A DNA stretch of 64,000 nt from Rhizoclosmatium globosum (lineage: Eukaryota > Chytridiomycota > Chytridiomycetes > Chytridiales > Chytriomycetaceae), in assembly GCA_002104985.1 (NCBI GenBank), contig MCGO01000042.1, positions 248,001 to 312,000 on the forward strand. Direction: 5' to 3'. Below the pieces are notes generated by a model. The model was not told the origin of the DNA and did not search any database. It was given only the letters and a program-made list of their open reading frames with translations. The translations under genes and the position numbers were made by a program. This document shows positions 1-64,000 of the stretch, piece by piece. Every line of letters begins with the position of its first letter. The stretch's first letter is position 1.

Positions 1-240
1 AAAGCGAAAGAGGAATTTGCAGGTTGCAGAGTCCAATCTTTTGAAGTTGAAGCGTGTATCTGGAATTTGGATGGCCATAGAGTCTGGTGCTAATTCTATG
101 CAGCCCACAGTCATGGCCAACATCAAAAGGAGCTGTTTACGCCGTTGGTTTGCGCGTTTGACAGCATCATTGTCTGTGTTAATTCGAAATTTATTTTTCC
201 TTCTAACGAACACAACTTTCTCTCAAAGAAATCCTTGTGG
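1..240 (-). CDS. Possible partial coding exon, unidentified
   Basis: On the minus strand an open frame runs off the left edge of the window. From an ATG near 129 it reads about 40 codons (starting MLAMTVGCIELAPDSM), and the same frame stays open upstream to about 240, where a stop lies. I do not recognise the family. The piece could be an exon of a gene continuing leftwards or chance; its varied amino-acid composition favours a remnant or real exon. Low confidence. Confidence 0.2.
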
Positions 241-3200
241 CCACGCCAACAAATCTCACAAAGATATCTTCCTAGCGAAACCTCTCTATTGAAAAATAAA
301 ACTCAACAAACAAATAAAATCAGATGCAAATTAACAATGAAGAAGATGTAACTTGATAGTTTCTATTTGATAAAAGAAGGTGGCTCTTGCAAACTAAGAT
401 GATTATAATACTATGAGCATAATATTGTAAACATTTGAAGTGGGCATTCTTGACACCTATCCTACTTTCTTCGCGCAGACAGCATTACCCTTCTTAATCA
501 AACAAATTATCCTGTCAACAATTAAATAAAATCACCCAAGACTTTCTTCTATGAATTCTAAAAATCAAGGAATCACTATGTGAACACTTTCTCAAATTAA
601 GACATTTGTGTTGCGGAAGCTTCTTGACAAGATGGGTCTAAGATTGGAAAGCTTAAAACTTAGAGCACTTGGATTTATTGTGAGCTAAGAGGAATTACAT
701 TAGTGAATATTGAATATTTTGGGTTGGTGTTGGCACACTTATACCTTTTGAAGATTGTCCTTATAACCATTTATTTTACAAAAGGAAAAAATGCAGAAAA
801 ATGGTAATAAGAAGGTAGAAATCAGTTAAAAAGTTGTATGTCAATCAATATGCAACTGTAAGCAGAAAAAAATAAGATTTGTTGAACAAGTATATCCCTG
901 AAAGTAAGGACATGGCTGAGGCACATGTTTTGCTGTTCATAAATTCAGTAGAAGGATGTTGTATCTGCGGTATTCATACATCTTAAAAATATTGACTGAA
1001 AGCAAGACAGTTGTTATTAAAGTGGCATAGAATAAGGAAGCTCAATAAGGCAGCCACAGAAACCTTTAGAGGACTTCAACATTAAACCTTTTTTAATTGT
1101 TCTTTTCTTGAATGTAAGTGTTGCAAGCAGTATCTTCAATCAGTGTTCCTGACTGATGAGTAAGAAAGATGGAAGCATACACTAAATGACAGAAGATTAC
1201 CATAGACTTTAAAATTGGTACAAAGTAGAGGGAGCATGCTGATGGAAAATGGTGGTTTTTGTAGAAGTCAAAAAAAGGAATGACTTGGAAAATGCCTCAA
1301 TTATTTTTGCAATGTGACTACCCCAATTTTCACATCTTCACTTAGTTCCACATCTGTTATTTATTACTTCCCATGCAGGTTTTGTTAATTAAATTGCAAA
1401 ATATATAATGAAAGAATTAAACATGTGGCCAGTTTGACTGTCCCGCAAAAGTCCATTCAAACTCACCTCCAACTTTTTTAGAGAGACTATAACTAACTTT
1501 TAATTCAAGTTCCATGTGGTTTACAAAAAACAAACCTCAAGATGTAAATGCATTGATTAGACTTGCTAGAATCTTTTGTGTCTGCCTGACCAGGATTCAG
1601 TTTCTTGCAGGCAACATAATGTAGACAATAATAGCTGCCATTGTGAGTAAGTCTCCCTAAAGTCCTTGGTTCAACTTGTCTTATAAAAAAATTAGTCAAG
1701 AGCTTTCATTTTCATGGAATCTGGGAAAAATATTGAATTGAAAATGTCCACCAAAGCAGACGTGTTGGAATTTCTTCATCTAGGTTCATCAAGGCTTTGG
1801 TTGTAGTTTGAGCTGCTTTGCTGCAGGTATGAGGAGCATATGAGAGAATTATTGAGAAGTTTCTTGCCGTTCCAATGTCCACTCATATACTTCAAAGAAA
1901 AGTTCAATATTCCTCCATTCTCCTCCACAACAGCTTCTGGATGCACATTTTGATGTGCCTTGTCTTCAGGTTGAGGTAATTGTGTATAAGTGGCTGTCAA
2001 GAAAGAACTTCAAATTGGAATTTATGATGAGGCAGTCAGAGTACAGAGTCTCTGTGAGAGAACGCAGCATAAAGACAAGGGGTTTTTCTGTTCTAACATG
2101 ATTGGCCTCCTCTTCAGTTGTGTGATCCAAAATGATATAGCCTTGCTTTGTTGGATTGCTTAACATTCTGAGAATCATTTTCAAATATTGTAATTCCCTT
2201 GCTTTTATAATCGTGAGTTATACTCAAGGAAGCTTAGCTTACCTTAATGCAATCTGCTTCAGTGTCCTTGGGGGTAGGGATGTGCGATCTCTTCTATTTT
2301 GGGGACCTTCTCTTCTCTGCAGGCAATCACGACGCGTTTTGTAACTTTCCAAGAGCCTTGATAATACCATCCCTGAACGCATTCCACAAAGACCTTAATG
2401 TTGAGCAATCATGTTTCCTACATTCTAAAAGTTGCGATTAGGGCAGAATTTTTTTGTCCTTTTGAACATAGATTTTCTTTATTTGGAACGGAATATTGCA
2501 AGATATTAAAATATTTAAGGAATACAAAATATCACAGTCAGAACTATCAAACTTGGCTTAAAACTTTGTATTGTTTACGTTCTAAGAATGAAAGAAGAAT
2601 GATAAAATTGAGATTCAGACTTTTGCCCTTTGTTTCTATCATGATGATCAAAATCATTGACTATGAGGGCAATGCACTCCACGTTCTGCGGAAAGAATTC
2701 CCTGCGTCCAACCAGTTTTAAGTGCCATCCAAGCAAAAGCTCTTTGTCTTGAACATTGAACGTATAAATAGCCTGCAATCCTTTTGTCTCTGTGTTGTCT
2801 GACAAATGCAGATCCTGAGAATACACAAAGAACATGAGCAAACATTGGCAGCTTGGGCTCCAATTCTCCTTCATCACGAGGTAGAGGGAACAATTGGGTG
2901 TTGGCAGATATTTGTGGATTCGAACGATTTCGTTAAAAGTCGGTCGAAATCACCCAAAAATCAACCAACTGGCTGATTGCAACCAGATAAAATAGTTCAT
3001 TTCATTCATGCAACCAAATAATAACCCGATTTCAACCGATTTCAACCTATTACCGACAAGTTGGCTCGAACTTCGAAATGAAACAGATGGTTAAATAAAC
3101 AATAAAGGGAAGGAAATCATTTAATGGACTCATCCATTGACTAATAATAGCTCCGACACATTACTAATAAAACCAAAGGAAGTGCCAACGCCATGGTAAG

Positions 3201-3569
3201 ACCTTCCATCACAACGCTTTCTGTTTACAGCTCTTTAAGTCTTGAAGCGAATTCAGTTCTAACTCACAACTTTATTCTTGATACCCGCTTAGGTTTCTCA
3301 TCAACGATACCATATATCAGTTGTGCATTTGTCAGTTTCTGACTAACCCACTTCATTCCCACTGCCGATACGAATGCAACTCTCAATCACAGCTAATCTT
3401 TCTCTTCCCCTTAGTTCAAATCTTATTTCTCATTTGATTATGATATGACGGCTTGACGCACGTGGTATGACGGCTCATTTTCCGTGCGATTGCATCATCG
3501 TCCACGTGATATCGATAAGAGGAAACCAAATTTCGTTTCCGATCCGAAGAAAAAAACAAAACTTCAACG
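241..3569. other. AT-rich, gene-poor stretch
   Basis: About 3.3 kb without a gene that I can support, which is unusual in this otherwise packed window. The sequence is AT-rich with frequent stops on both strands. Short minus-strand open pieces around 1776-2184 and 2575-2893 have protein-like composition and splice-like ends (for example an AG just before 2818 in minus sense), so a decayed or heavily split minus-strand gene is possible, but I could not join them into a convincing product. A small imperfect repetition of a 'gatttcaacc' unit lies at about 3029-3049. The last few hundred bases are the likely promoter of the permease gene. Confidence 0.4.
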
Positions 3570-5411
3570 ATGGCAGACAAGGATGCTGTGCAGGTCATCA
3601 ACACCTCATCCGGGGGTCAACTACACCGTAAACTGCAAGCTCGTCACTTGGAAATGATTGCGATCGGTGGTACAATTGGGTAATGTGTCTATGTATTTGC
3701 CACTAAATTTGGAACCTGTCAAACTAACGTCCACTCACTCTTTTATCTCCTTTCAACATATAGAACTGGACTCCTGTTGAAGTCTGTGAGTAGAGAGTGA
3801 ATTCCATTTTTTGGCTTGGGGCACTTCTATGGCTTGTTCAGAACCTTACCTTCCAAAACTGAAAACAGGGAGGATCTATTTACACGGCTGGTCCACTTGG
3901 TGCATTGCTTTGTTTCCTTATCGTTGGAATCCAAGGTTATGCCGTAACTGTCGCACTGGGTGAAATGGCGACTTTGATCCCAGTGTCGGGAGCATTCTCT
4001 CACTTTCCTGGTCGTTTCGTGTCTCCTGCGCTGGGACATGCGTCTGGATGGAATGTGAGTACTTTCGAATATTTTGGCGGGTGTTTATGTAACAGGGCCC
4101 TCTTAGTACTGGTTGAACTGGGCTGTCACAATTCCAACCGAGATGGTCGCCGTCGCTCAATTCATGCTTTACTGGCCAAATGCCCTTCCAAACTGGGCTT
4201 GGAGCGTTATCTTCTACATTCCTATCGCTGCCGTCAACTTGGTCACTGTTTTGGCATTTGGAGAGATTGAATTCGTTCTCAGTATCGTCAAAATTGTTGC
4301 AGTCGTGTTCTTCTTGATTGTTGGTACTTTTGTTTGGCTTGGGGTTGGACAAGGCGGTGCGGGTCCCCTCTGGTTCAAGAACTACTCACCAGCTATTAAG
4401 GGAGACGATGGATTCAACAGATTCTTGAACATTGCTTCAGGATTTACCACCGCATTCTTTTCATATGGTGGAACCGAGCTCGTTGGACTGACTGCCGCTG
4501 AAGCTGACAATCCACGCAAGTCTGTACCACGAGCCATCAACGGAACATTTTACCGTATCTTGATTTTCTACATTGCAGCTATCTTCCTCGTCGGTGTCTT
4601 GCTTCCTCCAGACTCTGAAGTTCTCGACCCATATTCTGGGAACGGAATTCAACAATCTCCTTTCGTCTATGTTTGGACTGTCATTGGAATCGACGGCGCC
4701 GGACACCTCATGAATGCAGTTATTCTCATCGCCGCACTTTCTACTACAAACTCTGGAGTCTATGCTTGCTCAAGAACTTTGCTTCGTCTTGCTGAGGATG
4801 GCAGTGCTCCCAAATTCTTTGCGAAAGTTGACAAGCGAGGAATTCCAGTAAATGCTACACTCTTGTCTCTTGCCTTCGGTGTTATCGCTTTGATTGCCAA
4901 CTATGGTGATGCAAGTGGTCAAGTGTTTAACTTTTTGTCCAATTTGTTCCCAGCCATTGCCTGGATTATTATTTCATATACTCACTTGCGATTCCGTCGA
5001 GGATATATCGCGCAGGGGAGAAGATTGGAAGACCTTCCATACATCGCCCCATACTTCCCTTATCTTGACTTTACTTCCCTGACAATTGGATTCGCAGTCA
5101 TCATTTACATGTTCTTCTCCGCCTTTTACCAAGTCTCTACCTTTGACGTCAACTGGTTTACAGGATACTCATGGATCTATGCCGGTTATCCCATTGTTGG
5201 ATTTATGTTCCTTGTTGGTGGCTGGTTGCATGGTCACAGAAACGGAACCGGATTCTGGAGTGGTTTCAAGCTGATTCGATATGAAGATATGGACTTTGAA
5301 ACTGACCGTTTGGTGGAGACTCCTGAACAAATTGCTGAGAATGCTTTCATCAAGGAGAAGCCAAAGTCAACAAAAGAATGGGCGAAGAAGATTTGGTACA
5401 AACTGTTCTAA
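3570..5411 (+). CDS. Amino-acid permease (APC superfamily)
   Basis: Four-exon gene (3570-3679, 3764-3785, 3869-4054, 4107-5411) giving about 540 residues, the usual length of fungal amino-acid permeases. The N-terminus carries the family hallmark RHLEMIAIGGTIGTG at the start of the first membrane helix, followed by a glycine-rich helix GPLGALLCF. Later comes the GEIEF segment and a run of hydrophobic helices consistent with 12 transmembrane spans. It should be a plasma-membrane, proton-coupled amino-acid importer; substrate cannot be read from sequence. Exon 2 is only 22 nt, yet it is needed to complete the conserved glycine motif, which strongly supports the model. Start is the first ATG in frame before RHLEMIAIGG. 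Confidence in family is high. Confidence 0.93.
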
Positions 5412-6096
5412 GATAGCAGAACGTTGCTTCATAGAATGTAATAAATTACTACGTGGTTATAACGTTCTTTTTATTAAGAGAGACTTTGTTCGAAACTGGA
5501 AGTGCGGATTGATTCTACAGTGCTTCTCACAGTATTTAGAAGATCCAAGAATTGATGGAGACTGAAACCTTAGAAATTCCTTTCCTCATGCTATTCCTAC
5601 GGCTGTCCAGCTTGCATACCCTTGCATTGGTAACCAAACCAGCAAGTTTGTTTCGAACTTCCAGACGCATGATTTGATGCACTGGACAAGACAGGCCCAC
5701 ATTGCGATTTATACTTTTATACATCACAATCTCCACCTCCTAAACTCTTGCCATAATTACAACTGTTACTATGCAACGTTTCAGGGCCAGAATGAGTATC
5801 AACGTTTTCAGCTCTCTTCCTCCAAGTCTGATGATAATGCGCATAGTCAGAGGTATTTTCTGCGATTCTCATCATCCAAGTCCCAAACGCGCGATTCCAG
5901 AATGTCATTGGGGATTAAAAGAGTTTTTGTTGACTCACGACGAGCTGTGGGAAGTGTTTCCCACAGAATGCTTAGACCTTGTTTGAGGCCCTTTTAATCT
6001 ATTTCTCAAGTTTGAAATTGAATACAATGACCCTTTTTCTTATTTATCTAAATGGAAATAAAAGCCACGTGATTTGTATACAAGATTTCCAATAAA
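5412..6096. other. Intergenic, one weak small ORF
   Basis: Space between permease and kinase genes. A plus-strand open frame at 5771-5986 (71 codons, ending ...ELWEVFPTECLDLV) has ordinary protein-like composition but no family I recognise and no supported upstream exon. The rest looks like 3' and 5' untranslated sequence. Confidence 0.3.
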
Positions 6097-7915
6097 ATGG
6101 CGACAGCCCCATCCCGTTCCCCCCTCGGACGTATCTTCTGGCCAGCGCTGAAGAAGAGTGTGATTGTTGAAGCAAAACCAACACACAGCCTTGAGTTAGA
6201 AAATCGAGCGAAGGTACGTTGCTTTTGATTGGGTGTGTTTCTTTCCATAACGCTTTCCCCGTTGCAGTTTCAAGCTTCTCTCTCAAGAGAACATCAGCTC
6301 TTTTTGGAAAATCGACTGTTGAAAGAGGTGACGATCTCATTTCAAACGTTCATAATCAATTGTAACACAAACTTCAGAATCAAAAGAACCACAACGCCGA
6401 AATTATTCTGCAAATGACATTAACCAAACAAACAGCTTTGAATCTGGAACTTATGGAACAAAACATCAAAACGGAAAAAGGAAGAGCCGACGTAAGAATA
6501 CTCGTTGTAAATCTCTCCTGAAATACGAACAGGAGCTCGAAAAGAAATTGCGCGCCACCCTCAAAGAAAATGAAGCACTAGGCGAGGAATTGGCTGCTAC
6601 CAAAGCTAGTTTCCAAATAACTTTGAATAAAACACAAACCGCTCATCAAACGGAGCAAGAGTTGCAAGCAACCACCCATGAAATGGCCTTACAGAATTTG
6701 ATGGAAAACTCCAGGACCGAGTTCAAACGTTTCGTTCAGGATTGCCTTGTTTTTCAAAAGGAGCAGGTTTGTAGTTTTAAATCGATTTGAATAAACTCAT
6801 TGTGTTCAGGCACGCAACGACATACCAAGCTATCCTATGCATTTTTGCACGTTAGGGTATGTCTATCACGACTACATCACTGTGCATTGAACTTTTATCT
6901 AGAACCGATATGGAAGAAATTGTGGAGGCTGCACCCGAGATGCCAGACGTGGTCGCTGAAAAAATTATGCGTAAGTTGAGGTTCACTTCAAATACATCGC
7001 TAATAACAAATTACAGTATCTCGAAGAACTGATCCAAATCGTTTCGGAAACTACCGATTTCAGAAAAAGCTCGGCGAAGGCGGAACTGCTACAGTAAATT
7101 TGTACAAAGATTCGAGAAGTAACAAGTTTGTTGCAATCAAGAAAGTGTCAGAGGCTGTATTGATGGACTTTGCAATGGAAGTGGAGGTTATGTCCATTGC
7201 AAAGCACCCTAATTTGCTTCCATTGTTGGGTTTAAATTTTAAAGTATCGGGTTCGGGTTTTTTGACTGTAGCAGGGGAAATTGTGATGGATGTTGTCGAG
7301 TTTGGACTTCAAGGTCTCATGGATCGGCCTAAAGTGCCATTTCTATGGATTCAAAGTTTAGCATTTCAGCTTCTGGATGTTGTACAATACCTTCACGATG
7401 TGCTTGGGGTGGTGCATCGTGATATCAAACCAGAAAACATTAGATTGACAAAAGGTGGAATTCTTAAACTTGGTAAGTACTTTTAACTCTAGATTGGGGA
7501 AAAAATTATATCTTAAAAATTCTTGATAGTGGACTTTGGAGCCGCAGTTTTTATGAAGAAAGGTCAGGAAAGCAGAGTCCAGGGTTTGACAAGGTGGTGC
7601 GGCACACCAGATCACTCAGCCCCAGAAGTATTTCAAAGGCGACAATATGGTAGTTCGGTAGATATCTATTCGGTTGGAACGATCCTCGAGTATTTGCAGT
7701 GGATTATGGACGAGGCTGTCCCTCGCGTGCACCGAAACATACTCAATGAACTTGTGAACGTGTGCAAAAATGAAAATCCATCATTAAGACCCAACGCAGA
7801 GGAGGCTATGATGCATTATCTCTTTGCGGGTGTGGACCTTTCAGAACCAGAACGGTACCGCCCAATTCGAGACTATTTTGCAAAGCCTTGCTTCCCTCCT
7901 TCCTATAACCATTAA
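6097..7915 (+). CDS. Protein kinase with N-terminal coiled coil
   Basis: Eight exons (6097-6213, 6268-6327, 6378-6491, 6533-6766, 6810-6856, 6903-6970, 7017-7472, 7530-7915), about 493 residues. Residues 1-190 are charged and helical, Glu/Gln/Lys-rich, consistent with coiled coil; the first four exons are multiples of three. The C-terminal two thirds is a eukaryotic protein kinase with a complete set of key residues: glycine loop GEGGTATV, lysine in VAIKK, alpha-C glutamate in AMEVEVM, HRDIKPEN catalytic loop, DFG in VDFGAAV, and SAPEV. It should therefore be catalytically active on Ser/Thr. The glycine-loop form is slightly unusual. No specific subfamily is evident; the domain ends shortly after the last conserved arginine region (PSLRPNAEEA). 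Partner and pathway unknown. Confidence 0.85.
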
Positions 7916-8235
7916 ATGATCCGTTTCTTTATTTGTCTTGTAAGTGCTTTCACTTACAACTTCGATAACTTAGTCTCTTCCTTTCCAGAATAATTAGTAC
8001 CAAGAAAACGAAAAAAAAAAACAAGCACATTTTTATTATCCCCATAGAGAAAGTAAGTGAGCAAGTATTAATTCAATCAAAACAATCAAGAACTAACCCC
8101 AATGACTACTGCTTATTATTCTAGGCAAGAAAAGAAAGAGAAAACGAGAGAAAAGAATGAAGATGATGCAAATTGTCAAGACTGCTGATTCAAGTTGGAA
8201 AGAAAAAACACCAACAAACACACGCGCAACACTTG
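7916..8235. other. Intergenic spacer
   Basis: About 320 bases between tandem plus-strand genes. Contains an A-rich run near 8009-8023 and AG-rich sequence upstream of the next start. I see no RNA gene. Confidence 0.5.
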
Positions 8236-11144
8236 ATGGAGATGGACGCCTTCCTCATTGGAGGTAAACAGAGCATTCTTCGCACAGTCATCCAGAGGTA
8301 CTAAAACAGGCAGTGTTCAGGCACTACCACCACCGGGGCAGTCAAAAAGGCAGGCGGCAGAAGCAAGAAAGCCACGACGCCCGCGGCCACAGCCAAAGCC
8401 AAGGCACCTTCGAAGCCGCGAAAAGACGCATCAAAAGCCTCGGTTTCAGTGGCGCCATCTGCCACTGCGACTGCGACTGCGACTGCAACTGCGGCACCTG
8501 CTGCGGAGCCCGTGTCTGCATCCACTTCGACAGCCACTTCAACAACAACTTCAAACACAACTCGAACTGCCGCACCAGCAAAGCGCGTCCGCATTCCCCC
8601 GCTCGAGTACTGGAACACAGACAAACAGCAAATCACTGTCCCGTCCGCCGCAGACGAACCACCCCAAAAGAAGACTAAGAAATCAGATGTTGCAATCGCT
8701 GACGATTCTTCTGCTGAATCAGGAAAGAAGAAACGGAAGGAGAGCCTCGCTGACAAAAGGGAGCACGTCCCCGTCAAATATTCGGACAACGAATCAACCC
8801 CAACTACATCTTCAAAACCTCGCGCAAAAAAGACCAGCCCACGTGTAACTGAACAGCCCCTCCCTCCTGGTTGGACAATGACATCGAAACAACGTGCTAC
8901 AGGTCATCTGGACTGTACATGGGTTGCTCCAAATGGGCTCAAATTTCGGAGTTACAAAAGTGTTCAGGATTACTGTGACAAGAATGGCATTCAACTCTCT
9001 TCCTCAAATATTATTAATAATCATGAGGTGGGTACATTCATGTTTGACCACTAGAGAGGCGTGAAAGCGCAAACTTGTGCGAGGCAAACATACTTTCGTA
9101 ATCGAGAGAAACGAACGCAGCGATCAATGAAACAAAGCGAGTGTTGCAGAACTGACTTTCGTCAAATGATTGCGGGTACAATCTTTCACATCAAAAAAAG
9201 AACTCGACCAAATGTCAAAGAAATAGGAGTTAAAATCTATCCTATTCCAGGTTCACCATGACCCAGAAATACAAGCTGTTCTGGAAGAATCCATCGCATC
9301 TTCTCATGCTGTTACAGTCTCGGCTGCCTCCAATCACGAAGACGATGAAGAGGACGAAGAAGTTCCACTAACAAAGCCTGTCAAACAAAAGCTTTCCCAA
9401 CGCGTAAGTGATCATTTAATTAGATCCACGAATTGTTAATTGGAACTCAGTCCGCTCAAATGATGGTAGAAATCATTGTCAAGGAACCAACAGCGTCTTC
9501 AGAGACAGCCACATCGAAACAGTCCGTCTCAGCTCTAGATAAAACAACAAAAAAGCAATCCAACGCAAAACAACAAAAGAAATCCTTGGCGCTGGAATTG
9601 AGTGACGACAATGACGAAACGAAGTCTTCTTATGACAGTTCCATTCCTTCCATAACGTCAGCTAAAGTCTCTTCCGCACCGTCAGCCACAACTGTCACTG
9701 GTGAAAAGAAGCAAATTGTCATCCCCCCACCAGTTCAAGTCAATATTCCTACTATTGAGCCGTACATTCCAACACATCAACCCAGCACCTTGCAAGAACT
9801 TCTTGATCGTGATAAACCTTCGGATCCAAAAGTGAGTTCCCCTGTTCATTTTAAAATTAACAATGTCGTGAACTTACGATATGGTATTTAGAACCTCCAA
9901 AGTGTAGTGGATAATTTAAACCGCCGCCTCGAAGAAATGCGGACGCTTCGGTACACGGCACCTGAAAGCCTTCATGCACAATATAAAGTGGCTGCAGAGG
10001 CGAGGTATGCATGTGAGTAGACCATTTCGTTCGAGGGACGTAAACTGAATATACAAAAACCAGCATACGAAGAGAAATTAAAGGAACTCAAGGCCGAACT
10101 TGATGAAACGCGTTGCGCGCATCAAAATGCACTTGATACTGTTGTCAAAATGCGTGGGGCACTTGAGGAGTCAAATTCTGTTGTAGCTGGACTTCGGGCA
10201 CAAGTGTCGGTAAAAGAAGGGAAAGAGGGAAAAGAGACGGTACAATTGCGAAAAGAAGTTGAAACGCTACGAATGGAGGTGGAAAAGGTCACCAAGGAGA
10301 GGGATATTCTTCGCAAAGAGAGCGAAGCACAGATGTGGGAAGTTGAGCATTTGGAAGAAGTTTGTGATGAGTTGGAAGCAGAGAAGGACGGAGTTCTGGA
10401 AGAGGTTGAGAAGTTGAGCAAGATGGATGAAGAAAGCGAGAGGGAGAAGAAGGCGTTGAGAGAGCAAGGTATGTTGATTGTTGTTATGTATTAGTACTAC
10501 TAACTGAGAAAATCATAGTGAACACTTTGAGTGCTAAATTGGAGAGCTTAGAGAAACTGAGTCTGGAAGCAAGTGAACGTCCCGCTCAACCAGACCGATA
10601 CGCACAGAGACTGGAACGGATGGTTCGTATGTATGAAGAACTTTCGCAGTTCAAGATTTTGAGTGTGGAAGAAGCGCGTGCAGAGATTGATTCAGACGAT
10701 GATGAAGATGAGGAGGATGAAGAGACGGAGGAGGAGGTTGTATCACAGGATGAGATTGATCGGGCAAGACGACGTAGTGTACGACGACAAAGTGGAGTTG
10801 GAAAGGGGTTGACCAAAGTCCGTATGCCGCGGTTGGAAGATGTATTGGAGCATCGCTGTGAAATGAAAGGAACTCGAGGAGGTGAGTGTGTGTTGTTGAG
10901 ATTCATTTGTAGTGACTCTTCACATGCAGAGATTCAATTCACATTGACCATGCCAAAAGTGCAGACGGAAACATCAAGTCCCAACATTCTGTATACTCTA
11001 CACGTTGCCAAGGATGATGAAGGTCGAGTGATGGAGGAGGATGACGAGGAGTTGCCAGAGTACTTGAGTGGAGAAATGACTTTTCCTCGAGAGCGATTAA
11101 TTGACTTTTTCCGCAAGACTGTGGGATGGTTGTTTTCAGCTTGA
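8236..11144 (+). CDS. Csm1/Pcs1-like protein with CENP-C-type motif and MBD-like domain
   Basis: Eight-exon model (8236-8263, 8321-9027, 9251-9403, 9451-9831, 9892-10012, 10064-10468, 10519-10881, 10930-11144), about 790 residues; every junction keeps frame. Residues about 10-95 are Ala/Thr/Lys-rich and disordered. Around 97-108 is KRVRIPPLEYW, closely resembling the CENP-C motif that clamps CENP-A nucleosomes. Around 188-230 a segment beginning LPPGWTM with KQRATG and FRSYKSVQDYC resembles the methyl-CpG-binding (MBD) fold. A long coiled coil follows (about 430-600), then an acidic loop, then a C-terminal globular domain (MYEELSQFKIL ... EIQFTLTMP ... LPEYLSGEMTFPRERL) like the Csm1/Pcs1 monopolin domain, which in yeasts binds kinetochore proteins. 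Expected site: nucleus, centromere. The 223-nt intron at 9028-9250 is the longest in the gene; if it is really intergenic, the N-terminal and C-terminal parts would be two genes. Confidence 0.75.
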
Positions 11145-11666
11145 TGCTTGATGTGGTATTAGTGTTGGTGTTTTTGGTCGGAGGTTTCTGGAAGAATTGT
11201 ATATTACAGGAATTGTGAGATTGGAGCTCGTTGCTTTCATGTTTTTGAATCGTATTATTTACTTTTAAGAGGAGAGAAGAGAGTTATTAATGTTATGGAT
11301 TTCTTTGGAATTATATACCCTCTACGGTATAACCTTGATGACGGTTGTCAGAAATGTGATCCAAATTACTGGCAAGCAAGAACGTAATTTTGGAAACGAA
11401 GGATGGGTGAATTGGTTGTGTTCCAGCAAGTTGCAACTTCGAAAAATCGCAAAGGTGAGGAGGAGGGTGACCCAAGCAAGTTCGGGAAGCGAAAGCGAAA
11501 GCGGCCACGTTTTACGGATTGCAACCAAGGCGGAGGAAGTGTTTGCGAATGCACATTACGAAAGACTTTTGAGAGAGTTGGTTTGGACTGGCCGAGAGAA
11601 GGGACCTGTCACTCACTCAACTTGGACTGAACACTCACTCACTCACGCACGCACGCACCAAACTAG
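11145..11666. other. Intergenic / NST1 leader
   Basis: About 520 bases before the NST1 start. A long open frame crosses it from 11290, but it runs out of frame into NST1 and has no recognisable content, so I treat it as untranslated. Just before the ATG is a short 'ctcactcactcacgcacgca' type tetranucleotide tract at about 11634-11658. Confidence 0.45.
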
Positions 11667-14600
11667 ATGCCGACGCAGCCACCACCGCAGACGCAGACAC
11701 AGCAACAACAACAACAACAACAACAACAACCTCCAAAACAAATGCGGCACAAACGAAGTGCGGCATCGTCACTGTCAAGTTCGAGTACGATGCCCTTTTC
11801 CCTTTCTAATCAAGTACTCTAAACTTACTCTGAATCAACTAAGGCGGCCACCACGGATGCACCTGCGGTCACGCCCAGTCGCAGCAATCGCAGCAGCAGC
11901 AACAACAACAGCAACAACCACCCCCGCCAAAACAGCATCACCACCACCACCATCACCCGCACTCACACCCGCATCCGCATCCGCATCCACCTGCTGCCAC
12001 GCAACAGCCTCTGCCGCAGAAACTACCCCAGCAGCAGCAGCAGCAGCAGCAACCTCCGAAGCAGCAGCAACATCAACCCCAACAATCTCACTCCAAAAAA
12101 CAACATCCTCCCGCATCCTCCATACCTGCCGCTCCATCACTAGCTGCAACAACATCATCCGACCTCGTTCCTTCGTCTGATATATGGTACAAATCGGATG
12201 CGGAAGAAAAACAACGGATCCGTGAATTCTGGCTCGAACTCGGTGAAGATGAGCGTAGGAACCTGGTCAAGAAGGAAAAGGATGCTGTCATGAAAAAGAT
12301 TAAGGAACAGCAGAAACATACTTGTTCATGTCCAACCTGTGGAAAGAAAAAGTGAGTATAGGTTTCTGAGAGTACCTGTGTCAGTGCGTCAGTACAAATG
12401 ACGGAGAGAAGGTGTTTTGTGGGCTGAGAGTGTGTCAAGTTTTCTCAAAGTGTGTGTGGATCGAAAACTTGGCTAGGAATCGGAATATTGTGAACGGAAG
12501 GGGTGCTGTTTTTAAGTGAACCTTAAGGCTTCATGGGCACGAGCTCATCAATATGTGCTTAAATACGAGAACGGGATAGACTCTGCAATTCAGTTGCAGT
12601 ACCTGGGACAGAGGGTTGTTGTTGGATGGCCATGAAGTTCGATTGAGTGGAGGCGACAAAATTAACTCGATGATGATGACGAACTTTATGAATGACGGAC
12701 TGCATAAAGGGTGATTGCTTGGATAGATGAAATGGATTCAACCGGATGGACAGTCTTTAAGGCTTTCAGAGCTGTTAAAGAAAACAGTTCTCTGACGGAA
12801 AGACTCTGGGGCATTAGAATCGGAAAGTCGAATAGAAATATTAGGCAGGATAGCGAATATGGACCAAAGCATGCCTCTGCGAATAACATTAGCATAGCGA
12901 ACTTCGGCACAGTTTTTGGGCTGAGGATGCTGTCCCGGTTTGCAGCCTCAGCATTGAAGGCTGTTCTGGAGTGAGGATTATGATTACAAATAGCGAGAAT
13001 TGCCTCTAAGATTTACAGTCTGAGGAATGGTACTAATCATTTCTTTCAGATCACTCATTGAAGAAGAACTGGAACTCCTTTATGATGCTTACTACGAAGA
13101 ACTCGAGAACTTTGCTCAAAGTCAATCATCACAAGCCCCAAATGGTGCCTCCAACTCAAATCCTGTGCCCCCACCGGTAAAACATAGTAACAATCCATAT
13201 TCAAAAGGTTAGTTTTGTACTTAATTGCTAGAGAAGGCTGAGCCTAATGTTGTAAATTCAGTGATCGAACCTCCACAACCACATTACTGTTCAAACCATC
13301 GTCACCACCATCATCATCACCACCACAAAGAAGATGATTTAGACTATACAGACGAGTATGATGAAGAATATGACGACGAAGACGAACACGACCATGATAG
13401 TCACGGACATCATCATCACCATCATCACCGTCCTCGTCCTACAACAGCAAGGAGTAGTATATTTGAATTTGGAAGCGGACTAACAGTAAAAGGTGTCTAT
13501 TTGGAAGATTTCAATGATTGATGACTAAATCTATTCTTTCAGATGGGGGCATCTTGACTGTAGCTGAGGACTTTCTCAAAAACGATGGTCGAAAGTTTCT
13601 GGACCTTATGGAGCAATTAGCTGAACGAAAGATTCGGTTATTGGAAGACGACCAAGATCCCAATAATATGTCAATTGCTCAACAGCAGCAACAGCAACCG
13701 GCAACGGCTGCTGTAGCCGCTGCTGCTGCAGCAACGCATAGCTCTACTGCTGCTCCGACTCAAAACCCTGCTCCGCTTGCTCCTGATTCTCTGGATGGAG
13801 ACGGTGACGAGGAAGAGGAAGATGAAGAAGAGTACGATGATGACGAAGAAGGGGATGAGGAAGAATATGACGACGAAGATCTTGAGGACGATGAGGAATA
13901 CGATGACGAAGAAGAGGAAGAGGTGAATATTTTTGACTGCAGTTTGCGTGCTCACCTATTCTATTCACTTCAACCAGGACATTCTAACAGAAGAGCAAAG
14001 GATGGAAGAAGGTCGACGCATGTTCCAGATCTTTGCAGCCAAAATGTTTGAACAACGTGTGTTGGCTGCGTACCGAGAGAAGGTTGCGTACGAGCGTCAG
14101 AATCGGTTGCTCCAAGAGTTGGAAGAGGAACAAAAACTCAAGGATCAGAAAGAGGAAGCTAAACAAAGGCTGAAGGAAAAGAAAAAGGCCCAGAAAAAGT
14201 AAGTTACTATAATATTTACTCGTTGTATTGATTGGTTCAATAGAGCGGCAAAACTCCAAAAAGAGGATGAGAAGCTACAACGAGAGAGGGAAAAGCAAGC
14301 TGAGGAAGAGGAACAGCGGATCCAACGCGAAAAGAAGGCTGCCGAGGATCGGTACATTTCATAGTTAAAGGATGCAACAATAATTTCTAAACCAATTTTA
14401 CAGTGCCAAGCGAGAAGCCGAACGAGCAAAAAAAGAGGCGGAACGCTTGAAGAAAGAAGAAGCTGAACGAGCGCGTCGTGAAGCTGAACGCAAACGAAAA
14501 GAGGAAGAGATCCGAAAGCAGAAGGAAGCTGAAGAGAGAAAACAGAAAGCCAGAGAGGAAGCTGAACGCATTGAGCGAGAGAACCGTGAGCGCAAGGAGC

Positions 14601-16398
14601 GCGAGAAGGAAGCTGCACGTCAACGTGCACAGAAAGCTCGCGAGGAAGCGGAAGCTCGTGCTCGTGCCCAGGCTGAGGAGGAAGAACAAGCACGAATGGC
14701 GAAAGTTGCTGCAGAACAGGCAGCCACAATTGCAGCTAGTGCTGCTGCTGAACCAAAGTCTACTGCTCTGTCTCCAGACAGCAAAGTTCGACAGCAACTT
14801 GCAACCATGGGGTTGAATGAATCTGCGGTTTCTTCATCCATCTCTGCCGCACATCTCGGATATCAGCAACAACAGCACCAGATGTATGGGTCTCATCAGC
14901 CTATCGCTCAGTATGTTGTTTCTGGACCACCGAAATTGCAGCAGTATCAGCAACAACAACAGCAACAGCCAATGATGATGCCATCAGGATTGGGTGGGAT
15001 GAACAGTGGGCCACCAGCGCAAAAAACTGGTCTCGAAGTGTCCCCTCCATTAACTTCGACTATGGCTCCTGTTAATGGTATGACAAATTATGGAGGATGG
15101 AATCAGAATGGATACAATGGAATCCAGGTTATGAACCCTCCAATTCGTCAGACCACTGTTCCGCTCGGTTCCAACTTCAATGCGATTGCTGGCGTTTTGC
15201 CAACTCCACCTCAATCTGCTATTTCTCCTGAACTGGAATTGGCTCCTCTAGGAGTTCATTTGAATAGACAGGCTTCAGCCCCTCTTGCGCACAAAGCAGT
15301 AGGTCGTCAAGCTCCCATTGGAAGGCCGTCGGCTTTGTCAATCTCATCCTTAGATGGTCTTGGCTCAAGTTCGACAGCTAGTCCAATTCTGACACCTTTG
15401 GTTGATCACTTTGGGCCAGCTGGGCAATATACAAGCAGTCAATTCAATGCTTCATCGAATGGTTTGTTGAAGAAGTCAACCGCATCTTCGTCTTTTGAAA
15501 ATATTCCTTCATTCAATGATGGATTTGTGGAACCCTCTTCCTTACTTGGTGGGCTTGGGGCTAAGCAATTGCTTAAACCTGATATCAGTCGAATTCAACA
15601 GAATCAAGCTCAACAACAGTCAGGGATGTTTTTGGGAGCCTTCAACTACGATCAGCAGCAGCAGCAACAACAACAACATCAGATGCAGCAACAGCAACAG
15701 TTGCATCATTTGAACATGCTGCAACAGCAGCAGCAGCACCAACAGCAGTTCCAACAAGCACAGAATAATCACTTGATGCAGTTGTCTCATCATCAGCAGC
15801 AACTTGCTCAGCAGCAACAGCAGTTTTCTCGTGGTGGTTCTGACTTAAAGGGTTTTGGGTTCGATTGGGAGCCAGGTACAAAATTTTTTTCTCCTCATTT
15901 TAGACACTGACTACCTCTATTCAGAAGTGGATAATGGAAAGCTTTCCTCGCGCTTTTCCAATAATGGTACTCATGGTTTGAACTCCATGAATTACTCGTT
16001 GAGTGATGAATTCTCTGGAGTGTTTGGGGAAAACCGATCACAGTTCAACGGTCAGAATCCTCAGTTCCAACGCACTGTAAATCAAATGTCTCCGCCGAGC
16101 CAGTCTTCTCCTATTCCTTCTGTTCTTGGACTGTTTGACAAGCCTGTCAGTTATCAATCGCCTTTGACTTCGGGTCGAACAGTTGGTAACAATGGGATCT
16201 TCCAGCCTCAACAACTGCAACAACACCAACAGCAGCAGCAACAGCAGCAGCAGCAAAGTTTTGGTGTGATTGGACAGCAACCTCTGCAGTCATCCCAGTT
16301 TTTCCCACAATCAGGCCAGGGTGCTTACAAACGTATGTCCATACTTTATCCATGAAACTTTTCACTTACGACGCGTTTTATCCCTAGACTTTGGATGA
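11667..16398 (+). CDS. NST1: NST1-family stress response protein
   Basis: Ten exons (11667-11784, 11844-12351, 13050-13207, 13262-13492, 13543-13922, 13978-14198, 14244-14351, 14404-15875, 15925-16332, 16388-16398), about 1204 residues, as long as fungal NST1 proteins. Order: polyQ/His/Pro N-terminus; the NST1 signature [16 protein letters not shown] followed by a Cys cluster [11 protein letters not shown] and [17 protein letters not shown]; His-rich and very acidic tracts; [16 protein letters not shown] and MEQLAERKI; a long Lys/Glu/Arg single helix (about 470-600); a Gln/Pro-rich tail. In yeast NST1 genetically links salt tolerance and splicing factors; molecular role is unresolved. Intron 2 is about 698 nt, far above the usual 50, and the last exon codes only three residues plus stop. 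Confidence 0.9.
15650..15830 (+). repeat. CAG/CAA repeat tract in NST1
   Basis: Long mixed CAG/CAA runs encode polyglutamine interrupted by His and Leu. Similar shorter tracts lie at about 11697-11732, 11890-11925, 12030-12075, 14935-14970 and 16208-16255. The codon mixing suggests selection for glutamine rather than pure triplet expansion. Confidence 0.8.
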
Positions 16399-16736
16399 AT
16401 TTGATTCCTCTTACTCTCTTTTGTTTCTCTGTTTTCATCTTTGCTTTCCCTTTTTGTAACTTGTGTGTTTTCTATTCTTCATTTTTGTGGTTTATAGGCT
16501 GTTGACTTGGGTTAATAACTATTACATGTTTGATTTGTGAATTATTGTGTTTCAAGAAGAACATCCATGCGTTGTGTTGCTGCAAAAAAACTGACAATTC
16601 GAAACATCGGACACAAACAATGAGTGTTACGAAAGTAAAGTGAGATATAAAACGATCTATTCATTCATGACATGGCCACACACACATACAACAATAGAGA
16701 AAACTTTCTAGATCAACGCGTCTCGTTTGGTTGACT
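16399..16736. other. Convergent 3' intergenic region
   Basis: Space between the NST1 stop and the stop of the minus-strand GPI-type gene. T-rich on the plus side, consistent with 3' untranslated sequence. No other feature seen. Confidence 0.5.
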
Positions 16737-17168
16737 TTACATGAAGAATACACAGGCAAGCATAGATGCAACATTGAGCGAAATAGCCATTGAGTTACTG
16801 GTGGTAGCCAAGATGTTACCAGCAGTAGTGGTGGCAGCGGCTGCTTGTGTGGTTGGTGCTGGAGCAGTGGAAGGTGCAACAGAAGCAGACGATGGTGCAG
16901 CGGAGGAAGGTGCAGCAGACGATGGCGCAGCAGATGTTGCATTAGCAGACGTGACTGGAGCAGCTGTGGTTCCAGATGCTTTCGCAGCAGCAGCAGTAGT
17001 TGATCCAGCAGCGGCAGAAGCGGCAGAAGCACTTCCTCCAGCAGCGGCGGCAGCAGTACCAGTTGTCACAACAGCGGCAGCAGCAGCAGAGGTAGTTGTA
17101 ACTGCTTGAGCACTAATGCAAGAAGCCAAGAAAGCAACGACAGCGACGGATTTCATGTTGAAGATCAT
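16737..17168 (-). CDS. Secreted Ala/Ser/Thr-rich GPI-anchor-type protein
   Basis: Single exon, about 143 residues (or 139 if the internal ATG at 17156 is used, which fits a signal peptide better). The N-terminus MKSVAVVAFLASCISAQA is a clear signal peptide. The body is almost only Ala, Ser, Thr, Val and Pro, with short repeats such as SSAAP, as in O-glycosylated cell-wall proteins. The C-terminus ends in a hydrophobic stretch (SMAISLNVASMLACVFFM) preceded by small residues, the layout of a GPI-attachment signal. Likely attached to plasma membrane or wall. No enzymatic domain. Confidence 0.75.
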   Translation of the reverse strand: MIFNMKSVAVVAFLASCISAQAVTTTSAAAAAVVTTGTAAAAAGGSASAASAAAGSTTAAAAKASGTTAAPVTSANATSAAPSSAAPSSAAPSSASVAPSTAPAPTTQAAAATTTAGNILATTSNSMAISLNVASMLACVFFM

Positions 17169-17362
17169 TGTGAAGGATGTGCAGATGTTTTTTCAGATGC
17201 TGTTTTTTCGAGGGATTGTTCCTGAAAACGCGATTTTGTGACAATTCATTTTGACAGCAGTATCTTTTCCCCATGAATGGAATGAATGTACCATTTTATT
17301 GCCAAGAAACAAAAACTACTTTTCAAACTACTATTTGCAAAACTATCATGATTTAAGAATAT

Positions 17363-17763
17363 TTACTTTTTGGATAGGAGACCACAAACAGAGTCCAACG
17401 GAACACTTGCCAACTGTGTCAGAGATAAATTATCAATACGTACAGTAAAAGATGTCCAAAAAAGCTTACCCAATTGTTGAAAGTTGCGGCTTCTTGAGAG
17501 TTGCATCCAGTACTGCCTTGATGCACACAAGAATTTACAATGTTCCGTGTATTGATCAAGTCTTTACAAAGAATAGATAAGTCTTCAGGAACTTGATCGA
17601 GACCTGTTCCACTTGAGAGGCACTGTTGTACACAAACAGGAAGGCCGAATACACCACTGGTAAGAGACAAAAGGTCTATTTGAGGAACTGGGGATGCAAA
17701 CAATGGCTGTGACAAGGCTGTAAGCAAAACGAGACAGCTGTAGATAGAACTAATGATAGACAT
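17363..17763 (-). CDS. Small cysteine-rich secreted protein, CFEM-like
   Basis: Two exons in minus sense (17763-17470, 17413-17363), about 114 residues. A signal peptide (MSIISSIYSCLVLLTALSQ) is followed by a cysteine pattern CVQQC ... C ... C ... C and, from exon 2, one more Cys (VCGLLSKK end). The CxxxC opening and spacing resemble fungal CFEM domains, which bind heme or sit in cell walls, but only about six cysteines are seen rather than eight, so the assignment is tentative. Start chosen at the Met that begins the signal peptide. It is divergent from the next plus-strand gene with a 275-bp shared upstream region. Confidence 0.6.
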
Positions 17764-18038
17764 ATTTTGATTTCCAGGCCAAGAAGTGTTGTCTGGATGT
17801 GCTGACATTTATTCACATTTCTTGGCGGGAAGCGGGAAACGACTGCATCCCATCGAATGAACCCCTTCCGACTTTCTTTCCTTCCTTCTCCTTTGTAATT
17901 TGTTGAGGCACCCTCAATCCAAGGAGGCGCGTTTGTTCCAAGAATAGAATATGAGGCAAACCACGCCTCCTGTAACGGGCACAAAATCACAAACTCGTCC
18001 TCACACAAACGCAACAAAAAACAAAACCAAGAATCTTG

Positions 18039-19283
18039 ATGGGTCATAAACCAAAGTTTGCCAACGCAACCGTTGCTGCTGTCCAGAGAAACATTGAACA
18101 GACTCCTGCAGCTACAGCTAAACTCTCAAATAACAAGGTATTCTTCTCTTCAACTTAGTTGTGGTGAATTCAATCGGTCAACTACAGTCTGCCACTCCAA
18201 TCTCAAAACCACAAACTCCAATTTCGAAGCAGCAACCACTTGTTCAAAAGCAGGCGCCAGTTGCTAAACCGTATGCCAACCAGAAACCTGGCCAGACTTT
18301 TGTTCAGGCGCAACAGGCTCTTCTTTCGCTCGCCCTCCTCAGTGTGTTGCTTTCCCAACAAAAGTCAGTCACCAACAACAAGCCAAAACCCACATCATCC
18401 GTCAAACACGTCAATCCTCTTGCTCCATTGACACCTGGCAAAGCGGCCGCTGGTCTTCCGGATAATGTGTTTGGAAATATGTTTGACCTCCCAGTCAAAT
18501 GGGCGGCGTCGCTCAAGCCGGCTAAGCCAGTTCAAAGAATTATCGGACCCCAGAGGGCTCCTGTTCAACAAATGCAACATTTGACAATGAATAGTAAGCC
18601 ATTGGCGAAACAAAATCAGAAGGCTCCTCTGCAGAAGAAAGCTCAAGCTCCTATCAAGCCACAACAGTTCCGTGCTGCTCCAAAGAAATACGATTTGGTA
18701 AAAACGCGACTACAACTCTTTTCTACTCTTTCTAATGTAATGATAGGGTCCTGGATACGAAGGATTCTTCCAGGCTGCGTTGTTCCAAGAACCAGCCAGC
18801 TGGACTAGAAACCAGTCTCCATGCCATGCCCCTCACCGTGCTGCTCCAAAGCAATTGAACAAGCAACCTTCCTTCAAGGCCGCCACTCCAATCAGCAAGC
18901 CATCTACCCCAGCTCCAAAGGCTCAAGCCAACAACAACTTGAAGGGAAACAAGGCTGCTCCAGTCTCTGCCACCAAGAACAAGAATGCAATAAAGTGGAA
19001 TTCCCCAGCTGGAAAACAGCTTATCCTCAGACCAAAGAACGAGCTCGTTATTTACACCCCACTTTGGATCCAAGTCTACCACTGGGCCCAATTTAGAGGA
19101 CAGAAGCAACAACGCGGTCGTTCTGCGGAAAAGACCACAAGAGCTCAGAGATTGTTGCAGCAGAAGCAAAGAATTGCGACTGAGCGTAATCCAAACGACA
19201 GACAACAAGCAACCAAGTCTCCAATTCATAGCGCACGTCCTGCGTTGCCAATCAAGCAGCCAGGATCAGCTAAGAGAAAGTAG
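18039..19283 (+). CDS. Pro/Gln/Lys-rich paralogue A, unknown function
   Basis: Three exons (18039-18137, 18188-18697, 18747-19283), about 381 residues, basic, rich in Pro, Gln, Lys and Ala. The short N-terminal motif NATVAAVQ is shared with paralogue B at 21413. A core from QFRAAPKKYD through GPGYEGFFQAALFQEPASW, KNAIKWNSPAGKQLILRP and NELVIYTPLWIQVYHWAQF to FRGQKQQRGRSA is almost identical between the two proteins. I know no family for this core; its aromatic, hydrophobic block looks folded while the rest looks disordered. This copy lacks the C-terminal membrane segment present in paralogue B's downstream frame. Confidence 0.75.
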
Positions 19284-19687
19284 AACGCGCGTATTTCGAT
19301 CTGTCTTATGTTAATTGTCATCTCTAATGTTTCAATATTTTCATAATAAATGTATCTATGTATTATTTAGCAATTTTAAATCTTGACATGGTTGTAAAGA
19401 AACAAGAGACTATTGGAAGTGGTGCCCGGGGCGTGCGGTGGAGACAGGGGTCGGGATGGAGTCGGAGGCACGGGAGGGGCACGGGATGAGAATATTGGAA
19501 AGAAGTTCTTAAATTTATTCGGGTAAGTTAACTCATCATTACTTTGTACACCTGAGAGCTCACTGTCACCCAGTATCTCGGTTGCCCGGGAACTGGCTTC
19601 CAATAGAGACAACGCCTTATGTTTTAGACATCAAAGATTTGTACAAAAAAAGGTACCCAAGTTTTATTCAAATAATGAACGCATAAT
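19284..19687. other. Convergent intergenic region with G-rich tract
   Basis: Lies between the stops of paralogue A (+) and adenosine kinase (-). Contains an AATAAA-like site near 19345 and a striking G-rich tract at about 19427-19486 on the plus strand (listed separately). No open frame of interest. Confidence 0.6.
19427..19486 (+). other. G-rich tract with quadruplex potential
   Basis: Within 60 bases there are at least six runs of three or four Gs separated by short spacers, in a region otherwise AT-rich. Four such runs are enough for an intramolecular G-quadruplex. It sits between two convergent genes, where it could act in termination or polymerase pausing; that role is inference. Confidence 0.5.
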
Positions 19688-21412
<1,725 letters not shown>

Positions 21413-23279
21413 ATGACTCGTAAGACTGGAAACCAAAATGCTGGCAATGCCACTGTCGCTGCAGTTCAGCAAACCCACACTGCCAATATTCAGGCGGCGA
21501 AAAACGTGATTGCGCCAAAGCAGCAAACTGCCTCAAAGCCATCCACTCCCGCTTCTAAGCCAGCAACTCCTGCTCCAAAGAGTAACACTGCCTACAGTTT
21601 CGTTGCTGCCCCCAAGGTATGATAAATTAAAAAACCAAGTAAGTAACATCAGCTATTCAACTCATATCTTCCATCCCAGCCTGCCACACCACAAGGTCAA
21701 AAGGTCCAGGCTGCTCCACAAAAGGTTCAGGCTGCTCCTCAACAACAAAAAGCTCAAGCCGCCCCAATTAAACCCCCACAGTTCCGCGCTGCACCAAAGA
21801 AGTACGATATGGTAACTAGAATACAATATATCACTTTCGACACTGTCTAATATAATGATAGGGTCCTGGATACGAAGGATTCTTCCAGGCTGCATTGTTC
21901 CAAGAACCAGCCAGCTGGACCAGAAACCAGTCTCCATGCCATGCCCCCCACCGTGCTGCTCCAAAGCAATTGAACAAGCAACCATCCTTCAAAGCCGCCA
22001 CTCCAATCAGCAAGCCATCTACCCCAGCTCCAAAGGCTCAAGCCAACAACAACTTGAAGGGAAACAAGGCTGCTCCAGTCTCTGCCACCAAGAACAAGAA
22101 TGCGATCAAGTGGAACTCCCCAGCTGGAAAGCAGCTTATCCTCAGACCAAAGAACGAGCTTGTTATTTACACCCCACTTTGGATCCAAGTCTACCACTGG
22201 GCCCAATTTAGAGGACAAAAGCAACAACGTGGTCGTTCTGCCGACAAGACTAACAAGGCTCAACGATTGCAACAACAGAAGCAGAGAATCGCTGCCCAAC
22301 GCAAACCAAATGACAGACAGCAATCCCCAGCTCCAAAGCAATTGTCTCGTCAAGCTTCTGCTGTTCAGCCAAAGTCCCCAGCTACTGTTTCTCGTCAGGC
22401 TTCATCTATTCAATCCAAGTCACCTGCTCCTCTCTCCCGCCAACAATCTGCCTTGCAACAAAAGAACAAGCCAGCAAGTCCAATCAAGAAGAAGGGCAAC
22501 TCCTCCCCAGTTGATTACAGCTCCAACACGTGGGAACAATACTACACACCTAAGCTTGTTGCCAAGTCTTCTTACCCAGTCTACGAGCAAGCCCCAGCTC
22601 CAAAGGCCGCTCCAAACAAGAACATCAAGCTCGCTCCAGGAAAGAGTTTGAAGTCCAAGATCCCACCCCCACAAGAAGCCAAGTCCCCAGAAATCTTCTC
22701 ATTTGTCAAGTCCCCATCCGCTTCCGCCGCCCACAGCCGTGCTACCTCTGCCCAATCAAACCGCAATGCCGCCCCATTGAAGAAGCAACCCTCCGCAAGC
22801 TCCCCCGTCTCTGGCCCAGACTTCTTTGCACAGTACCTTGACCGCTCTGCCTCCCCAGCCCCTTCCAAGCCCACAAGCCGTCAAGCCTCCGCAAAACCAC
22901 TCACCCAAGCCAGCAATACGCTGCCCTCCGCGCCACAAAGCCAAAGCCAGCCCCATACATGAACTTGAAGGCCCCAATGCCACGTGAGATGCTCCACCCT
23001 GGATCTGAGGGCGCGAATATCCTTGCAATCAAGTTGAACAATGATGCGGAACAGCGTGGGATCCAGTTGGCTCCAAAGCCAAAGCACCAGAAGAACGCGC
23101 ATGCTAGAAACTACAGTGCTAAGAGTAATGTCAAGAGCAAGCCTTCTACTCCAGCAAAGAAGAAGCCTGTTACTAAGCAAAATAGTGGTGTCAACTCTTG
23201 GTTTACTCCATCTGGTCTTGCTGTTGCCTCTGCTATCGTTGCTATTGGCGGTGTTGGTATTTCCAAGCTTATGAACTAA
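21413..23279 (+). CDS. Pro/Gln/Lys-rich paralogue B with probable frameshift
   Basis: Exons 21413-21616, 21680-21811, and 21862 onward. The core after 21862 matches paralogue A at roughly 96% DNA identity with nearly all changes silent over 380 bases. Downstream it adds repeats with Ser/Pro/Gln and RQAS units. As written, the frame stops at 22962 (478 residues). A second frame opens at once (to 23279) with the same Lys/Pro/Ala style and ends in a hydrophobic segment SGLAVASAIVAIGGVGISKL typical of a tail anchor. Dropping one base near 22914 explains the break, so the true protein probably runs to 23279 (about 584 residues) with a membrane tail. Function unknown. Confidence 0.7.
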
Positions 23280-23405
23280 ATGTGCGTGGTGGTGTCGGGT
23301 TTTCGTTTTCTCTTGTTGAATGTAATAATAATGTGGAATAAACTGTGATGAACTTGTACGCGTCTTCCACTTTTATTTATGTATCACCATCATATCCTCA
23401 TCAAC

Positions 23406-26400
23406 TTAAGCCGTTGTAGCTTTGGCATCTGTCACACCTTTAGATGGAAACAATTCTTCTTTTAATCCTGGGTAGCATTTATCGATGTGCTGCCAGGTGA
23501 CAGTTCCAAGGTTGTGAGTATTCGACTCAAACACCTTCTGGTCCGACAGAACGAGCAGCATATTCTTGAGCGACTCCAAAACACCCTCAGACTGCGAGAT
23601 AAGTTAGTTATATAAAATGCAGAAACCCTGTCCACATACCACGAATTCCGAGCCACCAGCATTTACATAACGATTCATGTAATCCAACACCTTGACCCAC
23701 AATCCAGTCAAGTCTTTGTACCGCAAAAGCCTGTTGAGGTATTGCAAAAAGATTCTGGACAACAGGCCAGCAACAGTCATTCTCGTCTCATCCATTCCAC
23801 TGGCATCCAATTTCCTAATTTCTGGTTTCAGAAGTTCCTCCAGCAATGGGAACAAAACGTTTTCGAAGCAGTCAACTCCAGTCTCGAGTGTAGACGTGGT
23901 GACATCTTCAACAACACCTGCTGCGTTGGCTTTGGGCGTTAAAACTGTCGTTTCGAGCTCCTTAGACAGAAGGGATCGCTGTAAAAGAGTCAAACTGTAT
24001 TGTCTGATTTCTTTTCCAGGGTTATAACACTGCTGTCCTAATCCTGAGAGCAAAGGAAGCCAGAACGCAAACCAAGCTAAGGAAGCGTACCTTTTAGACA
24101 CAATGAATCACAACTTCAATCCACTCACTTCGTTCCCGTCCGATTGATCCTGATGTTACCAATCCAGGAATCTTGGCATTCAAAGAAAACACTTTCTCCA
24201 AAGCCTTGATAGCACGCTCTGTCGCAGCTTGGACATGAAGACTGCGCATAATTTTAGATATAAGCAATACGATTTGCCAAATTACCTTTTCTGAGAAACA
24301 CGGGGACTCATCGCGGCCGCCCTTCCATCCGGAGATCCAGCAGTAGCACCCACATTCAAAATCACGCCGCCAGCAGAAGTGACGAAGCTCAACAACAAGT
24401 CAACACAGTCTCCAAAGTTATCCGCTGTCAATGAGCTGTTGGATCCATCACTGACTAGAATGCAAGCCGCTTCCAAGCTGAATCGCGAGGCTTCGAAATG
24501 CATAGACGTGGAACTTAGGAGGTGTAGGACGGCATCCCATTTGGGGTAACGAAGGATTAATGATGGGTCCGTTTTGATGAGTTGAAGGAATCCTGCCATC
24601 AATTGTTCAGCGACAACACTGATTGTTTCTTGAGGAAGTGAAGTAATGAGTTCAATCGCTTGGAAAACTTGGGGCAGCATGTCCTCCTGAATATGGTGAG
24701 CTTTCAATACAAACATATCATTCAACGTACCTTGTGAACCATACGAATAAGCAAACGCATTAACCCAACAACAGCTCTTTCCAATAAAGGAGGGTGCTCC
24801 AAGTTTCCTTCAATCAGAATCTTGGAAATCAATTCAAAGGCAACTGGCCACACCACTCTCAATCGATCCCGATTATGGAATGTGATGTTGATAAGGAGCT
24901 CTAAATAGAATGCGACTGACAATGAATACTTTGGTTTGGCTACTGCCTCGCCGTCCTGGTTCAACAATTGTGTAGTTTCACCCGTTTTCTCCCCTCCAGC
25001 CTGTGAATTCTTTTCATTGGGGAACAATGAAGCTTGTGACGACCGTTGAGACAATTTGGTTGAAGTAAATGAAGCCTGGACCACAGTTGAAAGAAGGATT
25101 TGCAGCGATGGTTCTTCCAAGAACCTGGTATCCAAAAACAAATCCTCAATACGACAAGCACCAATACAAGTGAATGTGTTTCGCTCCGCATCCAACTCCT
25201 CAGCAGTTGGTGTCAAATCATCATCATCGTTTCCACCAACACCCAACAACTGTGTCAACGACATGAAGAAACCTCCACCAGATTCCTTTCGTGGTGCTGG
25301 CGCCTTCTCCTTCACTTTCAAACGTGGGATCAATGCGCCTCTTCGAATAAAGTTATCTGCCGTCAATAAACTGGCCGGCAAGAGGGAATGTAAGAACAAG
25401 TTGCCCAGGATATCGATAATCTATGTACCACAAATAAATTAGAATCTCTCTCAACCACAAATCCAATAATGAATATCTTACATTCTTCCAACCAGCTCGA
25501 ACCGAGTTTCCATACTCCGCCGCTAGATTGAACATCAACACACAAGCAACCTGACTCTTGTAGTTTCGTCCAAATTCCACAGCCCATGGATCAACTCGAA
25601 CAGGGGTCTCGGCCGCTCCAGGAGCACCCTCTTGCGCGTCCAACTTACGCTCAGGTGGTAGCTTACCATGGTCCTTCAAGAGTCCAGTAGTCTTAGACAA
25701 CGAGATGATCACGTTATCCAAGACATCAGTCATATGATACAAATTGGCAATGGAAGCACATTGGTGGAACCCAACAACGGCTTTTTGGAGAGTCAGGGAG
25801 TCTTCGGAGCTGTCAAAAGCTGGTATATTGGAAATTAAGCACACGTCGAAAGGTCAGTCAATCAAAACATACCATATGAAATGGCAGCCACAGTCGCAGC
25901 CGATACAGCAGCAAACATGTCTTTGCTGAATGATCCTCTCGGGGCAGTCATCAAAGGATTCATTGTCTCCGTTTTCTTCATCAACTCCTTCCAGGAATAA
26001 CTGAACCCGAGGTCACCTTCGTGCTCCTCTGGCATGACAATCTCATTCGTCTTGATGGCATCATAAATAGCGCGAAGGTATTCAGGATCAAAGTCCTTTC
26101 CGTTGTTACAGCCGCGGTTGTTCCTTTGGAAATCTTCTGGAGTCATACGTTTACGGACTTGGGGGTTGTGTTGGTCTGTGTTGAGAAGAATGATGGAGAA
26201 TGCCAACACAAAACCAGAACTTTGGTCGGCAATGTGGTGGTCGTGTGTGTCTTCCATTGCCTGGAAGTAGCCTTCGGCAAAGTTTTCAACGACACGTTCG
26301 ATAAGTTGGGCTTCTCCTGGAAGACGGAAGCTTTCAAGGAGGAGACGAAGACCCTCATCCAAACGTTTCTAGGCATACATCAGTAAATAATATGGATATA

Positions 26401-29400
26401 GATGTAATGGAACTTACTCCTTTGAAGTTATACAGCTTGATAAAGGTCTTGAGAATATCCTCGTTGCCTCTCTTGGCAATGTATTCTCCAATCAATTTCT
26501 TATTAACTCCTGGCGTGGTCTTCAAGAAAATGGCAATACTGTGTGGATCCGCGGGCGTAGGCAAAAGCTGCTTATCTGTAGACTCGGCGATAAATCACTC
26601 GAACCAGTGCTAACAATAGCAAACATACCTTGTAAGAACCGAATACCGTCTTTAGGATTCACATTAAACCGTTCGGCGCCTTCACTCAACAGCCTCTTTC
26701 GCAATTTAACAGAAAGCAGCTCTTCCGGAGTTGGCTCGCGGTACAGTGAGTCTGCAAGTGGAGTTGTGACAATCGCTTCCCCACCAACACGACGTTCCCA
26801 AATATGCTTCAAAAGCAACATCAAACCATCAACACATTGAACTTGGTGATTGATCATTGTAACCGGACCGCCAGGAGTGGCGTCAGGGAAAGTATGCTAG
26901 GTAGGAGATTTTTAAAAAACCAATGTTAATTTGAAGGAGATATCCTCACCTTACTCAAGAACCTTACAACTTCTTCATACAAGTTTCCACGACATCCTTC
27001 GTCACCATCAAAGTTGACCCAAAGCTCCGTAAAGAACCCAGGAATTCTGCAACACTGCACCATAGTCTCCAACAAGAGCTCTCTTGCTTCCGCAACAAGC
27101 ACATTTCGCCCCGCAACGTTTTGCTGTCCAATACTCGCGACAGAGACACGGTTTGTTCCAGTTACAGAGGAAGGGCGAATAGTCTCCCCATTTTCAGTGC
27201 GGGAAGAAAGCGCAGTTTCGTTCACATCCCAACTGACAACTCCTGCATCTACTTTGCTCATGATCCAGTCCAAAAAGTATTCGAATTGGAATTTGAGGTA
27301 GTGTCGAGACGTCTGGAATAGTGTTAACAAAACACGAAGAATGTACGAAAGCAGCGTCATGTTGTTTGACGATGGGGGCGAATTGTAGGTCATGTTCAGG
27401 TTTTGAAGTATCTTTAAACAACGAGGACGATTAGAAGAAATATCGGAAGTGAGAAATAGTTGATAACGGTACCTGGAACAAATACTTGATCAACTCATTC
27501 ACAACCAAATCCTTACAAGCCAAAGCCATCTTATCTTCATCCGTCATAACATATTCACCGCCGCTAGTCAATCGCTCCAATTCAACTTCATATCCCCATC
27601 CAATCCATTTTCCCAAAGATCGCCCACCGACTTCAACCCCAACATTCAAAAGCGTCAAAGCAACAAATCGATGTGTCGAATCAGTATGGTTGCGGTTCCG
27701 TGGGTCCATTAGCGTGACCAAGACACGAATCAACTCAAGGATAGCTGGGAGACCAAATGGTGCAAACACGCGGTGTCCAGTAGTTTGCTGTTGATCCGCA
27801 ATCGCAGGACTTTTTGCTGGTGGTGCCGATTCGTCGTGTTTTGGGTCTGCAGTACCATTTTCCAAAAGTGGTTGTTGCTCGTTGGTATTATCAACGTCAT
27901 TCTCAGGAGAACCTTCATCAGCTCGAGGTTTTTGAACATCATCGCTACCATCTAGTTTGATTTCGAGGTCTGCGTTGTTCTCGTCGTCTGAGTTGTCGTG
28001 GTGGTGGCCGACGGAAACGACTTCAGGTCTGTCTGAGTGAGATGCTTGAGCGGATATTGAGTCAGCAATCGAAATGACAGGGGCATCATCGTCAGCAGTG
28101 CTTGCAGGTTGAAGGTCTCCCTTTGACGAAGCAAAAACAGTTTCGGATTCGCCCTTCTGTTGTCGAGATTTCAAGGAACGCATAATATCAGAGGCTGCCG
28201 CTGCAGCAGGTGCAGATAAAGTTGCAGCATCAGTTGTTTCATTGCTATTTGATGACTTTGGACGATCAGTTTGGTCCTTTGCTTTGAGAATTTGAGAGAG
28301 CCTTTCAAAAAGGACTTGAACAAGAATGATCAAAGTCTGTTCAGCAGATCTTTTCAATAGTTCTAATGTCGAGAAGTTAGCGGCAGATTCCATCGCTTCT
28401 TATTATGACAGCTAACAGCCACTCTGTGGGGACTCTAGCCAGTAACAAGCTTGAGCATTCGCTGCGCTCCTTGATCCCCAAAAATTTCGGTCTCATTGAC
28501 TCTTAATTTGCGGAAATGCTGCACATCCTTCGCTTCACAAAAAGTTCTGCAACGGGCTCACAAACTTACCACTGACTCGAAACTGGAAGTACATTCCAAA
28601 AGCAGTCTCAACCATTTCACAAATCGCTTTATCATCTAGAGTCTTTTGTCCAGCTTCACTCATGACGGTGACACGAATCAAACGAAGGATACGAGTCAAT
28701 ACAACTTCATCAGAGGCAGGATCAGAGGCTTCAAACTTTGCATTCGCAGCAGTATGAGTCATGACTGACATGGCGTAAGGCAAATTTGGGTGATTTGGAT
28801 CTATTTTGGAAAAAGAGGTTAGATTGATGTGATTTGTGTTGATGAGATGAATGGGTCATCGTAAATGATCAACACGAGCCCATCCGTTTCTTCAAAGAGC
28901 AGTTCCAGAATGCTTTGAGTTGAGGCAATCCTCATGTCGCCATATTATGATGTATGTCCGTTTCGACCGTTTCCCCGCTTTCAACTCCCTTAACATTCGT
29001 TCCACGAGTCATCATGCATTCATCGCATCTCCCATCCATTTTATCCATCCTACATTCGTCAAAACACACTCATTCGATGGAAGGGATACTCGACAGATTT
29101 GACACGCACCAAGAACTCTGTACTTGATAAACTTTTCGACGGCAGCAAGGGCGGCGCCGGTGATGGGCCCAGTTGTGTCGCCGGACTTGATTACTTCCAG
29201 AAAGGGGGCAAGAAGGAGGACTGGCTCCAGGTCGCGCAAGTCGGTAACAAGACCCAGCCGGGCCTTGAGGCGAGCGAACCCAGCCAGAAGCGGCCCTTCA
29301 ATGAGTGCCGTGACACGATCATTTGCGCCGTAGTAGGCGCCCTGCGTCTGGCTGAGGTGCGACTGAGATGGCAGCACCTGCGACTGGATTGCCGATGAGT

Positions 29401-29851
29401 TTAAGTTGTTGGTGTTGGCGTTGTTGTTGTTGATGTGTCGAGGATCGGCGACAGCGGCAAAGGCAAGGACAAAGTCGAGACCCTTTTGCTGATTGTTTGA
29501 ATTGGTTGAATTAGAAGCAACAGCCGAGTCCCTGACAAAGTCGTAGTGCGGCGGCAAGGGTAGGCCCGCGTTGTAGTCCTGCCCGGCGACACTCAGCGAC
29601 CAGCGCGCGTTCTTGCGCATCGCCGCTGTGACCGCGGCGATTTCAGAGTGCACAATGTGGTGCCAGCCAAGTTCGGGCCGCGGGTGCAGCGGCGGCGGCT
29701 GCGTCTTCTTTGGCACTGCTGAAGGTAAAGGTACGCGGACACTGCTGCCATTCACTGCATTGCTGGCTGTAGTAGTGGCTGTAGCAGTGGCTGTAGCAGT
29801 GGTGGTGGTGGACCCCGTTGGTGGTGGTGCCGCTGCCAACGCCTCAGTCAT
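23406..29851 (-). CDS. GEA1: GBF1/Gea-type ARF guanine-nucleotide exchange factor
   Basis: Thirteen exons in minus sense (29851-29110, 28800-28570, 28362-27473, 27411-26950, 26896-26629, 26575-26418, 26368-25873, 25819-25482, 25420-24731, 24686-24286, 24241-24129, 24076-23640, 23591-23406), about 1803 residues, as expected for the family. After an Ala/Thr-rich leader come DCB/HUS-type segments (FEASDPASDEVVLTRIL; LLKRSAEQTLIILVQ) with an acidic insert, then the Sec7 domain at about 830-1015 with the glutamic finger in FRLPGEAQ and LLNTDQHNPQVRKRM, then HDS regions ending in SEGVLESLKNMLLVL. It activates ARF1 at the Golgi for COPI recruitment. Brefeldin-site residues show Phe in AFSIILLNTD where sensitive enzymes carry Tyr, while Ser, Asp and Met are of the sensitive type. 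Confidence 0.93.
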
Positions 29852-30281
29852 GATTGAGTTTGTTGGTTTGGAGGATGTTCCTTTCTAAGTTGGATGGGCC
29901 ACGCGGAACTTGCTGATTGACTCAAACCAAACAAACCAAATAAAGTACAACGACTAATAACATCTAAATAGGTATTCCCATGAGACATTACTATGAATGT
30001 GCGCCTTATCACTCCCTTTCAATGACTCGAGTAGTCGCATTATTTATTGAGACAGGAACGCAATATTTAGAGATAACACTACATTATTTATACTGACATA
30101 TATAATCAGTTTATTAATGAATGTTTCAATGAAAGAGAGGAAGGTGCTGTCAAATTGTCACGTCCGAAAACAAACAAAGGAAAGTTCTCTCGTTCTGAAC
30201 AACATCTGACCAGACAGAACTATTCAGGTATTACGCGTGCTTTGGTTAGATTCATGATTAATAGAAGTGCATGAGCAGAGA
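29852..30281. promoter_or_regulatory. Divergent promoter, GEF and dynein genes
   Basis: About 430 AT-rich bases between the starts of the Sec7 gene (-) and the dynein gene (+). No RNA gene or long frame seen. Confidence 0.5.
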
Positions 30282-33200
30282 ATGGAGCCCGAAGGTGAAT
30301 CGCTCACTGCCCCGAGCCCCAACCTCCGACGAAAGCGCAGTGGAGAAGTCATGAGTCCCAAGGACTTAACCTCCGCGTCTCTTTCAGGTATTCATTCGTC
30401 TATTTAATTATTCCATTTATATTCAATTTCCTTCACAGGAACACCACGCCAAACCCACTCAGCCGAGGCACCGCAGCTGCTACCGTCGCTCTCGCTCCCG
30501 CCATCCTCGGCAAAGTCGTCCCACCGATCCCAGGCCGACCGCAAAGGCCACACAGCCCAGTCAATCCTCACCCAGCGGCTCTACACAACTTCAGCGCGAA
30601 AGGAGAACCCGCACTTTTCCGTTCCCCTTCCGCAATACAGAGTCAAAAACTACTCTGATGGAAACTATTCGTACTCAGAAGGAGCCTCGCCTAGGGCTGC
30701 ATCCGCTTATTCCGCTGCAACAACATCCCTGCCCCTCCCGCAGGATCAACGACTGCAAAGTGCTCCAGCCAGCTTGTTTGCTGATGTGAATGAATTCGTA
30801 TTCAACGACGACTCTTCGTCTGTGGCCGGTGGAAGCTCTGTAGCTCCAAAGAGCTCTTCTGCCACAGCTCGGCTTGACCCACTTTCTTTTGTGCCGCCAA
30901 GTGGGGGTACCACTCCTCGGCTTATTGCTCAGGCTGTGAGTATCCTCATCTTAATCGCATCACGTTTATTCAGCTCACGCATTAAATTATTAACAGGCTG
31001 AACAAGCACCTACTCCACCACGCAACCGTCCAACAGGCGTCCACAGTGCAACTTCCAGTAACGGTGGCCCACGCGTTGTCTTGAAAGCAAAGCGTCCCGT
31101 TATTCTCCCCATAAGTTCTACGCCAGGCCACACTGTCCGTCAAACACATTCTAGACCTCCGTCCCAACAAGCTTCTTCTCGTGCCGAAAGCGCCCGCTTT
31201 GTCCCAGAAATGGACTTGAGCTCCGTGGCCCATATTATTCGCTCCAAAAGACGCGCAGAGTCTTCTACAGTCGAAGGTGCCGATGATTTAGATAAATTAG
31301 GACTAGGCCACGTCCGAACTGGGTTTTCGGGTGTACCTGTCATTCCTCCCATCGCTCCCTCCGAGAAAGTTGGAATGAGATTGAGTTTAGTCACACCAGC
31401 ACCCATCAAATCGGCGGACTCAAAGAGAGTCCGACTCATGCTGCCAGACGACCATCAAGATGTTATCGACGAGCGAAGCCCTTCCACAAAACTAAGCCAA
31501 GCTGAAACAGATTTTATGATTGTTGACGGAACCGATCTCGCGTCTCTCACACCATCCTCAGCAAAACCCCTCCTCGTTACACAACAACATCAACAGCAAC
31601 CGGCTCCACCTCCATCTCCAAACCCATCCACAAAATCCCACCGCTCTCAATCCCACGAAAAGAAACAAAAAGTGTACACATTCCAGCTCGGCTCTGAAGA
31701 AGTCGCACCAACAGGTCTCGCACAGTGCAAAACTCCATTTGATTTCATAAAGTACATTGAAACGCGTCCATCCAATACCAAGGAGTTTGCCTACTTGGTT
31801 GCTCTGAAGCCATCACTTCAAAAGGGAAGCTTCACGTTCAACCCATATAACCTTGAAATTGTGCCATATGACGACATTGCAAAATCCGATGGATACTACA
31901 CAATAAGCAACAAGGTAATATTTTCCATCGTTCTTCCTTACACACTAACCCAAAAAAAAACATACAACAGGGAATAACCTGCTTCAACCACCTTGGCCAC
32001 GGCGAATTCACACCCCTACATCAATGGCTCCGCGAACACAAACTCTTCCACAAGCTCCTCCAAATCCCCTTCTTTGCACGATACCGAATCTGGAAATGCT
32101 TCACAGTCTGGCACCGCACAGTCCTCCACACGAAAATCACACTCGCGAAGCAATCCCTCCAAAAGACCCTCTTCTTTGCCCACCCGATCCTCTGTCCAAC
32201 CCTCTTTGAAGTCCGCGCCCTCTGCGCACAAGCCGCCCAACGCACGTTTGTGAACGTGGAGGAAGGCCGCGGGTACGAGCTCCAAGAGTTTTTGAAGGAG
32301 CAGGTTGAATGGGTGACGGGTGAATCGGCGACGGGGTTGCGAGAGTGGGAGAGACGGGTTCGGGAACTTGTTGAAGGCGCTAGTACGCGGTGTCTTAAGG
32401 AAAAGGGGTTTGATATCACGTTGAAGGAGGTGGATGAGAATGAGCAGGAAAACGCGTTGAAGGGGATTTTTAAGGGGCCGCGGTTGACGTATACTGAGCA
32501 GAGTGCGAGGAAGAGTGAGTGTTTGAGGTTGCAGCGGTTTGTGAAGGTTGTGGATTATATGGTTGTGAATACGCTTCATATGCTTGTGGTAGATAGTGTG
32601 ATGGAGTTGTTGGGAAATGTGTTTTGGGGATGTCATGACTCGGACGTTGTTGTGGATGGTTATGAAGGCGCTGATGCTTTGAGAGATGAGCAAATTAGTT
32701 TGTTGATGACACTTGAACGACCAGGTGGTGCTAATGAAGCGGTGGAAGTTGTTTTGGAACAAACAAGAAAAGCTAGTTCAGGAAGTCTGGGTAGTTTGGA
32801 TGCAATCGGTGCGAGTGTTATCACGAGCGGTACTGTTCAAGTTGGAGGAGTCATTGTTGGGCCAGAGGTTCGGACTAGCGAATTGATGGTGTGTGGCTTT
32901 GATGGATTCGCATCCATTCTCAGGTCTGTTTTTTGCATTTGTTTTATCCATATTCTTACATTTATCTCAAGTCGCATTCTCCGTTCTGCTATGATTCAAG
33001 TTGAAATCCGTGAAGTCTACGACGAAGACAAGACTCGTGGACATGGAGTGAAAATGATGGAAGTTGATGAGCCCTCTTTGGAGTCGTCGCGTGTCACAAC
33101 CGTGTCCAAGAGCGTTGCAGACGCAAGAAAGTCTACAGTGAAAGCTTTACTCCCTACAAAACAGTGCCCATTGTTCAAACTCGAACTCCTTCTTCACTAC

Positions 33201-36200
33201 AAGAGCCCAACAAAACATCTTTACTTTGAACCTTCCCTACCTGACTTCTTGAACGCAATCGATGAGCTTCTCAAATCATATGTCCTTGCTGTCGAAGAGT
33301 TTCATCTTCTGACTAATACTATTCCTTTCTTGGATCCATCCAACCTTGCAGGTGGAGCATACAGCTCGAATCGTGGTCTTGAAGAATCTGAATTTGGAGA
33401 GGGTCCTCAGGTTACCGCCATCATCACCGAAGGTGGTTACTTCAGAGAAGTCTGTGGTCGTATACGAGGAGTCGTTGTCGGAAACTTTTTGAATGCTGCC
33501 GAATGGATGCTTGGGTTCAATGAAGTTCGCAGTATGTGGATTGATAATGAATACTTCAACGCCTTGAGAGAGTTGAAGCAAGCTGGCGGAGACGTAGCTG
33601 TTTTATTGGCCACGAACACGGGAGACAGTGGTATGGCTGGAATATTAATGGAGTACGAGGAGAAACGAGAGCGTGCACTCATTGAGGCTGCAATTGCAAG
33701 AGGCGAAGATCCGCCAGAACTTAAAAAGCGCAGTGTTTTGGAAATCGGTGCTACGATCGAGCTTCGGGATGAAGCAGATGGAGGAGAGGCATATTCTCCT
33801 CTCTACGAGTTTTTCCAGGAGAGCTTGAGCAAATTTGCAAATCAAAGACAAGTTATGAACGCAATCAGCGTTTCTAGTGTCATCAATAACTTGAATGTGG
33901 ATACGGGAAAACTAAAGAGCATTTTGGTTCCAAGCCCTGAACGATGCTTCTCAGATGTGGCCAAAATCCTGCCAGGCCTTTCACGTGACAAGAATGAACT
34001 GTTATTGACCGAACTACAGACTTGGGTTCGAATTTTAAATACACAGCCAAATAATGTCGAGGCATTCGTTGAGTACTTGGGTTGGCTTGAGAAGAGTAAG
34101 TCGTCTTAACCATATTTTTGAACTTGTTTTAACCATCAAATTAGTCAAACTTGCTCTTCCTCTTGTCGAGAATATGGAAGCAGAGATTACTCGCCTATAT
34201 AACCTCCTCGAAATGTATAAAATTCCCATCCAACCAACAGATCTGGCTCTATACCAAACATTGCTGCCGACGCTCCGCTCCTTGCAAGAATCTGTCGATA
34301 TCTCTACTGATACAAAGGAAGAAAACATCACCCGGTTTGCAACAGAGCTAGAGAAGGCTCTGAACGACCTGATGGGAGAAGTCAGTGATGTCCGAAATCG
34401 TGCCCAAGATCCAATGGTTCTCAACTTGAGCTCGGACAGCAACATTGTGATTCGCTTTTTGGACGAATTGAAAGCCAACTTGAATGAAATTGAAGCCAAG
34501 AAGAAACGATACGAATCGTGGGGAGAATTGTTCAAGAATGGTGGAATCACTGTCGGGCAACCAGAGGAGAAGCCTGCTGCTGGTAGGGGACAGCCTCCGC
34601 CACCTCCTGCGGACGCTAAGAAGAAGCCTGTTTCGAGTGGAGAGTTGGAAGAGACTATGACTGAAGTACAACTTAAAAGCACGCTTTGGATCAGTTTGCG
34701 CGAGTGGTCCAAGATGGCAAAGTAAGTACGAGTATTTTCCTTAACGTTTATTAATTGTTCTGCAGCGATTGGAGAACGCAGCCGTTTGATTCGTTGAACA
34801 TTGAAGAAATCAGTGCACAAATTCAAATTTATATGAAGACTGTGTATACTTTGGACAAGGGATTACCACCAAATGATGTTGTACCTAAATTGAAAGCTAT
34901 GGTCGACGAGTTCAGAGTATGGTACCCAACCATTGTTGACTTGAGAAACCAAGCCTTGAAACCTCGACACTGGGAGCGTATACAAGATGCCATTGGCAAG
35001 CAAATCAACAAAGATGAGACATTTACCTTAGGCAAACTCATTGAGATGCGTGTGTTCGACTTCAAAGACGAAATCTCGAACATCTCAAGTCAAGCTGGTT
35101 CTGAAGCTGCCCTTGAGGAGATGTTGGCCAAAGTAGTCAAAATCTGGAACGAAGCTGAATTTATTGTTATCAGCTACCGAGATGCGAAGGATGTGTTTAT
35201 TCTTGGAACTGTTGAGGATATTCAAACACTTTTGGAAGATTCACAAGTAACTATCGCAACCATCAAGAGTTCAAGATTTATTGGACCTATTAAGGGTGAA
35301 GTTGAGAAATGGGACAGATCGCTAGCCTTATTTGCTGAAACTCTTGAAGCCTGGCTCACCTGTCAACGAAACTGGCTCTATCTAGAAAGCATTTTCTCCG
35401 CACCTGATATTCAACGGCAGCTTCCAGATGAAGCGCGAATGTTTTCGCAAGTGGACAGAAGCTGGAAAGACATTATGCGAAGAGTCGCAAGGAATCCAAA
35501 TGCAATTAAATCAGGCACTGTCCCTGGTTTACTGGAGACCCTTCAGCAAAACAACGCCCTATTGGACCAAATTCAAAAATGCCTGGAGGATTATTTGGAA
35601 TCAAAGCGTCTGTTGTTTCCGCGTTTCTACTTCTTGTCCAACGATGAGTTGCTTGAAATTTTATCTCAAACAAGAAATCCTCAAGCTGTCCAGCCACATC
35701 TCAGCAAATGTTTTGATGCTATCAAAAGCTTGGATTTCAACTCGAACGATCCCAAGAGTATCGATATCGCTGCCATGGTCAGTCCTGAGGGTGAACGTGT
35801 AGGCTTCATTAAAATGATCAAAGCGAGAGGAAATGTTGAGGCTTGGTTGGGAGCAGTCGAAGAGGCAATGTTTGCCATCCTTCGTCGATTAGTTAAAATC
35901 GCTATTAGTGAATATGATCCAAACAAAAGAGCTGCATGGGTTATGGACCATGCAGGCCAAGTTGTTGTGACTGGAAACCAAATCATTTGGACGAGGGACG
36001 TCAGTGAAGCGATCAAATCGCCTGACCCGAACAAAGCGCTTACGACATTAAAACAAGATTCCATCAATAATTTGTCACAATTGGCTGGACTTGTACGAGG
36101 GGAGTTAACGAAAATTCAACGTGCAATTCTTGGGGCGTTAATAACTATTGATGTTCATAATCGTGATATTGTACAAGGTTTAGTCCAAGCCAGAGTGACA

Positions 36201-39200
36201 GGTTTGGCGGACTTTGAGTGGACAAAGCAGCTCCGATATTACTGGTACGTGAAGTCGTTATATACTATGATATCTGACGGTAATACTAGGGATATGGATT
36301 TGGATACATGCAATGTTAAAATGTCATCCGCCGTGTTTTCTTATGGTGTGTTTTGCATTCAGTTTCTACGGCATTAATGATAACACTAGGTTATGAATAT
36401 TTGGGATGCTCACCACGTCTTGTAATTACGCCACTGACGGACAGGTGTTATTTGACTTTGACTGGAGCCATGCAACTCAATTTAGGTGGATCTCCCGTTG
36501 GACCAGGTTTGTCACACATAGAGTATCTTTGTAGTTGATATTCTTATAATGTTGTTCAGCCGGGACTGGAAAAACGGAAACGGTCAAGGATCTCGCGAAG
36601 GCCCTTGCACGGCAATGTGTGGTATTCAATTGTTCCGATGGCTTGGATTACAAAATGATGGGAAAAATGTTTGCTGGATTGGCACAATCTGGAGCGTGGG
36701 CTTGCTTTGACGAGTTCAATCGAATTGATATTGAAGTGTTGTCTGTCATAGCCCAACAGCTACTCACCATCAAAGCTGCGAAAGATATGAAGGCGATCAA
36801 GTTCAACTTTGAGGGACGCGAAATTCGGTTAATTGACACATGTGCAGCGTTTATTACAATGAATCCAGGATACGCGGGAAGAACTGAGCTTCCAGATAAC
36901 TTAAAAGCTCTATTCCGGCCTATTTCTATGATGATTCCAGGTTTGGGACCTCGAATAAGTTTAAGTCTAACTAATTTTCCTCAGATTATGGTCTCATCGC
37001 GGAAATCATGCTATTTTCAGAAGGATTTGAGAGTGCCAAAAAGTTTGCAGGGAAGGTCGTGAATTTATACAAGCTTTGCTCAGAACAACTTTCGCAACAA
37101 GATCATTATGACTTCGGGTGCGTAAATTCTCTTGTACAAACTGTGCTAAATGTCTTATTAGTATGCGAGCTGTAAAGTCCGTACTGATAATGGCTGGTGC
37201 ACTTAAGCGAGCAAGTCCAGAACTTGTTGAAGAAGTGGTTTTGATTCGTTCGTTAAGAGATTCTAATCTTCCCAAATTTTTGGAGGAAGATGTATGCCTC
37301 TTCGCCGGTATTCTGCAAGATCTATTTCCTGGGGTTGTCATTATCGAGAAAGATTTCAGCCTGCTCATTAATGCGTTCAAAGATGTTATGAGCGAGCGTT
37401 CGCTGGAAGTTGTGGACTCCTTTATAACAAGAATATGCCAGCTTTACGAAACTATGAGGATTCGACACGGTGTTATGCTTGTTGGGTGAGGAATCTGATT
37501 CAGTTTTACAAAAGGCTAACTGCGTACTATAGGCCCACGGGTGGTGGTAAAACTACTTGTTACGAAATTCTCAGAGACGCGAATACGCTGCTGAAAGAAA
37601 AGTATCCAAATAATCAAGATTTTGCAAAAGTCAAAACCTGGGTTTTGAATCCAAAGTGTGTTGCAATGACGGAACTTTATGGCCAATTTAATTTAGCAAC
37701 TATGGAGTGGAAAGATGGTTTGATTGGAACCATTTTTAGGGCTCAAGTTGCGGATGACACCCCAGATGAAAAATGGACAGTCTTGGATGGCCCTGTAGAT
37801 GCTCTCTGGATTGAAAACATGAATACAGTCTTGGATGATAACAAACTGCTGACGTTGATCAACGGCGAACGAATCAAAATGAACAACACCATGCACATGT
37901 TATTTGAAGTAATGGATTTAGCGGTCGCGTCTCCTGCAACTGTATCTCGTTGCGGAATGGTGTATATGGATCCTGCAAGTCTTGGATGGTGGCCTTACTT
38001 CAGTTCTTGGCTTCGAAAGCTCCCATCCTACGTCCAAGACGATGCCAAAGACCACCTACGGATGCTCTTTCACGGCTACGTTGAAAAGGGCCTTCGTTTC
38101 GTCAGAAAAAGCTGTACAGAATTTGTACCATCCGTTAACTTCAACCTCGTTGTGTCACTTTGCAACCTTTTGTCCACGTTTATCGCCAAAGAGGAAGAAA
38201 TTGATTTCAAGGCGGAAATAATGGAGTTGAGAGGAGTTTTGAACCACATTTTTGTGTTTTGCTACACTTGGTCAATTGGTGGCAACCTTGCGGATGGAAA
38301 TCAAGAAAGATTTGATACGTTCTTGCGGGATATGATTGATGGTCACCCTATCCCTGATTTTTCGATGCCATCATCGAATTCCATATTTGCTCATTATGTG
38401 GACATTAAGCGTCGAACATTCAGTGTCTGGGAAGACATAGTACCATCATTTAATTACTCGAAAGATATACCTTACTTTCAAATGATTGTTCCAACACCGG
38501 ACACAGTCAAATATGCATATTTACTCGAAGCTCTTTTGACAAATAGTTTCAGAACACTCTTTACTGGAGGTACCGGCGTTGGAAAGTCAGTCATTGTTCA
38601 AGACCTTCTCAACAGAATTAGCAAACCCAAAGGATACATTCCGATTCCACTCAACTTTTCAGCACAAACGAACAGCGAGCAAACTCAGCAAATTATGGAA
38701 TTGAAGCTTGAAAAGAAAAGAAAGAGTTTTGGTGCCCCGAATGGTTTCAACAAAATCGTTTTGTTTGTTGATGACTTAAATATGCCCAAACTCGACACGT
38801 ATGGATCTCAACCTCCAATTGAGCTCATTCGCCAATTTATTGACTTTGGGGGATTCTACGATCGAGAAAAGCTGATTTGGAAGTCAATTGTTGATATTGA
38901 GTTAATTGCATGCTGTGCCCCACCTGGCGGAGGTCGTAACAACGTGACACCTCGTTTCTTACGTCATTTTAATATGCTTAACATCCCTGCCCCAAGCGAA
39001 ATGTCTCTTTCCAAAATATTTAAATCAATTGTTGAGGGATTCCTTAAGCCATTCGCTCAAGAAGTAAAAACCTCAACAGATGCAATTGTAAACTCTGCAG
39101 TTGAAATATATCATAGTATGTGCACTCAGCTGCTTCCAACTCCTGCCAAGTCTCACTATACGTTCAATTTGCGAGATCTATCCAAAGTTGTGCAAGGTAT

Positions 39201-42200
39201 TCTCCAGTTACAACCTGCCAATGTCAGCGTTAAAGCCGACATTGCGAAAGCTTTTATTCATGAATCCTCGCGTGTATTTCATGATCGGTTGATTGATGAA
39301 CCAGATCGCTTATTCTTCTTCAAACTTGTCTCTGAGCTTGTTGATCGCAACTTTGGAGTCAATATACCAAAGGACATTCTAGTTGAGAAACCAATCATGT
39401 TCGGAGATTTTCATAAGAGAGGAGTACCTATTGAAGAACGGCAGTATATTGAGTTCACGGACATGAAGGTCATGAACACGTTGCTTGAAGAATACCTTGA
39501 AGAATACAACGTAACGCATAGCAAAGATATTCGTCTCATCTTCTTCATGGACGCCAAACAACATGTATCACGTATATCTAGAATAATACGACAGCCGCGA
39601 GGAAATGCGCTGTTGGTTGGTGTTGGTGGATGTGGTAAACAATCCCTCACCAGGCTTGCTTGCCATATTTCAGATTATCAATGCATTCAAATCGAGCTCA
39701 CACGAACATATGATACGGTAGAATGGCGTGAGGATTTGAAAAGGCTGTATCGCCTTGCAGGAGTGGACGGTAAAAACACTGTGTTCCTCATGTCCGATAC
39801 CCAAATCAAGAAGGAAACTTTCCTGGAGGATATCAACAGTATATTGAACTCAGGAGAAGTACCGAATTTGTTTGAGTTCGACGAACGAGAGAAGATTTTA
39901 GGAGAATTGAGACCAGTAGCAAGAGAAAAGGGTCTGCCAGAAGATCGGGATTCAGTGCAGCAGTTCTTTATTAATCGAGTCAGAGATAATTTGCACATTG
40001 TCTTGGCTACAAGTCCAGTTGGAGATGCATTTAGAAATCGTTGTCGAATGTTTCCATCATTAGTGAATTGCTCCGTAAGTATTTATAGTTTGCTTTGCTC
40101 CGTGTCTTACATCTTATCAGACAATCGATTGGTTCGACGAGTGGCCCAAGGATGCTTTGTTATCAGTTTCCAAAAGGTTCTTTGAATTCGTCGACCTTGG
40201 ATCAGATGATATGAGAGACAAAATATCGAGTATGTGCGTTGAGATTCATGCTTCGGTTGGAGCTACTGCAAAGCGCTTCTACGCAGAGCTTCGTCGACGA
40301 TACTACACGACACCAACATCATACCTGGAGCTTATTAACTTGTATACGGCTATGCTTCATGAAAAACGAAAGGAGCTAGGGTCAGCCAGAGATCGTCTGA
40401 AGAATGGATTGAGCAAGCTTTTGGAGACAAACCAACTGGTCGCAAATATGCAAATCGAACTAGAAGAACTTGGCCCGGAGCTCAAGCAAAAAGCCACAGA
40501 CGTAGAGGCCTTGATGGTGAAAATTGCGAAAGACCAGGAAATGGCTGACGGTGTTAGAAAAGTCGTAGGAGATGAAGAAGCCATCGTCCGAGATAAAGCT
40601 ATTGTCACAGAGTCAATTGCCGCAGACGCTCAAAAAGACTTAGACGAAGCATTACCAGCCTTGAATGCAGCCTATAAAGCTTTGGATGCGCTCGAAAAAA
40701 AGGATATTGCTGAATTGAAAGTTTTCTCGAAGCCACCCGATCTTGTACTGCTAGTATTGGAAGCGATCTGTATTCTATTTAAAGTTAAGCCAGATTGGGA
40801 AAGCAGTAAGAAGCTTCTTTCTGATCCACAGCTCATGAAGAAAATGGCCGAATATGACAAAGACAACATCCCCGAATCCATCACAAAGAAATTGAGAAGG
40901 TACATTGAAAATCCTATTTTTAACCCAGAATCTGTCGAAAAAGTTAGCAGAGCTTGTAAATCAATGTGTATGTGGGTGATAGCTATGGACATTGTAAGTG
41001 TAATTGAAAGTTAACGATTGTTACTAACATACCCCACTAGTATTCTCGAGTATTCAAGGAAGTTTTGCCAAAGAAAAAGCGCTTGGAAGAAGCTCAAACT
41101 ACTCTGGAAGCCACTATGGCCAAGCTGGCTGAAAAAACAGCAGCATTACAAGAAGTCGAGGATCAGCTAACGAAACTGAAAGAAACATACGAAGCCTCAA
41201 TTAAAAGTAAGAGAGTACTCTCTGAAAAAATGGAAGAGACTACTCGAAGACTTGCTCGTGCGAGCAAATTGACTCTTGCACTAGCGGATGAGCAAGTTCG
41301 TTGGGCAGAGTCAGTAGAAGCGCTTTCGTCTCAAATAGACGCGCTTGTTGGAAATATGTTCTTGTGTGCAGCGTCAGTTGCATATTATGGCGCATTTACT
41401 TCCAACTATAGACAAGATCTAATAATTTTGTGGATTCGAAAATGCCAAGAGATTGGAATCCCAGTTTCAGAACACTTCAATATTTTGGACCATTTAGCAG
41501 ACCCTGCAGTTGTTCGTGATTGGAACATTCAAGGATTGCCTTCTGATCAGCTTTCTACCGAGAATGGAATTCTTGTAACCAGAGGACGCAGATGGCCGTT
41601 AATGATTGATCCACAGGGTCAAGCGAATCGCTGGATTCGTGCGATGGAAGGAACGAACTTAAAAATAATTAAGCTCAGTGATTCTAAGTTTCTGCGGTCT
41701 TTGGAGAATGCGGTTCGAACCGGGCAGGCAATTTTGATGGAAGATGTGGGCGAACAGTTGGATCCGGCGATTGAACCACTTCTATTAAAGCAAACAATCA
41801 GGCAAGGTGGGCGATTGTTGATGAAACTTGGAGATTCGGTTGTTGAGTACGATCGAAATTTCAAACTTTACATCACAACAAAATTGGCAAACCCGCATTA
41901 TTTACCCGAAGTCTGCATCAAAGTTACCATCATCAACTTTACAGTCACAAAGCAAGGACTAGAAGGGCAGCTTCTCGCAGATGTTGTAAAAATTGAAAGG
42001 CCAGAATTGGAGGAACAGAGGAACAGCTTAATTGTCAGCATTTCAAACGACAAGAAGCAGCTCAAAGACATCGAAGAGAAAATATTGAAGCTCTTATTCA
42101 ACTCAGAAGGGAATATCCTTGATGATGAAGAACTGATTAACACTCTGAACCAATCCAAAGTCACCTCAGCAGCTATCAAAGAAAGAGTTGCTCTTGCGGA

Positions 42201-45031
42201 GAAAACTGAAGTGGAAATCAACTTCGCTCGTGAAAAATATAGACCTGTTGCAATTCGAGGATCCGTCCTTTACTTCGTTATTGCAGATCTCGGAGAGCTA
42301 GATCCTATGTACCAGTTTTCACTCAAATACTTCAAAAATTTGTTCAACCAATGTATTACAGAAAGTGAAAAGGCTGATGATTTACAAGTCCGAATCAAAA
42401 TTCTATGTAAAAACACAACTTACTCAATTTTCAGCAACGTTTCACGAGGACTGTTTGAAGCGCATAAATTAATTTATGCCTTCATGATTTGTGCGGCAAT
42501 TTTGCGACAACGCGAGTCGATCTCTGAAAATGAGTGGAACTTCTTCATTCGTGGAAGTAATCGACTGAATGGAGAAAACCCTCCTAAACCTGAAAGTCAG
42601 TTCATCACTGATATGATTTGGAATAATTTATGCGACTGTGCTCTGGCAGTGGAGACATTCAAGAATGTCCAAGAGCATGTTTACACATTCGGTGCAGAAT
42701 GGGATGAGATGATGGAATGTGCCGATCCATACAGCAAACGAATTCCGAGTGAACATATCCAAATGTTAACAGACTTTCAACGGCTAATGCTTGTGAAGAT
42801 TCTTCGAGAAGAAAAACTGGTTCCTTCAATAATCAGCTTTGTCAGCAGGAACCTGGGTCAAGAATTTATTGATATCCCACCGTTAGATTTAGTTAAAGTG
42901 TATAAGGATACGACTTCAAAGCTCCCCATGATCTTCATTCTGTCGTCTGGTTCCGATCCCATCGCTGGTTTGATGAAAATGGCAGCCAGCAAGGAATTTA
43001 ACATGCAAGATCGATTGCATATGATTTCTTTAGGACAGGGACAAGGGCCTATTGCCGAGGAATTAATTCGTAGAGCAACAATGCAGGGAGATTGGCTTTT
43101 CCTTCAGAATTGCCACTTGGCTGCAAGCTGGATGAATAGACTGGAGACCATTATCAAAGGATTTGCCGACATGGATATGAATCACAACTTCCGACTCTTT
43201 TTGTCGTCAATGCCATCGAAAGTATTCCCCTCCTCTGTTCTACAGGATGGAGTGAAAGTTACAAATGAGCCACCGAAGGGTCTTCGTGCGAATTTGGCAA
43301 GATCATTTGCAGACATTTCCAAAGACTTGTTTGATGTACATCCGCCTCAGGGTGTTAAATTCAAGAAACTTCTTTTTGGTGTTTGCTTCTTCAACGCCAT
43401 TATTCAAGAGCGAAGTAAGTTGACGCTAGTTAATTTAATTGTTATTAACGGATCTTAGAGAAATTTGGGCCTCTCGGCTGGAATATTTGTTACGACTGGA
43501 GTAACAGCGACCTGGAAGTTTCAATCACAATATTAAAGAATATTCTGCTTGACAATAAGCAGATTCCTTGGGATGCTCTTTTATATCTTACAGGTGAAAT
43601 CACGTTTGGAGGCCGAGTGACTGATGATTGGGATCGTCGTACTGTCCGTTCTATTCTCGCCAAGTACTACACACCAAACATCATACAGGATTCGTATAAA
43701 TTCTCACCTTCTGGCATTTATTTCGCTCCACCGGATGGAGACTTAAACAGCTTCAAGAACTACATTGATTCCATGCCATTTACTGAAGAACCAAGTATCT
43801 TTGGAATGCATGAAAACGCAAACATCAGTTACCAACTTCAAGAATCACGAAGAGTTGTCAAGACTGTACTTGATGTACAACCGAGGCTTGTAAGTGGAGG
43901 AAGCGGAAAGACGAGCGAAGAAGTTGTCATGGATGTTGCAACAACTATTTTGGACGGACTGCCTGAGTTTCTGTACATTGATTTATTTGCTATTGAGGAC
44001 GCAGCAACTGGGGCTGGAGATGGCAACTCGATTGACTTGTTCGCCAAAGGAAGTGATGGACGAATGCTGAATTCTCTAAGCACTGTGTTGATGCAAGAAT
44101 CAAACAGGTTCAACAAACTTCTGAAAGTTGTCAAAAGCAGCTTAGGTTACTTGATCAAAGCTGTGAAGGGCTTGGTTGTAATGAGTGCCGAGTTGGAATT
44201 GGTTTATCAAAGCTTATTGAACAACGAGGTTCCAAAGGCATGGGCAAATGCTGCGTACCCGTCGTTGAAGCCACTTGCAGGATGGGTGAAAGATTTACAC
44301 CTGAGAATTGGTGAATTGGACACCTGGATAAACAACGGTCAACCTCCATGTTTCTGGTTGCCAGGATTCTTTTTCCCTCAAGGGTTCCTGACAGGAGTCT
44401 TGCAAAATATGGCACGAAAGTACAATATTCCAATTGATAGTCTTATGTTTGCCTACAAAGTTTCAGAGTATGAGGAGGGTGACCCAGGAATTGTAAATGA
44501 TGTATCTGCTGTCACAGCAAAAATGAGGATGTTTAAGACTGCACCAAGCACCTCACAAGCACAGGGATATTCTGGGTTTCCACGATCTAGTCAGCTATAT
44601 CCTGACGAAGATGGTGTCTTAATTCGGGGCTTATTCATTGAAGGTGCTCGATGGGATCGAGAGAGACGTGTCTTATCAGATTCGCTTCCAATGGAGATGT
44701 TTTCGGTATGTGTTTATGTGTTTTTCAATGCCAGATATTCAATTTAACTTAAACTATCAGACAATGCCCCTATTGCGTTTTATTCCAAGTCAAGTGGTAC
44801 AAAGAGAGGGAGGCTTATACGTCTGCCCTCTTTACAAAACTTCTGCAAGGGCGGGAACTTTAACAACAACTGGGCAGTCCTCCAATTTTATAGTACCAGT
44901 AAATATCCCCACAGATAAACCTCAAGATTACTGGATTTCCAAAGGAGTCGCATTGTTGGTGAGTAAACTGTCAAAAAGTTACAATTTAACTCATTCGTAA
45001 CATTCAAAAACAGTGCCAATTGAACGAATGA
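30282..45031 (+). CDS. Axonemal dynein heavy chain, inner-arm type
   Basis: Eighteen exons (30282-30387, 30439-30935, 30997-31914, 31971-32923, 32972-34095, 34145-34721, 34766-36244, 36290-36345, 36390-36506, 36560-36940, 36985-37117, 37162-37485, 37533-40074, 40121-40993, 41041-43414, 43459-44705, 44761-44958, 45014-45031), 4638 residues. A disordered Ser/Pro-rich leader of about 480 residues precedes the tail ([15 protein letters not shown]). Linker, then AAA1 P-loop [10 protein letters not shown] (about 1942) with [11 protein letters not shown]2 [10 protein letters not shown] (about 2222), AAA3 GGTGVGKS (about 2566), AAA4 GVGGCGKQS (about 2918), stalk coiled coil around a microtubule-binding domain, AAA5/6, and the C-terminal [13 protein letters not shown] ... 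GVALLCQL. The C-terminus and tail resemble single-headed inner-arm chains (DNAH6-like; subtype tentative). It drives zoospore flagellar bending. Confidence 0.96.
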
Positions 45032-45410
45032 ACTTGTTTTTTGCTCCTGCTTCTTTGCTTAATAAAATATTATGATTATCAGAGAGGTTTCATTAAAAAT
45101 GATTTGTTAAGTGTTCATTGTGAGTGAAGCGAGCTGTAAAATCACATGAGTGAATAAAGAATGCACATTGTTTGGGTTGATTTTGGCACCTCTCCTTTGG
45201 AAATTAGTAAAGCTATGTCGGGATGGGGTATTGGAAGTAACATAATGAAAGCAATCTCAGCGGCGAGAATTGATGTGATTCCTTTGAGTGCCAATCATTA
45301 AAAAAACACAATCTATTTTGTGTTTTTTTGATTTGCCTTTGATAGACAATGGAGGGAAAGATGCCATTGTTCTTGGTTGGAAATACTTCACCCTTCACAG
45401 CAAGCCAAAA
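45032..45410. other. Intergenic region before LRR-7TM gene
   Basis: About 380 AT-rich bases. It includes a short plus-strand frame at about 45160-45299 with no recognised content and a perfect 12-bp inverted repeat at 45300-45329. A signal-peptide exon for the next gene may hide here. Confidence 0.45.
45300..45329. repeat. Perfect inverted repeat (hairpin)
   Basis: Twelve bases (seven A then CACAA) at 45300-45311 are exactly complementary to 45318-45329, with a six-base loop. The A/T-flanked stem could form a hairpin or cruciform just upstream of the LRR-7TM coding region. Confidence 0.7.
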
Positions 45411-47667
45411 ATGACGGACTGTGATTTGCTCCATGGACTATATCACTGGATACCATCTGGAGATGAATGTTGTCGTACGTCAAACGCGGTCGATTGTTCA
45501 AATGGAAATGTATCAGAGCTGTATGTTGAGATCACGATCGTCCCGATAAACTTTAATTCTTTTGAGTAGACGCCTGATTGGACCCGATTATTCTCGACCT
45601 TTCCCGATGGAAATAACTCAACTGACATGGCTCAAGGGCTTGTGAGTCTTCCTGCAAAAAAAATGAAGTTCTCAATAAAATTCAGGACTTTGATCGCAAC
45701 CAACATCACTGGAAGCATACCTTCGGAAATCAGTCAACTACAACAACTAACACTTCTGTAATCCGGATCCGTATATTTTATTATTAAATGTTAAAGTTTT
45801 AAATGCAGTCAGATTTCGTTGCCACCAGGAAGTATATCAGGCCCAATTCCAACAGAACTGGGACTATTATTGAATTTAAAGCGATTGTAAATTTAATCTC
45901 TATTCTATTGCTTGTTTCTGATTGTATTTTAGGGTTATAACGGGACTCGGAGCACCAAATGCACGCCTATCAATAAATGGGACCATTCCATCGCAACTGG
46001 CTCAACTCAAAAACTTGGAATATCTGTAAGAAAATAGTTTTGACTTTATTCAGCCTTACTGAGAGAATCAGAGCTATATCATCTACTTCTGTAACTGGAG
46101 CAATCCCGACTGAGCTTGGGAGGTTGTCACAGTTATCACTTTTAAGTCTGGAATGGAACTATCTGTCTGGAACACTACCCTCGGAGATCGGTAACTTGCG
46201 GAAGCTCGCAGGATTGTAAGAATATATTCTTGTAATCCCGGCATTGCTAAATGTCATTCAGGGAAATAAATCATAACCAGCTCCGAGGATCGCTGCCAAC
46301 CTCTCTTGGAAACCTGACTCTCATTCAAAACATGTGAGAGTTTAGATTGATTGATGATGGATTCTAATTTGTTGGACAGAGACGTGGGTAATAACTTTTT
46401 TTCGGGCGCTATTCCAACCGAACTTGGTAAATTATCACAACTTTTAACAATGTGAGTGCTTTATTTTAAGAGAGTTGATCCTTAACGGACATACGCAGAC
46501 GATTTAGCGATAATAATCTGAGTGGATATGTCCCAGCTGAGCTATACAGCATAAATGGAATTCTATCCATGTAAGCCTTGATTCAACTTTTGAAGTTTTG
46601 GCTAATATATCTCGTTTAGTATGTGGGAAAACAACCCGCTCTTGTCATCCAACAGTTTCTTGATCTTTGATGCTGCTGAAATAGAAGCTCATGAGAAATT
46701 AACAAAAGCGCTTGTGGGTATAACGGCTCTATTTCTAATTATTGTGGCTACCTATGTTCCCCTTGAGTCATACAAAAAGGGAGTCGGGATAAACAGCAAA
46801 AAAATGACTAACGCATTCAATTTGACGTTGTTTCTTATGGGGCTCACGTTATTTATCATGGCTCTAGTTCATAAGTTCACTGAATATGGTATAACGGAGG
46901 ACGACTTTGGGTACGGCACCCTCCTCCTTGTGATCTGTAATGCAACGTTTCAGCTGTCATATATCAAGTATTCATACGCACGGAGTCAAAATATTATTGA
47001 AACTGTGGCGTCGCAGGTGTCGTGGATTGCAAGGGGTTTTGATATGTTGGCGCCGATTATTTACGTTCAAGTTATTCCCGCGGCGTTGCTACTTGCTCCT
47101 TCAATGAGATATGATTCATTGTATGCACTCAATTTTATTCTTCCGACTGTTGCGATGGGATGTACAGCGCTCTTTGATTTTCTGCTGATTGGGGCGTTTT
47201 CAGTCTTTATACACAAGAAAACAAGGATTGGATCTGATGAGACTCTTGATCCTCGGTTTCTTATTGTTAGTCGATACGGAATTGCGGCAAATATGATGTA
47301 CCTTGTGGCGATAATCATAGAATGGGTAGTGGTTGGAGGTGACAAGTCAGTCGGTACACTAGCGATTCCACTGTTCTGGTTTAGACACAAAGCTATTATG
47401 CAAACAATATTCATGCTAGGTGCTTCTATCATTCTGTTAATTATGAAGATTGCTTTGTATCTGAACCAGAAAAGGGAGGACAAGAGAGCAAGAACGAACC
47501 TCAAACGAGCTAAACAAATCGTCGAAGGAAAAACTTCTGAAGCAACATCATCGGCTCGTGAATCAAGCGTTATTCATGTTCTGAATTTGGGTTCGAGTCG
47601 GAAAATCGGTGCAACTTCGAAACTGGGGACCGAGCCATCTTTGGCTACATCTGGAACGTTACTATAA
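45411..47667 (+). CDS. Leucine-rich-repeat protein with seven-helix membrane domain
   Basis: Ten exons (45411-45520, 45570-45641, 45686-45757, 45809-45886, 45933-46025, 46072-46215, 46262-46333, 46380-46451, 46499-46570, 46620-47667), about 610 residues. The N-terminal cap DECCRTSNAVDCSNGNVSEL resembles plant-type LRR caps. About nine LRRs follow with the pattern NxLxGxIPxELGxLxxL (for example NNFFSGAIPTELGKLSQL). Exons encoding repeats are 72 nt (24 residues) or near it, and all internal introns are phase 2 at the same repeat position. The last exon encodes seven predicted membrane helices and a basic, Ser-rich cytoplasmic tail. Suggests a cell-surface receptor. The start is uncertain: no signal peptide is visible in frame, so a further 5' exon may be missing. 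Confidence 0.8.
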
Positions 47668-47863
47668 GCCCAACCGTCGTTTATTTACATATTTTTCTTT
47701 TCCTTAATTTTTTGATACCTATCGGCTCACTTTCTATGCGTTCCAAGCCCGACTTAAATAATACAAAAACAGCGGTGAGAAGGGGTCATACACCGCGATT
47801 CCATCGTTTCAATGATTGTTTCTGGACTCGCTGAGCTCACTTGAAATATTTAGCAATAAAAGC

Positions 47864-48511
47864 ATGGGCAAGTCCACCAAGATCCTCAGACTCGGCGACC
47901 CCCTTCTCGCACGCATCTGCCAACCAGTTCTCCGCACCGAACTGCACAGTGACACTTTTGTCAGCCAAGTCGCGGCGCTCAAGCAAACTCTAACCGAGTT
48001 CCGGTTGTTGAATGGCTTTGGACGGGCGATTGCAATGCCCCAAATCGGCGTGCCAAAGCGGGTTGTCGCCCTCGATCTGCGCCATTTAAACCCTGATTTA
48101 AACCCTGATTTAAACCCTGATTTAAACAAATCGAAGGCGTCGCTGAAACGGGACTTGGACTGGTCGGTTGCAAAAGGCCCAATTGCCCTTGTCAATCCGG
48201 AAATCACGTGGCGCTCAGTCGAATCGTTTAAGATGTTTGATGATTGTCTCTGCTTTCCGGATTTGCTTGTTCGTGTGCGACGGTGCGACAGTGTTTCAGT
48301 GCGTTGGATGGATGAGAATACGGGCGAATGGAGGGTTGTTGAGAAACTGCCGCGGGACGAGGCAGAGTTGATTCAGCATGAATTGGATCATCTGGATGGT
48401 GTTTTGGCAGTGGACTTGGCGGAGGACAAAGAAATGGACATTATTACGCGAAGGGAATTCGAAGAGAAGAAAGCGGAATTGTTGAAGACGGTAGACTATC
48501 ACATTGCATGA
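47864..48511 (+). CDS. Divergent peptide deformylase
   Basis: Single exon, 215 residues, within the family's length. Three deformylase motifs are recognisable: motif 1 as GRAIAMPQIG (usual GxGxAAPQ altered), motif 2 as DDCLCFPD (usual EGCLS altered, metal-binding Cys retained), motif 3 as QHELDHLDG with both metal-binding His and the catalytic Glu. The enzyme removes the formyl group from N-formylmethionine of mitochondrial-made proteins; most fungi lack it. No clear mitochondrial presequence is seen. A three-fold 12-nt repeat between motifs 1 and 2 adds NPDL units. Could still be active since all metal and acid residues remain. Confidence 0.82.
   Translation: MGKSTKILRLGDPLLARICQPVLRTELHSDTFVSQVAALKQTLTEFRLLNGFGRAIAMPQIGVPKRVVALDLRHLNPDLNPDLNPDLNKSKASLKRDLDWSVAKGPIALVNPEITWRSVESFKMFDDCLCFPDLLVRVRRCDSVSVRWMDENTGEWRVVEKLPRDEAELIQHELDHLDGVLAVDLAEDKEMDIITRREFEEKKAELLKTVDYHIA
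48088..48126 (+). repeat. Three-fold 12-nt tandem repeat (NPDL units)
   Basis: The unit aaccctgattta is repeated three times perfectly inside the deformylase gene, coding for Asn-Pro-Asp-Leu each time. Being a multiple of three it keeps the frame; it lies in a loop between motifs 1 and 2. Confidence 0.9.
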
Positions 48512-48573
48512 AATTGTATAGGAATAAATAAGTGTATATTGAATAGATTCCTTTTTTTAGAGTCTCAATAGTG

Positions 48574-48880
48574 ACAATGCTGTTGATCAACTTTGACGGA
48601 GCCTGCAAAGGAAACCCTGGCAAGATCGGTGCAGCAGCAGTAATCTATGAAGACGGTCGTGTAATTGCTGAAGTGGGAGAATTCGATGGTGCACCAGAAG
48701 GAACCAATAACATTGCAGAGTACCGAGGCCTTAGGGGGATATGCCGTAAAGAACGACAAATTGAAACTGTTGCATACAGAGGCGATCAATGTGATAACAT
48801 CTCATTCCCTTAAAGTGGTTTCATACAACTGGATTCCACGCGAAAAGAATATCGTTGCGGATCTACTTTCAATCATGGTA
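48574..48880 (+). pseudogene. Broken RNase H type 1-like gene
   Basis: The first frame reads MLLINFDGACKGNPGK and GTNNIAEYRG, the first half of an RNase H1 domain with the first catalytic Asp. After the Glu-bearing AEYRG, the sequence jumps straight to a later part of the domain (GGYAVKNDKLKLL ... WIPREKNIVADLLS) in another frame. Roughly 35 residues, including the expected GDS catalytic Asp, are missing. An internal deletion with frameshift best explains this, so ribonuclease activity is lost. The second half continues in frame into the open frame to 49393. Confidence 0.7.
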
Positions 48881-49393
48881 ATTAAGCAAGAAAAGGACTT
48901 TTCATATATATCACTTCCGATAAAGGACCAAAAAAAATGGTATAATAAAGCTGCAGCAGATCCGATGAAACACGTTGCAAGGTTCAGAGCCTCCGTCACG
49001 AACAGCTTCAAGATAAAGAATCTTGATGGTTCCACAAAACTACAACCGGGTGATCGAATTGATGTGACCTGGCATTCTGACGTTGAAGATCGGAAATACA
49101 CAGACATCTCTATAAAACTGATGGACGCGGAAAGTCTCAGCATCTACGAACTTGCTTTTCCTCGCGCATCACCTCAAACTCCAGACTATTGTCTCGTGAA
49201 CGAAAAATACACGCACACCAAAAAGCCATCTATCGATTTGAATGTTTTATGGAGTGTTGTTATACTTCGACAACGTGAGGGAACATGTGGGAGTGGATTG
49301 TGGGACTTTGAAATGGATGTCATTGAGTCGGAATTGACAAACTATCAGACTCCAGTGCCCAAACCTGGTAAATCGCAATTCCGAAATAAATAG
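48665..49393 (+). CDS. Open frame: RNase H C-terminal part plus unknown domain
   Basis: This frame (242 codons) starts out of frame with the RNase H N-terminus, regains the RNase H C-terminal part near 48730, then continues into a domain of about 130 residues I do not recognise (FKIKNLDGSTKLQPGDRIDV, then YTDISIKLMDAESLSIYEL). Its alternating hydrophobic pattern suggests beta strands. It may be the tail of the ancestral RNase H-like gene. The absence of stops over 550 bases suggests that this part is recently or still constrained. Whether anything is translated is unclear. Confidence 0.4.
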   Translation: MLKWENSMVHQKEPITLQSTEALGGYAVKNDKLKLLHTEAINVITSHSLKVVSYNWIPREKNIVADLLSIMVIKQEKDFSYISLPIKDQKKWYNKAAADPMKHVARFRASVTNSFKIKNLDGSTKLQPGDRIDVTWHSDVEDRKYTDISIKLMDAESLSIYELAFPRASPQTPDYCLVNEKYTHTKKPSIDLNVLWSVVILRQREGTCGSGLWDFEMDVIESELTNYQTPVPKPGKSQFRNK

Positions 49394-49466
49394 ATTTTGT
49401 GGAACGCTTATTCCATACAGAGATAATAAACGAGTTATTTATCAATTTCTCTCCTTTCTTTCAACA

Positions 49467-51461
49467 ATGCTTTCAGCCATGTCTTCCAACAACGAGCATC
49501 GTCCACGACCAGCGATGAAGCGGTCTATAAACTTTGTCGCCGCTGAGACTCCTTTCCCTCCTCATTCTGGCGTATTGTCCCTCTCTCAAGTTGTGGAGTT
49601 TGCCCACCAGTCACAAACAGCCATCAACCGCACTTTCGCCATTACAGAAAGGGCAAAGCGCCGGAAAGGAGCTTCAAATCTCGTTTTGGATCACATTTTG
49701 CCAGCTCTGGATGATCCAAGGACTTCCTTCTCACTCCCGTTGGTAACTCCGCATCGGTTGAACCAGCGCTTCGCCGTAGCACAAGACAACTCCGTTTTTA
49801 CCGTTTTCAGGAAGTCGTATACAGCACTGAAGACAGCTTTCTTGGAGATGGACACAGACATATATCTTGGCTTTCTTTTACGGTAAACGTGATTTTGGTC
49901 AAATGAATTTTTAATTTAGAACAGCGGACCGGTTGGGGTCGGGAAGAGTCACATTCTATATATCTTGGTCGCAGAATATCGACTGTTGCGCTCTATGTAT
50001 CGTGTCACTTACATCCATGATTGTGCCGAATGGAAAAGCGATAAGTTTGGTTACATTCTAAGGGAACTGGTAATGACATTTTTTGATGACAAGGACATCA
50101 GCGGAAAAGATATTGTCGAATGGTGCTCTGCAATCGTTGAAAGCGACAAGGAAGAAAAAATGATGATGATGCTCAATGCCCTGATTGTCTATATCCAAAC
50201 CAAGAACCTGCAATGGATTATTGTATGCGACCAATATAATGCATTCTACTCTCGCTCTGTTGTTGTGGACCAGTTTCCATTCACCATTATCGACTACCTT
50301 TCAAAAAAACGTGGCTCGAACATCAAAGTTATTATTTCGGCATCGGCAAATAATGAAGGATATCCAACTGAGTTACGTAACTGGTTTACACATGATATCG
50401 CTTCTCATAAGTTTGATGACGATGAGTTTGGAGCTTGGTGCAAGTATTTTCCACTCAAGAGTGGCAAAACAATTGACCCCAAATCAGATGAGGCTCTGGA
50501 TGCACTATACTGGACAGGTATTTATTTGATTATTATATTCAGCGATATTTAATTTGCTATGTCAGGAGGCGTTCCGTACGAGTTGTTTCTTTTGTGGGCA
50601 CAACCAGAAGCTTCTCTTGGAGATAAAACAAGGAAATATCGCAAAAACCGGATGATTGAGATGGGTAGTAGCCATGGAAAGTTTTGTGACACCTTAACTG
50701 CTGAAAAGATGTTGAATCTCAAGGAGTGCATTGCTCGCATGGTTATTGGACTTCCATGCCCGGGTTTATTGGTTGGAATAGACCACCAATTATTTGATGT
50801 CACTCTCCAGCCTAAACGAGGACGTTCTAATGAGTTTCTAAATCCCGTTGCTCGAAGTACGTTGTTAAATTATTATGGTCAAGGACTCTTGTCCCCGCTT
50901 GCATTGGTTACGGAACTGATCTTGAAGGGCGATTACTACACACAAGACATCAAAAGTCAAATTTCGGCAAAATATTTGATCGCAACCATGGAAGTCTCAA
51001 AAAAGTTCTCATTCGAATATAACGTGAAAACACAGACAGGCTTGTCGAAAAATGCAACTCGCAAACAATCTGTTGAATTGTTGGAGATTGTTCGCTTTAT
51101 TGGACACAAAGTCCCCCCAACTGCTTCATTCAATCCAAATCGATCAACATTATTTGTGCCTGAGTCCGTCAATTACCCTGGATATGACTTTTTCATATGG
51201 AATTCAAAAACGAAAACCATCTCTGCATTCCAAGTCACCATCAGAAATCCATTTTATAATCACGCAAAGATTGACAGTACTTCAGCTCAACAAAACTGTG
51301 CTCATTGGATGACATATTGTTCTGCTAAATCATCGGAAGTGTATTGGGTGACTCCAAAAAGCTGTCTTGGGGGTAAATCTAAAAAAGCCGAAGGTAACCT
51401 GGTAGTCTTGTTTGAATCTATCTCCAAGCATTATCCTGCTTTGGAGCATCTCACAGTTTAG
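49467..51461 (+). CDS. Crinkler/RHS-type NTPase with C-terminal REase-like domain
   Basis: Three exons (49467-49882, 49925-50517, 50566-51461), about 634 residues, intact. The N-terminal 140 residues lack a signal peptide and the usual Crinkler header. The middle is a P-loop NTPase: Walker A GPVGVGKSH, a Walker B-like WIIVCDQYNAF and a sensor-like VIISASANNEGYP. The C-terminus (VNYPGYDFFIW ... ISAFQVTIRNP) has the Asp and Gln-Val-Thr pattern of the PD-(D/E)xK nuclease fold found at the end of Crinkler/RHS-type proteins. These are known as secreted or nuclear effectors in oomycetes and chytrids, and as mobile-element-related RHS proteins in trypanosomes. Role here is inferred. Decayed copies of one RNase H-like sequence lie on both sides. 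Confidence 0.75.
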
Positions 51462-51476
51462 CAAAAGAGAGATTTA

Positions 51477-51720
51477 TAATAACAAGTGATAAATCTCATT
51501 ACCTTAAAGTGTTATCATACAATTGGATTCCACGCAAAAAGAATGTTGTTGTCAATCCCAACACAGCAATTAAATAAGAAGAGGGGAGTTAATACGTGTT
51601 ACTTCCGACCAAGGATTAGAATAGAACTTCAGCTGACTGAATGAAATGAAGTTAAGTATTCGTTTACAAGGAGAGGTCGAGTATGGAAAGGGACATAACA
51701 TCTTATATTGAACTCAGTAT
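51477..51720 (+). pseudogene. Second decayed copy of RNase H-like sequence
   Basis: Bases 51486-51549 match 48799-48862 (the segment coding SHSLKVVSYNWIPREKN) at roughly 85% identity by eye, with further patchy similarity to about 51620 (ATTAAGCAAGAA-like and cacttccgat-like stretches). Stops break the frame. It lies immediately after the Crinkler-type gene, as the other copy lies before it, and abuts the CoA-ligase stop codon. Confidence 0.65.
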
Positions 51721-51757
51721 TCCATAATAAGAAGTATCCATCGACATCCCCACAAGT

Positions 51758-53724
51758 TTACAATTTCGCCTTCTTCAAGTTTGCAGCGTCCTGAGTTCTC
51801 AAAATACGACGCAAAATCTTTCCACTTGCAGACTTGGGAATCTCCGCCACAAACTCCACACCACCTCTTAGTTTCTTGTGTGGAGCCACCTTTGCGTCGA
51901 TAAACTCAATGATTTCAGTATCGGTGCATTTGACGTTTGGCTGTTGCGAGATGGGTTAGTCTCCTGAATCATTCCGGATAGTATCACCTTCAAGACAACA
52001 AACGCGCGTGGTACTTCTCCACAAGCTTCATCGGATCTTCCAATAACGGCTGCATCAGCGATGGCTGGATGTTCGAGCAAGTAGGCCTCCAATTCGGCAG
52101 GTGGGACTTGGAATCCTTTACACTTGATGAGTTCCTTCAATCGATCGACAATGTAGAACATTCCATTTTCGTCCACTTTGACAATGTCACCTTGAGAGAG
52201 AAGTGTTATTAACTTTTAAGAAAGAGTTGAGCAGTACCTGTGTGGAAAAAGCGATCTTTGTCAATGCAATCAGCTGTTGCTTTCGCGTTGTTGTGGTAAC
52301 CCTTCATGACATTCGGTCCACGGACCCACAATTCTCCTTCTTGCCCTTGTTCAACGTCTTTGCCGGTATCAGGGTTGACGATTCTGGCTTCGATATTTGG
52401 GATCATGAGACCGATGGAGTTGGGGTACTTGAGCGCCACTATCAAAAGATTTTTCAGTCATACGAATTCAGAAAAAAGACTATGCATACATGATGCGGGC
52501 AGCAGATGGGTGACAGGCGAGGTTTCAGTCAGCCCATACCCAACATTCACAACAACGCCAAGTCTCTTGTGAACCGCATGAATAATTTCAGGCGCAAGTG
52601 GAGCAGCACCACTCATCATCCAACGAAGCTTTGGAAACTTGTAATCATCAAGCATAGGATGCTTAGCCATAGCAAGAGCGATCGGAGGCGCAATGTGAGC
52701 TCCAGACACGTTGTATTTGACGAGAGAGTTGACCCAGTTTGTCAAATCAAACTTTGGAAACACGACAACAGCACAGCTTTGGTGGAATCCAATGTGGCAC
52801 GAAACAACCATTCCGTAGATATGGAAGAAGGGGAGAACGCCTGTCCATACATCTCCTGCCATCACTTCCCTGGACTTCTTTTGGTACGCATCATATTGCC
52901 AGGTATTCGCAATCACATTATACTGTGTAGTTTCAACACCCTTTGGAAGACCCGTCGTTCCTGAGCTGTAACACATGTACGCCGGTCTCTGCATAATTTC
53001 CTCCCGAGTGAGTTTCACAACAGGTGCAGGAACCTTATTTGCAGCCGAGATTTGGTTGATGGTTCTACGCGAGGGTCCAGGCACAACGACGGAAGGTTCA
53101 TCAAGGAGAATAATGTTCTTTTCAGCGATTCCGACTTTTTGGGCGGCAGCGAGGGCGGTTTCGAGGACGGCTGGGTGGACAAAAAGGTACTTTGCGCCAG
53201 AGTCTTTGAGTTGGAAGGCAAGCTCGTTCACGCTGTAGGATGGGTTTGCGGGGGAGACAGTCCCGCCGGCCTTGAGAACAGCGTGCACAATTGTTGGATA
53301 TCTGCCATAATTAAGATGGATTAAGAAGGGGAGGAGGTGGTGGTTAACTCATGGGCCGTTGCAGTTTGTAATAATTGAAATGGAGGAGGAGCCACACTAA
53401 ACTGAATGTGATTTGGAGAGAAGATTGCAACGACATTCCACTTTTTGAAGGCAAGGGACGCGTAGAGAGCGGCAGAAAGGGCATCAATTGATTGGAGGAG
53501 CTGCTTGAAGGAGACTCTAGTGCCACTAACTGCATCGATCAAAGCAGTCGATGATGAGTTGTATTTGTCCTTTGAGAAGACAACGCTGTGCACATCCACT
53601 AGTTAAGTTTTAAAAAGGTACTTAGGGTTAGGGAGAGTTCTTCTAAGGTGGTTGTGGTTGTGCGTGCGTGGGCCTTACAAGTCTCAGGAATCGCTGCCGC
53701 CCCAAATTTGCTTTGATAGATCAT
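51758..53724 (-). CDS. Acyl/4-coumarate-CoA ligase-like, peroxisomal
   Basis: Six exons in minus sense (53724-53679, 53598-53349, 53301-52490, 52438-52238, 52190-51988, 51940-51758), 564 residues, typical length. ANL-superfamily motifs: the AMP-binding loop [11 protein letters not shown], the YGLTETSP motif, GELWVRGP, the hinge [16 protein letters not shown], and SASGKILRR with the catalytic lysine. It activates a carboxylic acid (fatty or aromatic) with ATP and CoA. The C-terminal tripeptide AKL is a peroxisomal targeting signal type 1, so the product probably feeds peroxisomal beta-oxidation. The first exon codes only 15 residues ([15 protein letters not shown]); its first intron contains two TTAGGG units. 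Start is 32 bp from the divergent ALG12 start. Confidence 0.92.
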
Positions 53725-53756
53725 TTTTCATCAGCGAAACTGGAGAACAAAGAACG

Positions 53757-55900
53757 ATGGAACCAAAAGAAGCGAAGGAACCCTCAAAAGAGAAAGAAGA
53801 GATTAAAACGGAAAAGGATGAGAAGCCGCCTGCTCCTTTGGTCTCAATCTACTCAAATGCTGCCTTGTTGACAGACGATCCACAAAACATTAACAATTTG
53901 GACTTTATTGCTATCATCCCTGGTAATACTGAATTATAGCTGCTTAATTAGTACTAGTAAGTACTTATTAAACTATAGGCTTTGTGTATGATGCTCTTGT
54001 TCTTGGGTTCATGGTTTATGCAGTGTTTGCAGCCCCCTTCACCAAAGTAGAGGAGTCCTTCAATATCCAGGCAATCCACGATTTGATGCTTATGCCTGTC
54101 TCTAGGCTGGATCAATTCGATCACATGGTGAGCAACGAGCTGTCTAGTGATAAACCACTGACATCTCCAATGACAGTCCTTCCCTGGTGTTGTACCGCGA
54201 ACCTTTATTGGCCCGCTTTTCATCAAGCTAGTCACTCATCCAGTCATTTCTTTTATGACCAGTGACGGCACCACGGTCCTTCAAACAGACAGCTACCTCT
54301 ATATTGCTCGAATTGCCCTCGCCATCCTGACAGTCCACTCCCTCCGCATGATCAGAATGTCTGCCGCAAGAGTGTTTGGACACACTGTATCTGCTTTCTT
54401 TGGAATTGTTTGTTTGACACAGTTCCACCTTATTTTCTGGGGATCGCGTTACATCCCCAACACTTTTGCCATGATTTTAGTCAATTATGGAGTTGCTAGT
54501 TGGATTTATTCGTGGAAACCGATTACGTATGCGGAAGTTGTGGAGCAATCAAAGGAAAGGGATAGAATCTTTGGCAGTGAGTGATTCCCTTCGACTTCGA
54601 GATACATCGAAGGTATGTATTGAAACTTCTCGTATGAATAGGTCCTCCACTCTCTTTGAATGACGGCAATCGCAAACGAAACCGAAAGAAAGTAAAAGAA
54701 GATCCCGCCGCCGTCGCCAAACAGTTAAACTGCATCGGCCTCATATCCTTCATCCTCTTTGCCGCCATCGTATTCCGCCTAGAACTCCTCGCCCTCCTCG
54801 GCACAATCCTCCTCTCCGAAATATTCATCTACAAACACATCCAACTCCTCCCCGCCATCCTCACCTGCCTCTTTGTCGGCATCACCTCCCTCCCCCTAAC
54901 ACTCGCCATCGACACCTTCTTCTGGAAATCCTCCCCAACCCCAATGTGGCCCGAATACCAAGTCTTCCTCTTCAACATCCTCCAAGGCCGATCCAAAGAA
55001 TACGGAACATCCCCTCCAAACACATACATCACGTCCCTCCTCCCCCGAATCGCAACCCTCGCTTACCCTCTCGCTATATACGCATACACACAAGACCCCC
55101 GCGTCCGCAGGTTCCTCTCCCCCGCGGTCGTCTTCACATCCGTTATGAGTTGCATCGGGCACAAGGAATGGCGCTTCCTCTTCCCAATCCTCCCGCTCAT
55201 AAACCTCGCATCCGCACTGTCCCTCACGCGGATCCACCGTCTCGGGACCCTCACCGCGCGCACGCGTCCGCAGAACACGACGGGGAGCGCGGGCGGGTTT
55301 CATAGGGTGCTTGCGGGCGTGGTTGTTCCCGTGGCGGTGCTGGCGAGTCTGGTGTTTGTGAATGTTGCGGTGGATGTGTCGGCGCGGAATTATCCGGGTG
55401 GGGTTGCGATGCGGGCTGTGTATCAGTATGTGTCGCCGAGTGAGGGTTCTGGGGTGTTGCCGTATGTGCATATGGATGTGTATACGTGTCAGACGGGGGC
55501 GTCGAGGTTTATGGAGTTGGGGGCGAGGGAGGGGTGGGTTTATAGTAAGGAGGAAGGGCTTGTGGAGGATAGGGAGTTTGTTGAGAGAGGGTTTACGCAT
55601 TTGTTGACGTCGACGCCTGAGTTGCATCTTGGAGAGGGTCCATGGGAAGATGGTGATGACGGTGAGGATAATGGGAGGGAGTGGTTCAAGGTTCCTGGGT
55701 ATATTCATGGGTTGAAGGGAGTGAAGGTGGAGTTCGGACCTGGTGGCTGGAAAGCATGGGTCGCTGAATCGATTGATAAGGTGCTCAAGGGAAAGATTGC
55801 CTGGAGACCAAAGGAGTTTGTGTATGGAGTCAAACTACCTATTGAAGTGTATATGGAGCCAAAGATTTATTTGCTGCAGAGCAAGACTTGGCAACAGTAG
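53757..55900 (+). CDS. ALG12: ALG12 alpha-1,6-mannosyltransferase
   Basis: Four exons (53757-53922, 53979-54127, 54177-54576, 54642-55900), 657 residues. GT22-family membrane enzyme of the endoplasmic reticulum: the luminal loop with KVEESFN-Q-IHD, the FPGVVPRTFIGP motif, a run of hydrophobic helices and the family hallmark GHKEWRFLFP are all present. ALG12 adds the eighth mannose, alpha-1,6-linked, to the dolichol-linked N-glycan precursor; ALG9 is the main alternative but HKEWRF context and length fit ALG12 better. The acidic/Lys-rich N-terminal 35 residues are an extension. Synonymous sites are strongly C-ending up to about 55290, then G/T-ending to about 55700. Confidence 0.88.
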
Positions 55901-55977
55901 AAATGAAAACACTAATATACACCGACGTAATATTATTAAAGAGTTGAACTGAAAGCAAAGAATAGAGTGAACATTCA

Positions 55978-56150
55978 TTAGAAATGAATCAAGATGGCTT
56001 GTTCTCCCTTTCCTTCCGACGGACAGTATGGACACTTGAACTTGTTGGTCATACTTCCCTTCCCCAGCCGTTTCAATGACTCATTACACACAACATGACC
56101 GCAAACCATCATCTACACAAGGAATAAGTAAAAAAAAGGGTATAAACTAT

Positions 56151-56200
<50 letters not shown>

Positions 56201-57658
56201 CACTACACTACACTCACCATGGGAGGATTCTCTTTGGTTCCAAGCTCCTTTGAAACAGGACACGCGAATACTGAATGAAACCTCTGTCGATCCAAAAGCG
56301 GAATCTCGACTGGAAGTTCGCCTGTAGAACTCCATTCAAGGCCACTCTGTTCCTTCAAAATACTGGACATTTTGATGATGGTAGGGAGAGCATTGACGCC
56401 GACAGAGATACATGTGTGGAGGGGGGATTCGGCGGGGAGGGAGAGGAGAAGACAAAAGTCGCGAGTGAATTGGTGGGAAAGGTCTGACCAGGCTGTTGTT
56501 TCTGTAAGGGCTTTGTACGGGGATTGGTTGATTTTTGAAGTGTATAGGAGACAGCACATGAGTTTTTGGATTTCTATTTTTTTTGAATGCAATGGTTAGT
56601 CTATGTATGATGCGTTTCCTGAGAGAGTGTTCGTGTATCCGTTTCCATGAAGAGTCATTGAACGAAAAATCAGTTCGCTCCGCCCACATTTGCTCCTTCA
56701 CACTCGCTACGCTCGCCAGTCTGCAACTTCGGCTGAAAGAAAAAAAGCGCCAGTTGTCCTCCTTCCACAACATTGTTTCGCAAATATTCGATCACTCCTC
56801 TCACGCCCGTACACACGCACACATAAAATCAAAAAAAACAATAACAATCACAACATACCCTTCATATGCTGATCCTTAAAAGCATTAAACTTGAGTTGAG
56901 CATACTGCAGAGCAGCATTCCGATCCCCAGACGAGACACCAGCGACACCAAAGAGCAGCTTCAAAAACTGGAGCCTGGTAACTGAGAATTCGAGAGTAGA
57001 ATCAATGTGAGCAAGTTGGGTCGAATGCGAGTTGACCCAGTTGATGGCGGGATCCAGGTTGAATTGTTTGATGTGGGACAAGATTGAGAACATGTCGTTG
57101 AATTTTGCGTTGAGGGCGTCATCCGAGGATTCCGTTGTTTGTGAGGAAGAAGAAGAGAGTTGGGCTTCATGGGCAAAGCGGGCAGCGAGCGAGAAGCGAC
57201 CCTGGGAGTGGTTCTTAGTTAACAACCACCTCTCTTTCTCCTAGCAAGAAACTCCTAGCAAGAAACAAACAAACAAAACAACTTACTTCTCTAATCAAAT
57301 GCTGCTCAATCGCCTTGTTCAAAGTGTGTTCCTTTGTTGTTGTTGTTGAAAGAGCGCGTGGATTCCAAATCAGGTCCAAGTTCGCATCTTGTTTGAATCG
57401 CTTTTCAACTGCCTTTGCCACTTTGGACGCGGAAGAATGAAGCGACTTGTGCGATTCGAGCGAGGCGGCCTGGCCTCGTTTCAAGAACAAAGGAAGGGAT
57501 TGTAGGGCGGCTTCCGATCCCGACTCGTCTAAGGAGACCAGGCCTCGCACTCGAACTAGCTCGGCTAAGATGCCGTCAATGTGGTTCAAGGTCGTTGATG
57601 CCGTGGTGCCCTGTTTGTCAACTAACTGGCTCTTGTCAAAGTCACTCAACAGTTCCAT
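55978..57658 (-). CDS. RMD5: GID/CTLH ubiquitin-ligase RING subunit RMD5 (GID2/RMND5)
   Basis: Four exons in minus sense (57658-57287, 57201-56859, 56573-56218, 56112-55978), 401 residues, matching RMND5/Gid2. Order: helical N-terminus; LisH/CTLH part (EHTLNKAIEQHLIREGRFSL; ILSHIKQFNLDPAINWV); CRA part; C-terminal degenerate RING beginning FACPVSKE with ENPPMMMVCGHVV and KFKCPYCPSE, ending in the hydrophobic ILIHF. In yeast this subunit pairs with Gid9 to ubiquitinate gluconeogenic enzymes. An in-frame upstream Met exists at 57682, but the family start fits 57658. The last intron (56113-56217) holds a CA microsatellite. Only 24 bases separate this start from the upstream capping-enzyme stop. 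Confidence 0.92.
56151..56198. repeat. CA dinucleotide microsatellite
   Basis: About 24 uninterrupted CA units inside the last intron of RMD5, next to a short cacta-type repeat (56196-56212) that runs up to the splice donor on the minus strand. Confidence 0.95.
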
Positions 57659-57682
57659 TTGTTTTGTTGTTTGTTTATTCAT

Positions 57683-59095
57683 TCACAAATGGCGTACGCC
57701 ACTCTCTCGCATCTTCCATTGCTCCCGTATCACTCCCGCGTGACTCACAATTGTTTCTTGATCTACATTGTCCCGAATCGAATCCATAATGCTCATGTAC
57801 ACAGTCTCATGGTTTGCATTCTCCTTGTCATTTCGGAATCGACTAAACCGCCACTCCCCCGGCCACTCTGGGTCATACCGACACTCTATAATCTTGCCAT
57901 ACCCTGGAGGATACCGTTCCCACCTGAAAAGAAGATGGTGTCAATGCAACAACAGATTGCTAATAAAAACTCAAAACTCAACTCTTCTGCCAACTCTTGA
58001 TCCAAATGAAACTCTCCATGCAACACATGCCCTTCCCTCCCTCCTCTCCACAAATAGATCCAATATTTGCCATCAATGTCCGGCCCTTCCAACTTGAAAT
58101 CCACTGTATTCTCTTCACTTGGCTTCCACTTCAACATTTTCTGACACGTTCCAATCGTGTACGGTGCTTCTTGTGACGTGAAAATCACTCCATCGTTCTT
58201 GTGCTTCAATTTGGGTATATCTTCAAACACCTGTCCAACATGGTATGCCAACTGCAACGGTTTCAGTTTCAACCTGTGCATCCGTATTATTTAGTTCTGC
58301 ACCTCCCCCCACAACCCATCGCACAAAACTCAACTTGAACGGTAAACTCTCGCCAAACCCGCGATCCTCGCGATACCGTCGATCATACGGTTTCAACACG
58401 TGTTCCGTCAACCGCCCCAACCGTTTATTAAACGGCTTCTCAATCAAACTAGTCCCCATCGATATCATGCAATCAAACAGATAGAATTTGAGGACATGCT
58501 TTTGTTTTTGATACACACATCATCAGTGACTTTCCCCCTCCCCCTTCACCAACAATAAAAACAAACACTCACCCGTCCATCCTCCTCCACATCAAGCACA
58601 AGCTCTCCATCAAGAACAGTATCCCTCTGATACGCATGTATATTCTCAGGATGCGGTAACGGCATATGAATCTGATAATAACTATTCTTCCTATCCACCT
58701 TTTCACACACCGCCCTCCGTCAGCCAAAAGAAGAGAAAGAGAAAGAGAAACTCACCAGGAACGTGTCATACTTCCCCGTGCGTGCATCCCGCGTGGCTAC
58801 GAGGAGACAGCGGATGCCGTCCGCCTTCTCGGATACGAAAAAGTTTTCTTCTTGGAGGAGGGAGAGGTGGGATTTGTTGAATGAGACGGGTTGGGCGCCG
58901 GGGAAGCGCGGGTCTCTGGGGTTTGTTTTTTTGGGTTGGTTGAGTTGAGTGTGTTGGTGTTGGTGTGGTTTAAGAGGTAAGGAGGGATGGAGACCTGCGG
59001 TCACTGACTTCCATGCCAAAGAGAGTTGCAACGTGGACTCGGAGGTCGCGGAGTTGGGGCTCGGTGACGGGGCGGCCTGGGATGTCCGGGAGCAT
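57683..59095 (-). CDS. CEG1: mRNA capping enzyme, guanylyltransferase
   Basis: Six exons in minus sense (59095-58995, 58915-58756, 58698-58573, 58498-58335, 58273-57983, 57923-57683), 360 residues, shorter than yeast Ceg1 but complete. Motif I SEKADGIRCLL carries the lysine that forms the GMP adduct; motif III is in LDGELV with VLKFYLFDCM nearby; motif IV is HKNDGVIFT; motif V KWKPSEENTVDFKL; and the OB fold ends in RFRNDKENANHETV. It transfers GMP to the 5' end of nascent mRNA in the nucleus. No triphosphatase domain is fused, as in other fungi. FPGAQPVSF near the start is family-typical. Two introns use the rarer donor GTTGAG. Confidence 0.93.
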
Positions 59096-59439
59096 TTTTG
59101 GTTATTTGGTTGTGGGTTTGGAGAGAAGTTCTGAGTGAACAAATAAATAATAGAACAATTAATGAATGGAAAAGAAGTACTGTTGACACTGGATGTGAAC
59201 GTATCTGGTACGCGAATATATAATACTGTACTTCCTGGCCACTGATGGATGACACACCAGCTCACACCAGACGGCCTGTATTAAACCCTTTGATTAAACC
59301 CTTGAATCATCAGCTTATTGCTTCAATCTCAAACTTCTGTCACTCTCAAATCGAATGATATCACGTCAGCCAGGACTCCACCAAGAAACCAAAACAAACC
59401 AACCTTGAAGAAACAACCACAAAAGAACCAGTAGAAGAA

Positions 59440-60090
59440 ATGTGGATCCCAGTCCCCCACACATCCGATACCCTCCCAGCCTTAGCAATTACAACCTGGA
59501 GCCCACAACTTACCCCAGCCCTACTCACCCTCCTCAACGGTACATCAGGCACCGCAATCACCAACCACCTCCGAAACAAGATCCCTCAACCATACACCCA
59601 AGAAGCAGCAGACGACTTCCTCTCCCGCGTCTCACCCCCCACCTCCCTCTTCACATCCTACGCGATCGTATCACACAACGACGGGACAATTGTAACCGCA
59701 ATAGGAACAATCGGGTTAACCTTCAAAGACCCAACCGACATTGAAGCACATGCTGCTGAATTGGGGTACTGGTTGGCCCCGGAATACTGGGGGAAAGGGG
59801 TCATGACGAGTGTCCTCTCTGCATTCATGAAAGACTTTGTCACACCGCTGTCTGCTATAAATCCGCGTTGTGCAGATGTCCCGCTTGCGAAGGTGTATGC
59901 AATAGCGAGTTTAGAGAATCCAGGGAGTTGCATGGTTTTGGAGAAGAATGGGTTTGAGAGGGAAGGTGTTTTGAGGAGGTATGGATGGAAAGGGGGGCGG
60001 TTTTATGATGCGGCTTTGTATGCAACGTTTTTTAGTGTTTATTTATTGGATGAATGTGAAACAATAATGTGTTGTAAATCAAAAGCGTAA
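59440..60090 (+). CDS. GNAT-family N-acetyltransferase (RimJ/RimL-like)
   Basis: Single exon, 216 residues. Acetyl-CoA-binding signature ELGYWLAPEYWGKGVMTSVL and the later NPGSCMVLEKNGFEREGVLR match the RimJ/RimL subgroup of GNAT enzymes, which acetylate protein N-termini or small molecules; substrate is unknown. About 25 residues follow the usual end of the domain (after AALYATF). Its stop lies nine bases before the start of the LtrA-like gene on the same strand. Codons are C-ending up to about 59740 and G/T-ending afterwards. Confidence 0.85.
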   Translation: MWIPVPHTSDTLPALAITTWSPQLTPALLTLLNGTSGTAITNHLRNKIPQPYTQEAADDFLSRVSPPTSLFTSYAIVSHNDGTIVTAIGTIGLTFKDPTDIEAHAAELGYWLAPEYWGKGVMTSVLSAFMKDFVTPLSAINPRCADVPLAKVYAIASLENPGSCMVLEKNGFEREGVLRRYGWKGGRFYDAALYATFFSVYLLDECETIMCCKSKA

Positions 60091-60099
60091 ATCCAAGAT

Positions 60100-61431
60100 A
60101 TGGTGCATCATTCGTCCATCAAGTCTCCTTTACTACCAACAACAACCCCGAGTACAATTGATGAGAATATCAACAACAATGATAAGACGGTGTACAACGC
60201 CATCACGTTCTACCAGAAAATGGTTCCACGCGATCCACATGAGATTAACAGAACAGCAACACCCCTTGAACTCCTTTTTGACTTAACCCTCGTTGTCTCT
60301 ATATCAATCACGTCCGAGCAGTTCACTCACTTGGTGCTGGAGGGATTTAACATTGACCTAGCGATATTCCTTTTCTTTGCAACCTTCTCCTCGAATTGGA
60401 TGGCGTGGATGGACTTCACATGGTTCCTTACAGCCTACGACCCCGACGACGTCTTCTTCCGTATTGGAACACTCGGCCAAATCCTCGGAATCCTTACAAT
60501 CGGAACCGGCGTCCCCTCCGCCTTCATGTTCAACTTTATACAAGTCCTATACGGCTTCATCCTCCTCCGCGCATTTTACGTGTCCTTCTATTTGGGCCGC
60601 GCCGCCTTCGAAGACTCCGTCAACAGAATATACAACCTCCGCATGATATTCCTGACAACCCTCGTCCAAGCCGGATGGTACATCACATCCGTCTACGGAC
60701 CCCCAACAATCGAATGGACAGCATCCACATTCGTCGTCCTCATGTTCTGCGAGTTCTTTTTCCCATACATTTCGGAAATCGCAACTCCATCGCCGGGGAG
60801 GCATCCAATCCATTTGGGGGAGCGGTACGGCGCGTTGACGATTATTGTGATTGGGGAGAGTTTTATCAGTTTGGGCGCGGCTGTGATTGACACGACTACG
60901 GGATCGATTTCTCCGGAGGCGTGTAAGATTGCTGTTGCGTGTGTTGTGACGCTGTTTGTTATGTGGTGGACGTATTTCACGATCCCGTTTGGAGTGTTGA
61001 TGCAGACGCGAAGGAATTTGATGCGCGTGTGTGGGTATGGGCACTACTTTTTGCATATTTCGATTGCGATTGCAGCGTCAGGAACGAGTTTGATGATGCA
61101 GACGGGGTTGTATCCGGAGAAGTATTTTTTTGGGAGGGAGGTTTCTGTGCAGGTGTTTGCGTGGGCTGTGAGTGCGTATTTTGTGTTTTTGACTTTGGTG
61201 ACGGGGGTTTTGCTTGGGTTTTGTCGTGTTTTCTTCATGGGGCTTGGGATTAAGGTTGGAACTTGTGCGGTTTTTCTTGCTATTGCGCACTTTGGGACTC
61301 CGCATATGGGGACGGGGGATACGTTGCTGATAATGTGTATTCCTATCATTTTGTTGCTCTGTGCAACGATATGGATCACGAACATGGGTAAATTTGCAGC
61401 AAACACAGAAGCCGACGTGGAATCGCCTTAG
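60100..61431 (+). CDS. LtrA-family multi-helix membrane protein
   Basis: Single exon, 443 residues. The signature RTATPLELLFDLTLVVSISI near residue 45-65 and GERYGALTIIVIGESFISLG define the low-temperature-requirement A family, with about ten to twelve predicted membrane helices. Biochemical function of the family is not established. The first ATG is only nine bases after the upstream stop; an alternative in-frame Met at about 60220 (MVPRDPHEINRTATP) would also keep the whole domain. Synonymous sites flip from C-rich to G/T-rich at about 60790. Confidence 0.88.
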   Translation: MVHHSSIKSPLLPTTTPSTIDENINNNDKTVYNAITFYQKMVPRDPHEINRTATPLELLFDLTLVVSISITSEQFTHLVLEGFNIDLAIFLFFATFSSNWMAWMDFTWFLTAYDPDDVFFRIGTLGQILGILTIGTGVPSAFMFNFIQVLYGFILLRAFYVSFYLGRAAFEDSVNRIYNLRMIFLTTLVQAGWYITSVYGPPTIEWTASTFVVLMFCEFFFPYISEIATPSPGRHPIHLGERYGALTIIVIGESFISLGAAVIDTTTGSISPEACKIAVACVVTLFVMWWTYFTIPFGVLMQTRRNLMRVCGYGHYFLHISIAIAASGTSLMMQTGLYPEKYFFGREVSVQVFAWAVSAYFVFLTLVTGVLLGFCRVFFMGLGIKVGTCAVFLAIAHFGTPHMGTGDTLLIMCIPIILLLCATIWITNMGKFAANTEADVESP

Positions 61432-61478
61432 AAAACCATTTTATATTTAATAGTAAAATTATAGAAATTAGAAAATTA

Positions 61479-62063
61479 ATGACAACTGAACCAGAATCCG
61501 AAGCAATGCCTAGGGACAACAAGTACACAATCCGTGCCAACAACTGGATACTCACGCTGTCCAACTTTGCAGCACTGAATCCAATAGTCTACGGCTTCAG
61601 ACAAGCCAGAAAAGACAGCTGGTTCTTATCCATCTCGTGCGCACTACTCGTCTCCATGGCTGCATCAAGTGCGTACCACCTCAGCGAGCGCACGTATCGT
61701 GGCCATTTGCACATGGGAGGGCCTCGGGTTCTGGGCAAGATTGTTCTGGTTCGAATAAAGAATGTTCGAAACGAGGACGAATTAGACGAGGCGCAGCTGC
61801 TTTTGTTTGATCGGATTTTGTCTGTTGTTGTGCTTGGTTTGGTATTTGCGGGTTGTGGATTTGGGTCTGTTTGGGCGGTGCTTTCGAAGGTGGAGACTTG
61901 TTGGGTGCTGCCTGTTGCCTTGCTAAGTGCTTTGGTTGGGGAGCTTAAATCCGTGAAAGATGTTAAAGTGGCGGGGATCAGTGGCTATGCGTGGCTGCAT
62001 TCGCTGTGGCATGTGCTGGTGTATCAGCTACCCTTTCTGTGTATGAAAAATCTTTATTTATGA
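61479..62063 (+). CDS. Small membrane protein resembling TMEM8/CREST family
   Basis: Single exon, 194 residues, with several hydrophobic helices. The features SSAYHLSE, LLFDRILSV and LHSLWHVLVY match, in order, the Ser/His, Asp and HxxxH positions conserved in the CREST superfamily of putative membrane hydrolases, with closest feel to TMEM8/myomaker/PGAP6 proteins. If right, it would be a metal-dependent lipid or GPI-modifying enzyme in the secretory membranes. The assignment rests on short motifs only. It follows the LtrA-like gene by 47 bases and its stop overlaps the stop of POP4 on the other strand. Confidence 0.5.
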   Translation: MTTEPESEAMPRDNKYTIRANNWILTLSNFAALNPIVYGFRQARKDSWFLSISCALLVSMAASSAYHLSERTYRGHLHMGGPRVLGKIVLVRIKNVRNEDELDEAQLLLFDRILSVVVLGLVFAGCGFGSVWAVLSKVETCWVLPVALLSALVGELKSVKDVKVAGISGYAWLHSLWHVLVYQLPFLCMKNLYL

Positions 62064-63008
62064 TATCTCAATCGTGTTTTTCCATCGGAGTTTCTTTGTT
62101 ACTCGGTCAGATGCACTACCCTTCAGGTGACTGCCGTAGAGTGTAAACAGTTGGTTGTCGTAGGTGAATGCAAAGTTGCTCTTGTTTTTTGGAATACCTA
62201 TGTACATGCACGAGTTAGTTACAATTGTCAGTACATCACATATTTAAAAGGCGTACCCTTGACTACATTGTCGCGTGTAATGATGTAAAACATGCCATCT
62301 GTTTCCTTGATCATGATTCCTGAAATTCCAACGTGGTGTTTACACTTTGAATGTGTCACTGTAGCAGAGAATAAGCATTCTGGGGCAAGATACGAAAAAA
62401 AGGACCCAACCAGTGAATACAGCGCCGTGGTAATCAGCACGCAGAATCTTGATTAAGCTCTGTTCTGAACTATATACGACATTCCAGTCTTCAGCAAACA
62501 GCTCCTTCATATACTGTGTCCACATTTTGTACAGCGGAATGAACATATTGTAACTAAACAGGCATGAATAGGTTAAAACTAGGGATAAATGCCATGGGAT
62601 AACCCACGAAAGCCCCGCGTCTTTCAACGAATCCGCTCCAACATCGCCAATTAATTTCTTTTCCTGTCGCGTCAAAGCCTTCTTTCTGCGTCGTTTTCCA
62701 AAAGTACCGTCCTTTTTTTGGCGGCGAAGTTCTTTGATTCGTTCTTGGTCGGCAATGTCTCGTGCGCGGTTGTCGAGAAAAGCAGATTTTCCCTTGAGTC
62801 TTTCGTCAATGTTTGCACTTGTTTTGAGGAGGGTTGAGGCAGATTGCGATGTTGTTTTTGTTGAAGTTGATGAAGGGGACTGGAGGAGGGAGCGCACGGA
62901 GAAGGCACTGCTGTTGCTATTGCTGTTACTAGTAGTATTGCTAGTAGTAGTGCTGCCGTGGTGGAGCTGGGCATACAGCGCCTTCTCAGGTATCGATGTA
63001 TCAGCCAT
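62058..63008 (-). CDS. POP4: RNase P/MRP subunit POP4 (Rpp29)
   Basis: Four exons in minus sense (63008-62608, 62553-62411, 62358-62257, 62197-62058), 261 residues. After a Ser/Thr-rich leader and a basic stretch (KKDGTFGKRRRKKAL) comes YNMFIPLYKMWTQYM and the Sm-like core ILRADYHGAVF, KCKHHVGISGIMI, FYIITRDNVVKGIPKNKS and FTLYGSHLKG, the Rpp29/Pop4 signature. It binds the RNA of RNase P and MRP, for 5' tRNA trimming and rRNA processing. Its stop overlaps the convergent gene's stop by a few bases; its start is 52 bp from the divergent STPG2-like gene. Confidence 0.92.
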
Positions 63009-63060
63009 CTCTTCTTTTCGTTTGTTGGTTTTGAATCCAAGAAAAAAGAAACGAGAAAAC

Positions 63061-64000
63061 ATGTACTCTCGTGCAGCAAGAAAGTTCTTGACTCCAGACC
63101 CGGATCACGCTAACCCTAATCTGGGGCCAGGCTGTTACACTGCAGATGAAGCTACTCTTATTGCTGGGAAGACTTTGGGCGAGAATGGGTGTGATTCCCT
63201 TCCTTGAAAATCCCCCTTCAGTGTTCTTACCTGACACCCAAAAAATATTAGATATGCTCCTTTCGCGAGTTTAGCCCCACGTGTTTCTTACTTTGATGAA
63301 ACGGTTATCCACGGCCCATCGCCTGGCGCCTATGACCCACCGTTGCAACCCTTTCTCGTGCACAACCCAGACAAAGCTTCTCTCTTTGGTAAATCTCGCG
63401 CAATCCGATTCAAAAATATTGTATCGTTTACACCAAGTCCCAACACGTACACGCTTCCTTCATCTCTCAAGAAAAAGAAGGGTGCATTACTCGGAGGTGA
63501 TGATTCCCACTACAAGAAACCAATGGACCACGGGAAATTGGGAGACACTATCACGTACCAAGCTATCAGCAACGGAACAGCAGCCGCCGCCGCCGATAAT
63601 GGCGCTTCAGCTCCAGGCGACGCCACAGAATCCACAAACTTCCTATCCCAAGAATCCTCACCCCTCGAAGGAACAACAAAACTCGACACCCTCCACTCCT
63701 CCCCGACCCCTAAAAAAGCCACAAAAATCATCATCCCCAAGAAACAACCCCCACCCTCCGCCAAAAAACCCGCAATCGTCTGGCGCAGAAAATACGTCCC
63801 CCCAAGTATCCCCGTCGGCCACTCCGCCTTCGGATACCAAGAAACCCCCACAGGCGAACTCATCCCCCGCTCCCCGCCCAAAAAGTCCTTAGACCCTGGC
63901 CCCGCATACAACTTCATCACGTCCTTTGTCGAGAAGAATAAACACGAAGGAAACGGGTACCGCTTCGCGAGGGAAGGAAAGGGTCTGAAGTTTAAGATTA
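63061..64000 (+). CDS. Sperm-tail PG-rich repeat protein (STPG2-like), truncated by window
   Basis: Two exons seen (63061-63188, 63252 to the window edge), about 292 residues so far and open at the end. Repeats of the PGxY type: NLGPGCYTADE, GPSPGAYDP, TPSPNTYTLP and DPGPAYNF, plus YVPPSIPVGHSAFGYQE, which resembles the STPG2 family. Such proteins are microtubule inner or doublet-associated proteins of cilia, here presumably of the zoospore flagellum, matching the dynein gene in this window. Residues about 160-250 are Pro/Lys-rich with strongly C-ending codons. Confidence 0.85.

Follow-up and report, generated by a model that had tools for sequence, protein, structure and literature searches.

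Can a kinetochore crosslinker reach centromeric chromatin by a route of its own? The question is raised by a single gene of the chytrid Rhizoclosmatium globosum, whose predicted product combines a Csm1-like C-terminus with a CENP-C-type motif and a methyl-CpG-binding domain (MBD). In the excerpt consulted of PMC6823300, Csm1 is described as an ancient kinetochore protein that is probably recruited by the N-terminus of Dsn1, and monopolin is thought to reach kinetochores through Dsn1. A first-pass annotation of this DNA had credited yeast Csm1 with contacts to both Dsn1 and Mif2/CENP-C; the former is borne out by the same excerpt (PMC6823300), whereas neither Mif2 nor CENP-C is named in that paper. 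In the open-licence literature we found no report of Csm1 with a CENP-C-type motif or with an MBD, and none that pairs Csm1 with the CENP-C motif or monopolin with methyl-CpG. The gene lies in a window of 64,000 nucleotides (the whole stretch analysed, G000:C357:248001-312000, in an assembly of 56.9 Mb and 420 contigs), where its features are as follows:

8236-11144, + strand: whole gene; eight exons, 790 residues, no internal stops, seven introns, all GT..AG
8236-8263, 8321-9027, 9251-9403, 9451-9831, 9892-10012, 10064-10468, 10519-10881 and 10930-11144, + strand: exons
8581-8613 (residues 97-107), + strand: CENP-C-type motif KRVRIPPLEYW; invariant residues in 6/6 proteins, PDB profile, genome-wide pattern
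8836-8988 (residues 182-232), + strand: methyl-CpG-binding domain; PF01429, MBD4 in PDB, fold of the model
9028-9250, + strand: intron 2; 223 nt, GT..AG, kept in the second allele, separating the MBD exon from that of the DNMT5-like acidic segment
9350-9379, + strand: EDEEVPLTKP segment behind the MBD, common to the DNMT5-like N-terminus
9892-10583 (about residues 424-620, crossing introns), + strand: coiled coil, from sequence, limits set by eye
10584-11141 (residues 621-790), + strand: Csm1 C-terminal head; Pfam match at 10845-11090, with the intron at 10882-10929 inside

Every element that the first-pass annotation had placed in one spliced frame (KRVRIPPLEYW, LPPGW...FRSYKSVQDYC, coiled coil and Csm1 block) is present in the single frame of 790 residues. 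In this gene model the first acceptor (8320) and the fifth donor (10013) were picked among canonical sites to hold the frame open; the chosen start, MEMDAFLIGG, fits MDFDEMLLDG and MDDFDQLLVG of relatives when aligned, and the junction of exons 5 and 6 is free of gaps against them. The CENP-C-like motif and the MBD fall within one unspliced open frame (8305-9054), so that their linkage is independent of any splice guess. A second copy on contig C37, which we take to be the other allele, has exons 95.5-100% alike; a single insertion of 6 nt leaves the frame intact, and 7/7 introns have GT/AG. Over the whole gene, pN between the two is 0.0131 versus a pS of 0.0627. Introns 6 (10469-10518) and 7 (10882-10929) have diverged by 28% and 15% between alleles, and exons 6-8 by just 0.5-2.2%. 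Intron 7 is 48 nt long, in frame and free of stops, and its retention would therefore add 16 residues within the Csm1 head. The gene is flanked by a protein kinase frame upstream (PF00069, 7007-7474) and by an NST1 frame downstream (PF13945, 11843-12352).

What kind of protein is it? The Csm1 profile (PF12539) matches residues 708-773 (E=6.3e-6, 27.1 bits against a cut-off of 22.6), and when PDB was searched with a profile of the family heads, Csm1 took eight of the 12 rows, including the top seven (best E 3e-5); a search with the single head sequence returned no Csm1 among its rows. In a structure model of the relative from Obelidium (P0001), two long helices are predicted (H344-437 and H444-565), with head residues 641-739 at block pLDDT values of only 32-56. 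Judged by its sequence the protein, in which a long coiled coil precedes a C-terminal Csm1 head, is a chytrid Csm1/Pcs1 (monopolin) homologue, an identity that the first-pass annotation had proposed and that both the profile score and the solved Csm1 structures uphold. Genome-wide, the profile matched a single gene (the copy in the window) and overlooked even the second allele, so additional Csm1 copies may exist.

A search with residues 600-790 returned five proteins at E<=1 among 4141 candidates, 55-69% identical over that region, from Obelidium mucronatum, Siphonaria sp. JEL0065, Podochytrium sp. JEL0797 and Chytriomyces hyalinus (two proteins), all four species belonging to the Chytriomycetaceae (order Chytridiales). 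Three of these proteins are nearer to the R. globosum Csm1 than Chytriomyces is. Both Siphonaria proteins used here (Csm1 P0002 and DNMT5 P0006) come from an assembly flagged UNVERIFIED_CONTAM. All five relatives pass the Csm1 cut-off and carry motif and head within one predicted protein, whereas a Pfam search of the predicted proteins lists the MBD (PF01429) in none. The architecture that the first-pass annotation proposed to look for in other chytrids is thus shared as to motif and Csm1 head but not as to the MBD. Compared with Csm1/Pcs1 proteins, with which it shares the head and the coiled coil, the R. globosum protein of 790 residues differs in its long N-terminal tail, which bears both of these elements.

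The motif is the part of this tail that the family has kept. In the six-protein alignment K97, R98, R100, P103 and W107 are invariant while the rest of the tail aligns poorly, and the pattern [KR]R.R..P..[YF]W occurs once per protein in all six (it is absent from the Siphonaria DNMT5). Per tail, 20,000 shuffles of the first 200 residues never gave R.R..P..[YF]W; as the six proteins are related, their hits are not six independent events. A PDB search with a profile of the six motif segments placed CENP-C at ranks 1, 2, 6 and 8 of eight, with weak E-values (0.024 and 0.25 at ranks 1 and 2, and up to 6.1 among the CENP-C rows), the remaining four rows being unrelated proteins. Across the 56.9 Mb genome, R.R..PLE[YF]W, a pattern composed after the match had been seen, has four sites, namely two CENP-C alleles and the two alleles of the Csm1 gene; the reversed pattern has none, and 0.32 would be expected by chance given the base composition of the window. 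The core is identical at 7/11 positions to the motif of the genome's own CENP-C (KRTRMAPLEFW), whereas the 12 residues behind it show 0/12 identities, and the RGEQIKY of CENP-C is missing in Csm1. The CENP-C-type motif that had been read in this tail is therefore upheld for its core, with all six proteins carrying it and CENP-C heading the profile ranking, and to go by its distribution it is older than the R. globosum genome. In structures of the CENP-C motif, the acidic patch receives an Arg that lies eight residues ahead of the Tyr/Phe, and the CENP-A tail is contacted by the Tyr-Trp pair; the matching positions in the R. globosum Csm1 are presumably R98, Y106 and W107.

The MBD, too, is upheld. 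PF01429 matches residues 182-232 (E=2.8e-7, 30.5 bits against a cut-off of 21), a range that includes LPPGW...FRSYKSVQDYC (residues 190-228); a PDB sequence search found MBD4 at E=3.1e-6, and in a fold search with a model of the domain, MBDs fill the first 15 of the 50 rows listed. Both the MBD and the Csm1 profile thus exceed their curated cut-offs, and the predicted fold agrees with the MBD call. R201, R219 and D207 align with MBD4 and the DNMT5-MBDs, and we take them to correspond to MeCP2 R111, R133 and D121, the arginines and the Asp presumably contacting DNA. The domain thus resembles the MBDs of MBD4 in sequence, and those of MBD4 and AtMBD5/6 in modelled fold, but its first loop is four residues shorter than in MBD4 (as it is in the DNMT5-MBDs), and Thr209 replaces the MBD4 Tyr that we assume to be the counterpart of MeCP2 Tyr123. 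At this position the genome's own DNMT5-MBD has Tyr and the Siphonaria DNMT5 has Leu. Between alleles the MBD shows pN 0.009 versus pS 0.067, from one and two changes only.

Where did the MBD come from? Its profile has three matches in the whole genome, the two Csm1 alleles and one further gene:

G000:C101:180500-190400: MBD-DNMT5-like gene, with its MBD at 2446-2580 of that locus

This gene is colinear with the Siphonaria DNMT5, which has MBD, PF00145 and PF00176 domains (58% identity in the MBD, 46-61% in the methylase part and 49% in the SNF2 part). The methylase profile (PF00145) did not list C101 in the genome search, nor in a joined query that lacks part of the gene. The stretches QSIKNFFTP and QSSLTSFFGGG of the C101 gene are, we assume, PIP-box-like. 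The Csm1 protein and the N-terminus of the DNMT5-like gene, the latter taken from manually joined frames, are identical at 43/104 positions including the DEEVPLxKP tail (BLASTP E=3e-22 for the pair), exon 3 of Csm1 extending the similarity begun in the MBD exon; in the Siphonaria DNMT5 an EEEEVPL lies about 100 residues past FRSY. On this alignment, the MBD and acidic tail of Csm1 and the DNMT5-like N-terminus share a common origin. Among the family proteins found so far, the MBD-plus-acidic-tail appears to be confined to R. globosum; Siphonaria has an MBD-DNMT5, yet its Csm1 has no listed MBD. Since the MBD and tail are shared and the Siphonaria Csm1 lacks a listed MBD, addition of a DNMT5 N-terminal segment to Csm1 is the simplest account. 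Over 47 residues the Csm1-MBD is identical to each DNMT5-MBD at 26 positions and these are identical to one another at 36, an equal distance that speaks against recent capture. In both genes an intron follows the MBD at a codon edge; counted from the F of FRSY, the distance is 28 residues in Csm1 and 29 in DNMT5. The position suggested a shared intron site, a possibility that we set aside as the DNMT5 frame past the intron joins poorly.

The same genome offers a setting for kinetochore and methylation roles. The CENP-C cupin (PF11699) was found on C33 and C365, in an ordinary CENP-C. There is a CENP-A candidate (G000:C57:352603-353156), H3-like and read in two neighbouring frames, with N-terminus MARSKAAAKTPVKKGK, tail LARRIRGQWGGLA and a Trp close to the C-terminus. 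Dsn1/Mis13 has a match (PF08202) on C389, where a clear acidic-FF-basic N-terminal motif is not evident in the frames read; elsewhere the N-terminal motif of Dsn1 is the docking site of Csm1, according to the excerpt of PMC6823300. Lrs4/Mde4 (PF10422) gave no match in the genome, the control search being equally silent. The C5-methylase profile PF00145 has 25 genome matches, many of them exon pieces. Open 462-residue frames of this family lie at C357:118882-120120, on the contig of the window, and at C72:45291-46529; they are perhaps alleles. In the window (1-64000) CpG observed/expected is 0.80 and TpG/CpA 1.20, a mild CpG loss that is compatible with some methylation. Of two fungal methylation reviews, one names MBD a single time, for an assay, and the other nowhere.

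We rejected the protein as a CENP-C and as a KNL2. Since the cupin PF11699 is not listed in it at E<=10, it is not a CENP-C, a protein that is encoded elsewhere in the genome with its cupin. KNL2/M18BP1 is the other published family with a CENP-C-type motif (CENPC-k), with nearby DNA binding in plants (excerpts of PMC9210943 and PMC11879092), and it has been reported with CENPC-k from chytrid fungi too (excerpt of PMC9210943), but no SANTA domain (PF09133) is listed in the R. globosum Csm1 at E<=10; a genome search for SANTA gave 0 matches, with a control that was silent as well. Unlike DNMT5, with which it shares the MBD and the DEEVPL tail, the protein has no listed methylase or SNF2 domain, and we rejected it as a methyltransferase.

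The plant work suggests how such parts may cooperate. According to the excerpt of PMC11879092, neither the CENPC nor the CENPC-k motif reaches centromeres by itself; targeting is seen with fragments that also include adjoining DNA-binding regions, and with a fusion of CENPC-k to a bacterial DNA-binding domain. Arabidopsis KNL2 requires the Arg and Trp of its motif (excerpt of PMC9210943). An MBD placed 75-80 residues behind the motif would fit, by analogy, this logic of a motif plus a DNA-binding part. We favour, with a probability of about 0.6, a reading in which the motif of the Csm1 crosslinker docks it on CENP-A nucleosomes and an acquired DNMT5-type MBD anchors it to DNA. The coiled coil would form a dimer; each motif would insert R98 into the H2A-H2B acidic patch and set Y106 and W107 against the CENP-A tail, contacts by which the crosslinker would grip CENP-A nucleosomes directly; and the Csm1 heads would hold outer-kinetochore partners, e.g. 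Dsn1. A step further, the MBD might bind nearby DNA, whether methylated, hemimethylated or plain, and so reinforce a motif that is weak alone. The CENP-A candidate and the Dsn1/Mis13 match of the genome speak for this reading. Weighing against it are the 0/12 identities behind the motif core, the four unrelated rows of the motif-profile search, Thr209, the missing Lrs4 match (with its silent control), the lack of an evident FF motif in the Dsn1 frames read and a head model of too low confidence to judge the fold. An ordinary CENP-C is retained, so the Csm1 motif is not required for want of another; with the DNMT5-like gene present as well, the earlier suggestion that three roles are merged in one protein goes too far, and roles appear to have been added rather than merged.

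How much of this depends on methylation is another matter. One may consider a stronger version, in which the crosslinker is a centromere reader: its motif would recognize CENP-A nucleosomes, and its methyltransferase-derived MBD would sense whether the CpGs of that chromatin are methylated (or, once replicated, hemimethylated). Methylation would then assist in positioning or retaining the kinetochores of this fungus; we regard this version as doubtful. A tie between centromere position and methylation in chytrids at large, as the first-pass annotation had it, finds no support, given an MBD in none of the five relatives and Thr at the MBD4 Tyr position. The same protein could well have lost methyl selectivity, though we would not give this even odds: the MBD would then clamp DNA in general next to the nucleosome motif, with methylation irrelevant. 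Thr209 and the Leu in the Siphonaria DNMT5 point that way, as do the only mildly low CpG ratio of the window and the sufficiency in plants of a foreign DNA-binding domain beside the motif (excerpt of PMC11879092). Against it, R201, R219 and the Asp are retained, the genome's own DNMT5-MBD has the Tyr, the genome has its PF00145 matches, and allelic changes in the MBD, few as they are, give the lower pN.

Other alternatives concern the motif, the history and the gene itself. That the motif serves as a peptide for binding the nucleosome acidic patch in general, or some other protein, and that Csm1 here acts mainly off the centromere, e.g. at rDNA, would suit a KRxRxxP core that is short and basic, the missing RGEQIKY, the unrelated half of the motif-profile rows and the published rDNA role of yeast Csm1 (excerpt of PMC6823300); the Tyr/Phe-Trp at equal spacing in 6/6 proteins and the first two ranks of CENP-C make it unlikely. 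Similarly improbable is an MBD that was ancestral to chytrid Csm1 and lost in five relatives, or that passed from Csm1 to DNMT5. The 26/47 and 36/47 identities favour it, since the split of the two MBD types may be older than the lineage, but no relative has the MBD, even though three are nearer than Chytriomyces, and MBD-DNMT5 occurs in two genomes (one, Siphonaria, with the contamination flag). Finally, a gene model that falsely joins motif, MBD and Csm1 head from separate genes might be suspected from the unusual length of intron 2 (the remaining six are 47-60 nt) and from the two selected splice sites. It is very improbable, as motif and MBD share an unspliced frame, motif and head share one predicted protein in 5/5 relatives, the similarity to DNMT5 that begins in the MBD exon carries on into exon 3, and both alleles concur.

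With docking through the protein's own motif as the preferred reading, Csm1 would become the third protein family with a CENP-C-type motif, after CENP-C itself and KNL2, the known case of the motif outside CENP-C (excerpt of PMC9210943). That chytrid Csm1 has kept the motif points to a second way of reaching CENP-A chromatin, a direct one. The MBD of the R. globosum protein may be seen as a natural counterpart of the plant experiment that joined motif and DNA-binding part (excerpt of PMC11879092), and through it one could test directly whether centromeres can be marked with the help of DNA methylation.
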